From: Candidatus Baldrarchaeota archaeon
Lineage (GTDB): Archaea; Asgardarchaeota; Baldrarchaeia; Baldrarchaeales; DXJG01
Assembly (NCBI GenBank): GCA_019056805.1
Contig: DXJG01000004.1
Span: 1-64,000, forward strand
Direction: 5' to 3'
DNA: 64,000 bases
This document shows positions 1 through 64,000 of this stretch, piece after piece. Within the stretch, counting starts at the first letter, position 1, and every line of letters starts with the position of its first letter. Both the position numbers and the translations under genes were made by a program. Under the pieces are notes generated by a model. It was not told where the DNA came from, did not search any database, and saw only the letters and a program-made list of their open reading frames with translations.

Positions 1-252
1 TATGAGGATTTCTCTGCAAGTTTTCGCTAAGTTTTTTTATTGATTCTAAGATTTCATCTTCATTCTTTCAATCCTCTTTTATGAGGATTTCTCTGCAAGT
101 GGGGTTGGATGATTGTTGAGGAACCTCCGATGATTGTGCCTTTCAATCCTCTTTTATGAGGATTTCTCTGCAAGTAGTTCATCTGGGAAGTATGTTCCTA
201 TTTCTTGTAGATTTAATCTTTCAATCCTCTTTTATGAGGATTTCTCTGCAAG
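1..252 (-). CRISPR. CRISPR array (leader-proximal end; continues beyond the left edge of the window)
   Basis: Repeat (+ strand) CTTTCAATCCTCTTTTATGAGGATTTCTCTGCAAG (35 nt) is perfect at 65-99, 140-174 and 218-252; partial copy at 1-20. Spacers are 21-64, 100-139 and 175-217 (40-44 nt). Minus-strand repeat ends ...GAGGATTGAAAG, the canonical ATTGAAAG 5' handle, so transcription is on the minus strand. Confidence 0.98.
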
Positions 253-716
253 GCGTCATAGAGATTTATCTTTTTACTTTATATTATTTATTGTTTAGAT
301 TTTTATGTATTGTGTGTTGGAACATTTTGCTAAGACTTGTATCCTAATAAAATTGTACCAAGTAGTGTTTTTGTTAGTTTTTGTCTTTACATAGATGTAT
401 CTCAAAATTTTATCTTATTTTTTCGAAGCTACTTGGTCATGATGTTTCTTTGCCTGATATTTCATTTATTTATTGCTTTGTCTTATTTTCTTGGTTTTAA
501 GTTTGATTTTTATTTTTTTCTCTATTTGTATAGCTATTTTTTGTATGAGCTTTTGCAAGTATTTACGATTTTTGTTCTGTTCTTTTTTGCTATTTTGTTC
601 GGTTATTCTATAGTTTCTGGGCATTATATCACTATTTTTACATTATTGTTCTAAAATGGAACTATATTTCACAAGGTTTATAAGTTCAATGATACACTTT
701 TTACACGGTGGAGTGA
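253..716 (-). promoter_or_regulatory. Putative CRISPR leader (A-rich on the minus strand)
   Basis: A/T-rich low-complexity sequence directly next to the last repeat, on the upstream side given the repeat polarity, and between array and adaptation genes. ORFs here (156..347, 337..654) are low-complexity F/L/Y-rich and probably not real. Confidence 0.6.
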
Positions 717-1625
717 ATGTTAAAGGCAAACATATTCCACCAAGATACGATTTTTCAGACAAGCTACTTAAATCAATTGAGTTATTTGGATGGATATTTC
801 GTTGTTTCGGGTTTTTCTTGGCGACCTCTCTTCGGGGAACATATGCTTTTCTTAGAGTGGAATTCTCCTGATGGAAGTGGATGTTTCCCTATGTTTGGTG
901 AACATTACTTTAAGTTTTCTAGGCAATTATATTGTAGGTGGTGTTTTTCTAAACTAGCAAAGATAGCTAGTTCGTTAAAACTATGTTCCAAGTGTTTGTG
1001 TAGTCCAAGAGGGATTAAATTTCGATGTAGTGTTGAAGGATGCGGTTCTCCTTTTAATGTAACATGTTATGGTGAGCCTATTTGTGAAGACAGTATTTCA
1101 AAGCTTTGTTATGATAATCACGTTATTTATCTAGCTAGTTTTGGTAGTATCATCAAGATTGGTGTGTCTCGAGAGAAGAGAGGTGGTTTAGATGGTGGTT
1201 TCATTTATAGATTGTTAGAGCAAGGTGTTGATGCTGCTGTTGTTTTTTCTGGCAATTTGCCTCTTTGGGAAGCTCAAGAATTAGAGTTAAAAATCTCTGA
1301 AGAATATAGTATTCCTCTTAGCTTAAATTTTGAAGAAAAACTTGAAGAGTTAATGAATGGTGGGAAAATTCCTTTTGACAAACTCTTGAAAACGGCATTG
1401 GAAATTAAAAATGATTTAAATGGTAAAGTTGATATTATTTGGAAGAACAGCTTTGATTGGGGAAGTGGGCCGCAAGATTTCAATGATATTTTGCGAGGAA
1501 CTGAAATTTTTGGAGATTTGGTTTATGCTAAGGGCAACATTGCTTTCTTTGATTTTTGCGGTGAGATATATGTTTTAAATGTTAGAAATCTGTTGGGTAG
1601 AGGTATTGTGTGCTGGGAGGTTTAA
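717..1625 (+). CDS. DUF2797-like protein with Cys-rich (zinc-binding) N-terminal part
   Basis: CxxC clusters (YCRWC, LCSKC, FRCSVEGC) followed by VIYLASFGSIIKIGVSR...RLLEQGVDAAVVF...EAQELE, resembling the DUF2797 pattern VYLA..S.vKVGITR..RW..QGA..A. Upstream SD-like GGTGGAG. Ends 3 nt before cas1. Confidence 0.65.
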   Translation: MLKANIFHQDTIFQTSYLNQLSYLDGYFVVSGFSWRPLFGEHMLFLEWNSPDGSGCFPMFGEHYFKFSRQLYCRWCFSKLAKIASSLKLCSKCLCSPRGIKFRCSVEGCGSPFNVTCYGEPICEDSISKLCYDNHVIYLASFGSIIKIGVSREKRGGLDGGFIYRLLEQGVDAAVVFSGNLPLWEAQELELKISEEYSIPLSLNFEEKLEELMNGGKIPFDKLLKTALEIKNDLNGKVDIIWKNSFDWGSGPQDFNDILRGTEIFGDLVYAKGNIAFFDFCGEIYVLNVRNLLGRGIVCWEV

Positions 1626-1628
1626 GTA

Positions 1629-2666
1629 GTGGTTGTGGTTTTAATTGATGAACCTGGATCTTTCTTGGGGAAGAAAAGTAAAAGAATTGTGATAAAGAGA
1701 CCTCAGAAGAAGCCAAGAGAAATACCAGTCGTCAAGATTAGTGAGGTTATTATCTCTACTAAGGCTTCACTTAGCACTGACGCAATAAGACTTCTCGCAA
1801 ACAACAACATTCCCATATTGTTTATTGGTAGGTATGGTCCAGTTGCTTTATTACATCCCTTTTTCATGCATGGAACTGTTTTAACCAGAAGAGAGCAAAT
1901 GAAAGCCCATGATGATTGGAGAGGTCTTCACCTAGCTAAAAGTTTTGTTAAGGGAGGAATGATAAACAAAGCAAGATTACTACAATACTTTGCGAAAAGT
2001 AGGAAGAGGACTAATGAGGAACTTGCATCTAAGCTTGTTAAAATATCTGAAGAAATACTTTTGAAAGTTGAGAAAATTGAAGAATTGGACGGACTACTTT
2101 GGGATGTTAGATATAAACTTATGGGTTTAGAGGGAGAAGCAACGCACATATATTACGAAGGATTAGCTATGCTTATCCCTAAGGAGTACGGATTTAAAGG
2201 AAGGGAAAAGAGGCCTCCTACAGATCCTGTAAATGCTGCTTTAAGTTTTGGATATACAATTTTGAATGGCAGAGTTTTATCAGCAATTGCTAGATGCGGT
2301 CTTGAACCTTTCGCTGGTTATCTTCACACTGATAGGAGTGGGAAGCCTAGTTTGATTCTTGATCTTTCAGAAGAATTTAGACAACCCATAGTGGATAGAA
2401 CAGTAGTTTCAATTTTTTCGAAAAGACAATTAAACAATGAAAGTGAATTTACGTGGGAAGGTGGAAGAGTCCTTTTCTCCGAAGAAGGAAAGAAAAAATT
2501 CCTTGAGGCATTAGAAAAACAATTTCGATCATTCACAAGGACACCTACTGGTGCTAAAACAAGCATGGAAAAAGCAATATTCCACCAAGCTAGAAACATG
2601 GTACGTTTTCTTTTAGGTAGAATCGCAAGTTATGAACCTTATATATGGAAATGGTGGGATACCTAA
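1629..2666 (+). CDS. cas1: CRISPR-associated endonuclease Cas1
   Basis: 345 aa; motifs GLEGEATHIYYEG, GYLHTDRSGKPSLILDLSEEFRQPIVDR; directly followed by cas2. Confidence 0.97.
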   Translation: MVVVLIDEPGSFLGKKSKRIVIKRPQKKPREIPVVKISEVIISTKASLSTDAIRLLANNNIPILFIGRYGPVALLHPFFMHGTVLTRREQMKAHDDWRGLHLAKSFVKGGMINKARLLQYFAKSRKRTNEELASKLVKISEEILLKVEKIEELDGLLWDVRYKLMGLEGEATHIYYEGLAMLIPKEYGFKGREKRPPTDPVNAALSFGYTILNGRVLSAIARCGLEPFAGYLHTDRSGKPSLILDLSEEFRQPIVDRTVVSIFSKRQLNNESEFTWEGGRVLFSEEGKKKFLEALEKQFRSFTRTPTGAKTSMEKAIFHQARNMVRFLLGRIASYEPYIWKWWDT

Positions 2667-2948
2667 ATGCCCCTCTGCATAGTAACCTACGATGTACCAA
2701 GTGATAGTTTACGAACACAAATTGCACATAAATTACAGGATTATGGTTTAGATAGGTTACAATTTAGTGTTTTCCATGGATTTCTAACTAGAAATAGAGC
2801 TGAGGAACTAGCTTTAGAACTTAGAGAGCTTATAGGGGAAGATGAAGCTGATGTAAGAATATTTTTCCTATGTGAAAAATGTCTAAGAAAAACGATTATA
2901 GTTAAAGAAAGATATCCTCTAGAAGCCGTGGAGGCTGTAATAACTTGA
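2667..2948 (+). CDS. cas2: CRISPR-associated protein Cas2
   Basis: 93 aa; MPLCIVTYDVPSDSLRTQIAHKLQDYGLDRLQFSVFHGFL. Confidence 0.96.
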   Translation: MPLCIVTYDVPSDSLRTQIAHKLQDYGLDRLQFSVFHGFLTRNRAEELALELRELIGEDEADVRIFFLCEKCLRKTIIVKERYPLEAVEAVIT

Positions 2949-3541
2949 ATAAACCTGTTAATGTGAAGTTAAAGCCTATTTTTACAGCTGAAGACATAAG
3001 ACAGTACTTTTACTGTCCTCGAATAATATACTTTAGATACGTACTAAGAGCAAGAGTAAGTGAAACCGTAAAAATGAGAAAAGGCAGAGAAATTCACAAA
3101 GAAAAATACAGATCTAAAAAAATTGAAATAGATGGTGAAAAACAAAAATATTTTAATGTATATTTGTTGTCCGAAGAATATGGATTAGCAGCTTTGATAG
3201 ATCTCCTTATTTACGATGGCGAAAATATAGATGTCGTTGAAATAAAATCTAAAAAGACTGGAAATTTCAAATTTCTAAAACATCATAAAATGCAACTAGT
3301 TGCACAAGCAGTCCTAGCTGAAAAAGAACTAAGGAAAAATGTCAGAAAAATCGGTGTACTTTACGATGATGTAGATAAAATAACATGGTTCGAAATAAAT
3401 GATTCAGACAAGTTGGAAATTTTTGAAACACTTAAAAAAATAAATGAGATCGTGATTTATGAAAATATTCCAAATCCAGCAAAGAATACAGCTAAATGCG
3501 TAGATTGCGAATATAAGTATTTGTGCGAAGACGCAACTTAA
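2945..3541 (+). CDS. cas4: CRISPR-associated exonuclease Cas4
   Basis: 198 aa; FYCPRIIYFRY, EIHKEK, DVVEIKSKKTG, C-terminal CVDCEYKYLC; overlaps the end of cas2. Confidence 0.93.
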   Translation: MNKPVNVKLKPIFTAEDIRQYFYCPRIIYFRYVLRARVSETVKMRKGREIHKEKYRSKKIEIDGEKQKYFNVYLLSEEYGLAALIDLLIYDGENIDVVEIKSKKTGNFKFLKHHKMQLVAQAVLAEKELRKNVRKIGVLYDDVDKITWFEINDSDKLEIFETLKKINEIVIYENIPNPAKNTAKCVDCEYKYLCEDAT

Positions 3542-3594
3542 TTTCACTTATCTATGGCCTATGTTTTGATTGAAAAATATAATAGGTCCTAATA

Positions 3595-4266
3595 TTAGTT
3601 TTTCTCATAAGAAGTCTTACTTGATTTTTCTGTTAAAGCCAATGCTAGGGGTCTTAACTTATATTCAACTCTTCTGCCTGTTTTTCTCTCTATCACATAT
3701 CCTTTTTCTATTAATCCTCTAATTCTTTTGAATAGCGTTGCTTTGGGTATTTCTAATTCTCTGCTTAGTTCTGAAAGTGTGTAATGTGGAAATTCCCGTA
3801 GAACTCCTAATAATTTGATCTCAGTGCTAGTTAACGGTTTTAACACGAACAGTTCTATCGGAAAACGGACTGGTTCTGCTAGATTCTCGGGATATAGCTC
3901 TAGATATATTTTGTAGGGTGGAAAAACGTATAATACGGCAGCTAGGGTTTCTAGTATTAGTAGCCTCATTCCCCCGCTAAGATTCACGTAAACATCCTCC
4001 GTTTCTCTATATTCGAAAAGTTTCCTAACGATGTCTCCTATGGCTTCTTCTGGATTTGTAACGTCAACTTTCAATACGGTTATTTGTACGTCTTCAAAAA
4101 ATCGAGTAATGAAGTTTCTAAATTCATCTTCTGCGCGTTTTGACTTTTCATCTTCCTGTAAGGGTTTTAGAATTAGAACGTGGTCTCCAACCTTTGGCGT
4201 GGTCTTCATAACTCCCTTTATTTGAAATTTAACATCATAACCAAGAGTTACTATTAAAAGTTTCAT
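3595..4266 (-). CDS. csa3: Csa3-type CARF-HTH regulator
   Basis: N-terminal CARF-like region with VYVNLSGGMRLLILETLAAVL; C-terminal winged helix (YTLSELSRELEIPKATLFKRIRGLIEKGYVIERKTGRRVEYKL). Confidence 0.88.
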   Translation of the reverse strand: MKLLIVTLGYDVKFQIKGVMKTTPKVGDHVLILKPLQEDEKSKRAEDEFRNFITRFFEDVQITVLKVDVTNPEEAIGDIVRKLFEYRETEDVYVNLSGGMRLLILETLAAVLYVFPPYKIYLELYPENLAEPVRFPIELFVLKPLTSTEIKLLGVLREFPHYTLSELSRELEIPKATLFKRIRGLIEKGYVIERKTGRRVEYKLRPLALALTEKSSKTSYEKN

Positions 4267-4267
4267 G

Positions 4268-5026
4268 TTAATCTACCCTGATGTTATTTAAGAATTCCAT
4301 AAGTTCATTTCTAGCATCTAAAATATCATCAGGATGCGGAAGATCTCTAAGAAAGATTGGCATCCATCCTGCATCTTGGCAGTTACCTCTATTTTTTGAA
4401 GCGGTTATATTATCACATAAAGTTAAAATTCTCAGAAAAATTATTGTATTTAAATAAAGATTTAACCCCTTTTTGAAGCTTTTTAACCTGTCATCAAGTT
4501 GTTTAACTAATGGAACTATATCTTCGTTGAATGTTAGAGAGTTTGGAAGTAATTTTACATTTATTATGTTAATATTCCACTTCTTGCAAAGGTAAGAAAT
4601 CAAGCTTTTAAGGTCATTGGAGTTTCTCAAGTTTAATTCTTTTGGAGCCTTAAATTTATCCCAGGAGCGTATGTCTTTAATTAATCTCGGACCTCTCATA
4701 GCCATATGATGCCAGATTATTGATAATTGTATGGTATCTCTTAGGAAAATATCGATATTTAATAGCACTTTTCCAGCTATAGCAGCTGAGTAATATTCAT
4801 GTTTTGGAAAACCTCTATTGGTTTTAATTCTTTCCTGATATTCGTCGTATCCTTTTGCGACGTCATGAAGAAGTATCATTGCTTTTAGTGCTTCCTCTGG
4901 GTTTTTTATTCCTGTCCGCTTCTTTATAAATGTCATGTATTTTGTATTTACGAAGTATTTTTGAAATACCTCTATTCCTACATCTAAATGTTCGGAAAGA
5001 AGTTCACATTTAGCTGCTAACACCAT
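4268..5026 (-). CDS. cas3'': Cas3'' HD nuclease subunit
   Basis: LLHDVAKGYDEYQ, KHEYYSA, WHHMAMRGPR HD motifs; next to the cas3' helicase. Confidence 0.88.
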   Translation of the reverse strand: MVLAAKCELLSEHLDVGIEVFQKYFVNTKYMTFIKKRTGIKNPEEALKAMILLHDVAKGYDEYQERIKTNRGFPKHEYYSAAIAGKVLLNIDIFLRDTIQLSIIWHHMAMRGPRLIKDIRSWDKFKAPKELNLRNSNDLKSLISYLCKKWNINIINVKLLPNSLTFNEDIVPLVKQLDDRLKSFKKGLNLYLNTIIFLRILTLCDNITASKNRGNCQDAGWMPIFLRDLPHPDDILDARNELMEFLNNIRVD

Positions 5027-6716
5027 ATGCCACCTTTTGGTAAAGCTTAGTGTCTATCTGAACTCCGAGAACGCCCAAATGAACCATATAAATTTCAGGA
5101 AAAGTTAAAGTTAGCATTTTTTTCAGAGTACTATAATCATCAATCGACATAATTGTTCTCCCCTTGTAAACAAGTAATTTAACGTCGCCTGTTTGTAATA
5201 AACGTTTTATAAACCTTATTGTGGCAGGAAATCCAAATTTTGAGAGATTTTTAATAAATTCCCTTTCTTCGAGATTTAATTCTTCGTTCCATACAAGGAC
5301 ATTAATAAGTTTTGCTTCCCTAATAAAGCCTTCTCCAAGAACTTCGATGATAGCATCTTTAGAACTGGAAAAAGGATTTAACATGTGCCTTATTTTGCTG
5401 GGTTTTGGGAACATCTTTTCGTGTACATACACCCTATCTATTAATTCTTGATAACCCAGTCCTTCCTTAGTTCTAGGGATTCTCCACCAAACAGTATTCT
5501 CTTTTTCTAAAATTTTTAATGTGTTCAGCGTTAAGTCTAATGAATAGACGTGATATTTATCGCTGAAATTGTTGAAACTATTTTTGTCAAGTAAAATAGT
5601 AATTTCTCCAAATTCTTCTTCAAATCTCGCAACTCTGCCAGCGCGTTGAACTAAAGAGCTAGCTGGAGCTATATCTGTTATTAATATCTGAGCTGATATA
5701 TTTACCCCAGCTTCTATAACCTGAGTAGAGACTATTATCCATTCGTTTTCCTTTAAACGTTCTATAGCACGTTCTTTATCTCTCGAAGTTAACTTTCCGT
5801 GAAGGAGAATGGGCGATAAACCCTTGCGGATTAGGGCATTATAAACTCCTATAGCTCTATCAACTTTATTTAAAACAACAAGAATCCTTTCATAACTACC
5901 ACTTTTCTCTAAAACCTTTTCAACAATCGAGGTTATTTCATTAACTTTTTCTATTCTAGTTTTTATTTTCTTCCCTCTTTCTATTGCCTCAAACTCCGGA
6001 TCTTTATAAGTTTCCCCATATATAATATTTGAGTAGGCAGTACCTGTGCAATTACTCACATTGATCATAAAGTCTCTCAGGAATTTAGGAAAAGTAGCTG
6101 TCATTATTATTGTGGGTATTTTACTCCATGCTAGGAAGAAAAGTAGAGACGCTAAAGCGTCACGAGAAGAGGGTGAATCAAGAAGAATCTGGGGCTCATC
6201 TAATATTACTGTTGATTCCAGTATTGCGCCTCGTGATACTTCGTAATGTCCGTAGTTAGTCCATTCACTACTACGAATTATCTTAGTGGCTTCGGCTGGT
6301 GGAAATTTCATCAAGTGCATTGAGAATGTATCGAACGTGGTGAATATAAGGAGCTTGTTAAGGAAGGGACTGCCTGGAACGTACATCATTTGTTTTGCCG
6401 TTAATTTCAATACTTTCGATAAACCTATGTTCTTAATATTACCAATAAAGTTGGAGTAGGCGTCTTCAATAATACTTCTAAGGGGAAGGACATGTATTGT
6501 TCGTATACTGTTCTCCGGGTTAAGGATATTGTAAAGGCCAAGGGAGTAAACTATAGAGGTTTTTCCATAGCCAGTAGGTAACTGTACTGCAAGCATGTCT
6601 CCCTTAAAGTTTTCCAATACCGTTGGAATAATTTGGCGTTCACTACGCTTCGAGTAGAATCCGGACAATACCAGTGATTTATACACATCAGATGGACTAA
6701 TCTGATAACGCATCAT
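5010..6716 (-). CDS. cas3': Cas3' helicase subunit (DEAD/DExH-type)
   Basis: LPTGYGKTSIVYSLG (Walker A), VILDEPQILLD, MTATFP, STQVIEAGVNI, QRAGRVARF. Confidence 0.93.
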   Translation of the reverse strand: MMRYQISPSDVYKSLVLSGFYSKRSERQIIPTVLENFKGDMLAVQLPTGYGKTSIVYSLGLYNILNPENSIRTIHVLPLRSIIEDAYSNFIGNIKNIGLSKVLKLTAKQMMYVPGSPFLNKLLIFTTFDTFSMHLMKFPPAEATKIIRSSEWTNYGHYEVSRGAILESTVILDEPQILLDSPSSRDALASLLFFLAWSKIPTIIMTATFPKFLRDFMINVSNCTGTAYSNIIYGETYKDPEFEAIERGKKIKTRIEKVNEITSIVEKVLEKSGSYERILVVLNKVDRAIGVYNALIRKGLSPILLHGKLTSRDKERAIERLKENEWIIVSTQVIEAGVNISAQILITDIAPASSLVQRAGRVARFEEEFGEITILLDKNSFNNFSDKYHVYSLDLTLNTLKILEKENTVWWRIPRTKEGLGYQELIDRVYVHEKMFPKPSKIRHMLNPFSSSKDAIIEVLGEGFIREAKLINVLVWNEELNLEEREFIKNLSKFGFPATIRFIKRLLQTGDVKLLVYKGRTIMSIDDYSTLKKMLTLTFPEIYMVHLGVLGVQIDTKLYQKVAYGVSS

Positions 6717-7923
6717 AAATACCCTTCAACAAGTCATTATATTTTAATGGTGATTTTTCAGGAGTAATTCTAGCCATTAAGTAGACTAATTCCTCGGGCC
6801 TACGAGAACCCACTATGGATTGATACAGAAGTTGTGTTATACGATAACATGTCATGTAGTCGCCATACATTCTCGAACAGTAGTCTTGTTTCCCGCTTGA
6901 AAGTCTTATAGTACAGAATAAGAAATTTATTAGTATATTTAGTACTCTTTCTGGATCATTTGTACAATTGGCCAGTTTGTAGGCAAATTTCATTACAGGC
7001 TCCACATTAATGCCTATTTTTTCAAGCATAGTGAAAGATTTTCCTGTATAAAGTATCCTGATAACATTGTAGGAAGGTATCTCAAGGATCCCCTTTTCAT
7101 GATAATCTAAATATGTTTGAAGACCTAAAAGCAAAATATAGGCTACTACTGGTGAAGGTCGTACCCTAACTTTGGAGATCACATTATATATTCCTTTTTC
7201 TCCATAGAAGGCTTTGCTGACCCTCCCTTCTCCCGTTAAAACTTTTACATGTTCTTTGAAATTGTAATCTTCCAAAGCTTTTATGAAAACGGATTCGGGT
7301 AACGGAGACAAAATTATTTCTCCACCAGCGTAATAACCGTAGCTGAGCGAAAATCCAGCCAATACTAATGCCATCCACTCCCTGCTCATTTTATAGTCAA
7401 ATTTAACGGTAAAAGTTCCAAATCCCTTTCCGTATTCATATTTTTCTATTTTAAATGGCTGGAGGTTTGTATACTTTCCATCTCCAAGTTTAATATTATC
7501 TCCCTTCACCTTAATTATCGAAAGTTGGTCTATCCATCTTTCCCCATTTTTAACGATATCATCTTTAGCCCATTGAATCATGTATTTAATATATGAAAGA
7601 TAATCCCCATTGGGGACTTGTATACCTACTGCTTCAAATATTTTATTTAATGTTTGTTTGTCGTTTTTATGAATACCAGGAAAATATACTCCTAACTCTT
7701 CTTTTAATGCAATATTTTTCAATGATGTTTCAAACATGTCCTTCAAAAATGATATAAAGAAATTTTCACTGGTTTCGACCACCAATTCGTTGCCATTATA
7801 TTTTACGTCCGCATTGAAATATTCATAATCAGTAAACACTGAAAGAGAGCTAATTACTAGATCTCTTACTATGGATCCCTCTGGGGGGATTATAATGACC
7901 CATTCCATAACTGTTACCTCCAA
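6697..7923 (-). CDS. Type I-A large subunit, Cas8a-like (Csa4 family?)
   Basis: 408 aa; position between cas5 and cas3' in an I-A operon; CRITQLLYQSIVGSRRPEELVYLMAR near the C-terminus. Called mainly from gene order. Confidence 0.7.
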   Translation of the reverse strand: MEVTVMEWVIIIPPEGSIVRDLVISSLSVFTDYEYFNADVKYNGNELVVETSENFFISFLKDMFETSLKNIALKEELGVYFPGIHKNDKQTLNKIFEAVGIQVPNGDYLSYIKYMIQWAKDDIVKNGERWIDQLSIIKVKGDNIKLGDGKYTNLQPFKIEKYEYGKGFGTFTVKFDYKMSREWMALVLAGFSLSYGYYAGGEIILSPLPESVFIKALEDYNFKEHVKVLTGEGRVSKAFYGEKGIYNVISKVRVRPSPVVAYILLLGLQTYLDYHEKGILEIPSYNVIRILYTGKSFTMLEKIGINVEPVMKFAYKLANCTNDPERVLNILINFLFCTIRLSSGKQDYCSRMYGDYMTCYRITQLLYQSIVGSRRPEELVYLMARITPEKSPLKYNDLLKGIYDALSD

Positions 7924-8687
7924 GGAACAATTATATCGTCTCCAGCTTCAAGGGCAGTATATTCATCTTTGAGTTCTACCTGAACTTTAGTACTTTCCAA
8001 GGCATCCCAATCGTATGGAAAGACTATGGGGATTTTAGGTGCCGAGGTATAATCTCCAATTGGAGTAGAAGTCCAATCTACTACATTAAAGATTGAAAAT
8101 ACTCCGTTTACTCTTTTTGAAGCTCTTAAAGGAAAATAGAAACTAGTTTCTACCGTCCTTTCTTTTCGATATTTAATTGTACCATACTCAACTTTACTAA
8201 CTGATACTATAGATTCCCGAGCCCCTATACGGCATATACTCCATGCTGAATATATAAGATTCTCGAGCCAGTCGTTACCTAGGAGTTTCTCGGCTACTTT
8301 ATCCTCGAAAATATATATGATTTCTAAACATCCCGTAGCTACCGTATAAATCTTACCAGTAGCTACGGCATCAGTAATGATACTTTTTTCTCTTAATTTA
8401 TAAGAAACTACTCTGCTTAAATCATTATATTCAAGTAATGGGATATCCACTTTCAGATGTATGTTCCTAAATAATTTTCTTATTCTTTCGGCGCTACTGT
8501 ACTCTCCATACACTTCACCTTTGTTGAGATTAAGACCGTAAGCCAGTGCTCCGATTAAAGTCGTGGGGGGTATTATTTTAAGAGCTGGTCTAGACTTGGT
8601 GAAACCATGATAATTGAGCAAGAATCCCCAGTGAGGTCTTAAAAAAATTTTAAGGTAGTAAAGCGCCATAAAACCTCCTCTAGACAC
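7914..8687 (-). CDS. cas5: Cas5 (type I-A)
   Basis: LYYLKIFLRPHWGFLLNYHGFTKSRPALKIIPPTTLIGALAYGL, Cas5 N-terminal motif; next to cas7. Confidence 0.88.
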   Translation of the reverse strand: MSRGGFMALYYLKIFLRPHWGFLLNYHGFTKSRPALKIIPPTTLIGALAYGLNLNKGEVYGEYSSAERIRKLFRNIHLKVDIPLLEYNDLSRVVSYKLREKSIITDAVATGKIYTVATGCLEIIYIFEDKVAEKLLGNDWLENLIYSAWSICRIGARESIVSVSKVEYGTIKYRKERTVETSFYFPLRASKRVNGVFSIFNVVDWTSTPIGDYTSAPKIPIVFPYDWDALESTKVQVELKDEYTALEAGDDIIVPWR

Positions 8688-9768
8688 TTAAGAGGTCAAA
8701 AAGTTTTACAAATGCTTCTTCTGGTGTTTTAACTTTCTCTACCATCTTGGGTAACTCGATCTCTTTACTGTATGCTATAATTTTAGTGTTCGGCTGAATT
8801 CCTAGCTTTCTTAGCATGTCTTCATAAGATTTAAGTCTACTAACAGTATCTTCTATGAAGTTAGGCCATTGAGGCGGTGAAATCGTAAATGGTTTACCTT
8901 TACTTGCTACAATGGCAAGACTTAGAATATCGCTTATAGGCTGAAACCTTGTTCTTTTTGCTCCGTAAGTCATGCCCGTAATTACTTGGGCCAATGCTCC
9001 AATTGCAACCTTTATTCTTCTTTTTCTTTCGTTCTCATCTACAGCATCTTCCACTTTTATCATACTGGTTCTTCCTATTCCATCTAGATTTATATTAAAT
9101 GATAGACCGTAAATGGCAGAGGCAGTCTCTATATAATATATCATTTGAGCTTGTCTTTCTGTTTGTTCACTCTCGGTCTGTCCGCTTCCAGATTGCTCAC
9201 CCTTTAATGTTTCACTCGCTACATGTCTGACGTGAAATTGGGATTCTATTGCAGTAGCTTCAAGAGTATCGTACGTTGGTATAATGTACCCCACCTGAAA
9301 TATTGAGGTACGTTTTACGGGAAAATCTTCGGCAATCATAAAGCCACCTATGTCAGCGACAAGGCTAAGCTTAATCGCTGTTTTTTCGATTTCATGTTTC
9401 AATGTTAAGATGTTTTTGACATCTTTCTTCTTTTTTAATTCCTTATTTCGTTCAAAGAGACTAAGAAGCTCAGGAGGCATGTGTTTTTTATCGCCAAATT
9501 TAAATAGTTCACCCCTAAGAGCCCATTCATCTATGGGGGGCTCTTTACCATAGATAAGCTTGGCAACTTCGGTTAAAGCAACTTGATAAGCGTGAGCAAA
9601 GGATTCACCACTTATGGCTGGAACGTATACTATCCTATATTGGTCACCCTTTTTTATCACGATAGGCGCTCTTCTATGTTTAGTTAAGTTGCCAACAGAC
9701 TCAACCATGTTCAAGGCTTCAATATTTGATAAAAATCTAACACCAACCGAGATAAACATACCCATCAC
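8680..9768 (-). CDS. cas7: Cas7 (Csa2/DevR family)
   Basis: MFISVGVRFLSNIEALNMVESVGNLTKHRRAPIV...VPAISGESFAHAYQ; GMTYGAKRTRFQP. Confidence 0.92.
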   Translation of the reverse strand: MMGMFISVGVRFLSNIEALNMVESVGNLTKHRRAPIVIKKGDQYRIVYVPAISGESFAHAYQVALTEVAKLIYGKEPPIDEWALRGELFKFGDKKHMPPELLSLFERNKELKKKKDVKNILTLKHEIEKTAIKLSLVADIGGFMIAEDFPVKRTSIFQVGYIIPTYDTLEATAIESQFHVRHVASETLKGEQSGSGQTESEQTERQAQMIYYIETASAIYGLSFNINLDGIGRTSMIKVEDAVDENERKRRIKVAIGALAQVITGMTYGAKRTRFQPISDILSLAIVASKGKPFTISPPQWPNFIEDTVSRLKSYEDMLRKLGIQPNTKIIAYSKEIELPKMVEKVKTPEEAFVKLFDLLSV

Positions 9769-10119
9769 CTATCCTAAATCTTTTTCTGGCAAAGTTAAAG
9801 CAAGGGCTGCAAGAATACTGGCTACACTTAAATCCCTGCTAATAAGCTCTACTACTTTCTGAACCACGTTTGCCGATGGTAAATGAACTTTTTCATTTTG
9901 ATCAAATGCGGATCGGGCCTCCCTAAGAACTTCTCTGATAGTTATTTCAGCTATTGTGGGATTGTATGCGTTGGCTAATCGATCTATGTAACCGTATTTC
10001 CTTGATCTAGCAAAGTATCTTAAGGTGCGAGCAAAATCTTTTATAGCATCCCATTCTTCTTTAGATAGACGATGTAATTCCTCCTGCACTTCTCTCTCAC
10101 CATATTTTAAATGTTGCAT
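9769..10119 (-). CDS. csa5: Csa5 small subunit (Cas11a)
   Basis: 116 aa; GYIDRLANAYNPTIAEITIREVLREARSAF; directly upstream of cas7. Confidence 0.83.
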   Translation of the reverse strand: MQHLKYGEREVQEELHRLSKEEWDAIKDFARTLRYFARSRKYGYIDRLANAYNPTIAEITIREVLREARSAFDQNEKVHLPSANVVQKVVELISRDLSVASILAALALTLPEKDLG

Positions 10120-10407
10120 TTAGTTATTTATACTTTATGGTCTCTTCGGTATGGAAATCGTTTATAGTAGATGGAAACAAATGTATATGATTTCTATTTG
10201 AGAGAAACGCTAACGACGGTTTAAACATTTATTAAAAGCAGATATTCATGATAATTTTCCCTTTTCCAAGCGATTCTATTTGCATCTTTATGTCTAGAGG
10301 CGAGTTAAAAATTGTAAAAGAAACAGTTTTTAACTTACATAGTAACATGGAAAAATTACATAGCGTCGAATTCCAACTAAATCAAAACTTCTGTTTTAAA
10401 AAGCAAA

Positions 10408-10430
10408 GAGTAAAAATAACTCTTTTACTC
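10408..10430. repeat. Perfect 8-bp inverted repeat in the csa5-cas6 gap
   Basis: GAGTAAAA-ATAACTC-TTTTACTC, in a ~700-bp region without convincing coding sequence. Confidence 0.5.
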
Positions 10431-10833
10431 AAACGCAGGACGGTATCTTTTTGAGTTTAATAAATATTTTACGTATTTATGATAATTTTCTTCGCAATAT
10501 TATTTGTAAAACCATTATTTTGTGAAACAGCACGTTTCTATTACTGGTGGACAAACCAATGTACATTTACATTATAACTTATATCATCTTAGATTGCCAT
10601 CTGCACGGATGTTACATCTAACTCTAAATTAAGAACTAACTTAAAAACTTGAAATGTTAGGAAGAGATTTGTGAGGAAGTAAGTTTTGGTGCTTAGTTAC
10701 AAGGTACTGATATCTGGAAGGATTAAATGAAAATTTGGGTGTAGAAGTACTCGTGGACTGAGGTATTAGACATTTTAGTATTGTTTGTTTATTAAGTTTA
10801 GAGATAGCATGATAATTTTGAACGTTTTTCTAG

Positions 10834-11640
10834 TCAAGTCGTTCTGTTTTCCTGCATGTTTATTTTTGTTACTCCCATTCCTTGTGCTCTGTGTGCTCCC
10901 GTGTTTGCGTACTCTGCGTACTTTGTTAGTATTGTTGTCCATTTTGCGTATCCGCTTTTTGGGTTTTTTATTATGTACTCTATTTTTCCTTTGTATCCTG
11001 TTTGTTTTGTATCTTTTATTTGGACTTCTCTTGTTCCTCCTCTAAAGGATTTTATGTACATGTTTTTTAATGTCCACGTTTTTAGTTCCTCTAGATCTAT
11101 TTTGTAGGGATGAAACATGTTCCATATTCTTGCTAGATTTGTGTAGAGTAGGTGGGGTAGGGGGAAGGGTAGGTATGCTTCTGCTTCTTTCCATCGAAAA
11201 TGGGTTGGGGTTAAGAATTCTATTTGTATTTTTGTGGTTGCGGGTGCTTCTTTTAATAGGGTCTCATAAGTTTTCGATTCTATTTGTATTTGTAATATGT
11301 TGAATGATATTTTTCCAATTTCTATTTGTTGAGTTTCTACGATTGCTTCTGTTGTTGTTTTTGCTAGTTCTTCTGTTAAGGTATTTATGGCGAAACTGTA
11401 TCGTTTTCCTTCTTCTATTATCCATTTCTCCTCTAATATCTTCTTTTTTCCTTGAAGAGGTTTTAATGGTTGTACCGCGTAGGGTCTTAGAGCGTTTTCT
11501 TGGTGTAATTTTTCTGCTAGTTGTTTGTCTTGTTTTGCTATTATGTTTAAGAATAAGGCTTGTATTTGTGGTCCCGTGAAGGGATTTAGAACCCCTTTTT
11601 TTGTTGCCATAACTTGGAAGGTAAATTTACATACTTTCAT
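10834..11640 (-). CDS. cas6: CRISPR RNA endonuclease Cas6
   Basis: 268 aa; FLTPTHFRW, C-terminal G-rich loop NTGAHRAQGMGVTKI. Confidence 0.9.
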   Translation of the reverse strand: MKVCKFTFQVMATKKGVLNPFTGPQIQALFLNIIAKQDKQLAEKLHQENALRPYAVQPLKPLQGKKKILEEKWIIEEGKRYSFAINTLTEELAKTTTEAIVETQQIEIGKISFNILQIQIESKTYETLLKEAPATTKIQIEFLTPTHFRWKEAEAYLPFPLPHLLYTNLARIWNMFHPYKIDLEELKTWTLKNMYIKSFRGGTREVQIKDTKQTGYKGKIEYIIKNPKSGYAKWTTILTKYAEYANTGAHRAQGMGVTKINMQENRTT

Positions 11641-11669
11641 TTTAATCCTCTTTTATGAGGAATTCTTTG
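11639..11669 (-). promoter_or_regulatory. CRISPR-repeat mimic in the cas6 5'UTR (hairpin containing the Shine-Dalgarno)
   Basis: Minus strand CAAAGAATTCCTCATAAAAGAGGATTAAAATG; 18 nt (11644-11661) identical to the repeat core TCCTCATAAAAGAGGATT and about 27/31 overall. Stem TCCTC/GAGGA, loop ATAAAA. GAGG is the likely SD for the ATG at 11638-11640. Confidence 0.85.
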
Positions 11670-11729
11670 ATGTTTTTTGTTATTATAAATGGGTTTTTGC
11701 TTTTATATTCTATGTTGTTAGTTTTGATT

Positions 11730-13301
11730 TTAGGGTATGAATTCGTGTAGGTACGTTTTTGTTTGTTCTTTTTTGTTGATTGTTCGAGTTGTGGTCTTCC
11801 GTTTGTTTATTTGTTTTCTGATTTCTATTGTTGTGAGGTGTTTTGTTTTTCTTGGTCTTATTTGTGTTATTATTGGGTATTTTGCTGTTACTCCTGTTAT
11901 TGCTGCGGTTCCCGTCGGTAGATAGGGTATTCTTTGGAAGTCTTCTGCTGTTGTGTAGTCTATGTAGGGTCTTATGTAGTCTAGGTCTGTTTTGCTGTCT
12001 ATTCTTAGGATTATTTTTGTTCCGCATTGGCTTATGACGTCTTTGTCTAGTCCTACTATTCTTTGGCTTGTTATGCATAGTCCTATCCCAAATTTTCTCC
12101 CTTCGCGTGCTATTTTCCTCATTATTGTTTTGCTGTATGTTTCTTCGTCTTGTGGTGCAAATCTATGGCTTTCTTCTACTACAACCATTAGGGGTGGTAT
12201 TTTTTCTTCTTTTCTAGCGTTAAAGAGTTCATTTAGCAGCGATCCTACGAATATTCTTCTTATATGTTCTTCCATTTCTTCACTTACATCTATTATTGTT
12301 AGTTGTCTTGGTTTGACTATTTCTTCTGGTTTAAGTCCCTTTCCAAATATTCCTATTTCTTTTAGGATGCTTATTCTTCGTTTTAGGGATAGTTGGGTGC
12401 TTCTGGCGAATCCCCATTCTCTAGCTATTTTTTCTACTTCTTGTAGGAGGGTTTCTGGGTCTATTGTTTCTATTTGTTTTTCTTTTAGTGACTTCATTGC
12501 TAGGTATAGTAGGTCTTTCATTACTGTTGAGAGTTGGCATATTTCTGCCATTGCATCAGCGTTTAGTGAGTTGAAGTTTAATGTTAGTTCCCCAGTTCCT
12601 TGGTAGACTGGTGATAGAATTTTTACATTGTAGGTTTTTGGGTTGAGATTTAATTCTTTTAGTCTTTCTAGGTCTTCTTTTTCATCATTTTGATACTGGA
12701 ATGTGTAGTATTCCCCGTGGGGGTCAATGACCACTACTGGGAAGTTGTGTTCTAATAATTCTTCGATTAGGACTCCTACCGTGTAGGATTTTCCTGTTCC
12801 TGTTGCCCCTAGTATAGCTATGTGTAATCTTACTAGTTTTTCTATGTCTAGTTTTACTTTTATTTCCGGATTTCCATACATTGTACCTATGAATGCTCCA
12901 TCTTCTTTTAGTCCCATTAGTTTTGTTAGTATGTTTTTGTCTGCTTTGTAAACTCTTTCTCCCGGTTCTGGAGCAATGTTTGGTGGGTGTATTTTTTCTT
13001 CTTCGAACATTCCTACGATTCTTACCTCGGCGGCTCTCCATCTTCCAATGTTTACTGGGAATCTCGCTGTTACTGGGAGTTGTTTGAGCAGGTGGTCTCT
13101 TACGAATTCAGGATTTTTAAAAAATTGGTTAAAGGCTTTTACTTCAGTGATTCTCCCTATTATTACGTATTTTCCAGCTGGGACTTCAACGTACTCTCCA
13201 ACTTTAATATCTTTGTCTTCCGCTATTTGGAATGTGAATTTTAGATGTGTTGGAGGGCCTTCTCTACTAATAATTATTCCGATTTCATTCTTCTTCTCCA
13301 T
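11730..13301 (-). CDS. herA-like: HerA-like hexameric ATPase/translocase (likely start MEKKNEIGI..., in ORF 11730..13355)
   Basis: Walker A AILGATGTGKSYTVGVLIEELL; Walker B PLMVVVEESHRFAPQ; N-terminal barrel-like region; SQCGTKIILRI. Confidence 0.88.
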   Translation of the reverse strand: MEKKNEIGIIISREGPPTHLKFTFQIAEDKDIKVGEYVEVPAGKYVIIGRITEVKAFNQFFKNPEFVRDHLLKQLPVTARFPVNIGRWRAAEVRIVGMFEEEKIHPPNIAPEPGERVYKADKNILTKLMGLKEDGAFIGTMYGNPEIKVKLDIEKLVRLHIAILGATGTGKSYTVGVLIEELLEHNFPVVVIDPHGEYYTFQYQNDEKEDLERLKELNLNPKTYNVKILSPVYQGTGELTLNFNSLNADAMAEICQLSTVMKDLLYLAMKSLKEKQIETIDPETLLQEVEKIAREWGFARSTQLSLKRRISILKEIGIFGKGLKPEEIVKPRQLTIIDVSEEMEEHIRRIFVGSLLNELFNARKEEKIPPLMVVVEESHRFAPQDEETYSKTIMRKIAREGRKFGIGLCITSQRIVGLDKDVISQCGTKIILRIDSKTDLDYIRPYIDYTTAEDFQRIPYLPTGTAAITGVTAKYPIITQIRPRKTKHLTTIEIRKQINKRKTTTRTINKKEQTKTYLHEFIP

Positions 13302-14748
13302 TTTTAATTCTCTCCCATCTTTTTTCATCTCTTTCTTCTTGTAATTGTTGTACATAGTCTTGAAAGACTGCTTTTAGTACTCCTTCTATTGATCTTCTTA
13401 GTTGACCTAGGTTTGAATAGGCTAATGCTTGAGCTGTACTGACTATTCCTGGTCCAGGTGGGATTCCTGGTGCTGGTGGTACTATTGCTGATGAGTATGC
13501 TAGGTCTCTGATTTTTTCATATTCTTCCCACGGATCTTTTTGAGATATGAAATCGAATCTGACGATGTAATTTCTATATTTTAGATAAAATTCATACCAG
13601 TCTTCCACGGGGGGTCTACCTTTCTCACGTTCTCTTTCTATTAAGCATGTGGTGTCTCCATCATCTAAAATATTTAGTAAAAAATTCATGTCGTTTGTTT
13701 CGGCAACTTTGAACTTTAATAATCGTTCTGCATGTTTTAAAAATATGTTATCCGTTGGAAAAGCTGTTACACCAACAACAAGTATTTTTCGTTTTTTCGC
13801 TTCTCCTACGAGTTTATAAAATAGTTCGTGACATTTATCTCTAATTAGTACTAGTTTCTTTGCTTTGACTACGAATCCATGTGGAACTAAGGTTCCCATT
13901 CTAAAATAAATATCGAACTTGTCTCCATGTTCCTCTATTGTTTTAATATCGAGTTGGTAGTGTAAAATTTCTTCTAGGTATCTTGCTGCTATACTTCTGC
14001 CTACATGTAGTAGTTCTGGGAAGTCTGTTGATAACTCGTAGAAAGGTTCTCCAGGCAGAAAAGGCTCTTTACCTCTAAATGATATAAGTTCTGGCACAAC
14101 CCTACTATCTGACCTATATTGATTTAGTATGTTTTTTTCATAGTAGCCTATGTAGCATCCTGCACTAAGATAAACTACAGATAAAACTGCAAAGTAATGT
14201 GCTCCATAATTGTTAATGTTGCGGCAGGAAGCTGATCCTGGAACATAAATATCATCTAAAGCTATATTTCTAGCTGATTTTTCATATATTAGCTTTTCTC
14301 CTATAAGCGGGCCGTATCTTCCATCTATTTTAGTCTTTCTCACTTTTTCTCTTATTTCTCCTGAAAACGCTAATTCTAGATTCAGTTTTTTGAAAATACG
14401 TTTTACTTTGTTTTCTAGAGTCTTTGCTCCTAATACTGTTTGTATGTATCCTGGATTGATGAAATCATCAAGCTTAAGTTGTATATATGGGCCTAGAGCT
14501 ACTTCTTTTAATACTTCATTTACCCATTCCTTGTTTACTGTATATTTTCCAGTACCAGCGTAATTTAGGATGCCAAGTGTGAGTAGGTCGTTTATGTAGT
14601 CTCTGATAGCTCTCTCGGTTAGTCCTGTTTCTTCGGCAAGTTTATGGACATCTATATATCCTTCTTTTGCTTCGATTTCCATGCATATATTGATTAGGAA
14701 AGTTATCCGAGCTCTGTAGGTAGCTGGTACTTTACCCATATAAAGCAC
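13285..14748 (-). CDS. NurA-like nuclease with N-terminal winged helix
   Basis: N-terminal wHTH (GYIDVHKLAEETGLTERAIRDYINDLLTLGIL). NurA-like C-terminal features: NDMNFLLNILDDGDTTCLI, EDWYEFYLKYRNYIVRFDFI, PGPGIVSTAQALAYSNLGQLRRSIEGVL. Overlaps the start of HerA. Confidence 0.62.
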   Translation of the reverse strand: MLYMGKVPATYRARITFLINICMEIEAKEGYIDVHKLAEETGLTERAIRDYINDLLTLGILNYAGTGKYTVNKEWVNEVLKEVALGPYIQLKLDDFINPGYIQTVLGAKTLENKVKRIFKKLNLELAFSGEIREKVRKTKIDGRYGPLIGEKLIYEKSARNIALDDIYVPGSASCRNINNYGAHYFAVLSVVYLSAGCYIGYYEKNILNQYRSDSRVVPELISFRGKEPFLPGEPFYELSTDFPELLHVGRSIAARYLEEILHYQLDIKTIEEHGDKFDIYFRMGTLVPHGFVVKAKKLVLIRDKCHELFYKLVGEAKKRKILVVGVTAFPTDNIFLKHAERLLKFKVAETNDMNFLLNILDDGDTTCLIEREREKGRPPVEDWYEFYLKYRNYIVRFDFISQKDPWEEYEKIRDLAYSSAIVPPAPGIPPGPGIVSTAQALAYSNLGQLRRSIEGVLKAVFQDYVQQLQEERDEKRWERIKNGEEE

Positions 14749-15003
14749 CTATGTTAGGAAATATATTTCCGATATATAAATATAATGTCAAGAATACAGA
14801 GTGTCGTTGAAATGGAATTTTAAGATATTGCATTTGGTGATTCGAGGGAGTTTAAAATTTAACAGATATTGCTGGTGTTTTTGGTTTCAGCTTTTATGAC
14901 TTTGTTGCTTTTTGCTTGTTTTTCTAGGCTGTTTTTGAATCTGCATTAAAGGGTGGAGAGTTGAATTAATTAATGGTGTGTGTATTAAAGGGTGCGAGAT
15001 TAA

Positions 15004-15448
15004 TGGAGAAAAAAACTTGAGAGTTTAGGTGTAGAAGTTTTAAGAAATGAAAACAAGTTAATGGAGATAAATGAAATACAATTTTACATCGTTGGACTGG
15101 ATTCCATATGGGCGGGAGAAGATAACTTAACCCGCGCAATGACTGGTATTAAGGAGGATATTCCAAAAATTTTATTGTCTCATAATCCCGACGTTGTTAG
15201 CCTCCCGGGAACAGAAGATCTCGACCTTATTCTTTCCGGACACACTCACGGTGGAGTGATAAATTTACCCTTTATAGGTTCAGTTTTTGCATCAACAGGG
15301 CTGAGATGAAAAGGTGCTTACGGTTTTCACGAAATAGCGCGCGCTCTAAATTTACATAACTCGAGGCATAGGATCCTGTATCGGCTATTTCTTTAGATTT
15401 AGATTTAATTCACCACCAGAAATTGTCATAATAGACCTTCATCTTTGA
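15004..15448 (+). pseudogene. Frameshifted C-terminal remnant of a calcineurin-like metallophosphoesterase
   Basis: Frame 1: ...VGLDSIW...KILLSHNPDVVSLPGTEDLDLILSGHTHGGVINLPFIGSVFASTGLR*; the tail resumes in another frame at 15362: RGIGSCIGYFFRFRFNSPPEIVIIDLHL*. No N-terminal metal-binding half upstream. Confidence 0.8.
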
Positions 15449-15676
15449 TTCATTTTCCCTTATAAACTTAGAAATTGATCAACTTATTTCTTTCCTGTTA
15501 GGAATATCATTTAATATTGGTTAAACTGGTTGTTACATGCGAGATCTCAATTACAACTCACATTTATATTTTGTAAAAATTTTGCATCGTGAATGATGTA
15601 AACCCTACTCTGGCTAGTAACTATGGACGGAAGGGAAATTGAAAGATTGTTAACTAACTGTTACAAGCAACAAAAG

Positions 15677-17611
15677 TTAAGTCAAAAGCTTTCTTTTTTC
15701 TAATTCATTTGCTACATCTGACAATTCTAGTTTTTCCAAAGACTCCCTTGTAAATAAACCTGTTTTTTTGTCCCATCCCCTTAATTCGTAGTATTCGTCA
15801 AGCATGATATCGAGGGGACATGTGTGTCCTTTTGCTGGGCCTTCTGGCATTGGTTCTTTGAGGAATCTTTCTGGTAATGTATCATCCTTTCTATTTAGTC
15901 CCTCTCTAACATTGAATGCTTTTCTTAAAGTAGATATTCTAGCACCAACCTTCTTAACATATTCAATATCGCTATATTCTTTAATTCCTGTGAGTGCTGG
16001 AATTATTTTGGCAAAGTCGTCCCAATAATAGATGGGAGGCCACATGGTACCGTACTTACAAATTATTAGAGAATCTACAATTGCATATAAATCCTCTAGG
16101 TCTAAGACGACCATTGCTTTATATTTTGGTGACCTAAGATTCATAATCTCTTCAGCTTTATCACTACCATATCTTTCCGCAGCAACATCAGGATAGCCTA
16201 ACTCTTCGTAGCAAGACAAGCTTCTAAGGTGATCTGCTCCTCTAACATTAACAGCGTAGGTTAATCCAACACTGTACTGTCCTCTTGGATCCTGACCGGA
16301 ACATTCTAGACCTTTAACATGAAGAGCATATTTCTCTGCCCCTTTTCCAATTTTCTCGGCAGCACGTTTTACTCCCTCAGCAAGTAGGTTGCCAAATCCT
16401 TCACGTTTTGCAATCTTGTGAATTAATTGAATTTCAGATTCAGCATTACCCCATGTTAAATCTAAACCATCAGTGTCTTCCTTAGTTATAATTTCATGTT
16501 CATAGCATTCCATAGCGAAAGATATGACTTTACCAGTAGAAATAGTGTCCAAACCATACTCGTTACAGAGCATATTGGCATGTAAAACAGCTTCAATATC
16601 TGAGACCATACAATTAGAACCTAAAGCAAAGATACTTTCATATTCTGGGCCTCCAGAAAGCGTACCCTTATAAGGTCCACTAGGAACATGTGATATAAAC
16701 TTACATTGAATTCCACATGAGAAACATGATTCACGACTTGTACGATACTTCTTTCTTATAGTTTCACCACTAATTTTATCAGCATCTTTAAAGGTACCCG
16801 TCCAATGATTTTTAGTTGGAAGTCTACCAATTTCATTCTCCAATTCTACAAGACTTGGAGTACCGGTCTTTCCAAGACTTTCTTGAGCCATTAATCCAAG
16901 TTTACTTTTAGTTTCCCTTTCCAAACCATCAACTGCCAATTCAAAAAACTTATCTGGATCAGCAACAGTAATACTCCTCGTTCCTCTTACGGTTATGGCT
17001 TTGAGGTTTTTTGATCCCATTACTGCGCCCATACCAGTTCTACCAGCAGCACGATAAAAATCAACAATAACACAAGCAAATCGAACCTTGTTTTCCCCTG
17101 CAGGACCTATACATGCCACTTTAATACTATCGTCCCCTAATTCCTCTTGAATGCTTTTAGTAGTTTCTCTAGTAGTTTTACCCCAAAGATGAGAAGCATC
17201 TCTCAGCTCTACATAATCATCATCAATGTAGAGATAAACTGGTTTCTCAGCCTTTCCCTCAAAAACTATCATATCATAGCCTGCATATTTAATTTCAGGG
17301 CCGAAATGACCACCACAATGAGCTTCTCCCCAAATTCCCGTGAGAGGGGATTTCGCTGCAACCATAAATCTTCCTGAAGGCGGAAAGAACGTACCGGTAA
17401 TCGGCCCTGTAGCAAAAACCAAAACATTATCTGAACCTAGAGGGTCAATTCCGGGTTTAACTCTATCCCATAGTATTTTTGCAGCAAAGCCCGTTCCACC
17501 TAAATAGGCCTTTGCAAGTTCTTTCGGAAGAATTTTCTTAACGATTTTTCCTGTAGTTAAGTTAACTTCGAGGTACTGACCTGCATATCCTTTATACGGA
17601 AACTCGCTCAT
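15677..17611 (-). CDS. Aldehyde ferredoxin oxidoreductase (AOR) family protein 1
   Basis: 644 aa; YLGGTGFAAKILWD, ATGPITGTFFPPSGRFMVAAKSPLTGIWGEAHCGG, CFSCGIQCK, DDTLPERFLKEP. Confidence 0.95.
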   Translation of the reverse strand: MSEFPYKGYAGQYLEVNLTTGKIVKKILPKELAKAYLGGTGFAAKILWDRVKPGIDPLGSDNVLVFATGPITGTFFPPSGRFMVAAKSPLTGIWGEAHCGGHFGPEIKYAGYDMIVFEGKAEKPVYLYIDDDYVELRDASHLWGKTTRETTKSIQEELGDDSIKVACIGPAGENKVRFACVIVDFYRAAGRTGMGAVMGSKNLKAITVRGTRSITVADPDKFFELAVDGLERETKSKLGLMAQESLGKTGTPSLVELENEIGRLPTKNHWTGTFKDADKISGETIRKKYRTSRESCFSCGIQCKFISHVPSGPYKGTLSGGPEYESIFALGSNCMVSDIEAVLHANMLCNEYGLDTISTGKVISFAMECYEHEIITKEDTDGLDLTWGNAESEIQLIHKIAKREGFGNLLAEGVKRAAEKIGKGAEKYALHVKGLECSGQDPRGQYSVGLTYAVNVRGADHLRSLSCYEELGYPDVAAERYGSDKAEEIMNLRSPKYKAMVVLDLEDLYAIVDSLIICKYGTMWPPIYYWDDFAKIIPALTGIKEYSDIEYVKKVGARISTLRKAFNVREGLNRKDDTLPERFLKEPMPEGPAKGHTCPLDIMLDEYYELRGWDKKTGLFTRESLEKLELSDVANELEKRKLLT

Positions 17612-18126
17612 GTTCGTCCACTCCCTAAAATTAATTTGCTTAATTCAACAATTTTCTCAGTACTTTTCTTCTTTCGCAAAATAGCTGTCATATCCACGGG
17701 CAAAAATCTAATTGCTTCTTGTGGACAATACTTTGCACATTGAGGATCTCCGTCACAAAGATCACATCTAATAACGTTTAAAGTAATTGGATCAATGCTA
17801 GTACCGCCAAAAGGACAAGCAACCATACATAATCGGCATCCAATACACTTATCATAATCAATTAGCATTGCTCTTGTCTTTTCATCACGAGAAATAGCAC
17901 CAGTTGGACAAGATGCCTCACAAAGAGGTACCTCACACTGCTGACAGGTGAGGGGAATGTTTATGCCTAACTCGTAGTTTCTTAAAACAGTTATTCTAGA
18001 TCTCTTCGGATTAAATTCTTTATAATGGTACCAAGAGCATACAAGTTCACAGATACGGCACCCAGTGCAGCTTTCAGGTTCTATAACAAGGATCTTCGGT
18101 ACTGGCAAAATAATACCCCCGTCCAA
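17608..18126 (-). CDS. 4Fe-4S ferredoxin subunit (HycB-like)
   Basis: CTGCRICELVC, CQQCEVPLCEASCPTGA, CIGCRLCMVACPFG, CDLCDGDPQCAKYCP; overlaps AOR1. Confidence 0.93.
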   Translation of the reverse strand: MDGGIILPVPKILVIEPESCTGCRICELVCSWYHYKEFNPKRSRITVLRNYELGINIPLTCQQCEVPLCEASCPTGAISRDEKTRAMLIDYDKCIGCRLCMVACPFGGTSIDPITLNVIRCDLCDGDPQCAKYCPQEAIRFLPVDMTAILRKKKSTEKIVELSKLILGSGRT

Positions 18127-18213
18127 TGTTACTATATTTTAAATTAAGAAACTTTAATCTTTAATAACAATACTGCTTTAATATTTTGTGTTAAAGTATT
18201 GTGAGGCATACTT

Positions 18214-19584
18214 ATGAGCGGTCTGATAATAAAGAATGGAATAGTAGTAACAATGGACAGAGATCGAAGAATAATAGAAAATGGTGCTGTAGTAGTAGAA
18301 AATGGTAAAATCGTCGATGTAGATAAAACAGAAAGGATAATGGAAAAATATAAGGCTGAAGAAGTGATAGATGCAAAAGGTAAAGTTGTATTACCAGGAT
18401 TCATTTGCTCTCATACTCATCTTTATGGAACTGTGCTTAGGGGTGCAACATTAAATATCCAACCTCCAACAGATTTTACACAAAATCTTCAACGTATTTG
18501 GTGGCCTGTAGATGAAGCTTTAACCCTTGAAGACGCTTATGCAAGTGCACTTGCAGCATGCTTAGATTTTCTACGTACAGGTACCACTCTTTTCGCCGAT
18601 ACTTATAGTGGGCCAAACTCCATTGAAAACAGCTTAGATTATATTGAAAAAGCAGTAAGGGAAGTTGGTATCCGTGGTATATTAGCTTTTGAAGCAACTG
18701 AAAGACATAGTGAGGAGGAAGGAGAGAGAGGGTTAAAGGAGAATATCCGTTTTATAGAGAAGGTGCAGAGAGATAAAGAGAAAATAGTTATGGGTATGAT
18801 AAGTTTACATGCATCTTTCACTGTTTCAAACGAATTAATGATGAAAGGTAAGGAGACAGCAGATAAATATCATGTTCCTATAACTATTCATACAAGTGAA
18901 GGACTTGGCGATGTATATCATAATCTTGAAAGATATGGGAAGAGAACTATTGAAAGATTGTATGATATAGGGTTTCTAGATAAAAACGTGGTTTTGGCTC
19001 ATTGTGTTAATCTTATTGATGATGAATTGAAGCTTCTGAAGGAAAAAGATGCTAAAGTTGTCCATAACCCAATGAGCAATATGCTTAACGCTGTAGGTGT
19101 TGCCCCAATAGTTAAAATGTTGGAAATGGGAATAAAAATAGGACTTGGAAACGATGGCTATATTTTTGATGTTTTTGAGAATATGAGATCTGCTTTTCTC
19201 TTGCATAAGGTTCATCATAAGGATCCAAGAGTTATTTCTCCAATGGAAGTTTTAGAAATGGCGACAATAAGAGGAGCAGAACTCTACGGCTTAGAAAAAG
19301 AGCTAGGATCATTAGAGGCTGGAAAATATGCAGATATCATAATTGTAGATACAAGAAGAGCTCCAACACCTATTAATGCAAGTAGTGTTATCGGTCATTT
19401 AATTAATACTTTTAGCGGCTTAGATGTTGAAACGGTAATTGTTAATGGGAAGATTTTGATGGAAAACCGTGAAATAAAAGTTTTAGATGAAGAAAAAGCA
19501 AACGAAAAAATAAGAAAGCAAATGGAAAAGTTATGGGATAAAATTAGGGAAATAAAACCACAGATAGACGTTAAATCCCTGTGA
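18214..19584 (+). CDS. Amidohydrolase, SsnA/TrzA/deaminase-like
   Basis: LPGFICSHTHLYGTVLRG, ITIHTSEG, LAHCVNL, VVHNPMSNM, GLGNDGY. Confidence 0.9.
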   Translation: MSGLIIKNGIVVTMDRDRRIIENGAVVVENGKIVDVDKTERIMEKYKAEEVIDAKGKVVLPGFICSHTHLYGTVLRGATLNIQPPTDFTQNLQRIWWPVDEALTLEDAYASALAACLDFLRTGTTLFADTYSGPNSIENSLDYIEKAVREVGIRGILAFEATERHSEEEGERGLKENIRFIEKVQRDKEKIVMGMISLHASFTVSNELMMKGKETADKYHVPITIHTSEGLGDVYHNLERYGKRTIERLYDIGFLDKNVVLAHCVNLIDDELKLLKEKDAKVVHNPMSNMLNAVGVAPIVKMLEMGIKIGLGNDGYIFDVFENMRSAFLLHKVHHKDPRVISPMEVLEMATIRGAELYGLEKELGSLEAGKYADIIIVDTRRAPTPINASSVIGHLINTFSGLDVETVIVNGKILMENREIKVLDEEKANEKIRKQMEKLWDKIREIKPQIDVKSL

Positions 19585-19585
19585 G

Positions 19586-20947
19586 ATGAAAATAATGGAA
19601 GAATATGACATTGTAATCAAAAATGCGACTCTTGTAACAATGGATGAAAAGAATAGAGTAATTAAAGATGGAGCTATAGCAATAAACAAAGATAGAATAT
19701 CTTTTGTGGGTAAAACCTCTGAATTGAAACAGAGAGGAGAAATAGAGATAGATGGAACACGAAAAATAGTGATCCCAGGTCTAATAAATTCCCATACCCA
19801 TATGTTTCAAACCTTAATGAGGGGAGTTGCTGACGATCTACCTCTTTTAAAATGGTTAAAAGAAGTAATTATGCCATTAAGCCTAAATCTTAAAAGAGAA
19901 CACGCTTATGCTGGAGCTCTTTTAGGATGCATAGAAAATTTGAAAACAGGGTCTACAACCATCATAGATAATCATTACATTCATTTTGACCCTAAAAATA
20001 CAGAATATGTAATTAAAGCGATTGAAGAAACAGGAATACGTGGAATGGTTGCAAGAGGATACTATATTAGACTTGCCAGACCAGAATTTAACGAAGACCT
20101 CGACAAGGCTTTAAAAGATGTTGAAAACTTGATGAGGAAGTGGAATGGTAAGGAAAACGGTAGGATAATGATATGTCCAGCTCCTATGACAGTTTGGAGT
20201 CAAACAGAAGAAAGTTTAAAGAAAACAGTTGAATTAGCTAAAAAATACGATGTACCAATACATATTCACACAGCTGAGACAAAAGCTGAAGTTGAATTAG
20301 TTAAAAAACATGAAGGAAAGACAAGTGTAGAGTGGCTTTATAGCATAGGAGTGTTAAACGAGAGATTTCATCTTGTACATGCTATTTGGCTTACTGATAA
20401 AGAAGTGAAAATGGTGGCAAAATCAGGTGCACACGTAGTTCATAATCCCATCAGCAACATGATAATTGGCTCTGGGGTTGCAAAAATACCAATGATGATC
20501 AAAGAAGGTGTTAACATAGGATTAGGTTCTGATGGCCCTGCTAGTAACAATAATGAGGATATGATTGAAGTTCTTAAGTTTGCATCGCTTCTCCACAAAG
20601 TTCATCATGTTAACCCTGCTATAATTACTGCAGATCAAGTGTTCAAAATGGCAACACTTAATGGTGCAAAACTGCTACGAATGGAAGATAAGCTGGGAAG
20701 CCTTGAAATAGGGAAGAAAGCAGATGTAACTGTAATCGATATTAATAAATCTCATATCGCTCCAGTTCACAATCCAATAAGTGCAATAGTTTATTGCGCC
20801 TATGGAACTGACGTTGATACGGTTATTGTTGATGGTAAAATAGTGGTGCGAAACGGAGAATTAATAACAATTAACGAGCAAGAAGTATTAGAAAAAGCTT
20901 GGAAAGCAGCATATGATCTCGTAGAAAAAACGGGTGTGAAAAGTTAA
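19586..20947 (+). CDS. Amidohydrolase, TrzA/MtaD-like deaminase
   Basis: IPGLINSHTHMFQTLMRGVADDLPL, IHIHTAET, LVHAIWL, VVHNPISNM, GLGSDGPASNNNEDM. Confidence 0.92.
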   Translation: MKIMEEYDIVIKNATLVTMDEKNRVIKDGAIAINKDRISFVGKTSELKQRGEIEIDGTRKIVIPGLINSHTHMFQTLMRGVADDLPLLKWLKEVIMPLSLNLKREHAYAGALLGCIENLKTGSTTIIDNHYIHFDPKNTEYVIKAIEETGIRGMVARGYYIRLARPEFNEDLDKALKDVENLMRKWNGKENGRIMICPAPMTVWSQTEESLKKTVELAKKYDVPIHIHTAETKAEVELVKKHEGKTSVEWLYSIGVLNERFHLVHAIWLTDKEVKMVAKSGAHVVHNPISNMIIGSGVAKIPMMIKEGVNIGLGSDGPASNNNEDMIEVLKFASLLHKVHHVNPAIITADQVFKMATLNGAKLLRMEDKLGSLEIGKKADVTVIDINKSHIAPVHNPISAIVYCAYGTDVDTVIVDGKIVVRNGELITINEQEVLEKAWKAAYDLVEKTGVKS

Positions 20948-20997
20948 CATTATCTAAATAATGATTTTATGTAAAATCGTATTTGAGTTGAGTTAAA

Positions 20998-22185
20998 ATG
21001 GTGGATATTTCGGTTGAAATTGCTGGTATAAAATTTCGCAATCCTGTATTAACCGCTGCAGGTCCTCCATCAAGAAATGGTCAAGTTCTTGTTGAAGCAG
21101 CTAGAGGTGGAGCTGGAGGCTTAGTAGCTAAAACAATAAGCGTGGAAGCAGCAAAGGTTCCCAGACCAAATATGGCTCTTATAGATAGAGGGGAACTCTT
21201 ATCTTTCATGCTTTTAACTTTACATTCTAGACTTGTATCAGTTTCACGTAGCATGGTTAAAATTCCACGTGGAATGCTCAACACAGAGCTCTGGAGCGAC
21301 ATACCTTACCAGCAATGGTTGGAAAAGGAGTATAAAATTGCTAAAGGCGCCGGGCTACCAGTAATTGCAAGTGTTGGATATACGGCTGATGAGTTAAGAA
21401 AACTCGGCCCAGAGGTGGAGAAAGCTGGTGTTGATGGGATTGAATTTTCTACACATTATATAGAATATGATCCTAAACCTCTTGTTGAAGTTGCAAAAGC
21501 TTTGCGAGAAAGTGTAGAGATACCTATTTTTGTTAAGTTAAGTCCTCATGTAGTTAATATTGAAATGTTTGCTAAAGCTGTTGAAAAATATGTAGATGGT
21601 GTCGTTGCTATTAATTCGCTTGGACCATGCCTATACATTGATGTTGAGACAGGTAAGCCATTACTTGGAGGTAAAAATGGATATGGGTGGCTAAGTGGAC
21701 CGGCTATTAAACCATTAGCAGTTAGATGTGTCGCTGATATAGCGAGAACAGTTAAAAAACCAGTTATTGGTGTAGGAGGAGTAATGTCTGGCAGAGATGC
21801 TATAGAGTTCTTTATGGTTGGAGCATCAGCCGTGCAAATATGTACAGGAGCTATATTAGAAGGACCGAAAATCTATGGTCAAGTTGCTAAAGAAATACAG
21901 GAATTTTTGAAAAATCATGGTTATGATAGCATTGAGGATATAAAGGGAATTGCATTAAAATATCTACCTGAAAAACCACTTAGAACTCATCCTAAACCTC
22001 CAAAACTCTACGAGGAACTTTGTAAAGGCTGTGGATTATGTGTAACCTCTTGCGTTTATGGAGCATTAAAACTAGTTGAAGATGCTAAAAGTGGTAAGCT
22101 AATTGTTTCAATAGATGAAAAGAAATGTGATGGCTGTGGATTATGTACATCAATTTGCCCTACTCGTGCTCTTAAATTTGAATAG
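20998..22185 (+). CDS. Dihydroorotate/dihydropyrimidine dehydrogenase-like (PreA-like) with C-terminal 2x4Fe-4S
   Basis: GIKFRNPVLTAAGPPSRNG; GVGGVMSGRDAIEFFMVGASAVQICTG; CKGCGLCVTSCVYGA, CDGCGLCTSICPT. Confidence 0.9.
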   Translation: MVDISVEIAGIKFRNPVLTAAGPPSRNGQVLVEAARGGAGGLVAKTISVEAAKVPRPNMALIDRGELLSFMLLTLHSRLVSVSRSMVKIPRGMLNTELWSDIPYQQWLEKEYKIAKGAGLPVIASVGYTADELRKLGPEVEKAGVDGIEFSTHYIEYDPKPLVEVAKALRESVEIPIFVKLSPHVVNIEMFAKAVEKYVDGVVAINSLGPCLYIDVETGKPLLGGKNGYGWLSGPAIKPLAVRCVADIARTVKKPVIGVGGVMSGRDAIEFFMVGASAVQICTGAILEGPKIYGQVAKEIQEFLKNHGYDSIEDIKGIALKYLPEKPLRTHPKPPKLYEELCKGCGLCVTSCVYGALKLVEDAKSGKLIVSIDEKKCDGCGLCTSICPTRALKFE

Positions 22186-22189
22186 GAAG

Positions 22190-22702
22190 GTGACTAAAAT
22201 ACAGAAAATATTAGTTGTTGACCCTGAAAAATGCACAGGATGCCGCTTATGTGAACTTGTTTGTTCAGCATTTCACGAAAAAGCTTTTTCACCCATCAAA
22301 AGCCGAATTCACATTATAAAATGGGATGAAAAAGCAGTAGATGTTCCAATGGTATGTCAACACTGTTCTAAACCGGTTTGCGTTGATATTTGTCCCACAA
22401 ACGCCCTATATAAGGATGCTAAAAATGGAATTGTAGTCGTAGATGAGACTCGATGCATAGGTTGCAAAGTTTGTGTTCTAAGCTGCCCCTTCGGAGCAAT
22501 TAGCTGGGACACTGAGCATGGTAAAATTTTAAAATGTGATCTTTGTGATGGAGAACCTCAATGTGTAAAAATTTGCAAGTTCGATGCTCTCAAATATGTT
22601 AAAGCTGATAAGGTAACATTGCTTAGGAAACGTGAAGGAGCTAAAAAACTTTCAGAGCTTGTGTCACTAATTGTTGGAGAGGGATTTTATGCCAGAGGTT
22701 AA
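22190..22702 (+). CDS. 4Fe-4S ferredoxin subunit (likely GTG start at 22190)
   Basis: CTGCRLCELVC, CQHCSKPVCVDICPTNA, CIGCKVCVLSCPFG, CDLCDGEPQCVKIC. Confidence 0.9.
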   Translation: MTKIQKILVVDPEKCTGCRLCELVCSAFHEKAFSPIKSRIHIIKWDEKAVDVPMVCQHCSKPVCVDICPTNALYKDAKNGIVVVDETRCIGCKVCVLSCPFGAISWDTEHGKILKCDLCDGEPQCVKICKFDALKYVKADKVTLLRKREGAKKLSELVSLIVGEGFYARG

Positions 22703-22970
22703 AGTAAGACTCTACGGAATTTTCAGAGATAAAGTAGGTAAAAACGAATTTTTAGTCAATAGTGAAAACCTTTTAGACATCATATTCCATGTTGCTAGTC
22801 TTATGGGGAAAGAAGGAGAAAAACTGTTACTTAATGAAGATAAAAGCGATATAAATCCTCTTGTTAAAATCGTTATTAATGGAGAGAAAATAGTAACAAG
22901 AAACACCGCAGAGGTATCTTTGAAGGAGGGGGATGTAATAGCTATATTTCCACCCGTAGGAGGAGGGTAA
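22689..22970 (+). CDS. MoaD/ThiS-like sulfur carrier
   Basis: MPEVKVRLYGIFRDKVGKNEF...EVSLKEGDVIAIFPPVGGG; ends with GG. Confidence 0.88.
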   Translation: MPEVKVRLYGIFRDKVGKNEFLVNSENLLDIIFHVASLMGKEGEKLLLNEDKSDINPLVKIVINGEKIVTRNTAEVSLKEGDVIAIFPPVGGG

Positions 22971-22971
22971 C

Positions 22972-24882
22972 TTGTATAAAGGAGGATATAAAGGTAAAAT
23001 TCTCAGAGTAAATCTTTCAAAAAACGAAATTAAAATTGAACCCCTGTCTAAAGAGCTTGTACGAAATTATATCGGCGGCTCAGGATTCGCTGCCAAAATA
23101 CTATATGATGAAGTAGGACCTGAAATCGATCCACTAAGCCCAGATAACGAATTAATTTTGGCAACAGGTCCTTTAACAGGAACCTTATGGCCAACTACAG
23201 GACGTATCATGTTTGCATCTAAAAGTCCTCTTACAGAAATTGGGGGCGAAAGTCACGTAGGAGGATTTCTAGGTCCAGAACTAAAATTTGCAGGTTATGA
23301 CATGATAATAGTTAAAGGGAAAGCAAAATCTCCTGTTTATCTATACATAGAGGACGATATCGTAGAGTTAAGGGACGCTAAGCATCTATGGGGTAGCGAT
23401 ACTCATGAAACTACTAAAATAATTCAAGAAGAAAATGGAGATCCTGAAATTCAAGTAGCCGCCATAGGCCCAGCAGGAGAAAATCTAGTTCTCTACGCTT
23501 GCATTATAATTAATCTTGCTCGTGCTGCTGGTAGAACTGGTATGGGCGCAGTAATGGGATCAAAAAACCTCAAAGCCATAGCCGTAAGAGGAACAGGTAC
23601 CGTTGAGGTTGCAGATTTCGAAAAATTCATGGAACTCGCTGAAGAGGCCCATGAAAGAATAGATAAAAATCCCCAAGCAAGAGAAATGACAAAATACGGA
23701 ACACCACTTCTTGTAGCATATAAACAAGAGATTGGAGAACTACCAACCAGAAATCACCAAACAGGCGTATTTAATGAATGGGAGAAACTCTCAGCAGAAA
23801 CCCTTAGAGAAAACTACTGGGTTAAAACCCGAGCCTGCTTTGGATGTAGCATAGCATGCAAGAAAGCCTTTAAAGTTACTGAAGGACCATATGCTGGAAC
23901 TTTTAGTGAAGGACCAGAATACGAAGGACTCTATGCTTTTGGAACCAATTGCGGAAACCCTGATTTCGGCTCTATTCTCAAAGCAAATCTCCTATGTAAC
24001 AAATATGGCATAGATATTATTTCAGCTGGAGCAACCATAGCTTTTATGATGGAACTCTATGAAAAGGGAATAATTAGTAGAGAGGATGTTGAAGGCTTAA
24101 ACTTCACCTGGGGAAATCATGAACTTATTGTTGAACTTCTTCCAAAAATTGCTCATAGAGAAGGCATAGGAAACTTACTGGCTGAAGGAACATATAGAAT
24201 AGCTAAAAAAATAGGAAAAAACGCCGAGAAATATGCAATTCAAGTTAAAAAGTTAGAGATGTCAGGACAAGATGGTAGAACTCATAGAAGCATAGCGCTT
24301 GGACATGCAACAGCCGCTAGAGGAGCAGATCACCTTAGAAGTTTAATAACAGTTGATCAATTAGGATATGAGGAAATAGCAAAACAAAGATTCGGAGAAG
24401 ATAAATTACCAGAAATATGTAATCCATATACTGAGAAGTATAAGGCTTACGCCACAAAAATTACAGAAGACGTTTACGCAATAAGAGATGCACTAATAGT
24501 TTGCTGGTATAGTTGTGCTTGGCCACCCATATTTTGGATAGAAGATTTCGCACAAATATTACCCATAGCTACAGGAATAAAAGAATTTGGAAGCATAGAG
24601 GAACTGTATAAGATCGGTGAGAGACAAGTAACCCTAAAAAGAGCCTTTAACGTCCGTGAAGGCATAAGAAGAAAAGACGATACATTACCAGAAAGATTCC
24701 TCAAAGAACCAATGCCAGAAGGCCCAGGAAGAGGACAAGTCGTTAATCTTGATGTTATGCTTGATGAATACTACGAGTTAAGAGGATGGAACAAAGAAAC
24801 AGGAATACCAACAAAAGAAAAACTTAAGGAACTCGGTCTTAACTTTGTTATTAACGACTTTGAAAAACGAGGAATTCTATAA
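22972..24882 (+). CDS. AOR family protein 2
   Basis: YIGGSGFAAKILYD, ATGPLTGTLWPTTGR, CFGCSIACK, RRKDDTLPERFLKEP. Confidence 0.95.
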   Translation: MYKGGYKGKILRVNLSKNEIKIEPLSKELVRNYIGGSGFAAKILYDEVGPEIDPLSPDNELILATGPLTGTLWPTTGRIMFASKSPLTEIGGESHVGGFLGPELKFAGYDMIIVKGKAKSPVYLYIEDDIVELRDAKHLWGSDTHETTKIIQEENGDPEIQVAAIGPAGENLVLYACIIINLARAAGRTGMGAVMGSKNLKAIAVRGTGTVEVADFEKFMELAEEAHERIDKNPQAREMTKYGTPLLVAYKQEIGELPTRNHQTGVFNEWEKLSAETLRENYWVKTRACFGCSIACKKAFKVTEGPYAGTFSEGPEYEGLYAFGTNCGNPDFGSILKANLLCNKYGIDIISAGATIAFMMELYEKGIISREDVEGLNFTWGNHELIVELLPKIAHREGIGNLLAEGTYRIAKKIGKNAEKYAIQVKKLEMSGQDGRTHRSIALGHATAARGADHLRSLITVDQLGYEEIAKQRFGEDKLPEICNPYTEKYKAYATKITEDVYAIRDALIVCWYSCAWPPIFWIEDFAQILPIATGIKEFGSIEELYKIGERQVTLKRAFNVREGIRRKDDTLPERFLKEPMPEGPGRGQVVNLDVMLDEYYELRGWNKETGIPTKEKLKELGLNFVINDFEKRGIL

Positions 24883-24939
24883 TAACTTCCAAATCTATCT
24901 GCTAAGCTATTATCTTTAATGTGAATGTAAATTGTAAGG

Positions 24940-25449
24940 GTGATGTTTTTGAAGTTTCTTTATATTGATCCCTTAGAGTGTACTGGCTGTAGAATCTGTG
25001 AAATGGTTTGTAGTTTTCATTGGGAAAAGGTTTTAAATCCTAGAAAATCTCGTTTGAGAGTTATGCGTGTTGAAGCTGGTCTCGATATGGTCATTGCATG
25101 TAGGAATTGTGCTAAGCCTAAATGTATGGAAGTTTGCCCTGAAAACGCTATAAGGAAAGTTGAATCTACTGGACTAGTTGTTGTGGATGAGAAAAAGTGC
25201 ACGGGTTGTACTGCTTGTATTGAAGCTTGTCCTTTTGGAGCAATCTATATGCATCCAGATAAAAATGTAGCAATTAAATGCGTTTTATGCGGTACATGTG
25301 TAAAATACTGTCCGGTTGGAACGCTTAGAATAATTAGTCCAGAGGAACTAGCTCAATATAACACAGCGAGATATATTAAAAAGATTAAAGCAACTTTCTT
25401 AGAGGATCTTAAGATACCTGAAGATGCGAAGAGAGAGGGGGACCCATAA
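24940..25449 (+). CDS. 4Fe-4S ferredoxin subunit
   Basis: CTGCRICEMVC, CRNCAKPKCMEVCPENA, CTGCTACIEACPFG, CVLCGTCVKYCPVG. Confidence 0.92.
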   Translation: MMFLKFLYIDPLECTGCRICEMVCSFHWEKVLNPRKSRLRVMRVEAGLDMVIACRNCAKPKCMEVCPENAIRKVESTGLVVVDEKKCTGCTACIEACPFGAIYMHPDKNVAIKCVLCGTCVKYCPVGTLRIISPEELAQYNTARYIKKIKATFLEDLKIPEDAKREGDP

Positions 25450-27360
25450 ATGGAATTTAAAGGCGGATATGCTGGAAAAATACTTTGGATCAACTTATCT
25501 GAAAAAAGAATTAAGAAAGAACCTTTACCTAAAGATCTTGCATATAACTACCTTGGTGGTCTTGGATTCGTCTCCAGAATTTTATTTGATCTTATTAAGC
25601 CTAAAATTGACCCTTTAAGCCCGGAGAATGTTTTAGCTTTTGCTACCGGACCCTTAACTGGAACACTTTTCCCGCAAGCCAGTCGCTATATTGTTGCAGC
25701 TAAAAGCCCTCTAACCGATATTTGGGGTTCTGCTCACTCAGCAGGTTTTTGGGGTCCAGAACTAAAATTTGCAGGTTACGATATGATAATTATAAGAGGA
25801 AGAGCTGAAAAACCTGTGTATATTTGGATTAACGATGATTATGTAGAAATTTTGGATGCTTCTCATCTCTGGGGCTTAAATGTACTTGAAACTGAAGATA
25901 TTATTAGAAGAGACCATGGTGATAATAAAATTAGAGTTGCATGTATTGGTCCTGCAGGAGAGAAACTTGTAAGATTTGCTGCTGTTATGAATGATAAATG
26001 TAGAGCTGCGGCTAGAAGCGGTATGGGCACGGTCATGGGGTCTAAAAATTTAAAAGCTATTGCTGTTCGAGGATCAAAAGACATTAAAATTGCTGATCCA
26101 AACAGATATCTAAAGATCATTAAAGAATTTCAGCAAAGAATGTTAAACAATCCATTTACTCCTTCTAGAATCAAATACGGGACAAACAATCTAATTGAAC
26201 TTATGCAAGAAATAGGAAGACTTCCAACCTACAACATGAAACAAGGAGTTTTCGAAGAATACCATAAAATTAGCGGTGAATATATTCGTACTCATTATCT
26301 TATTAAGCCAAGAGCATGTTTTGCTTGTGTTCAAAGATGTGGAAGACATACTGCAGTACCTGAGGGCCCATATGCTTACGTTGGTGGAGGCCCAGAATTT
26401 GAAGGACTAAGCGCATTAGGTTCACGTTGCGGAGTATCTCACACAGAAGCAGTACTCTATGCAAATCACCTATGCAACTTATACGGCATGGACGTAATTA
26501 GCTGTGGAGCAACAATCAGCTGGGCCATGGAATGCTATGAAAAAGGTATCATTACTGAAAGGGATACTGGAGGACTTGCTTTAAAATGGGGAGACCCAGA
26601 ACTATTGGTAAAACTTGTTAAGATGATTGCTTTTCGAGAAGGTTTTGGCAACCTTTTAGCTGAAGGAAGTTGGAGAGCAGCGAGAAAAATCGGTCATGGC
26701 GCTGAAAAATATGTGATGCATGTTAAAAAACAGGAAATAGCTGGACAAGAGCCCAGAGCTCAAAAATCCATGGGACTAGCTTCAGCGACAGCTGCTAGAG
26801 GGGCAGACCATCTCTATGCTTTTCCAGTACTTGATGAAGTCGGTTTTAATGAGGAAATTAAGAGGCGATTTGGTGAACAGTATTTACCTGAGATGGCTGA
26901 TCGGCTAAATCCTAAGTATAAGGGCATAATGGTGGCTGAATGCGAGAACTTCGCTGCAGTTGTTGAAAGTGTAGGTGTTTGCAAATATGGTACAATGATT
27001 CCACCAGAATTTTACTACGAAGACATAGCACTGGCATTGGAAATCACTGTAGGATTCAAATTTACGTCTACAGAGCTAAGAAAAATCGGTGAACGCATAG
27101 TTAATCTAAACAGAGCATTCAACGCTAGAGAAGGTGTAACTAGAAAAGATGATACATTACCAGAAAGATTTCTTAAAGAACCGGCTCCCAAGGGTCCAGC
27201 AAAAGGACAAATCGTTGAACTAAACCAAATGTTAGACGAATATTATATTCATAGAGAATGGGATTTAAAAAATGGATTACCAACCAAGAAAAAGTTAGAA
27301 GAGCTAAACTTATCAGATGTGGTAGGTCAACTAGAAAGAATAGGTATTTTACTTCAATAA
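25450..27360 (+). CDS. AOR family protein 3
   Basis: YLGGLGFVSRILFD, ATGPLTGTLFPQASRYIVAAKSPLTDIWGSAHSAG, CFACVQRCG, DDTLPERFLKEP. Confidence 0.95.
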   Translation: MEFKGGYAGKILWINLSEKRIKKEPLPKDLAYNYLGGLGFVSRILFDLIKPKIDPLSPENVLAFATGPLTGTLFPQASRYIVAAKSPLTDIWGSAHSAGFWGPELKFAGYDMIIIRGRAEKPVYIWINDDYVEILDASHLWGLNVLETEDIIRRDHGDNKIRVACIGPAGEKLVRFAAVMNDKCRAAARSGMGTVMGSKNLKAIAVRGSKDIKIADPNRYLKIIKEFQQRMLNNPFTPSRIKYGTNNLIELMQEIGRLPTYNMKQGVFEEYHKISGEYIRTHYLIKPRACFACVQRCGRHTAVPEGPYAYVGGGPEFEGLSALGSRCGVSHTEAVLYANHLCNLYGMDVISCGATISWAMECYEKGIITERDTGGLALKWGDPELLVKLVKMIAFREGFGNLLAEGSWRAARKIGHGAEKYVMHVKKQEIAGQEPRAQKSMGLASATAARGADHLYAFPVLDEVGFNEEIKRRFGEQYLPEMADRLNPKYKGIMVAECENFAAVVESVGVCKYGTMIPPEFYYEDIALALEITVGFKFTSTELRKIGERIVNLNRAFNAREGVTRKDDTLPERFLKEPAPKGPAKGQIVELNQMLDEYYIHREWDLKNGLPTKKKLEELNLSDVVGQLERIGILLQ

Positions 27361-27558
27361 TAGCAACATTATAACTAAGCGATAATAGTCTTATCAAATG
27401 CTTTTTTACTATTCAAATGTTTAATTCTAGTACTAACAACGGAAAATTAAAAGTAGTATAATGTTAAATAAAAGCGTCAAAAGTTTTTATAGAGTAAATT
27501 TATAAGACAATATATCGGTATTGAAATGAAAACCATTGACAATATATGAGGTGTTAGA

Positions 27559-28527
27559 ATGGTTAGGTTTTTCTTCTCTACTGATGTTCATGGCAGTGAC
27601 CTTGTTTGGAGAAAATGGCTAAATACCCCCAAACAGAGAGGGGCTCAAATAGTTCTTTTCTGCGGAGACCTAACCGGTAAAAGCGTTATCCCAATAATTC
27701 AAAAGAAAGACAATTTGTGGACATGTAGAGTCGTTGGCAGAAACTGGGAACTCCACAACATGGAAGAAGTAAAGAAAATGCAACAAAGAATCGCAGATCT
27801 CGGATACTACTCCAAAATAATGACTCCAGAAGAGGTAAGAGAACTTCAAGCAGACCCCAAAAAAGTCGATAAACTTTTCGAAGAACTTATATGCGAAAGA
27901 CTGAGAAACTGGCTAAATATGGCAGTTGAAATACTCGGAAAAGACATAACACTCTACGTTATGCCAGGAAACGACGACGAACAATACATAGATGAAGTAA
28001 TCAAAGAATTCGACAAAGAATATGAAAACATTATATATCCACTTGGAAAAGCCGTCGAAATTCCCGGCCTTCCAGGATATGAAATGATAAGCTTAGACTA
28101 CGTTAACCCAACTCCATGGAATACTCCCAGAGAAGACAACGAAAAAGGATTATGGAAAAGACTAGAAAAACTTGCCAACCAAGTAAGTGTAGACTGGGAC
28201 CATGTACTATGCAACTTCCACTGTCCTCCCATTAACACAAAACTCGACGTAGCTCCAAAACTAGACAAGAATTTAAAACCTGTGACCTATGCTGGCACAC
28301 CAGCATATGAACATGTAGGAAGTAAATCCATCAGAAAATTCATCGAAAAATACCAACCACTAATGGGACTGCATGGCCACATACACGAAAGTTACGCTTC
28401 CGATAAAATAGGGAAAACGATAGTAGTAAACCCTGGAAGCGAATACATGTCAGGTGTTCTAAGAGGATTCATAATCGACATAACACCTGAAGGTGGACTA
28501 GAAAGATACTGGAAAGTAGAGGGGTGA
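27559..28527 (+). CDS. Metallophosphoesterase
   Basis: STDVHGSDLVWRKW, FCGDLTG, MPGNDDEQY, GLHGHIHES, NPGS. Confidence 0.9.
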   Translation: MVRFFFSTDVHGSDLVWRKWLNTPKQRGAQIVLFCGDLTGKSVIPIIQKKDNLWTCRVVGRNWELHNMEEVKKMQQRIADLGYYSKIMTPEEVRELQADPKKVDKLFEELICERLRNWLNMAVEILGKDITLYVMPGNDDEQYIDEVIKEFDKEYENIIYPLGKAVEIPGLPGYEMISLDYVNPTPWNTPREDNEKGLWKRLEKLANQVSVDWDHVLCNFHCPPINTKLDVAPKLDKNLKPVTYAGTPAYEHVGSKSIRKFIEKYQPLMGLHGHIHESYASDKIGKTIVVNPGSEYMSGVLRGFIIDITPEGGLERYWKVEG

Positions 28528-29375
28528 GTCCGCTCTTGTCAAAAGAAGGTCCAGGCATTAAGATATCTGATGAAGAATTTCTCAACGAAGCAAAAACAGT
28601 TATAGATAAAGCTCAAGAAAAGGGCATAATACTTAGAATACTCGGTGCACTAGCAATACACATCCACAGCGAACACACACCACGATGCATCGAACTTCAC
28701 AAAAGTTTAGGAAGATTAGGGGAAAAGGGGCCAACCTTTACAGACCTTGACCTCATAGCTTACAAAAAACAGAGAAAAGAAGTAAAAAATTTCTTTGAAA
28801 AAGACTTGAAGTTTGTGCCGGATAGACGTATTAACACGCTTTTCGGAGGAAAACGATACATATTCTACCATCCCAAAGGAGCCTACTACGTTGACATATT
28901 TTTCAGTAAACTTGAATTCAGCCATGATGTCGATTTCGGAGAAGCCCCCCAAAAGGGAAGACTAGAACTTGACTACCCAACAATAACTCTCGCAGACCTT
29001 GTACTAGAGAAAACACAAATTCACGACATAAATCTCAAAGACATAATAGACCTAATAGTTCTCTTCTTAGGGCATCCAGTGGAAAAAGAAGAGAAAAAAG
29101 AAGCTATAAACGGTAAATACATTGCAGAAGTACTTGCAAATGACTGGGGATTCTGGTACGATGCAACAAACAACCTAAACAAAGTTAAAAACTTTGCAGA
29201 AAAATTCTACAATGAAGGCAAAATAACAGAAGAAGAATATAAGACCGTAATCGAAAGAATAGACACCCTTCTCAAGATGATAGAAGAGGAACCAAAAACC
29301 AAAGCATGGCAAAAAAGAGCGAAAAAGGGAACAAAGAAAATATGGTACAGACCAGTCGAAGAAGTAATACGATAA
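28524..29375 (+). CDS. Nucleotidyltransferase-like protein (GTG start, 4-nt overlap with the phosphoesterase)
   Basis: RILGALAIHIHSE...TFTDLDLIAYKKQRKEVKNF, YYVDIFFSKLEFSHDVDF, LVLEKTQIHDINLKDIIDLIVLFLGHP. Confidence 0.7.
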   Translation: MSPLLSKEGPGIKISDEEFLNEAKTVIDKAQEKGIILRILGALAIHIHSEHTPRCIELHKSLGRLGEKGPTFTDLDLIAYKKQRKEVKNFFEKDLKFVPDRRINTLFGGKRYIFYHPKGAYYVDIFFSKLEFSHDVDFGEAPQKGRLELDYPTITLADLVLEKTQIHDINLKDIIDLIVLFLGHPVEKEEKKEAINGKYIAEVLANDWGFWYDATNNLNKVKNFAEKFYNEGKITEEEYKTVIERIDTLLKMIEEEPKTKAWQKRAKKGTKKIWYRPVEEVIR

Positions 29376-29443
29376 ATCAAACATCAAGCCTATTTTATTA
29401 TTTCATTTTTTCATGCACCTGTGTTCACAATGGGAAAAAATGT

Positions 29444-30139
29444 TTAAAGTTTAGGAATAACTTCATAATTTCTCCTGAGGAAACCGGGTTCTTTTAGAAC
29501 CTCTATATGTTTATAATCGTCAAAAAACATTTTAAACCTCAATTTCTTAGGGTCAACTCCTCCCTTCTTAGCCTCGGCCGCCAAAACCTCTAATAATTCA
29601 TCTATTACACCCTTAATCCTTCTTTTCTCCTGTATTCCTAACTTTACCATCTTCTCCTTGAGTGAGTGTCTCGCAAAATAGTCTACTACCATAAAGGCAT
29701 TCGGTATTATTATAATGCATAAAGCAATAATCACCGGATTCGAAACTATTTTTAACAAAGCCGTCTGTTTCTGAGGATTTATCATAGTATTTATGTAGAG
29801 AATGCCAAAAATGCCAATAGAAAGAATTGCCGCCACCCTTAAGAGAGAACCAGCAACGATATATTTTCTAATCTTATCCTCCGTAGCCAAAGTTCCCGTT
29901 AATACTCTAAGTTCTTTTCTAGCCTTCTTCCATATACTCTTAACACGGGGTACATCAGATTTTCTTATAGCTCTATCTATTTTATCATGACTAACATATA
30001 GACCTCGTCTAATATCATCTAACCATGAGATCGCTTGAGTTAGATAAAATAACCTATTCCTGACACTCTTCTCAGACACGTGTATCTCACCCAATTTAAA
30101 ACATGTAATATTTAATCTGTCAAATAAAGATTGTGACAT
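29444..30139 (-). CDS. Membrane protein of unknown function
   Basis: Two predicted TM segments (LLRVAAILSIGIFGILYINTMI; VIIALCIIIIPNAFMVVDYFA). Confidence 0.6.
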   Translation of the reverse strand: MSQSLFDRLNITCFKLGEIHVSEKSVRNRLFYLTQAISWLDDIRRGLYVSHDKIDRAIRKSDVPRVKSIWKKARKELRVLTGTLATEDKIRKYIVAGSLLRVAAILSIGIFGILYINTMINPQKQTALLKIVSNPVIIALCIIIIPNAFMVVDYFARHSLKEKMVKLGIQEKRRIKGVIDELLEVLAAEAKKGGVDPKKLRFKMFFDDYKHIEVLKEPGFLRRNYEVIPKL

Positions 30140-30215
30140 CTATATTATAGACAATAACGATAGACGATAAAACTTATATGCAACCAAATATACATAAATA
30201 ATTTAAAAAATAAAG

Positions 30216-31850
30216 TTGAAAGTTAACATTTGGAAAGGGTGGAGAATCATGGGCGAAGAGGGAGTTGTTTTTGTTAGAAGAGCTTCTGGTCTAGTCAGAG
30301 AAATAGGATGGTTCTCAGCTCTCACTATGGTTCTTGGACACGTTATCGGCGGTGGAATCAACTGGCACTCAACAATGAGTGCAGTAAAGTACCCTGGATG
30401 TGATGTACCCATGGCATTCGTCATAGCAGGAGTTCCAAGTGTTCTTCTCGCATTATGTTTCGCACTAATGGCAGTAATGATGCCAAGAGCTGGAGGAGAC
30501 TACATTTACATCACAAGAGCCATGGATCCACTAATAGGCTTCATGGCATCATGGGCCTTCTGGTTCACAGAAGCCATTTCATTCGGAATCATCGGAGCCT
30601 TTGACAGCGTATTCTACGGAATGAGCCTCTGGATGTACGGTCTAATGGTCGACAATCCAGGAATAATGAAAGCAGGAGCGTGGATGACAGGTACGGTAGG
30701 ACAAATAATTGTAGGATCGTTCTTAGTCATTATATTCTGTATCATAGCCTTATTCGGAACACGAGCATTAGCCTACGTAATGAACATTATCGTTATAATT
30801 CCAGTGATAACCGGTTTCCTAACAATAGGATACTTCGCATGGGGAGCAATGAATGCACCGACCATAGCTAAACAAAAGTTCGAGGCAATTTTCGGAGCAG
30901 GAACATGGGACAAAGTATGGGATCTTGCAATTGCTGAAGGAATGGATCCAGAAAAATACCGCAGAGGGGCAAGCTGGGCTGCCACAATGGGAATGGCTAC
31001 CCCAGCAACATGGGCCTACATAGGATTCACATGCTCTTCGTTCTTTGGAAGCGAGGTTAAAGACCCAAGCAGAAGCTTAATGATATCCATGTTTATCGGA
31101 GCAGTTCTCATAATGGTCTATTATGTTGTTATCAGCGCAACTTGCTGGGGAGCTTATGGAGACTTTATAACAGCCTACAACTATGCATATGGAGCCAACC
31201 CCGAGGCACTCGCTGGCATACTGGGAGTTCAAGAGGCTCCCGAGGGTATACTTCCATTCTTCGCAGCTATGCTAGCTTATCCGAATACCCCGATTATGGT
31301 TCTCCTGATATTAACCGGTGCTATTTGGCTTATGAACGACATTCCAGCATTCCTCATGGTTACTAGCAGAGCAATATTCGCTTGGAGCTTCGACAGATTC
31401 TTCCCAGAGTTTATAGCTGCAGTTAATGAGAGATGGCACTCCCCACACTGGGCAATCTTCATCACATGTGTAGTAGGACTAATAGGAGTCTTTGCAAACG
31501 CTTATGCTTGGTTCCTTGCAATGGTAGGAACAACAGTTCTCTGCATTTGGAGATATCTGTTTGATGCATTGGCTGCAACAATACTTCCATACAAGAGACC
31601 TGACATATGGGAGAAGGGTCTCAAACTTACCGTGGCAGGTATACCTCTAATCACGGTACTTGGATTCATTGCCTTCACCTGGTGGAGCTACATCTTCTGG
31701 TTCGCCTGCTTAGCTTTAGATCCAATAACAATATTGACATACATGGTTTGGCTGGGCCTTGGTCTCTTCATATTCGTAGGGTACTGGGTCTACAACCAGA
31801 AAAGAGGAATCGATCCAAGAACCATCTACCAAGAGATACCTCCCGCATAA
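30216..31850 (+). CDS. APC-superfamily permease
   Basis: MVLGHVIGGGINW, MPRAGGDYIYITRAMDPLIGFMASW, multiple TM helices. Confidence 0.88.
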   Translation: MKVNIWKGWRIMGEEGVVFVRRASGLVREIGWFSALTMVLGHVIGGGINWHSTMSAVKYPGCDVPMAFVIAGVPSVLLALCFALMAVMMPRAGGDYIYITRAMDPLIGFMASWAFWFTEAISFGIIGAFDSVFYGMSLWMYGLMVDNPGIMKAGAWMTGTVGQIIVGSFLVIIFCIIALFGTRALAYVMNIIVIIPVITGFLTIGYFAWGAMNAPTIAKQKFEAIFGAGTWDKVWDLAIAEGMDPEKYRRGASWAATMGMATPATWAYIGFTCSSFFGSEVKDPSRSLMISMFIGAVLIMVYYVVISATCWGAYGDFITAYNYAYGANPEALAGILGVQEAPEGILPFFAAMLAYPNTPIMVLLILTGAIWLMNDIPAFLMVTSRAIFAWSFDRFFPEFIAAVNERWHSPHWAIFITCVVGLIGVFANAYAWFLAMVGTTVLCIWRYLFDALAATILPYKRPDIWEKGLKLTVAGIPLITVLGFIAFTWWSYIFWFACLALDPITILTYMVWLGLGLFIFVGYWVYNQKRGIDPRTIYQEIPPA

Positions 31851-32124
31851 AACCTTTAATTCAAATATTTTATTTATTTTATTTTCAAATTAATCAGGTT
31901 CAAGCGTTTTTGCTAATGTTTTTAACATGACTGAATACATTATTTTATGACTTAATTTCTTGTTTTTCAGCAAATTCTTCATAGACTTGTTAACAATAAT
32001 TTTTCAAAAGTAGTTAGTGTAGAATAAAATACTATAAACTCTAAAGTATTAAGCTTAATCTACGATGAGGAGCAACATATATAAGTGGTTTATCACTTCC
32101 CATTGCTGTATTCAGGTGACCACT

Positions 32125-32979
32125 ATGTACATTGCTTTAGAAATGGTGTTTTTGTTTTTAATGACAATAGCTGCTGGAATAATAGCTAGTTTAGTGGGTA
32201 TTGGCGGAGGTGTATTTTTTGTTCCCTTATTTAATCTCTTTTTAGGAATGCCTATTGAGGATGCTATTGGAACCTCTCTATGCACAATCATATTCACAGC
32301 TTTATCTGGTAGCCTTTATTATATGAAAGAGAAAAGAGTAGACTACAAAACTGGCCTAATAATGGAAGTTACAACGGTTCCTGGCGTGATAATTGGTGCC
32401 ACTATTACAGAACTATTACCTGAAATTATTCTAAAAACATTATTCTTTTCCTTTCTTTTCTTCTCAGGTTTCAAACTGATTAAGGGAAAAAACGTAAGAA
32501 AGAAGTCGGACGTTACTTTCAACAAACTAGGCTTAAAATTTCTAAACATCGGCTGGAAAAGAACATTTATTGATGCACAAGGCAAAGAATGGTCATATTT
32601 TGTTAATGTACCTGTAATGTTGATAAGCGGGTTCTTTGCTGGTTTTATTTCAGGTCTACTTGGAATAGGGGGAGGAACACTAAAAGTACCTATACTTACA
32701 GTCATATTGGGAATGCCAGTACATATTGCAACAGCAACATCCACTTTTATGATTTTAATCACAAGCGTGAGCGGTGGAGCAACACACCTCTACCTAGGTC
32801 ATGTTTACCTTGAAATAGTTCTGGTAGCTGGTCTTGGAGCAGTCTTAGGTGCACAAATTGGACCTAGATTAAACACAAAAATCTCCTCAAAACATCTAAG
32901 AAAAATAGTTGGAACAGTATTAATTCTAGTTGCTGCAAACATGGCATATAACACTATTCAACTTTTGAAATCACCCTAA
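32125..32979 (+). CDS. TauE/SafE-like sulfite exporter family membrane protein
   Basis: GIIASLVGIGGGVFFVPLFNLFLG and SGLLGIGGGTLKVPILTVILGMP duplicated motif; likely start MYIALEM. Confidence 0.9.
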   Translation: MYIALEMVFLFLMTIAAGIIASLVGIGGGVFFVPLFNLFLGMPIEDAIGTSLCTIIFTALSGSLYYMKEKRVDYKTGLIMEVTTVPGVIIGATITELLPEIILKTLFFSFLFFSGFKLIKGKNVRKKSDVTFNKLGLKFLNIGWKRTFIDAQGKEWSYFVNVPVMLISGFFAGFISGLLGIGGGTLKVPILTVILGMPVHIATATSTFMILITSVSGGATHLYLGHVYLEIVLVAGLGAVLGAQIGPRLNTKISSKHLRKIVGTVLILVAANMAYNTIQLLKSP

Positions 32980-33072
32980 ATTTCTATTTAAAGTCATACA
33001 AAAGAGGATAGACACTTCTGAAAACCCGCACGATATCTATTTTCTGGTTTCATACAACTGAATATCATCATA

Positions 33073-34020
33073 TCACTTTTTTTCCTCTATTACGAGTCTC
33101 GTACTAAGATATCTTGCTCCATAATCTGGAAGAATGGTCACAACTCTTTGTCCATCGCTAAGTCCTAGTTTTTGCCCCAGTCTAATAGCTGCTAATACAT
33201 TAGCTCCCGAAGATATTCCTAAAAAAAGTCCTTCCTCTCTTGCTAAGCGCCTAGCCATTTGGATAGCCTCATCACTACTAATTAACACCCATTCATCAAC
33301 AAGATGTTTATAACGTTTAACGATCTCTGGTACAAAACCGTCACCAATGCCTTCAATTTCATGTCTACCCCATTTACCAAGAGAAATCGTTGGACACTCG
33401 GCGGGCTCCATACCAGCAACATAAACATTTGGATTATGTTCCTTCAATCTCTTAGCAATTCCCATTAAGGTTCCTCCAGTACCAACTCCCGCAACAAAAG
33501 CATCAACCTTGCCTCCAGTTTGCTCAAGAATCTCTTTCCCAGTAGTTTCATAATGTGCTCTAACATTCTCTTTATCATCCCATTGATCAAAGAAATAATA
33601 CTTGTCAGGATGTTCTTCAGCAAGTTTCCGAGAATATTCTAAGGATTGAAAGACGTCGCTTTCACCGCCGGGAGTATGTACAATCTCTGCACCATAAGCT
33701 TTTAAAATAAGCATTCTCTCCTTACTCATCTCCTCAGGTATTACAATCATTACTTTGTACCCAAGATAAGCGCCGACAGCAGCAAAGGCAATTCCTGTGT
33801 TACCAGTAGTTGGAACGACAAGAGTCATTCCAGGCCTAAGTTTCCCACTTTTCTCAGCAGCACGAATCATATAAAGTGCTATACGATCTTTAACACTACC
33901 ACTAGGATTCAAAAACTCGGCTTTAGCCCAAATCTCAAACGGTAAGTCCTTAGTAACCTTTGTTAACTTCAATAAAGGTGTATTACCAATCATTTCAATC
34001 ATATTATTTAAAGACCTCAT
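33073..34020 (-). CDS. Cysteine synthase family PLP enzyme
   Basis: MIGNTPLLKLTKV, NPSGSVKDRIALYMI, PTTGNTGIAFA, GVGTGGTLMG, ISSGANVLAA. Confidence 0.93.
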   Translation of the reverse strand: MRSLNNMIEMIGNTPLLKLTKVTKDLPFEIWAKAEFLNPSGSVKDRIALYMIRAAEKSGKLRPGMTLVVPTTGNTGIAFAAVGAYLGYKVMIVIPEEMSKERMLILKAYGAEIVHTPGGESDVFQSLEYSRKLAEEHPDKYYFFDQWDDKENVRAHYETTGKEILEQTGGKVDAFVAGVGTGGTLMGIAKRLKEHNPNVYVAGMEPAECPTISLGKWGRHEIEGIGDGFVPEIVKRYKHLVDEWVLISSDEAIQMARRLAREEGLFLGISSGANVLAAIRLGQKLGLSDGQRVVTILPDYGARYLSTRLVIEEKK

Positions 34021-34628
34021 TTAACTCCCTCAAAACACCTTTTTACGGATTACATGATATGCTAAAATATTTTAACTAAAACATTACTTAATTTTAGCAA
34101 GTCTCAATATCAATATTTCTCTCAATAATGTTTTAATTTTATAATCTCCTTAGATTTGCTTATAATTGTATAAGAGTCTCACTTGAATCTCTTTATTGGT
34201 AAGAAATCAAACTAAAAATATGTAAAATGTAATTTACCTACTTCTCGAATAGAGTTCGAATGTGATGATTGATGTAGTACAAAGCTTCGTGCCTTGATTT
34301 TCAATTCCTCCATCTTACTTACTGCCTCGTTCCTGTTACGAGTACATGAACATATATTTTTGAAAAATTAGAGAGTAAGAGTTTTTCAGAAATATTAGTT
34401 GTCACTTATTGATACGCGACGGCTGCATGAATTATCGAGTCGAAAAACTTATAGGAGAATATGTTTCATAGCCTACTTCTTAAAATGTGGAGGTCTCGCT
34501 CAGAGGCAATTTGTATGGTAAGGAAACAAAAAATAATCTACTTGCAATCTATGGAGTATTCGAGAAAAGAATCTGATACTATCATCAAGCCTTTACAAGG
34601 ATCAAAAACTTAAAAATATTAAAGGAAG

Positions 34629-36188
34629 ATGATAAAGATGGCAACTGACAAATCAAAGAAGTTTTTGTACCTATCCAGTAAAATGCCGGGAAATTCAAGT
34701 GTTGGCCAGCTAAAATACGTTATATATGACGGTATTTTCTCTCGTGCTATGTCAACTTTAACTGGTGGTCCTCTTTTCATAGCTTTCATTCTCTCAATGG
34801 GCGTCAGCAATGCTCTTATAGGTATTATTATAGGCCTCTCTTTTCTAAGTCAACTTTCTCAAATTTCAGCTATATTCTTAGTTGAAAAAACTGGAAAAAG
34901 AAAAATCATATCATTTTTAGCTTCTACCATCAGTAGGTTCCTATGGATAGCAATCGCACTTATACCACTCATTTTCTCGGGAAGTCTGGTTTTCCTTGCA
35001 TTAATTTTCCTAATAGCATCTTCTATTGCAAACATTTCCACCTGTAGCTGGAATTCGTGGATGAGAGACTTAATTCCCATGAATACAAGGGGTAGATTTT
35101 TTGCAAAAAGACTCAAATTGAGCTTTATCCCAGGTATGATTCTAAGTATCCTTGGAGGTATTTTCATAGATTATTGGAGAAAAAATTACCCTGAAAACGA
35201 GCCCTATGGTTATTCTTTTCTTTTCATATTAGGTGCGTTCTTAGGCCTGATAAGTTTATACTTCATTTTACATATTCCTGAAGCCCCAATGGAAAAGAAT
35301 AACGGTTCTCTTAAGATTTTAACTCAACCTTTTAGAGATAAGAACTTTAGGAAACTTGTAATGGCAATAGGCTTATGGAGCTTTGCAGTAAACATGGCTT
35401 CTCCATTCTTCACCGTATACATGTTAAAAATTCTCAATCTTTCAATCTTTCAAATAATGAGTCTAACAGTCATAAGTCAAATATTCAACATATATTTCCT
35501 AGGAATTCTTGGCAAACTTTCTGACAAATTCGGAAACAAACCTGTACTCACAGTGAGCAGCAGCACATTCATAATCTGTATCCTAGCATGGACCTTTACA
35601 ACCTTACCAGAAAAACACCTACTAAGCCTACCCTTACTCATAATAATACATGTATTAATGGGGTTATCGATGGCGGGTACAAATCTAACAATAGGAAACA
35701 TAGCTGCAAAACTATCAAACCCAAAGAACGCCACAACATATCTTGCAAGCATCTCCGTAATAAACTCCATATTCTCTGGAATCGCAGCCATACTCGGAGG
35801 GCAAACAGCAGATTTCTTCATTAAAAGAGAGCTCGCCTTCACACTAGAATGGAAAGAACCGGACAAAGAACTATCAATACACATTCTCGACTTTCAAGGA
35901 TTTGACTTCCACTTTCTACTAGCATCTTTCGTCGGATTCCTTTCCTTGCACCTACTAAACAGGGTTAAAGAAGTAGGTGAAGCTCCAACAGAAAAAGTTA
36001 TGCAAGAAGTTGTAAATGAAGTAAAAAAGGACTTGAAAAACTTAGCAACAATTTGGAAGCCTTATCGTAAAATGCCCCAAATCTTTCAATCACCAACATA
36101 CCTGATGAATGGAAGAAATATAAGAAGAGGAATAAATCCTCCACAACACCCAAACTTCCCTTACACCCATTTTTCTCAGGAAAACTAA
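34629..36188 (+). CDS. MFS transporter
   Basis: ~12 TM protein; GRFFAKRLKLSFIPGM, LGKLSDKFGNKPVL. Confidence 0.85.
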   Translation: MIKMATDKSKKFLYLSSKMPGNSSVGQLKYVIYDGIFSRAMSTLTGGPLFIAFILSMGVSNALIGIIIGLSFLSQLSQISAIFLVEKTGKRKIISFLASTISRFLWIAIALIPLIFSGSLVFLALIFLIASSIANISTCSWNSWMRDLIPMNTRGRFFAKRLKLSFIPGMILSILGGIFIDYWRKNYPENEPYGYSFLFILGAFLGLISLYFILHIPEAPMEKNNGSLKILTQPFRDKNFRKLVMAIGLWSFAVNMASPFFTVYMLKILNLSIFQIMSLTVISQIFNIYFLGILGKLSDKFGNKPVLTVSSSTFIICILAWTFTTLPEKHLLSLPLLIIIHVLMGLSMAGTNLTIGNIAAKLSNPKNATTYLASISVINSIFSGIAAILGGQTADFFIKRELAFTLEWKEPDKELSIHILDFQGFDFHFLLASFVGFLSLHLLNRVKEVGEAPTEKVMQEVVNEVKKDLKNLATIWKPYRKMPQIFQSPTYLMNGRNIRRGINPPQHPNFPYTHFSQEN

Positions 36189-36274
36189 TCTATACTACAT
36201 TCATACACTATTTCGCTTTATCTTAATAAAAATAGTCTATACCCATATGCAGTGTCAGTTATCTTGGTACATGT

Positions 36275-37186
36275 TTATCTTAAAACTTCCGTTACAGAAA
36301 CTAAGATTACTCCTATAATTATTAATATCGTCCCTAGAAATTGTCTCTTAGAAACTTTTTCCTTTAACACTAATACAGCCAAAAAGAGGGATAAAAGAGG
36401 TGCAGAAGTTGTTAAAGCAGTAGCACGTGCAGCACCAATCTCCGCCAAGCTAATATACAAAAACCAGTCACCTACACCAATCCCTAAAATCCCTCCAAGT
36501 GAAAGAACAAAAAAGGTCTTCCTATCAACATTAGCCTTAATATCATTAAACTTAACAACGAGAAGAGGAAGAAAAACAATTAAAAGAAACAGTATTTTTA
36601 AAGCATCAACTGCAAGGGGATCAGCAGTCCTCACAGATATCCTAAAAATAACTATTGCAATAGCCCAACAACTACTAGCACCCATGGCCGAAATAACACC
36701 TACAACCAGTTTTCTTTTCCCAAGAGGAGTTTTTTGTTCAGGAGCCTTATAAGAAACAAGCCAAACCCCAATAGATGCCAAAAACAAACTTACAATAAGT
36801 GTAAAAGTTATCACCTCTTCAAGAATAAAAGATGCTAAAAAAGCTACAAAAACAGGATACATAAAAGATATGGGGTAACCAATAGAAACACCTACGTTTC
36901 TTAAAGCAATCATATAAAGCGTATCACCCACAACTATCGCTACAATAGTCGCCACAAAAATAATAGTCAAATCATGAATATTCGTCAGAGAAAAATAGAA
37001 ATCATCAATTTTCCCAATAACAACAGCCAGTAAAAGAAGGAAAAGAAGTGTAGGAGCAGCTCTCAAACCATTAGTAATCCAAGGATCAGAAAAACCTGTC
37101 AATGCTTTCCTATAAAGAACAGCAGCCAAAGCCCATGAAAAAGACGCGAGAAACGCAGCTAAAACACCAACCACGTGTCCATTCAA
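36275..37186 (-). CDS. EamA/DMT family transporter
   Basis: 303 aa, two EamA-like repeats; AALLYRKALTG-type motif, SLGGILGIGVGDWFLYISLAEIGAARATALTTSAPLLSLFLAVLVLKEKVSKRQFLGTILIIIGVI. Confidence 0.9.
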   Translation of the reverse strand: MNGHVVGVLAAFLASFSWALAAVLYRKALTGFSDPWITNGLRAAPTLLFLLLLAVVIGKIDDFYFSLTNIHDLTIIFVATIVAIVVGDTLYMIALRNVGVSIGYPISFMYPVFVAFLASFILEEVITFTLIVSLFLASIGVWLVSYKAPEQKTPLGKRKLVVGVISAMGASSCWAIAIVIFRISVRTADPLAVDALKILFLLIVFLPLLVVKFNDIKANVDRKTFFVLSLGGILGIGVGDWFLYISLAEIGAARATALTTSAPLLSLFLAVLVLKEKVSKRQFLGTILIIIGVILVSVTEVLR

Positions 37187-37462
37187 AGTCTATTCACCAA
37201 TTCTAGATTCTTAACGAGAGTATAAACACTCAAGAACACTCCAAATATAAATTTTTCACAAACAAGTAATAAACTCCATTTTAAGATATCTTTCTTTTAC
37301 AAGAAGACTTTCTAACTCGTATTCAAGTGGGTGAGATAAAAAGGCGCTACAAAGTAACAAGGGTGTCGAATGATATTTAAATAAAAGATGCGATACGATT
37401 ACAAATCTATAAATATTAAAAGAAAAGTTCTAAGATTAATAAAAAATAATTGGGTGAATATT

Positions 37463-38206
37463 GTGAGCGGAGTTGCTATAGAACATACAGTTGGAGACGT
37501 TTTCTTGGTTAGAAGTGGTACAAAAAGAGAGTTACTGCTGAATTCGCCAAAAAACTGGTCAAATTGAAAAGTGGAGATAAAGTAATCACTGGTAACAATG
37601 GCTACATTACACGTATCTTTGATGAGCCAGGTCCACGAGCTAAGTACGGTTCAATAATTGGTATTTGCCCGAATTCCGAATTGATTTTGAAAATACGTGG
37701 AAAAAGAATTATAGAAATCCAATTGATAAAGGGTATTTTTAAACTTAGTACAGGTTGCCCAATAAGTATGCCTTTCGCAGAGGTGCATTACACTCTTGGT
37801 GCCGCCCATTTTTGGGTAAATGTTGAGAGAGAAGGTAGCAATCGCTGTGGAGGCTGGTCCGATAGAAGTAAAACGCAAGAAACTTGGGAAGAAAATTCAC
37901 TTATATCGAATGTATAAGTCACAGTAACGAGCAACAGTATTTCTGAGAGACCTGAACCAGTTAGTCAGAAATTCAAGGACGCATACAAAAAGAACGATCT
38001 TCATATTTCCATTTGAGGAAATAAGACTAAAGACAAGTTCTGGCGAGATCATAGAAGTTGAAGATGACATATTAGAACACGAGATTCCAGCAAACGAAGA
38101 AGTAAGTGGACAGATCGCATTTATTGTTCCTCCAAACGAAAAAGATTTCATAGTGCTATTCGGGAAAAAGTCCGCCAAGAAAGAGGAAGTAGAAGTAAAA
38201 TTGTAA
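37463..38206 (+). pseudogene. Degraded gene(s) of unknown family
   Basis: MSGVAIEHTVGDVFLVRSGTKRE (frame of 37463) is continued after a shift by TAEFAKKLVKLKSGDKVITGNNGYITRIFDEPGP (frame of 37564). An ATG-less coding-like stretch follows at 37928-38206 (..FIFPFEEIRLKTSSGEIIEVEDDILEHEIPANEEVSGQIAFIVPPNEKDFIVLFGKK). Confidence 0.55.
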
Positions 38207-38404
38207 CAATCTTCCTAAATTTTTATTAAATCTTATAACCTTTTATTTTTACAGCGTATCATAAATCTCTTAGCTCCATTCATTGGGTAATGGTTGTTAG
38301 CTTCAATTACCTTAATTTGCATTCTAAGTAAAAGTGTCGTGAAAGGATGATTTTACGAAATGTCTTGTTAACTTGGTAACAAGATTACAAAAACGTGTCT
38401 TAAA

Positions 38405-39109
38405 ATGCTTGGGGTGAGCATTATGTACCTTGATGAGAAGGTCAAATCGTTATATGACAAGTATGCTAAGATCCCTTTGTTGTTATATTTAGATGCATTG
38501 TTTGGTAGAGCCACGGAGAATTCTATTTATCGAAAAAAGGCTATTGCTTCCTTAAAATTAACCGCAAACTCTATTGTTCTTGACGTTGCTTGTGGCATAG
38601 GGTTCAATTTCAAGATTATAGAGAGTTATTTGAAAAATAGCGGAAAGATTGTTGGAATCGATATTTCCCCCGAATCTTTGAGGGTGGCAAAGAAGAGAAT
38701 TGCAAAACATAAGTGGACAAACATTGAACTTGTGAATATGAGTATTACAGATTATGAACCTAGAATACGCTTTGATGCAATACTTTGCACATTTGCTATG
38801 GAGATAATACCAGATTACAAGGCAGCAATTGAAAAGATATTCAATCTACTTAAACCACAAGGAAGATTCGCTATGATAGGAATGAAACTTAGTACTAAAA
38901 TATCATACAAGCTTTTAAATCCTCTTTTTGAATGGTTTGCAAGAGAAGGAGGAATTGACCTACATAGAAACATCGTTGCGCTCATTAAATCAAAATTTAA
39001 CAAAATTGATTACTACGAAGAATCTTTTTCGGTTTCTATTACATTCTGGGTACATCTAAACCCTACTAACCTGAATATAACCGTGATGAATGTACCTTTT
39101 GGTGATTAA
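38405..39109 (+). CDS. SAM-dependent methyltransferase (class I)
   Basis: VLDVACGIGFNFKIIESYL, IVGIDISPESLRVAKKRI, DAILCTFAMEIIPDY. Confidence 0.9.
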   Translation: MLGVSIMYLDEKVKSLYDKYAKIPLLLYLDALFGRATENSIYRKKAIASLKLTANSIVLDVACGIGFNFKIIESYLKNSGKIVGIDISPESLRVAKKRIAKHKWTNIELVNMSITDYEPRIRFDAILCTFAMEIIPDYKAAIEKIFNLLKPQGRFAMIGMKLSTKISYKLLNPLFEWFAREGGIDLHRNIVALIKSKFNKIDYYEESFSVSITFWVHLNPTNLNITVMNVPFGD

Positions 39110-39165
39110 AATTCTATAAATTAATAAACTCCAATTTTTCATATTAATGAGTATGTTGAATCAAA

Positions 39166-39504
39166 GTGGAGGCTAAATTTATGTTGAAGGAATCTTTCAG
39201 GATCGTGCTAATTACATGTGGCAGTAGGGAAGAAGCTGAAAAAATATCTAAAATTTTGGTTGAGAAAAAACTTGCAGCATGTGTTAATATTTTATCGAAT
39301 GTTAAATCATATTTCTGGTGGGAAGGAAAAATCGACGAAGCAGATGAACATTTATTAATAATTAAAACTAAAGCTGAGAAAATAAAAGAATTAATTGAAA
39401 GAGTTAAGAAAATTCATAGCTATAGTGTCCCAGAAATAATTTCTCTGCCAATTTTAGAGGGAAATAAAGAATATCTTAAGTGGATTGGTGACTCGTTGAA
39501 ATAA
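39166..39504 (+). CDS. cutA: CutA-like divalent-cation tolerance protein
   Basis: ITCGSREEAEKISKILVEKKLAACVNILSNVKSYFWWEGKI...YSVPEIISLPILEGNKEYLKWI. Confidence 0.95.
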   Translation: MEAKFMLKESFRIVLITCGSREEAEKISKILVEKKLAACVNILSNVKSYFWWEGKIDEADEHLLIIKTKAEKIKELIERVKKIHSYSVPEIISLPILEGNKEYLKWIGDSLK

Positions 39505-39522
39505 AAGTGCGTTGAGATTTGT

Positions 39523-39882
39523 TTAAGCAGTACCAAGTAGGTCTATTATAGCAGCTAAAAGTATTAAAATGGCTCCTAGTCCACCACCGAAAATCAGAGA
39601 AACGAATCCGAGTACGAGTAGAACTGGCCAATTCATTTCGGTTTTCAAGGAGATTTTTATAACGTCATAACTTGCAAAGATAATTAGTCCAATTAAAATG
39701 AGTATTATACCATCGATTATTCGTCCTAAGCCGAACAATATCATTTTCCCATGAAACATCCATGAAATAGTTAAACTTATCCCAATGATGTAAGCAAATC
39801 CATATATCAATAGTAAAGTCGCGCCAATTAACGCTAACACTTCTGCGAGAATTCTAAACCCACTTTTACTCTTTTTCGGCAT
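39523..39882 (-). CDS. Small membrane protein
   Basis: 119 aa, several TM segments. Confidence 0.6.
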   Translation of the reverse strand: MPKKSKSGFRILAEVLALIGATLLLIYGFAYIIGISLTISWMFHGKMILFGLGRIIDGIILILIGLIIFASYDVIKISLKTEMNWPVLLVLGFVSLIFGGGLGAILILLAAIIDLLGTA

Positions 39883-40009
39883 AAAATCACCTATAAACTT
39901 TTAATGGTCTCATATTAACGACTTTACAATGTTCTTTTATCTGCCTTATTAATATAACTGGGTAAAAACTTATGTAAAATATTACGGTTAAAAGAAAAAT
40001 AAATTCGTA

Positions 40010-41272
40010 TTATGGAGTGAATTTTGGGAGTACCTTTGCTGCTTCTGGCATTACAAGTATTTTTGCATCTCTACCTTTCTTTGCAAAGGCCATTTCTAAG
40101 GCTTCATCTAAGTTTTTTGCTGGTTCCAGTCTGAAAGTGTTTTTTACTTCTTTTGGGTTCATTTTTGAAATCAAAATTATGTCTGCTTTTTCTTTTGCTT
40201 TTAAGAGGTAGTATGCTTTATGGCCGCCTAATCTGAAGTTGTTTTTTATTTCTTTTTCCATTTCTTCTGCGGTCTGGTATTTTTTCATCCATTCGTAGAA
40301 GACTTTGTGTCCATGTCCATCTCTACATTCAGCAGCAACCACTAATACTCCCCCAGGTTTCACTACTCTTAGGGCTGAATCTATTGCTTTGTAGGCTTGG
40401 TAGAGGTCTATGTCGGTGGGATATCCTCCTGCACTTACCAAAACTATATCTGCTAGTTTATCTACTTTCACTTTGTATATTTGGTCTACAAGTTTTACTC
40501 CTTGCATAAATGCCTCCTCTAAGTCTCCTGCAAAAGCTTTTACAATTTCTTTTTTGTGATTCATTACTATATTTACTATAAATTGGGGGTTTGCCATTTT
40601 TGCTGCTTCTGTCATGTCGAGATGTACAGGGTTTCCATCTAGGTTTCCTGTGGTTGCTTTTGGATGTGTTAGCATGGCATGATTATGTCTTATTGTTTCC
40701 ATACCGCTAATTGCTGGTAATACGCTTTTTCTTCCTCCTCCATATCCTGCATAGTAATGTAAACATACGTCTCCTGTCAATATTCTTACATTTGAATCAT
40801 GGAAGACTTTGTTGATGTAGACTTTTGTTTTATAGCTTGTTTCCCCGATATATACAAGGTCTTCGCTATTTGCATCATGTGGTAGCCAATTAACTCTTTC
40901 CAAAATTTCTTTCCCAAGTAGGTTTTCTGCTTCATCTTCTCTAATTTTTCTATGTGAGCCATGGCCAATAATTAATGTTATATTTTCATCGGGTATTCCA
41001 ATTTTATTTAGGTGGTCTAAGAGAGGTTTTATAATAATTTTACTTTTTATAGGTCTTGTATGATCATCAACAACAATAGAAACCGTATCACCCGGTTTTG
41101 CAATCTTATCTAATGTAGGGGTTCTTATAGGGTTTAAAATAGCTCTTAAAACTTCATCTTCTGGGTTTTCAACACCCTTAACAAAATTTGGATTAATAAT
41201 TCCAATAAGATTTTTATCAGGGATATCGATGTTCAAAGATGTTTCTCCATACTTCAATGCTATTTCAGTCAT
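40010..41272 (-). CDS. larA-like: LarA-like nickel-dependent lactate racemase family protein
   Basis: VVDDHTRPIKSKIIIKPLL, IGHGSHRK, YAGYGGGRKSVLPAISGMETIRHNH, ATTGNLDGNPVH. Confidence 0.92.
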   Translation of the reverse strand: MTEIALKYGETSLNIDIPDKNLIGIINPNFVKGVENPEDEVLRAILNPIRTPTLDKIAKPGDTVSIVVDDHTRPIKSKIIIKPLLDHLNKIGIPDENITLIIGHGSHRKIREDEAENLLGKEILERVNWLPHDANSEDLVYIGETSYKTKVYINKVFHDSNVRILTGDVCLHYYAGYGGGRKSVLPAISGMETIRHNHAMLTHPKATTGNLDGNPVHLDMTEAAKMANPQFIVNIVMNHKKEIVKAFAGDLEEAFMQGVKLVDQIYKVKVDKLADIVLVSAGGYPTDIDLYQAYKAIDSALRVVKPGGVLVVAAECRDGHGHKVFYEWMKKYQTAEEMEKEIKNNFRLGGHKAYYLLKAKEKADIILISKMNPKEVKNTFRLEPAKNLDEALEMAFAKKGRDAKILVMPEAAKVLPKFTP

Positions 41273-41463
41273 CTTTACATCCTCCTACATGAAAATTCAA
41301 ATCACAAAAACCATTAAACTTCAAGTACAATGGTTACCAACAAAAAGAAAGGTATATTATTAAAACTTACCTCTACCTACTATTTTTTCCCTCTAAAAAG
41401 ATAGGAAGGTAAATTTTGCCACAAATTCCTCAACATTTTATCATAGTCTCAATGGTAAGTTGC

Positions 41464-42537
41464 TTAATTTTTAGACTTCATCAAATTCTTTATATGATAT
41501 AAACTTAGACGAGTATCCCTTAGCATTGCTCTTTTCACAATTAATTCTTTTTGCAACAATATTTTTAACGCGTTTCGAACAGTTCTTCTAGGTAACAACG
41601 TTTTTTCCGCAATTTCCTTTTGGGTCATAGGACCTTCGTATTCAAGTACCTTTAAAACAAGTTTTGCACTTGGAGGAAGGCTTTCCTTCTCTTCCCATTG
41701 TCTTACCTTCATATACAATTTTTCTTTTAATGGAGTAAAAACTCCTTCACTTAACTTAACAAATAATGCACTATATTTGGATTTCTTTATTCTAACAGTT
41801 TCTTCTTCAATATTTCTTCTAATTCTTCCATCTAAAATTATTTCACATGTAACTGGACTCTCAATTTCATCTATAATAATCTCTCTATTATCAGATACGA
41901 CAAGAGGTCTTCTAGCTTGATTTAAACTGTTTACTGGAACCACTACTAATACTGGTGTATCATATGTAACTACGGGACCTCCTGCACTAAGTGCGTAAGC
42001 TGTGGAACCTGAAGGTGTTGAAACTATTACACCGTCAGCACTATCTCTCCACATAAACTCCTCATTTATTTTAAGGGTGTAGTGAATTAGTGTTGCGCTT
42101 CTTTTAGCGAAAATTGCAATTTCATTTAATACTGGCGGTGATTTTTCACCATCTACTTCAGCTTCTATTCTAGACCTTTCCTCAACCTTCCATTTTCCCT
42201 CTAAAATATTATCAATATAAGTGTCAAAATTTGTAGTGCTTGTTTCAGCGAGAAAACCTAGGTTTCCAGGCGTTCTAACGCCTAATAAGGGTATTTGTTT
42301 ATCTTTAAGTTCTAATAGTGTTTTTAATATAACTCCGTCATCTCCAACGCAAATTAACATATCTGCATCAATATCTTTAATAGGTCTTCCTTTTAAACCG
42401 ATTTTTTTAGCTAATTTTTCTTCTACAACAATTTCTGTGCCCTTAGATTTCAAAGTACTTACTATTTTCTTTGCATAACTGGTAAATTGACGCTTTTTAA
42501 CGTCAGTTGTAACACCGAAAAGCATCTTATAATCCAC
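41464..42537 (-). CDS. NAD kinase-like domain fused to a C-terminal winged-helix domain
   Basis: GVRTPGNLGFLAE, VLNEIAIF, DGVIVSTPSGSTAYALSAGGPVV; C-terminal PMTQKEIAEKTLLPRRTVRNALKILLQKELIVKRAMLRDTRLSLY. The GGDGT motif reads VGDDGVIL. Confidence 0.85.
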   Translation of the reverse strand: MDYKMLFGVTTDVKKRQFTSYAKKIVSTLKSKGTEIVVEEKLAKKIGLKGRPIKDIDADMLICVGDDGVILKTLLELKDKQIPLLGVRTPGNLGFLAETSTTNFDTYIDNILEGKWKVEERSRIEAEVDGEKSPPVLNEIAIFAKRSATLIHYTLKINEEFMWRDSADGVIVSTPSGSTAYALSAGGPVVTYDTPVLVVVPVNSLNQARRPLVVSDNREIIIDEIESPVTCEIILDGRIRRNIEEETVRIKKSKYSALFVKLSEGVFTPLKEKLYMKVRQWEEKESLPPSAKLVLKVLEYEGPMTQKEIAEKTLLPRRTVRNALKILLQKELIVKRAMLRDTRLSLYHIKNLMKSKN

Positions 42538-42702
42538 CTATAGTTGAGTTGCTATTTCATTATCCAAGTTATAGGAAATTTTTGCCCATAAATGTTTTCA
42601 GAGTTGAAATTTTGCCTTCTCCCAAAAATTTATTGACCCAAGCAATATAGTAGAGAGAAAAACGCCAAATTTTATAACCTAGATTTTAAGAGGGATTTAA
42701 CA

Positions 42703-43629
42703 ATGCGAGAACAGCATATCAGAAAGCTTCAAAGAGAAATTGAGAAATTGAAAGAAGAAAAGAACGCAGTACTACTTGTTCATAACTATCAAAGACCAGA
42801 AATACAGGAGGTAGCTGACTATCTCGGAGATAGCCTTGGACTCGCAAAAAAGGCTAAAGAAACCAAAGCTGATATCATAGTTTTCTGTGGCGTTGATTTC
42901 ATGGCAGAAACAGCCTGCATACTAAATCCTGATAAAAAAGTTATAATACCCACCCTCGAAGCTCGCTGCCCCATGGCTGCTCAGCTACCCGCAGAATTAG
43001 TGAAAAAGGCGAAGGAAGTTAATCCAGAAGCACCATTCATAACCTATGTTAACACTCTCGCAGAAGCCAAGGCGGAAGCAGATGTTTGCTGTACTTCAGC
43101 AAATGCTCCTCAAATAGCTTCAGCCCTAAAAAGAAATCCCGTGCTAATGGGTCCAGATAGAAACCTAGCATGGTTTACAGAAAAAGAGACCGGTGTAAAA
43201 GTGATACCAATACCTCAAAACGGATACTGTTATGTTCATAAAAAATTTGATGCCGCTGATATCATATTCTTAAAGGAAGAGCACCCTGATGCTGTTGTAG
43301 TCGTACATCCTGAATGTGACCCTGAAGTTCAACGTTTAGCAGACTTCGTTGGTTCAACAAGCCAAATGGTAAAATTCGCGCATGAAACTGATGCAGAGAA
43401 GATCATAATAGGTACTGAAATAGGCTTAATTGATAGACTTAAACGCGAACTTCCAGACAAAACATTCATACCAGCGAACAAGGAAGCCATTTGCATCCAA
43501 ATGAAAAAGAATACGCTACAAAAAGTGAGAGATGCTCTACTCTACGAAAAACCTGTTGTTAAACTTCCCGAAGAGATTGCCAAAAAAGCCGAACGATCAA
43601 TTATACGTATGTTTGAACTAATGAAATAA
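42703..43629 (+). CDS. nadA: Quinolinate synthase
   Basis: [67 protein letters not shown]. Confidence 0.96.
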
Positions 43630-43673
43630 CTATAATACACGGCTAAACTAATTTTCATAAGAGGATTTGTGTG

Positions 43674-44216
43674 TTATAGTTTTCTAGACATAAATATTTC
43701 ATGTATATATCCATTTTGAAGCCAACCTGGGATTTTTCCATGCTCAGTAAAGCCAAATTTTTTGTATAATTTGATTCCCGCAGGATTTGTCTCAAATACA
43801 GATAGATAAAGTAACCTTAGATGCAATCTTTTCGCCAGTAATATAGCATTTTCCATTAGAAGAGACCCAGCACCCAAACCATGATATCTTTCATCAACAA
43901 ACATGCCAATGCCGCCCACACCTTTTAAAACATCTTGATTATATGGTTCTACAGATAAGAACCCTATCGGCAACCCCTTTTTCTCATCTATACATGTCAA
44001 TGTATAGACTTCTCTTTTCGTTAAACTCTCCCAAATCCATTTTTTATCCACATAAACGAGACCTTCAAACACTCCCCGTCCCATAGTTCTAAACACATTA
44101 AACTCGTTAAATATTTCCTCAAACACGCTTAAATCTTCGTATCTTAGCCCACGAACTTTAAACGAGTACTCTTTTACCTTCTCCACTTTTCTTAACGGAT
44201 ATAACTCCTCTGACAC
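43674..44216 (-). CDS. GNAT acetyltransferase
   Basis: GVGGIGMFVDERYHGLGAGSLLMENAILLAKRLHLRLLYLSVFETNPAGIKLYKKFGFTEHG. Confidence 0.9.
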   Translation of the reverse strand: MSEELYPLRKVEKVKEYSFKVRGLRYEDLSVFEEIFNEFNVFRTMGRGVFEGLVYVDKKWIWESLTKREVYTLTCIDEKKGLPIGFLSVEPYNQDVLKGVGGIGMFVDERYHGLGAGSLLMENAILLAKRLHLRLLYLSVFETNPAGIKLYKKFGFTEHGKIPGWLQNGYIHEIFMSRKL

Positions 44217-44344
44217 GTAATTTCTAGCAACATTAAATTTATACTTGTCACAGTTTCTACCGCCAAGGAAGCCCAGAACTTTAGTTCTGGGAGGAATTGG
44301 CGGAAGTTATTTATATCTTTAACTACCACACTAATACGGTGCAG

Positions 44345-45571
44345 ATGGTTGAGAGAGAAGTTGTTAAAGCTCTGAAACTCAATCTACTTCCCCCATCAAA
44401 GAATAAGGAACGCTTGTTATCTGAGTTATTTAGCTCTGTTGCTGCTTGCTGTAACGAGATTCTTTCAATTGCCAAATCCAAATCTCCTAAAAACTTTGCC
44501 ATTCTACACAACACCTCCTATCCTATTATTAGACAAAAATACAGTTTGCACTCCCAAATCCTCATTGATTGCATCCATCAAGTTTGGGAGAACTTGAAGA
44601 CATGCAAGAAGTTTAACCAAGTTCCAATTAGATTCAACATTCCTCGTAGTGGAAAATTCAGCAAAACAAAGCGTGGTAACCCTGTCGTTGTCTTTGCATC
44701 GTTTAACGGCAATGGTAGAATTGCATTGCCCATCAAGCAGGATGGAGCTTATAATCGCTTTATCGAGCACATCAACAATGGCTGGAAGTGCACTCAGTTC
44801 AGATTGCATAAACAGAATGGGCATTACGTTGTCATTGCCAATCTGAGAAAGAAGTTTGAAGTTAAGCAGAATTATCAAGCTGTTGTGGGTGTTGATGTTA
44901 ACAGCGGTAGCTTCGCTTTGACGGCTCTGAGAGCCGATGGTAAAATTCTCAAACAACTTTATCTTGGTAGAGATATATGGCACAAGCAGTGGAAGTTTAT
45001 GAAGAGAAGGAGCAAGCTTAGGAGTTATGCAGACAAGGGAAGTAAAAGGGCACGGCGTGCCCTTAAAAGGATAAAGTGTGATGAAAGGAACTTTGTAACA
45101 ACGAGGATATGGCAAATTAGTCATGAAATTGTTGAGATAGCAATTAGATACGATGCAGTTATAGCCATCGAGAAACTCAAGAACCTCAGAAAGAGGAATG
45201 GTAAGGGGAGAAAACCTAAGAGAGCTAACAGGAAGATACATAGAATTCCATTCGCCAAGTTCAGGATTACCATTCAATCTGTGGCATGGCAGAATGGGAT
45301 TGATGTTGTTGAAGTGCCAGCAGTGAGAACATCGCAGAAGTGTCCGAGGTGTGGCTACACGAGCAGGAAAAATTGGGTTTTCTTCGACAACAAGAGAAAG
45401 CTGTTTAGGTGTTGTAGATGTGGGTTTGAGTGCAATCCAGATAGAACTGCCTCCCTTAACATAGCAACTCTGGCTCTGGAGCGGGGCATAGGCTTTTCTA
45501 AAGCCATCTGCACCCCAGCCCCAGTGTTCCAGAGCTGGCGGGGAAGTCAGCCCCCGTGTCCGGCTCGATGA
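44345..45571 (+). CDS. tnpB: TnpB (RNA-guided nuclease of IS605-family element)
   Basis: VGVDVNSGSFAL, AIEKLKNLRKRN, CPRCGYTSRKNWVFFDNKRKLFRCCRCGFECNPDRTASLNIA (RuvC D/E/D plus zinc ribbon). ORF track starts at TTG 44297; ATG 44345 is likelier. Confidence 0.93.
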   Translation: MVEREVVKALKLNLLPPSKNKERLLSELFSSVAACCNEILSIAKSKSPKNFAILHNTSYPIIRQKYSLHSQILIDCIHQVWENLKTCKKFNQVPIRFNIPRSGKFSKTKRGNPVVVFASFNGNGRIALPIKQDGAYNRFIEHINNGWKCTQFRLHKQNGHYVVIANLRKKFEVKQNYQAVVGVDVNSGSFALTALRADGKILKQLYLGRDIWHKQWKFMKRRSKLRSYADKGSKRARRALKRIKCDERNFVTTRIWQISHEIVEIAIRYDAVIAIEKLKNLRKRNGKGRKPKRANRKIHRIPFAKFRITIQSVAWQNGIDVVEVPAVRTSQKCPRCGYTSRKNWVFFDNKRKLFRCCRCGFECNPDRTASLNIATLALERGIGFSKAICTPAPVFQSWRGSQPPCPAR

Positions 45572-45632
45572 GGTTAGATGGCATCGCTAAAACTGAGAGC
45601 AAGCTCCCGTCTTTAGACGGGAGAAGCTGACG
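45480..45632 (+). ncRNA. Candidate omega/reRNA at the tnpB 3' end and right end
   Basis: By analogy with IS605 TnpB systems: GC-rich stretch overlapping the tnpB 3' end and finishing with a stable hairpin at 45604-45623. Confidence 0.4.
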
Positions 45633-45634
45633 TA

Positions 45635-46079
45635 AATCCAGATACAATATAACCATAGGATAGAGCTGTCTATCATAAGAAACCATGTCCGGAATTTCTG
45701 CAGCAACTTTAAACCCCAAATTTTTGAGACAATTAATTATTTTCTGCTCATATCCGTAAATTGTCGTTCTAATGAACAATTTCTCATTAACAATTGCCTT
45801 TCTCATCACAAATTTTAAGAGATCTTCAAGATACTCTGTGCTTTCAATGATAAATCGTAGAAACCCTGTAGGAGCTGTTTTTTCAGTCCCAGAAATATAA
45901 GAGAAAACTCCCACAATATCATTATCTGAAAGGAGCAAGTAGGAGGAAGAAGGCCTAAAATAACGTTCAACTATACCTTTAGTAACGGGTAAAACAAACC
46001 CAAGCTGCTCTGGATGCAAGTTTACAAAATCCACAGCATCATCAACCAACTTTTCCATACTTACAACTTTAATAACCAT
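45635..46079 (-). CDS. GNAT-like protein whose C-terminus runs into the TnpB element (ORF 45498..46100)
   Basis: MVIKVVSMEKLVDDAVDFVNLHPEQLGF...MVSYDRQLYPMVILYLDLR, then residues translated from the element right end (QLLPSKDGSLLS...). Confidence 0.6.
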
Positions 46080-46427
46080 CTTAATCATCTCCCAATTCAC
46101 TTTGATTAAATTATATTCATAACAACGTAAATTACCCTTATTATGATGTTAAGTGTAGAGACATGCACAAACCTAAATATAAGTTTGGACAAAAAAAGTA
46201 GACTAAAAATTTACTACGTTACCGAGAGTGTTGAGTTTGAATTATCCAATCCACCAACCATATAGAATTAATAAAGAAATACGAACCATCACTCACTAAA
46301 AAACTCTCACCTAATGTGCATGGAATGCCAAAAAACATGTAAATACGGAAAAGAAAAACGTTAAAATTAAGTTTAAAAATTGAAGAGCAGGACTTTGAAA
46401 TAAAGCTATTTTTGAAAAATTATAAAA

Positions 46428-47846
46428 TTAGAGGTTGTTTGGTCTGAACATTGTTTTTACAGGTGGTGGATTTGCTATTATTGATTCAAATTCCTGTTTG
46501 ATTTCTTCTGGTATACGTGATGGAAGTGTGAATCCATGTTCCCTATCAAGGGCATATTCATAGAGCAATGTTTTGTATGCTACTTGTAATGGGCGAATCA
46601 TCATGTAAGCTGGTATAAACCCGAATATTAAGAAGCCGATAGCAGTCAATATACCCGCTACAACCACCAAGTCTCCCGAGATTCCCATTATCGGAACTAA
46701 CAAAAATACTCCAATGAGGTAGCCAGTGACGCCATATAGTAACACCATAATTAATACGAAGAACGCATAAACGCCACCTACAGCACTCATGTAAATAATA
46801 ACGTCAATGAAATGCTTAGTTATCAAGTTCCAAGATCTTTTAACAGCTTCTTTAAACTTTTTACCCTCTATAATCATTGCTGGCAAAGCAAAAAATGTTA
46901 CAAACTGAGCAAGCCCATATGCCATTGCAGATGCTATTTTAAAGAAGATTATACCAATAATCATCAAGGGATTCCTTCTGGCTCTTTCCATTCTGATGCT
47001 TCGAGCGTACCTTGCTACGGTATCCAGGAGCGCCATTATGAAACCAAGCTTGATTATAGGGTTTACAACTTTTAATACACGTTTCGTTCCCTTTGAAAGC
47101 CACGCTCGATCCTCAGATGGACTCCTAAACCAATCGTCAACAATCGCCACAATTATTCCATTTGAAAAATACATTGCTGCGTAAATAACCCATGCATAGA
47201 TTAAAACATAAAGAAATGTTAGAACACCGCCAATCGTTTCGGAATCAAAGTAAGAAGTAGATACAGAATATATCCACATTGTCCCCGCAACTCCGATTAT
47301 AGCCGATATGAAAGCAAATATTGAAAAGACCAATGATACACCAATTGTCTCAGGTTCGTCGCTGACAGCTTTTGCTGAAAGTTCTATTAAACTGCCAGCA
47401 AGATAAATTCGTTTTCGCCAATGAATAACTAAAGCTAAAAATAGTATTCCGAGAACTATGAAGATTGCTGCAAGCACTAAAATTCGAAGAAAAATTGTCA
47501 ATGCCCCTATGAAGAGAAGAACTATGGGACCTGAGAAGAAGAGAAATACCGTGATTTCTCGTCCGATCTTCGCTATTAACTTTAGTATGAGAATCATTAA
47601 AATGATTGTAACTGAGAGTAGAGAAAGTATAAGTATAGCTATTAATCTTGAATTCGCCATAATAACATTCCAAAACGCGCCTAAAAACTGTATTAAAATG
47701 GCAACTGCTAAAGGGTTCTGCATTATTACGCTAATAATCGCGTAGATTCCAACACCATATAAGATAACCATTGCAAGGATAAGAAGCACAGTAGGAACAT
47801 TTGACACTTCCTCCTCAGTATTTGGAGAATATTCTTGACGATTCAT
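46428..47846 (-). CDS. Polytopic membrane protein of unknown function
   Basis: 472 aa, many TM helices; ALPAMIIEGKKFKEAVKRSWNLITKHF. Confidence 0.75.
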   Translation of the reverse strand: MNRQEYSPNTEEEVSNVPTVLLILAMVILYGVGIYAIISVIMQNPLAVAILIQFLGAFWNVIMANSRLIAILILSLLSVTIILMILILKLIAKIGREITVFLFFSGPIVLLFIGALTIFLRILVLAAIFIVLGILFLALVIHWRKRIYLAGSLIELSAKAVSDEPETIGVSLVFSIFAFISAIIGVAGTMWIYSVSTSYFDSETIGGVLTFLYVLIYAWVIYAAMYFSNGIIVAIVDDWFRSPSEDRAWLSKGTKRVLKVVNPIIKLGFIMALLDTVARYARSIRMERARRNPLMIIGIIFFKIASAMAYGLAQFVTFFALPAMIIEGKKFKEAVKRSWNLITKHFIDVIIYMSAVGGVYAFFVLIMVLLYGVTGYLIGVFLLVPIMGISGDLVVVAGILTAIGFLIFGFIPAYMMIRPLQVAYKTLLYEYALDREHGFTLPSRIPEEIKQEFESIIANPPPVKTMFRPNNL

Positions 47847-47976
47847 TTCATCACATCCAATTCACATGAAACATTTCTCCTAGGACAATAAACACTTTAT
47901 GAAAAAGTATTTTAAAGTATCTTATAATGAAATTTTGGTAATAAAGAAGTTGACCGCCTCAAAGGGGCTGTAAATC

Positions 47977-48705
47977 TTGAAACTCTTAATCAGCGTTACA
48001 AATAAAGATGAAGCTATAGAAGCAGTTCTCGGCGAAGCTGACATTATCGATGTTAAGAATCCAGCCGAAGGTTCTCTTGGAGCACATTTCCCAAGAATTA
48101 TAAGATCAATTAGAGAGGTCGTACCCAGGGAATTTGAGATTAGTGCTGCTATAGGAGATGTTCCTAATCTCCCTGGCACGGTTTCCCTAGCAGCTCTTGG
48201 AGCCGCTGTATGCGAAGTAGACTACGTGAAATTGGGAATGTATGGCCCTAAAAACTTTGATTCCGCTCTTTTCCTCGCTAAAGAAGTATGTAGAGCTGTT
48301 AAAGAAACAATGCCAAACGTTAAGGTCGTAATTGCTGGTTACGCTGACTATCAACGAGCGGGCTGCCTTGACCCCATGTTAATACCGGAAATTGTTAGAC
48401 GAGCAGAGGCGGATGTAGCAATGATAGACACCAAGATCAAGGACGGGAAAAAGATTTTTTCGTTTCTAAATGATCAGCAGCTTTTGTCATTCATAGATAA
48501 GGTTCATAATCATGGATTCATGGCAGCTATAGCTGGATCTCTAGGCAAGGAAGATGTAAAAAGAGTTTACGAGTTGGGGGCAGATGTCATAGGTTTTAGA
48601 AGTGCAGCATGTGTAGGTGATCGCGTTAAAGGAAAAGTTAAGAAAGAAAGGGTTTTAGAAATTAAGGAACAAATTAGAGCACTATCACATGCAAATTCTT
48701 TTTAG
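47977..48705 (+). CDS. mfnB: (5-formylfuran-3-yl)methyl phosphate synthase
   Basis: LLISVTNKDEAIEAVLGEADIIDVKNPAEGSLGAHFP, VKLGMYGP, AMIDTKIKDGK, DVIGFRSAAC. Confidence 0.93.
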   Translation: MKLLISVTNKDEAIEAVLGEADIIDVKNPAEGSLGAHFPRIIRSIREVVPREFEISAAIGDVPNLPGTVSLAALGAAVCEVDYVKLGMYGPKNFDSALFLAKEVCRAVKETMPNVKVVIAGYADYQRAGCLDPMLIPEIVRRAEADVAMIDTKIKDGKKIFSFLNDQQLLSFIDKVHNHGFMAAIAGSLGKEDVKRVYELGADVIGFRSAACVGDRVKGKVKKERVLEIKEQIRALSHANSF

Positions 48706-49376
48706 GCTTTAATGATAGTTGCTAATGGTTTCTCTCCTTCCAATATTTGTTTAATCCTTTCAGGATGTAATCCATTAACAACATAACAAGTTAATCCCTT
48801 TTCTAAAAGCAGAAATTTGGGCAAAAAGGTATCTATACATGTTTCTATATTCAATAGCTCTTTTGGTGTTATTTCTTTTAACATGAATGTTTCTGGATAC
48901 TTTTTAGGGTCTCTTGCAAAAATTCCATCAACATCTTTCACCAAAATCAGCCTTTTAATTTTTAACAATTTAGCTATGTACGCACTAATGGTATCTGAAG
49001 TAACGTCCCATGAAAAAGGAAGTTCATCTGAAGTAAAAAGTAAACGTGAAGGTAGAAAAATTGGCAGTCTTTTCTTTTTCCAAACCTCTCCTATCTCATC
49101 AAGCGTAAAAACAACTGTAGAGTTTGGAGTGATGTCAGCTAAAAGTAACCCATATTGATCCATGGCCAGTATAGCCATTCTATGCGAAGCTAAAGGAGAT
49201 AAACCATAAACCTTATCAACATTTCTTACCAAATCAGCAAACTTCCCTCCACCTGGCACTACAAGCATCTTATATTTTGCAGCAAGTTCCCCTAAATTAC
49301 TACATAGCTTTTCAAGCTCATTCCTATACCTTAGCAAGGATCCTCCAATTTTCACAACAAATTTCAAACATATCAC
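48702..49376 (-). CDS. mfnE: Amino-acid-kinase family protein, MfnE-like
   Basis: FVVKIGGSLLRYRNELEKL, LVVPGGGKFADLVR, LILVKDVDGIF; next to mfnB and mfnF-like genes. Confidence 0.83.
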   Translation of the reverse strand: MICLKFVVKIGGSLLRYRNELEKLCSNLGELAAKYKMLVVPGGGKFADLVRNVDKVYGLSPLASHRMAILAMDQYGLLLADITPNSTVVFTLDEIGEVWKKKRLPIFLPSRLLFTSDELPFSWDVTSDTISAYIAKLLKIKRLILVKDVDGIFARDPKKYPETFMLKEITPKELLNIETCIDTFLPKFLLLEKGLTCYVVNGLHPERIKQILEGEKPLATIIKA

Positions 49377-49388
49377 CTTTTATTAATG

Positions 49389-50471
49389 TTAGAACTTCTG
49401 TGGTTTTATATCTTTTAGACCTACCAGTTTGTCTGCAACCATTAGAGCGACGCCTACAGCAGGTGCTATTATTGAAGCATCAGTTCCTAAAAACTCTTCT
49501 AAACTCACAATTTTTTTAAATCCTACTTTCTCAGCAGCCTTTTTTGCAAGAAATTCTCCACCTAACCCCACGGTGACAACTGGTATTTCTTCACAAGTTT
49601 TCGTTTTTAATCTACTATATACTTGTCTTAAACCTTCAGCTATTTGATCCACCTGTTTATCATAAACGTATCTTGCTATATCTTCAATTTCTTTCTCGGT
49701 TAACATTTCTATATCGGCGCACACAACTCTAGCTAATCTCGCCATCGCTTCTAACCTTGTTTTACCTCTTCCATCAGCAGTTTCAGTCGTATAATACTCT
49801 TCACGTATATTACCTAATATTAGGTGGACATCTCCAGAAAGAGCAAAAAGCTCCGAAGAAACCCTTGCATAGTTCCCCCTAATAGGTATTTTATCAACTA
49901 TAGCTGCTACATTAGTTCTTAAACTCCCAGTATAAACAAGTTCGCCACACATAAGTTTTTCTAAATCATTTTTCCCCAAAGCAACACATTTTCCCTCTAA
50001 TATTGGTATTATACTCGTCGTTGTACTGCCCACATCAACAACTATACAATTTTCCATGATTCGTGAAACCATCCAAGCTGTAGCAGCCCAATTAGCCGCA
50101 GCAACCTTCAAATATTCTTTCCTCGCCTCTTCAACCGTTACCAGTTCACTTTCACAATTCAAAACATAAATCGGTACATTTTTGAAGGTTTTTTCAACGC
50201 AGTCTAAAACGTGATTTATTCCCTCCCTCTTACACCAATAAACATCAGAAAGCTCCGCAGTAATAGTCACACCGACTGCTTCAAGCTTTACACCCCGCAT
50301 AATTTCCGTACCAATTTCATGTAAAGTATCCAGTAATTTATCCTTCCCAACCTTCCACAACGGAAGATATTTCTTTACTGTTCTTATTTCTTTAAGAACT
50401 CCCTCTTCAACCCTTATAAGAGAAGCCTTAGTATTAGCTCCGCCAATGTCAAAACCAGCCACATAAACCAT
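49389..50471 (-). CDS. mfnF: H4MPT-linked C1-pathway/hydantoinase-like protein, MfnF-like
   Basis: VAGFDIGGANTKAS, VTITAELSDVY, NWAATAWMVSRIMENCIVVDVGSTTTSIIPI, GELVYTGSLRTNVAAIV. Confidence 0.88.
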   Translation of the reverse strand: MVYVAGFDIGGANTKASLIRVEEGVLKEIRTVKKYLPLWKVGKDKLLDTLHEIGTEIMRGVKLEAVGVTITAELSDVYWCKREGINHVLDCVEKTFKNVPIYVLNCESELVTVEEARKEYLKVAAANWAATAWMVSRIMENCIVVDVGSTTTSIIPILEGKCVALGKNDLEKLMCGELVYTGSLRTNVAAIVDKIPIRGNYARVSSELFALSGDVHLILGNIREEYYTTETADGRGKTRLEAMARLARVVCADIEMLTEKEIEDIARYVYDKQVDQIAEGLRQVYSRLKTKTCEEIPVVTVGLGGEFLAKKAAEKVGFKKIVSLEEFLGTDASIIAPAVGVALMVADKLVGLKDIKPQKF

Positions 50472-50617
50472 TTCTACACACCTATATTTCTCATTTAATG
50501 AATTTTTTAATAGTTTAATTACAAGTCAAAGTTAATTAAATCAAAGGTACAACAACTTATCTTATATTTTAAGAATACTTCTGCTATACTAGAACTTGTA
50601 AACATGGAGGTCTTTAT

Positions 50618-51346
50618 GTGAGAATTATCCCTGTTATCGATGTTAAGAATGGTGTTGTTGTTCATGCAGTAGCTGGGCAAAGAGAGAAGTATAAACCTAT
50701 TAAAAGCGGGATATGTTCCTCAGCTGATCCATTAGAAGTTGCAGAAGTCTTCAAGAATATGGGGTTCAAAGAGCTTTATCTCGCAGATCTTGACTCTATA
50801 ACTGGTGGAGATCCTTGTTATTCTCTCTATCAAGAAATTAGTGAGACAACTAAATTATCCCTTATGGTAGATGCTGGTGTAAGTAGTGTTGAGAAATTTA
50901 AAGAACTTCTGAGACACGGCGTAGCAAAGGTGATAGTTGGCACTGAAACCCTACAAGATCTTCAATCTTTAAGAGAAATTGCACACTTATATCAAGAAAA
51001 TCTAGTTGTAAGTGTTGATCTTTTTGGAGAAAAACTGCTTAGCTTATGTGAAGAAGTAAAGTATCGAGATCCATTAACGGTTATGTTACGTTTTAAAAAC
51101 ATGGGAGTTAAAGAATTCATAGTTCTTGATTTGTCTCGTGTAGGCACCGGCAAAGGAATTGACATATCTTTTATAAGTAGAATCGTTAAAAATGTAGAAG
51201 CTTCCATTCTAGTTGGTGGAGGAGTAAAAGATACTCATGATTTACTTGAACTAAGGGATATAGGTGTTTCAGGTGTTCTTATAGCAACAGCTCTCCACAA
51301 TAAAAGTATCACAATTAACGATTTGAAAAGGGAAGGGTTTCTATGA
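50618..51346 (+). CDS. HisA-like TIM-barrel protein of methanofuran/H4MPT gene neighborhoods
   Basis: MRIIPVIDVKNGVVVHAVAGQREKYKPI, ELYLADLDSITGG, LILVGGGV-type C-terminal motif (SILVGGGVKD). Confidence 0.85.
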   Translation: MRIIPVIDVKNGVVVHAVAGQREKYKPIKSGICSSADPLEVAEVFKNMGFKELYLADLDSITGGDPCYSLYQEISETTKLSLMVDAGVSSVEKFKELLRHGVAKVIVGTETLQDLQSLREIAHLYQENLVVSVDLFGEKLLSLCEEVKYRDPLTVMLRFKNMGVKEFIVLDLSRVGTGKGIDISFISRIVKNVEASILVGGGVKDTHDLLELRDIGVSGVLIATALHNKSITINDLKREGFL

Positions 51347-52576
51347 AGTTAGTGTTTCGTAAATTTTCTGTTTGATTTCTTCAAAGTGTTGTTTTGCCTC
51401 TTCTAAACTTTTCCCTTTAGAAACAACTATTGCTACATCTTCTTTTGGATGTAGATGGGGTTTTGGAATAAGTAAATGAGATATAACTCCGTCTATTTCA
51501 CTAATCATCTTAACTTTCTCATCACTAAGTGTGAAGCTTTCATTAAAACGGATTTTTCCTATAATTGCATAACCTTTTTTCCTAACATTAGTTGGTATTT
51601 CTAAGCCATGTGAAGCTTTTACGATTTCAGCTCCAATATTTATATTAAGAATTTCTCTAAGTCCAAGATAAGAGGTCGTAAGCCTTGGATTAACCTCCAC
51701 TACAACAGGTTTTTCACCTGTAAGCACTAAATCCACTCCCACATACCCTTTTAACCCTTTAATTGTCTTTACAGCTTTTACAGCTTCATCTATAGCCAAG
51801 GATTCCAATGGATGTTCAAATGGTGTATGGCCTCCCTCATAAATCGACCCTTCATCTGGAGAACCAAGTTTAATATGCTGCGCATTTAACGATAACGCTG
51901 CAACTTTCTCACCATTGCTAAGAAGACTAACGCTAGCATGATCCCCCTCCAAGTATTCTTGAATTAAAAAATAACTTTCCCGTGTATCATTTCTAATTCT
52001 TTCTACAGCAGCTTTTAACTCTTCTTTCCTACTGACTAGTGAGAGTCCTGCACAGCCAACCCCATCTACAGGTTTCAAAACAACTGGATATCCTATTTTT
52101 AAAACCTTTTCTTCCAGAGATTTCAGATCTTCATGTAATGATCCTAGAAGAGTTTTAGGAATGGAGATCTGGGCATCTTTCAAAATGTTATATGTTGTGT
52201 ATTTGTTTGAGCAGATTTTAACAGCATTTGATGTTGATCCTAAAATTTTTATCTTTTCCTTCTCAAAGAAACATGTGATACCATATAGAGCTTCTTTAAA
52301 AGCTGGAGCTATTACTATTACGCCATCAACATGAGTTAAGCATGTTTCAAGGAGTTTAAGAGGATTTTTGCCCTTGGGCACAGCGAAAATTTCATCAGCC
52401 ACTAATTGACAACACTTTAAAACTCTGGAATCAATCGTGGTTATAACATGATATCCCGCCATTTTTAGGTCTTCTATAAGAGCTCGAAGCATAGCATAAC
52501 CTTCAAGAAGTATTTCTTCAATAAGTTCTCCTTGGCAAAAACCTCCAAGAGCATATTCTATGACTAATACTCGCAA
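51341..52576 (-). CDS. mfnD: ATP-grasp tyramine-glutamate ligase, MfnD-like
   Basis: VIEYALGGFCQGELIEEILLEGYAMLRAL, YPVVLKPVDGVGCAGL, QEYLEGDHASVSLLSNG, VVEVNPRLTTSYLGLR. Confidence 0.9.
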   Translation of the reverse strand: MRVLVIEYALGGFCQGELIEEILLEGYAMLRALIEDLKMAGYHVITTIDSRVLKCCQLVADEIFAVPKGKNPLKLLETCLTHVDGVIVIAPAFKEALYGITCFFEKEKIKILGSTSNAVKICSNKYTTYNILKDAQISIPKTLLGSLHEDLKSLEEKVLKIGYPVVLKPVDGVGCAGLSLVSRKEELKAAVERIRNDTRESYFLIQEYLEGDHASVSLLSNGEKVAALSLNAQHIKLGSPDEGSIYEGGHTPFEHPLESLAIDEAVKAVKTIKGLKGYVGVDLVLTGEKPVVVEVNPRLTTSYLGLREILNINIGAEIVKASHGLEIPTNVRKKGYAIIGKIRFNESFTLSDEKVKMISEIDGVISHLLIPKPHLHPKEDVAIVVSKGKSLEEAKQHFEEIKQKIYETLTS

Positions 52577-52610
52577 CTCTATTCACTTCCAACATCATGC
52601 TTATCCTTAT

Positions 52611-52838
52611 CTAATTGTTTTCTTTTCTAAAGATTAGTACCAAAATGTGTATAATGGTAATGACGATAATATTGTTACCCGTGAGAAATTCTAAAAGAAA
52701 TAAATGAGTGTACTTTCTAGAATCTGTACATCCATATATTCCATTTGAAGCTAGACTATCAATAAATGGTTTCTTAAGAGCTTCAAGAGGTGTCTTATAC
52801 CCTAATTCAGGGATCCTATTTGTCAGCAGTTCCATCAA
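52611..52838 (-). pseudogene. Possible transposase C-terminal remnant
   Basis: LLTNRIPELGYKTPLEALKKPFID resembles the NNR-P-LGYKTPLE.. C-terminal motif of IS30/rve-type transposases; too short to be functional. Confidence 0.4.
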
Positions 52839-53100
52839 AGAGCATAATTAAAGTATTCATTTTAATCACCTATCAAATATTTCAACATAAAAGTATGTTA
52901 TACATGAATATTCATGTATATTTTTGCAATTACAAATTAATAATATCAAGTATAGGATCACAAACTTTTCTTTTATAAAATTGCCACGATAGGTTACTTT
53001 TTGAGACAAGTTTCTGGAAAAGCTTCCTCTATCAATGTTACTCAAAAATAAGTAGCTACTCTTAAATATTATAACAGTATAAGAGAGGAGGGGAATCAAC

Positions 53101-53784
53101 ATGTCAGCAGTAGACGACGTAGAAAAAGCAATTAGAGATTTTAAAAAAGGCAAACCGGTGTTAATTTATGATTGGCCTACCCGAGAGGGAGAAGTTGATA
53201 TGGTTTATTATGCTGGTCTCATAGACCATAGGAAGATTTACAAATTAAGAACTAAGGCTGGAGGGTTGCTATGCTTTGCCACTAACGAGAATATTGCAAA
53301 GTCATTAGGTATATCGTTGATGAGCGATTTACTGGAACGCCTAGGATATAAAGAGTTATCAGTTAAAAAAGCTTCGTATGGTGGCAAATCTCCTTTTTCA
53401 CTATGGGTTAACAGTGTGCATGTACGCACTGGTATATCTGATATTGACAGAGCTATGACTATTTCTCAACTTCACAAAGTTACATCTCTTGTAGTTAAGG
53501 GAGATACTGAACAAGCACGAAAAATGTTTTACAGCGATTTTTACGCGCCAGGTCATGTACCCATACTAATTGCTAAGGACATAGGCGTTAGAAAAGGTCA
53601 TACAGAACTTGCCATAGCTCTCGCGATTTTATCTGGTCTTGAGCCAAGTGTAGTTTTCGCTGAAATGCTGGATTATGGTCATTCATTGAGCTTGGAGAAA
53701 GCTAAGAAATTTGCTGAAAACCACGATTTAGCCTTAATAACAGGAAAAGAGTTGCTAGAAACAATCACAAAGGTGGATAGCTAA
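53101..53784 (+). CDS. ribB: 3,4-dihydroxy-2-butanone 4-phosphate synthase
   Basis: GKPVLIYDWPTREGEVDMVYYAGLI, VHVRTGISDIDRAMTI, GHVPILIAKDIGVRKGHTELAIALAILSGL; first gene of the riboflavin operon. Confidence 0.9.
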   Translation: MSAVDDVEKAIRDFKKGKPVLIYDWPTREGEVDMVYYAGLIDHRKIYKLRTKAGGLLCFATNENIAKSLGISLMSDLLERLGYKELSVKKASYGGKSPFSLWVNSVHVRTGISDIDRAMTISQLHKVTSLVVKGDTEQARKMFYSDFYAPGHVPILIAKDIGVRKGHTELAIALAILSGLEPSVVFAEMLDYGHSLSLEKAKKFAENHDLALITGKELLETITKVDS

Positions 53785-54267
53785 ATGTATATTGTGGGAG
53801 TTGTAGATACGACGTTTGCCAGGGTAGACATGGCCAAATTCGCTATAAATACCATAAAGCAGCACCTTCCACGCGTGAAAGTGATTAGATATACGGTACC
53901 AGGCATCAAGGACATACCTGTAGCTACTAGGAAGGTTCTTGGTAAGGCAGAGATAGCTATGACATTTGGATGGGTTGGTCCAACATTGGTGGACAAGTAC
54001 AGCTACTTAGCCGCAAGCATAGCTCTAATGATGATCCAAATAGAAACGGGCAAACATGTAGTGGATGTCACAGTTCACGAGGATGAGGCCGTTGACACAG
54101 GAGAGCTCTATAAAATAGCAATTAACAGGGCTAAAGAACACGCTCTAAATGTGGTAACACTATTGACCAAGGGCTATGAGGGATTAACACCATTTGCAGG
54201 CCAAGGACTTAGACAAGGCATTCCAGATGTAGGTCCATTATTGAATCGAGGTGAAAATATTGAATAA
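53785..54267 (+). CDS. ribC: Archaeal-type riboflavin synthase
   Basis: [61 protein letters not shown]. Confidence 0.94.
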
Positions 54268-54727
54268 TGGTAAAAGAGTTAGACTGGCAATTGTAGTATC
54301 AGAATTTAACTACGATATTACGTATTTAATGCTACAAAGAGCTATTTCTCATGCTGAATTTTTAAACGCTGAAATTAAAGTTGTCTTTAAAGTGCCAGGA
54401 TCATATGACATGCCAATTGCTGTAACTGAGCTCTTAAGGAGGGAGGAGGTAGATGCTGTTGTTGCATTAGGTGCAGTTATCCAAGGTGAAACAGGACATG
54501 ACGAAGTAGTTGCGCATCAAACCGCACGTAAGCTAATGGATCTAAGTGTACAGTATAACAAACCGGTAGCACTGGGCATTATAGGTCCCGGAGCCACTAG
54601 AAGCCAAGCTCAAGAAAGAATAGATGAATATGCTAGAAGAGCAGTCGAAGCTGCTGTTAAGACAGCCATTAGACTGGAAAAGTTCCGCGACATGAGAGAA
54701 CTTAAGGATACGATATATGTGGAGTGA
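54251..54727 (+). CDS. ribH: 6,7-dimethyl-8-ribityllumazine synthase
   Basis: [53 protein letters not shown]. Confidence 0.95.
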
Positions 54728-54733
54728 GGTTTC

Positions 54734-55432
54734 ATGATTAAAATCGGTTTCGTTCAACTAATAGATTATGAAGATTGGATAAAGTCTTTTGGGCACGATA
54801 GAGAATGGGCTGTACAAGCTGCACAAGCTGATACAAATAGATCTTTCACTTTAGAAAGTGCTCAAATTGATGCTTTCAGCATTCCACTAACTTATGATTC
54901 ATACGTAATAATACTCAACTCTGTTAGTACAAGAAAATACGAAAAAATGATTCATAAGCTGTCGCAAAAAGTACCAGTTAAACTAAAGGCATACATAGGT
55001 TTTGGGAAAACGTACGTTACTGCGTTGAATAGCATTAGAGAGTTAAAGTCGTGTAATTCTATAGCAACTCAAGATGACATCGAATATACGGTAGCTGTAC
55101 ATGTAGATTTAAATAACTACTATGGCATAATCCGCGAAAAGAATTGGCACTATGTCTACGAGGTAATGAATAACCTCATAACAAACGTTAGAAACCTTTC
55201 TAACAAATATGGGGGTTTGACTTTTTACGCTGGCGGGGATAATGTGATTAGTTTCATGCCCTCTTCTACGGTTAAAAACTTCATAGACGAGATAGTAACA
55301 GACAGTGTGAAGATCGGAGTAGGCGTAGCTTCAACTCCCAGAGAAGCTCTAAAACTAGCTTCAACAGCCTTGGACATTATTAGAGATCACAAGTCTAAAA
55401 ACCAAATTTTAGTGCTGAGGTCAGAAAGTTGA
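54734..55432 (+). CDS. arfA: GTP cyclohydrolase III (ArfA-like)
   Basis: IGFVQLIDYEDWIKSFGHDREWAVQAAQADTNRSF, YGGLTFYAGGDNVISFMPS; within the rib operon. Confidence 0.88.
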   Translation: MIKIGFVQLIDYEDWIKSFGHDREWAVQAAQADTNRSFTLESAQIDAFSIPLTYDSYVIILNSVSTRKYEKMIHKLSQKVPVKLKAYIGFGKTYVTALNSIRELKSCNSIATQDDIEYTVAVHVDLNNYYGIIREKNWHYVYEVMNNLITNVRNLSNKYGGLTFYAGGDNVISFMPSSTVKNFIDEIVTDSVKIGVGVASTPREALKLASTALDIIRDHKSKNQILVLRSES

Positions 55433-56568
55433 TAGTAAACGTCGACTACGCACTAATAGGTCAAGACTTAGATATCATCGAGAAAGCTCATATAGAAATT
55501 ATTGACGGCATAATAGCTCATATTGGAAGAGGTCACGTAGTTCACGGAAATCATGTAAGTGTAAACCATGGTATTGCGATACCGTCGCTTGTTAATGCTC
55601 ATATACATATTTTTGATTATGCATTTTTAGAATACGGTATCGAATTAGATCTTTCAAAGCTTGTTAGAGAGCCTTACGGTTTAAAACATAAGTTACTGGC
55701 AATGTTAACAAGAGACGATATATTTTATGCGTGTAGAAGAGTTCTTGAAAAGTTGTTACGTTCGGGAGTGGCTACAACAATAATCTTTTCAGAATTAGCA
55801 GAGTGCGGCGAGGTGAAGAAGTTAGCACAAGAACTAGAAATTGATGCTGTAGTTCTTGGGAGGTCAAGAGCAAGTAGGGTGTTTACAAGCATTAAGGATA
55901 TTTTACGAGTTGCCGACGGTTTAGGTTTAGATTCGCCATTAAGATATAGTCGTGGTGAATTAAAATATATGAGAATGGAATGTAACAGATTTAGTAAGCT
56001 CGTATCAACGCATGTGGCAGAGACAAAAAGTGATTATGAATATGGAGATTTCAAAATAGCTTTAGATTACCTAGAACCAGAACTAATGGTTCATGGAGTT
56101 CACTTGAGTGAAGAAGATATTCAATTACTATCTGAAAAAGAAATATCGATCGTTATTTGTCCCAGATCTAACATGTGGTTTGATGTGGGAATACCGCCAG
56201 TAAGAAAATTATTGGAAAATAACGTTAATGTGTTGCTCGGTACTGACAATGCTGGAGTTATTGAGCCGAATATATGGCGTGAACTAGAAACTACATATAA
56301 TATTTTAAGAATGCAGGGAGGAATATATGTAGACCCTAAAGAGATACTTAAAATGGTTACAACAAATGTTACCAAAATTAAGAGACTTGGAAGCAAGGTT
56401 AGCAATGTAATTGATGAGGGATGCAAGGCGAACTTTACGATACTAGATTCTTATGAGTTGGGAGTGAGAAGATCACAGAACATATATGCAACAATAGTTA
56501 AAAGGGGTTCTCCGTCTGCGGTTCGCTGTCTTATAAGAGGTAATAAGAAAATTGAAATTCCAGCGTGA
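55429..56568 (+). CDS. Amidohydrolase superfamily (deaminase-like) embedded in the riboflavin operon
   Basis: IPSLVNAHIHIFDYAFLEYG, STHVAETKSD, VHGVHLSEED, VICPRSNMWFDVGIPPVRKLLENNVNVLLGTDNAGV; overlaps arfA by 4 nt and precedes arfC. Confidence 0.88.
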   Translation: MIVNVDYALIGQDLDIIEKAHIEIIDGIIAHIGRGHVVHGNHVSVNHGIAIPSLVNAHIHIFDYAFLEYGIELDLSKLVREPYGLKHKLLAMLTRDDIFYACRRVLEKLLRSGVATTIIFSELAECGEVKKLAQELEIDAVVLGRSRASRVFTSIKDILRVADGLGLDSPLRYSRGELKYMRMECNRFSKLVSTHVAETKSDYEYGDFKIALDYLEPELMVHGVHLSEEDIQLLSEKEISIVICPRSNMWFDVGIPPVRKLLENNVNVLLGTDNAGVIEPNIWRELETTYNILRMQGGIYVDPKEILKMVTTNVTKIKRLGSKVSNVIDEGCKANFTILDSYELGVRRSQNIYATIVKRGSPSAVRCLIRGNKKIEIPA

Positions 56569-56641
56569 AACAACATAAAGTTCACTCCAATTATATGCTA
56601 CTTTGCTTGTTAAGGTTATTAGGGCATCCTTGGTGAAAAGT

Positions 56642-57331
56642 ATGGGTAAATGCTTTGTTATTGTCTATTCCACAATGACAATAGATGGTAAAATAGCTAG
56701 TAAGATTCGTTATAGCCAGCTAAGTTGTCCATACGATTTAAAAAGACTTCACAAGCTTAGGGCCGAGAGTGACGGTATAATGGTTGGAGCAAATACGGTT
56801 ATTGTGGATGATCCATCGCTTAGAGTTAAATACGTTAATGGTAAGAATCTGGTTAGGAATCCGGTTAGAATCGTGGTCGATGGATTATTAAGAACTCCTC
56901 CGTCAGCGAGAGTTTACAGGCTAAAGACGGCTAAAACCATTGTTCTAACAACATCTCTGGCACCAAAAAGCAAAATTAAAGCGTTAAAATCTCTTGGTAT
57001 CGAAGTCATAATATTTCCAGAAGGGCCGATAATTAATATGAAAGATGCGATGAATGAGCTTTGTAGCAGAGGTTTAGAAAAGATAATGGTTGAAGGTGGG
57101 GGAGAGTTATTATGGCATCTTTTTAAGGAAAATGTAGTTAATGAACTTCATGTAACAATAGCACCGTACATATTTGGGGGAAGAGAGGCTGTAAGCCTAG
57201 TTATGGGAGAGGGTTTTAAAACAATAGATGACGCTAGAAAACTAGAGCCGTTAAGCGTAAATGTCTGTGAGTGTGGAAAAGAAATACACATCAAATATAA
57301 GATTGTAGACGGACTAACAAAAAGTGGTTGA
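56642..57331 (+). CDS. arfC: 2,5-diamino-6-ribosylamino-4(3H)-pyrimidinone 5'-phosphate reductase
   Basis: STMTIDGKIASK, HKLRAESDGIMVGANTVIVDDPSLRV, RNPVRIVVDGLLRTP, IMVEGGGELLWHLF. Confidence 0.92.
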   Translation: MGKCFVIVYSTMTIDGKIASKIRYSQLSCPYDLKRLHKLRAESDGIMVGANTVIVDDPSLRVKYVNGKNLVRNPVRIVVDGLLRTPPSARVYRLKTAKTIVLTTSLAPKSKIKALKSLGIEVIIFPEGPIINMKDAMNELCSRGLEKIMVEGGGELLWHLFKENVVNELHVTIAPYIFGGREAVSLVMGEGFKTIDDARKLEPLSVNVCECGKEIHIKYKIVDGLTKSG

Positions 57332-57467
57332 TCCTTCCATCTTATTAAATGTTTGTTGTTAAAATATTTGGTCATTCTCTGATTTTATGTGTTTTTAACA
57401 AGAGGGCTGAGACAAATATAACTTTATTGAAGGAAGGTCATGAATATTGAAAGTCGTTTTCAATAAT

Positions 57468-58028
57468 CTAAAGGGTTTCAGGAGAGAGATCTAAGGTCTT
57501 TTTTACTTTAATCCAATCAACATCTGTTTCGACACAACCATCTCTGAGTAAAACTACTCCTTGAGCAGGTATTCCTACTTTTTCACAAGCAATACATCCA
57601 AGAACTAGTTCTTTCTGACAAGCAACCCCTAATATTGCCTTGGGTTTGAAAGTTCTAATTATCTTCTCGATAATTGATCCTCCAGGAATGATGAATACCT
57701 TGTATCCCATTTTTTCGGCATATTTCTTTATTTCTGGGATCTTACATTTGTTGCATTCCTTACATTCATATCCAAATTCTGTTAACTCTGCTTCGCATGT
57801 TCTGCTTCTTAAACACTGGGGTAAAAGTAAAATTCTATTGGAAAAATCAGTTTCAGCGAATTTATTTTTATGAAGTTTATTTTTCATTTCAATATATAAT
57901 TTCATTAATTCTTTTTCATCTATACCTAGTTTAATTGCAAGTTGTTCGATTTTTTCAAGTATTATAGGGGAAGGTTCAGATAAAGCAACCTTTTTTAAAA
58001 TCTTCATTAAGATCTTATTGTCCGTCAT
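57468..58028 (-). CDS. DUF116-family protein
   Basis: LLLPQCLRSRTCEAELTEFGYECKECNKCKIPEIKKYAEKMGYKVFIIPGGSIIEKIIRTFKPKAILGVACQKEL...GIPAQGVVLLRDGCVETDVD. Confidence 0.88.
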   Translation of the reverse strand: MTDNKILMKILKKVALSEPSPIILEKIEQLAIKLGIDEKELMKLYIEMKNKLHKNKFAETDFSNRILLLPQCLRSRTCEAELTEFGYECKECNKCKIPEIKKYAEKMGYKVFIIPGGSIIEKIIRTFKPKAILGVACQKELVLGCIACEKVGIPAQGVVLLRDGCVETDVDWIKVKKTLDLSPETL

Positions 58029-58372
58029 TCTTCAAACCAGATCTCCAATTTTATTTTTTCTTATGTCGAATATTTGTATCCCATCCCACAAGTATTAACT
58101 ATAATTTATGTTTTTCGTTACCATTCTATACATTCTTCGGAGCATACAACACGCATACATTTCCCAAATAGAATTATACGCTTGAAATTAAGGACGTTGA
58201 CGCTTAAAAAATAAAATCATTTTGTTCTATAAAATTTCAACACTTTGTATCAAGTTTAAGATATTCCACCCTTAGTGACTATTCTATTTACTTTTTTTAG
58301 GGTTTACAGTGAATAGGTTCTTATTCAAATTCCCGTAAATATGTATGTGAAAACACGGGGGTGTGTAATGAT

Positions 58373-59239
58373 ATGTCTTTACCCAATCTAGTGCTAAGGG
58401 AAAAACTTAGAAAAATGCTGGAAGAGGATTTAGGATTTGGAGATATTACCACAGAAATTGTTGTTCCCGAAAATCTTATGGCTAAAGCGCAAATAATTGT
58501 AAAAGAATCAGGTTTCATAGCTGGTATAGAAGAAGCTTCTATACTTCTCAAAGAACTTGACATTAATGTTAAAAGCAAGGTTAAAGATGGAAGCAAGGTG
58601 AATGCTGGAACAGTCATTATGGAGATAGAAGGTCCAGCAAGGTCAATTTTAATGTGTGAGAGAACAATTCTAAATTTACTTATGAGGATGAGTGGAATAG
58701 CAACTCTAACAAACCTAATGGTTGAAAGAGCAAGAGAGGTAAATCCAAAAATTACAGTGGCTGGCACAAGAAAAACTGTTCCTGGGCTCAGATATTTTGA
58801 CAAAAAGGCAATAAAGATTGGTGGGGGAGATACTCATAGGTTAAGATTAGATGACTGTGCTTTGATCAAGGATAATCATATCGTAGTTGCTGGAGGAGTT
58901 AAAGAGGCTATAAAAAGAGTTAAAGAGGCAGTAAGCTTTACTAAGAAGATAGAAGTAGAAGTGCAAAGCATCGAAGGCGCTTTAATAGCAGCTAAAGAAG
59001 GTGTAGATATAATAATGTTAGACAATATGAAACTCGAAGAAATTAAAGAAGTGATTAAGAAATTGGAGGAGGAAGGGTTACGAGATAAGGTTTTAATCGA
59101 AGTTTCAGGTGGAATAACCCCCGAAAATATAAAAGAATATGCAGAAACGGGAGTTGACATAATATCATTAGGCTACTTAACACACTCCGTAAAAGCACTT
59201 GATATGAGCCTCAAGATAACAGAAATAATTAAAGAATAA
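58373..59239 (+). CDS. nadC: Nicotinate-nucleotide pyrophosphorylase (carboxylating)
   Basis: LEEDLGFGDITTE, LNLLMRMSGIATLTN, AGTRKTVPGLRYFDKKAIKIGGGDTHRLRLDDCALIKDNH, IMLDNM. Confidence 0.96.
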   Translation: MSLPNLVLREKLRKMLEEDLGFGDITTEIVVPENLMAKAQIIVKESGFIAGIEEASILLKELDINVKSKVKDGSKVNAGTVIMEIEGPARSILMCERTILNLLMRMSGIATLTNLMVERAREVNPKITVAGTRKTVPGLRYFDKKAIKIGGGDTHRLRLDDCALIKDNHIVVAGGVKEAIKRVKEAVSFTKKIEVEVQSIEGALIAAKEGVDIIMLDNMKLEEIKEVIKKLEEEGLRDKVLIEVSGGITPENIKEYAETGVDIISLGYLTHSVKALDMSLKITEIIKE

Positions 59240-59317
59240 AAAATTAAAATAAACTTTACCTGTATGCCCTTCGTATAAAAAAGAAATTAATATTTATTAT
59301 GTAACAGACCTACTTAA

Positions 59318-59365
59318 TCATCCACTAGGTTTCTTTTCCTTCTTTTCTTTCTTCCTCTTTGACAT
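59318..59365 (-). CDS. 15-aa Lys/Arg-rich microprotein MSKRKKEKKEKKPSG
   Basis: ATG preceded by strong SD GGAGGTG (6-nt spacer, 59372-59378). Upstream AT-rich TATA-like box AATATACATA around 59405. Not in the supplied ORF track. Confidence 0.5.
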   Translation of the reverse strand: MSKRKKEKKEKKPSG

Positions 59366-59741
59366 GTTTTTCACCTCCTACGTGGGAGCTCGGTTTCCAA
59401 TATGTATATTCCTTTCTCCGTTAAAAAAATCGTAATTAAGAGTCGCAAAAAATCTTAGAAGCGATTTTAACGACTTTTTGGTAAATGTAGAATTCTATAT
59501 TTAATGGTTTGTAATTTCCGGTGAAAATCGTTTTGATATTTTACCATGAAACTTTGCAAAAATTATTCATAGTTGTCACAAAAATGTATCAAAAAATACG
59601 TATATATGTTCTTATGGTTTTAAGCTATTTAACATCTTAATTCTCTTCATGCATCTAGGAGAATGCTATTATGGAAAGAAAACATTAAAAAATATTACTT
59701 TCAGCATCATTAGTTTTGTAGTTAATGGAACGGTGGAGTTA

Positions 59742-60476
59742 ATGTATATCGTCATTTCTCTTTCTAAAGGCGAAATAAGTAGAGATTTGTCTGAAAAGCT
59801 AAAAGTTAGTGGTTTTAATAAAATTAAGGAAGGTGTTTGGATAGGGTTGAGTGAAAAATTTAATTTTGAAAATATTACGAAAAATGGTTTTTCAGAGGTC
59901 CTTGTTTTAAAAAAGAGTCGGAAAATATATACACCTCATATAGGGTCAGAAGAAATAAACGTTGGTTCACTTACATTTTTATCCTACAAAATACCATTAA
60001 ATCCCCCTAAAATTAGAAAAAATATCGAAAGAGTACTATGGAGAATCCCCTGTATCAGAATACGTAAAACTACTTATATTTTTCCTTTTTTTAAAGATTC
60101 TGCCAAAATAGGAAATATGGTCTCAGTTAGTGAAATGAAACGGTTGATAGAGTCGGTTGGGGGCTATTGCTTTAAAATTTCTAAGCTTGTACCTATCAAG
60201 GACTGGATGCATCAAGAAATTTTCCATTTATTTAAAACAAATATTGAGGAGAAAGTTAACAAGTTAAATTTACTTTTAGATAATCTGACAAAAAAACTAA
60301 AAAGAGGGGAGATTGATAGGAAAGTAGCTCTTAAAAACCTCTATGAAATAAAGTTTCGTTTTCAGGGACTATTTTCATGCGCAATATTTCTGAAAAAATG
60401 GTTAAAAATAGATGAAACAACCAACCTACAAAAAATTAAGAATAAGATAAGTAAAGTAAAGCAGATATTACAATGA
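59742..60476 (+). CDS. Uncharacterized protein, possible two-part ferredoxin-fold (Cas2/PaaX/ChrB-N-like) architecture
   Basis: SD GGTGGAG before ATG 59742 (ORF track start 59649). MYIVISLSKGEISRDLSEKLKVSGFNKIKEGVWIGLSEK and SLTFLSYKIPLNPPKIRKNIERVLWRIPCIRIRKTTYIFPFF. Confidence 0.6.
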   Translation: MYIVISLSKGEISRDLSEKLKVSGFNKIKEGVWIGLSEKFNFENITKNGFSEVLVLKKSRKIYTPHIGSEEINVGSLTFLSYKIPLNPPKIRKNIERVLWRIPCIRIRKTTYIFPFFKDSAKIGNMVSVSEMKRLIESVGGYCFKISKLVPIKDWMHQEIFHLFKTNIEEKVNKLNLLLDNLTKKLKRGEIDRKVALKNLYEIKFRFQGLFSCAIFLKKWLKIDETTNLQKIKNKISKVKQILQ

Positions 60477-60751
60477 ATTTTAATTTAGAGACAGTTTATT
60501 CAATATGGAATAAATGGTCGTGGAAGTTTAATATCTCAACTATCAAATGCAGCATGTTCTTACACCCTAGTTAGATAAATTTAGTGACAGATACAAATTC
60601 TCCTTTTAAAAGTCTAAAAGAAATTATTTCAATAGTTTTCCTTCTAATTCAAAAACTACTGGAGCAATTTTACGCTTTTTTACAAGTTTTAATAAAGGTG
60701 TCAATGATAACAAATTTACCATATTTCCGAATTGTCATTCGAGTTAAATAA

Positions 60752-60762
60752 AGTATAAATAT
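60752..60762 (+). promoter_or_regulatory. TATA box for the microprotein at 60794
   Basis: AGTATAAATATATG lies ~30 nt upstream of the SD/start (GGTGATGAAAATG), predicting a very short leader. Confidence 0.5.
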
Positions 60763-60793
60763 ATGTGTCATGCTTTTTCTTGTGGTGATGAAA

Positions 60794-60853
60794 ATGGCAA
60801 AGAGAAAGGGGAGGAGGAAAAGAAGGAAGAAGAAAAAGGAACCCGGTGAATAA
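60794..60853 (+). CDS. 19-aa Lys/Arg-rich microprotein MAKRKGRRKRRKKKKEPGE
   Basis: SD-like GGTGAT at 60784-60789, ATG at 60794 (alternative ATG at 60788), TAA at 60851. Similar in composition and termini to the 15-aa ORF at 59318. Not in the supplied ORF track. Confidence 0.55.
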   Translation: MAKRKGRRKRRKKKKEPGE

Positions 60854-61036
60854 AAGTCCTAAAAAATGAAAACACAACTTTTGTCGTATTTTTAGTTTAG
60901 GTTTTATGAAAAACTATATAAAACGACATTTTAAATTTCTCTGCTATACTGGTAGAAATTTGAGTATCAAAAGATATTATTGATCTTTATATGCTGTATA
61001 TTGTTTTAACAATTCCTATTGGCTAGGTGAAATATT

Positions 61037-61951
61037 ATGGAAGATAACACAGTTTTGTTCTTTGAAGTTTTAAAGCTTTACACCGAACTTGTTGAACTTG
61101 AAAAAAGATTATCCACGGAGAAAAATATGCAACATGAATTAATACAAAATATCATGAGAAGAATTAAACGACTTAATAAGCTAAATAAAGATAATTGGAT
61201 TTTCTTCATCAAAAGTTTACCTTTGGAATTTTTCCTTTCCAGTTCTACAGATTTTACATCAAAAGATAATTTTATGAGATTTGTGAGAATATTTCGTAAA
61301 CATCTAGAGAAAAATATTGCTTACTCTCGATATTCATCAAAACTACATTTAAAAGATGCTATTTTTAAAGAAAACAAACTTCAACTACTTTTCCCCATGG
61401 AAGAGTTCAATCCAGGCTATTTATACAAAGAAGGATGGAAACCTGTTTTAATTACAGTTCCTCACGCAACTCCACCGTTCTCAGATAAAAATGTGGATAA
61501 AATAGCTTTACAAACAGCCAAATTATCTGGAGCACATGTCCTTATTTCAACAATTTCAAGAATATATGTGGACCCCAATAGACCTGAAGCTAGAATTACA
61601 CCGTTTAGAAGGATAATAGAGCGTCTAACATTACGAGAAGGAAAAATAAAAGTTATTTTGGATTTGCATGGCACTTTAAGAAGCGATGAAGAAATTGATG
61701 TTGAGATAGGGGTCTTTAGAAAACTTACTGCCGATGAGGAAATTATAGAGAAGTTGCTTACTCATTTTCAAAAAAGAGGGTTGAAATGTGAACTTGAAGT
61801 GAACAATTTTATTGGTGGCGATATTATTTTGCATCATTCCTTAGTTCCAGATATTCAGGCAATTCAAATTGAATTATATCCTAAAGCAAGAAATATACTA
61901 CGTAGAAATGTGATCGAAGCACTAACTGAATTTATAAAAGATTTTAAATAG
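61037..61951 (+). CDS. N-formylglutamate amidohydrolase-like protein
   Basis: PVLITVPHATPPFSDKNVDKIALQTAKLSGAHVLISTISRIYVDPNRPEA..., ILDLHGT, AIQIELYPKAR. Confidence 0.8.
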   Translation: MEDNTVLFFEVLKLYTELVELEKRLSTEKNMQHELIQNIMRRIKRLNKLNKDNWIFFIKSLPLEFFLSSSTDFTSKDNFMRFVRIFRKHLEKNIAYSRYSSKLHLKDAIFKENKLQLLFPMEEFNPGYLYKEGWKPVLITVPHATPPFSDKNVDKIALQTAKLSGAHVLISTISRIYVDPNRPEARITPFRRIIERLTLREGKIKVILDLHGTLRSDEEIDVEIGVFRKLTADEEIIEKLLTHFQKRGLKCELEVNNFIGGDIILHHSLVPDIQAIQIELYPKARNILRRNVIEALTEFIKDFK

Positions 61952-61958
61952 GTGAAAG

Positions 61959-63428
61959 GTGAGAAATTTGTCAAGAGCGGAAGATTTTGTTTCTAAATAT
62001 GAAATAAAAATCGGGATTGAGGAAGAAGTTTTCATTGTTAACAAAAAAGGCTTTCTTTCACCTTTCTCTGAAGAACTTGTTTCAACCCTGATAAAAATGA
62101 TTGGAGAGGAGAATCAATTACTTGAGAACGCAAGAAGATGGCTTCTTGGACTCCAATGGGAACCTAATCCAAGTCAAATAGAATATGTTACTAGAGCAGT
62201 AAAGTATTGGAAAGTTAAAGATGCCATAAAATTTGGAAGAAAACTTCTTGGACAAGCAGCTAAGAAAATATCTCATAGAATATTTTTAGGTAGTATGCAT
62301 CCTATACAAAGCGATCCTCTCCCAATTAATGGTACACATATTAACATTTCTTTTAAGCCTGTAAATAAAAAGAAAATCTCTAAAGAACTTCTTACATATG
62401 TTTTCAACCACGTTAGAAATCATATACCTGAAATAATTGCTATGACGGCTAATACTCCGCTTATGGGAGGGAAACCTAGTGGTTATGCTAGTTCTAGGTT
62501 GGCGTTTAGCAGAGTTTTGAAACCTTCTAACTTTGCAGTTGTTAAAAGAAAACCTGTGACGGTTATTCCAAGGGAAATGCGTAGCTTTACAAGATACGGA
62601 GTCCTATTTGAGAAGCTTAAAAAATATAAAGCTAGAATAATCACTAATCCTCTCGGAGTAAGATTATTAGATATTACTCCAAGAGGACCTGACACGAACA
62701 TTGTAGAAGATATGAGAACAAGTGTAAGTACGAGTAGAATAGAAATTAGGGTTATTGATAATCAAATAACAGAGGAATATCTTTCAGATATAGTAAAAAT
62801 ACTTTTGGCTCTTTCAGTTGAAGCTATCTTCAAATTTGAGAAAGAAGAAAAGGTAACTGAGAGGAAAAAACTTTTAAGAAACAGAGATAGGGCAATTAAA
62901 AACGGTACTGCTGCTATTTTTATTAATGATGATGGAACCACTATTAATGCAAGGGAATCCATTATTAAACTAATGGAAAGAATATCACCGTTTCTTGACG
63001 CCTTGAATCTCAAGCTTGAAACTAAGCTTGAGTTAGGCATACCTGAAATTGAGGTTTTCGGAAGTCCTGATATCATTGACGAATATGAAGCCCTTTCAGA
63101 ACTAGAAAATAAGGGAAAAATATGTGTTGATGTAAGACTGGAAGGTAAAAGGCTTTGTAAGACTCTTTTTGGAGAAGCAGTTGAAATTGGAGAAATGAAG
63201 AAAGTCTCTGGACTTCTTTTCCCAGAATACCAATGTACATGGACCTACACAGGGAATGGTCTTATAAGAAACTTTAATAAAATAATTGTTAAGCATTGGC
63301 TGGCTACGAAGAATGGATATATTCCGATCTTCAAGAATGATAAAATCGAAAGGTGTAGAAATCCACTAACTCATCTATCAAGCATCTTTAATACTATTGG
63401 AAAACGAGTAATCTATCAATTTGCATAA
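61959..63428 (+). CDS. GCS2-type carboxylate-amine ligase family protein
   Basis: KIGIEEEVFIVNKKGFLSPFS, INGTHINISFKPV, IAMTANTPLMGGKPSGYASSRL, SRIEIRVIDNQ. Confidence 0.83.
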   Translation: MRNLSRAEDFVSKYEIKIGIEEEVFIVNKKGFLSPFSEELVSTLIKMIGEENQLLENARRWLLGLQWEPNPSQIEYVTRAVKYWKVKDAIKFGRKLLGQAAKKISHRIFLGSMHPIQSDPLPINGTHINISFKPVNKKKISKELLTYVFNHVRNHIPEIIAMTANTPLMGGKPSGYASSRLAFSRVLKPSNFAVVKRKPVTVIPREMRSFTRYGVLFEKLKKYKARIITNPLGVRLLDITPRGPDTNIVEDMRTSVSTSRIEIRVIDNQITEEYLSDIVKILLALSVEAIFKFEKEEKVTERKKLLRNRDRAIKNGTAAIFINDDGTTINARESIIKLMERISPFLDALNLKLETKLELGIPEIEVFGSPDIIDEYEALSELENKGKICVDVRLEGKRLCKTLFGEAVEIGEMKKVSGLLFPEYQCTWTYTGNGLIRNFNKIIVKHWLATKNGYIPIFKNDKIERCRNPLTHLSSIFNTIGKRVIYQFA

Positions 63429-63471
63429 AATGTAATCGGGTTAAATTCGCAACTCATAAAGGTGTATAGTC

Positions 63472-64000
63472 TTGAAAACACTAGAAATAAATTTTGACGA
63501 TGTTGAATGGGACAAAGTAGCCATGTACCCATATGCAGGTTTAGATTTCCTCTTAGGTAAGGATGAAAAACTATATTTTATTGAGGCAAACGCCATACCA
63601 ACAGGCATATTTTTTATCGAAACCATCTCAAAATATGTAGAAACCTTTTTGCCACTGAAAATGAAACCATTCATAAAATGTAACAAGGAAATCATCAAAA
63701 ACTTTGTTAAAATGTGTCTCAAATACTGCTATTATAAAAGTGGGAACAAACGGCCTTCAAATGCAGGAATAACTATTCCTGTAGACTGGCCAGGTTTTAC
63801 CTCAACAGAAAGAACACGAATAAAAGCAGCTTTTGAAGAAATAGGAATAAAATGCTACCTTATAAGAAAAAATGATTCCCAAAAAATAGGTTCAACATTG
63901 CATGTGAACATAGAGGGTCAAGATATAGTTCCAGACCTTATTGTAAGAAGAACTTTCAAATTTCCTAAAGATATAGAACAACCTGTCATAAACCCTGTTG
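63472..64000 (+). CDS. ATP-grasp-like ligase (partial, runs off the window)
   Basis: TTG start after GGTG. AMYPYAGLDFLLGKDEKLYFIEANAIPTGIFFIETI resembles the metal-binding D..E.N segment of ATP-grasp enzymes. Open reading to 64000; absent from the supplied ORF track. Confidence 0.65.
   Translation, partial: MKTLEINFDDVEWDKVAMYPYAGLDFLLGKDEKLYFIEANAIPTGIFFIETISKYVETFLPLKMKPFIKCNKEIIKNFVKMCLKYCYYKSGNKRPSNAGITIPVDWPGFTSTERTRIKAAFEEIGIKCYLIRKNDSQKIGSTLHVNIEGQDIVPDLIVRRTFKFPKDIEQPVINPV

What the first reader, a model, noticed from the sequence alone, without database searches (positions are those of the whole stretch)
11638..11669. CRISPR-repeat mimic embeds the cas6 Shine-Dalgarno: candidate Cas6 autoregulatory cleavage switch
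Seen directly: the cas6 5'UTR (minus) reads CAAAGAATTCCTCATAAAAGAGGATTAAA-ATG. It shares an 18-nt perfect block (TCCTCATAAAAGAGGATT) and about 27/31 positions with the array repeat CAGAGAAATCCTCATAAAAGAGGATTGAAAG. The stem (TCCTC/GAGGA) and loop (ATAAAA) are intact, and the stem's 3' arm GAGG is the likely ribosome-binding site. Established: Cas6 cleaves repeats to leave an 8-nt handle, ATTGAAAG here. Inference: cleavage at the equivalent point, GAGG^ATTAAAATG, would cut between the SD and the start codon. Binding alone would hide the SD. Either gives a negative-feedback loop in which excess Cas6, not occupied by pre-crRNA, shuts off its own translation. It may also split the herA-cas6 transcript. 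This is unlike the known CreR/CreTA elements, which act as guide RNAs through a spacer-like segment.
Basis: partly seen in the sequence, partly recalled or inferred. Interest (0 to 1): 0.92.

Follow-up and report, generated by a model that had tools for sequence, protein, structure and literature searches.

The report
CRISPR-repeat hairpin at cas6 start
In an Asgard archaeon, the gene for the enzyme that cuts CRISPR RNA has an almost perfect copy of that enzyme's own cutting target as its ribosome-binding site, so the enzyme may limit its own production, but related species lack the copy and it could still be a decayed CRISPR fragment.

Summary
A solitary repeat copy lies directly before cas6: 18/18 identical over the stem-loop core, 27/31 (27/35 over the full repeat). 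It occurs nowhere else outside the array in the 1.92 Mb assembly. The 3' stem arm, GAGG, sits 6 nt before an ATG that homologues support.

The mechanism is plausible but unproven. In favour: a solitary sense-strand hit exactly at the ribosome-binding site of the gene whose product should read it; an intact hairpin; an intact Cas6 with a conserved active-site-like histidine. Published precedents show Cas6 cutting solitary repeat-like RNAs, including ncRNA60 beside a Sulfolobus cas6 gene.

Against: the co-variation test gave no support. Baldrarchaeum yapensis, with nearly the same repeat and a 47-48% identical Cas6, has nothing at either cas6 gene. Jordarchaeia and the other genome with nurA-herA-cas6 order lack it too. 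Of 77 cas6 genes tested against their own repeats, only this one has the copy at the ribosome-binding site. A same-genus genome carries two solitary copies elsewhere, so the repeat family does scatter. Cleavage would leave a 6-nt leader that an archaeon might still translate, so binding is the likelier repressive step.

Verdict: real, lineage-specific; autoregulation about 45% likely.

The parts
11639..11669 (-). Repeat-like element (27/31 to the array repeat) in the cas6 leader; sequence CAAAGAATTCCTCATAAAAGAGGATTAAAAT
11646..11661 (-). Hairpin TCCTC-ATAAAA-GAGGA, identical to the array repeat's stem-loop
   Evidence: MFE -6.6 kcal/mol
11647..11650 (-). GAGG, 3' arm of the stem and likely Shine-Dalgarno, 6 nt before ATG; SD-like motifs precede an early start in 41 of 53 window ORFs against 8% of internal ATGs
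11641..11646 (-). ATTAAA, counterpart of the first 6 nt of the repeat's 8-nt handle ATTGAAAG; inferred Cas6 cut between 11647 and 11646
   Evidence: sequence; cut site is inference from the 8-nt handle rule
11699..11710 (-). AGAATATAAAAG, possible TATA box placing the start near 11680 so that the hairpin is transcribed; a second candidate TTTATAATA (11689-11681) would start inside the stem
   Evidence: sequence; position rule is established knowledge, not tested
10834..11640 (-). cas6 (268 aa; TIGR01877 E 6.7e-21, PF10040); H46 and the GAxR..GMG loop invariant among relatives
11730..13355 (-). herA-like ATPase directly upstream of cas6 on the same strand
13285..14748 (-). nurA-like gene upstream of herA (name from gene order; homologue in the same order in G008)
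1..252 (-). CRISPR array end, 35-nt repeats at 65-99, 140-174, 218-252 and a cut copy at 1; leader to the right
717..10119 (.). Type I-A cas genes: cas1, cas2, cas4 (+); csa3, cas3'', cas3', cas5a, cas7/csa2, csa5 and an unmatched ORF in the cas8a position (-)

Best explanation
The cas6 leader carries a single ectopic copy of the Cas6-recognition stem-loop, placed so that the 3' arm of the stem is the ribosome-binding site. Most likely free Cas6 binds, and may cut, this hairpin in its own mRNA, so that Cas6 not occupied by pre-crRNA lowers its own translation. Shown: the copy, its identity to the live array repeat, its solitary occurrence, the hairpin, the SD spacing, the strand. Inferred: transcription through the stem, Cas6 binding, cleavage, and the effect on translation. 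Blocking of the SD is the more probable effective step, because a cut would leave a near-leaderless mRNA that an archaeon could still translate.
For: 18 identical nt with chance expectation far below 1; no other ectopic copy in the 1.92 Mb assembly. A random ectopic copy within the 2251 intergenic nt of the cas locus would fall in the 35 nt before cas6 in sense orientation with probability about 0.8% (arithmetic). All mismatches to the repeat lie outside the 16-nt hairpin (C(19,8)/C(35,8)=0.003 over 35 nt, 0.04 over 31 nt; arithmetic). SD motifs are the rule in this window. Cas6 is intact, and its nearest solved relatives are the Cas6A and Cas6B chains 4c8y and 4c98, which are Thermus enzymes acting on hairpin repeats (own knowledge). 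Precedents: S. solfataricus Cas6-3 cuts ncRNA60, with a single repeat-like motif close to the cas6-3 gene, as efficiently as true repeats, and most Cas6 enzymes stay bound to their product (PMC4041471); Cas6f processes solitary repeats in vivo (PMC10651486); Cas6 sites engineered into 5' UTRs repress strongly in human cells (PMC9095627).
Against: No conservation: both Baldrarchaeum cas6 genes, with nearly the same repeat, lack it, as do Jordarchaeia with a similar repeat and G008 with the same nurA-herA-cas6 order. It is the only RBS-located copy among 77 cas6 genes tested. Solitary copies of this repeat exist in a same-genus genome away from cas genes. Two of eight handle positions differ and the lower stem is weakened. 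One candidate TATA box would start transcription inside the stem. No expression or binding data exist.
Confidence: 0.45

Rival explanations
1. Array remnant: the element is the last repeat of a decayed array, or a copy moved by recombination, kept only because it happens to supply a good Shine-Dalgarno. Cas6 may touch it, but there is no regulatory role.
For: Solitary repeat copies occur in related genomes: two in G001, several in G057. Arrays sit directly upstream of cas6 in some archaea: G392, about 90 nt before the ATG; G050, a two-repeat mini-array; G007. The element is absent from all relatives checked.
Against: Mismatches spare the whole hairpin; no second repeat, spacer or convincing leader remains in the 89-nt herA-cas6 gap (leader similarity p 0.003 to 0.24 depending on gap penalties); in none of the array-before-cas6 cases does a repeat reach the RBS.
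Confidence: 0.33
2. crRNA-like RNA: Cas6 cuts the element and the downstream cas6 mRNA 5' end, with its handle-like start, is loaded into an effector, as proposed for ncRNA60, or the unit guides repression as CreR/CreA do.
For: A handle-like ATTAAAAT follows the stem; ncRNA60 precedent.
Against: No downstream repeat; the best match to the would-be seed elsewhere in the window is 8 nt and lacks a CCN PAM; handle differs at 2 of 8 positions.
Confidence: 0.08
3. Cas6-independent hairpin: the stem only tunes access to the SD (for example by temperature), or acts in DNA as a binding site for a repeat-binding protein such as Cbp1.
For: The hairpin covers the SD by itself. Cbp1 binds CRISPR repeats in Sulfolobales (own knowledge; a paper on it, PMC10883916, was listed but not read).
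Against: A plain SD hairpin does not explain identity to the array repeat in the loop and in the ATT beyond the stem; a Cbp1 homologue was not sought.
Confidence: 0.08
4. Chance resemblance.
For: The region is A-rich.
Against: Local score 24 against a null maximum of 15; 18 identical nt.
Confidence: 0.005

Closest known systems
Sulfolobus solfataricus ncRNA60 (PMC4041471)
   Same: A single repeat-like motif close to a cas6 gene, cut by that Cas6 in vitro, giving a handle-like 5' end.
   Different: Described as a non-coding RNA loaded into the CSM complex, without hairpin potential, function unclear; not described as the cas6 ribosome-binding site.
Solitary repeat units / RNA anti-CRISPRs (Racr) (PMC10651486)
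   Same: A solitary repeat copy that Cas6 binds and processes.
   Different: Encoded by phages and acts in trans against Cascade; here it is chromosomal, in cis, at the cas6 start. No viral contig carries it.
CreR / CreA crRNA-like regulators (PMC12737573, PMC8501985)
   Same: Degenerate CRISPR repeat near cas genes; possible feedback on Cas levels that senses crRNA abundance.
   Different: Those need a spacer-like guide, Cascade and a promoter target; none found here.
Engineered endoRNase UTR switches (PERSIST, PMC9095627)
   Same: Cas6-type recognition site in a 5' UTR represses the message.
   Different: Synthetic, in human cells, used on reporters; here natural and on cas6 itself.

Membership tests
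CRISPR array repeat of the resident I-A system | Identity to the array repeat beyond chance | tested here: met
   18/18 core, 27/35 overall
CRISPR array repeat of the resident I-A system | Occurs in an array with regularly spaced copies | tested here: not met
   no second copy near 11.6 kb
CreR/CreA crRNA-like regulator | Second repeat-like unit flanking a spacer-like segment | tested here: not met
   (one-repeat CreA exists, PMC8501985, so not fatal alone)
CreR/CreA crRNA-like regulator | Spacer-like segment partially matching a cas or toxin promoter next to a PAM | tested here: not met
   best other match in the window 8 nt, no CCN PAM; only the segment directly after the handle was taken as seed
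Solitary repeat unit / Racr | Encoded on a virus or other mobile element | tested here: not met
   no viral contig hit; locus is a chromosomal cas operon
ncRNA60-like Cas6 substrate | Single repeat-like motif cleaved by Cas6 | not testable with these tools
   motif present; cleavage needs biochemistry
Cas6 cis-autoregulatory element (hypothetical) | Repeat-like stem conserved in cas6 leaders and tracking the local repeat | tested here: not met
   absent from all relatives available; no closer relative with an orthologous cas6 was found in the collection
Cas6 cis-autoregulatory element (hypothetical) | SD or start codon inside or next to the stem | tested here: met
   GAGG is the 3' arm, 6 nt before ATG
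Cas6 cis-autoregulatory element (hypothetical) | Stem included in the cas6 transcript | tested here: inconclusive
   two TATA candidates, one including and one excluding the stem; herA read-through would include it

The most novel reading that the evidence does not exclude
A natural Cas6 feedback switch in which the enzyme's own recognition hairpin doubles as the ribosome-binding site of cas6, so that the ratio of free Cas6 to pre-crRNA sets Cas6 synthesis in cis, without a guide RNA or Cascade.
Probability: 0.45. Interest if true: 0.75.

Novelty: new variant of a known kind. Interest (0 to 1): 0.52.

Why it matters
How archaea match Cas6 to pre-crRNA supply is largely unknown. A hairpin copy at the cas6 start would be about the simplest possible sensor of free Cas6, a natural counterpart of engineered endoRNase UTR switches, and directly testable with one protein and two short RNAs. 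It also offers a route by which stray CRISPR repeats become regulators, next to CreA, scaRNA and ncRNA60.

Tried and rejected
(1) Copy of the array leader plus first repeat before cas6: an alignment looked promising, but significance ran from p=0.003 to 0.24 with the gap penalty, and a search of the genome with the leader did not return the cas6 region; left as inconclusive. (2) Recurrence in Thermococcus-like genomes: the match at G338/G298/G236 lies inside cas6 codons 4-12 and is not shared by sister species; expected about 0.15 times by chance over 124 tests (own estimate), so not counted. (3) CreR-like target: none. (4) Rfam family: none. (5) Similarity between the flank of the C9 terminal repeat and the cas6 start: p 0.22. 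(6) Viral copies: none. (7) Target of the G001 spacer-like segment near its cas genes: nothing above background.

Full report
What is there. The window is the start of contig C11 of a 1.92 Mb, 18-contig assembly. Its nearest named relative in the collections is Candidatus Baldrarchaeum yapensis, in the same order (G003, named through), so this is a Baldrarchaeia-type Asgard archaeon. The first 15 kb hold the end of a CRISPR array (repeat CTTGCAGAGAAATCCTCATAAAAGAGGATTGAAAG, minus strand) and a type I-A cas locus, ending with cas6, a herA-like gene and a nurA-like gene, all on the minus strand. The array continues off the contig; the end of C9 holds a terminal repeat of the same family, GAGGATTAAGAG, probably the other end of one broken array.

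The element. Directly before cas6, minus 11669-11639 repeats the array repeat at 27 of 31 positions, with 18 identical nt spanning the hairpin and the following ATT. Exact copies of the 18-mer exist in the genome only in array ends and here. The ATG start is supported by the alignment with Baldrarchaeum Cas6. The 3' arm of the stem, GAGG, is 6 nt before ATG; SD-like motifs precede an early start in 41 of 53 ORFs in the window, against 8% of internal ATGs (the ORF starts were chosen leniently, so 41 of 53 is an upper figure). The hairpin folds at -6.6 kcal/mol alone, 5 pairs against 7 in the repeat because of one A-to-T change. So the sequence claim is correct, and chance is excluded.

Is it a Cas6 site? 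The protein is an intact Cas6 (TIGR01877 E 6.7e-21). H46 and the glycine-rich C-terminal loop are invariant in six homologues; from general knowledge H46 sits where the catalytic histidine of Cas6 enzymes lies. Its nearest solved relatives by sequence are Cas6A and Cas6B chains (4c8y, 4c98), which from own knowledge are Thermus enzymes that cut repeats at the base of a hairpin. The 8-nt handle rule places the cut at GAGG^ATTAAA. Published work shows that a solitary repeat-like RNA is enough for Cas6: ncRNA60 in Sulfolobus, close to cas6-3, is cut like a true repeat (PMC4041471), and phage solitary repeats are processed in vivo (PMC10651486). This supports binding or cutting; it is not a demonstration.

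The evolutionary test. Repeat-like sequence was sought in the upstream regions of cas6 genes from Asgard and other archaeal genomes, 134 regions in all, 77 of them in genomes where an own array repeat was known. Only the present gene has the copy at its ribosome-binding site. Baldrarchaeum (repeat CTTTCAAGAGAAATCCTCTAAAAGAGGATTGAAAG; Cas6 47-48% identical) has none at either cas6. Four Jordarchaeia/Freyarchaeota genomes, two of whose repeats were recovered and are similar, have none. G008, the only other genome seen with nurA-herA-cas6 order, has none. The limit of this test is distance: no orthologous cas6 was found in the two same-genus genomes, so persistence over short times could not be examined, and mimics that keep only structure would have been missed.

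A related find. In the same-genus genome G001, contig C17 holds two solitary copies of the same repeat, 88 nt apart, between genes unrelated to CRISPR, with the hairpin TCCTCATAAAAGAGG intact in both and diverged flanks. They look like a minimal CRISPR or a CreA-like unit behind a TATA-like sequence. Together with the cas6 copy this gives three ectopic copies in the genus, all sparing the hairpin. That pattern fits retained Cas6 recognition, as described for creA repeats (PMC8501985), but it also shows that copies of this repeat do get scattered, which is the main rival. The copies were found by searching for part of that hairpin, so the sparing is partly ascertainment.

Mechanism and weighing. 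For function: the only ectopic copy in this genome lies within the 35 nt before the gene of its presumed reader, in sense, with the stem arm as SD (about 0.8% by chance even if ectopic copies are confined to the 2251 intergenic nt of the locus), and no mismatch touches the hairpin. Against: no conservation, and arrays or mini-arrays lie close upstream of cas6 in a few other archaea, which offers a path by which a last repeat could be left there. If Cas6 binds, it covers the SD. If it cuts, the product has a 6-nt leader, which archaea may translate (established knowledge), so repression by cutting alone is not assured. Transcription through the stem is likely but unproven: one TATA candidate would start at about 11680, another inside the stem, and read-through from herA would include it. 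Autoregulation is put at 0.45, remnant at 0.33, the rest shared among crRNA-like loading and Cas6-independent roles.

Compared with what is known. It is not a CreR/CreA unit by the tests run (no second repeat, no PAM-adjacent target) and not a viral solitary repeat. It works most like ncRNA60 as a substrate and like engineered Cas6-responsive UTRs as a circuit (PMC9095627). No paper in the held library was found that reports a natural repeat mimic at the cas6 ribosome-binding site; the library lacks most subscription journals, so this is weak evidence of novelty.

Noticed in passing
L135:1476-1600 (G001:C17, same genus): Two solitary copies of the window's CRISPR repeat, 88 nt apart with a 53-nt spacer-like segment and a TATA-like sequence upstream, far from cas genes; candidate CreA-like unit or minimal CRISPR.
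   Followed up: partly
window 10120-10833: A roughly 715-nt gap without long ORFs between cas6 and csa5 holds direct repeats of a motif like TATTCATGATAATTTTC (10243-10259, 10474-10490, a partial copy near 10809), perhaps operator sites.
   Followed up: no
L097:9970-10066 (G050): A two-repeat mini-array on the same strand about 100 nt upstream of a cas6 gene; possible CreR-like regulator.
   Followed up: no
window 11730-14748; L124:10193-13271 (G008): Gene order nurA-herA-cas6 is shared with a distant Asgard genome, suggesting HerA-NurA is a stable neighbour of this type of Cas6.
   Followed up: partly
L224/L214/L226, cas6 codons 4-12: In three Thermococcus-like genomes the start of cas6 (FAIRLRPEN) resembles the local CRISPR repeat (GCAATAAGACTC...GGAGAAT); probably chance or coding constraint.
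   Followed up: yes
L122:7311 and 9320 (G057): Isolated degenerate repeats between genes outside the main arrays.
   Followed up: no
window 6697-7923: ORF in the cas8a position matches no Pfam or NCBIfam family: probably a divergent large subunit.
   Followed up: no
G000:C9:555831-556022: Fragment resembling the N-terminal part of Cas6 in a 117-aa open frame elsewhere in the same genome.
   Followed up: no
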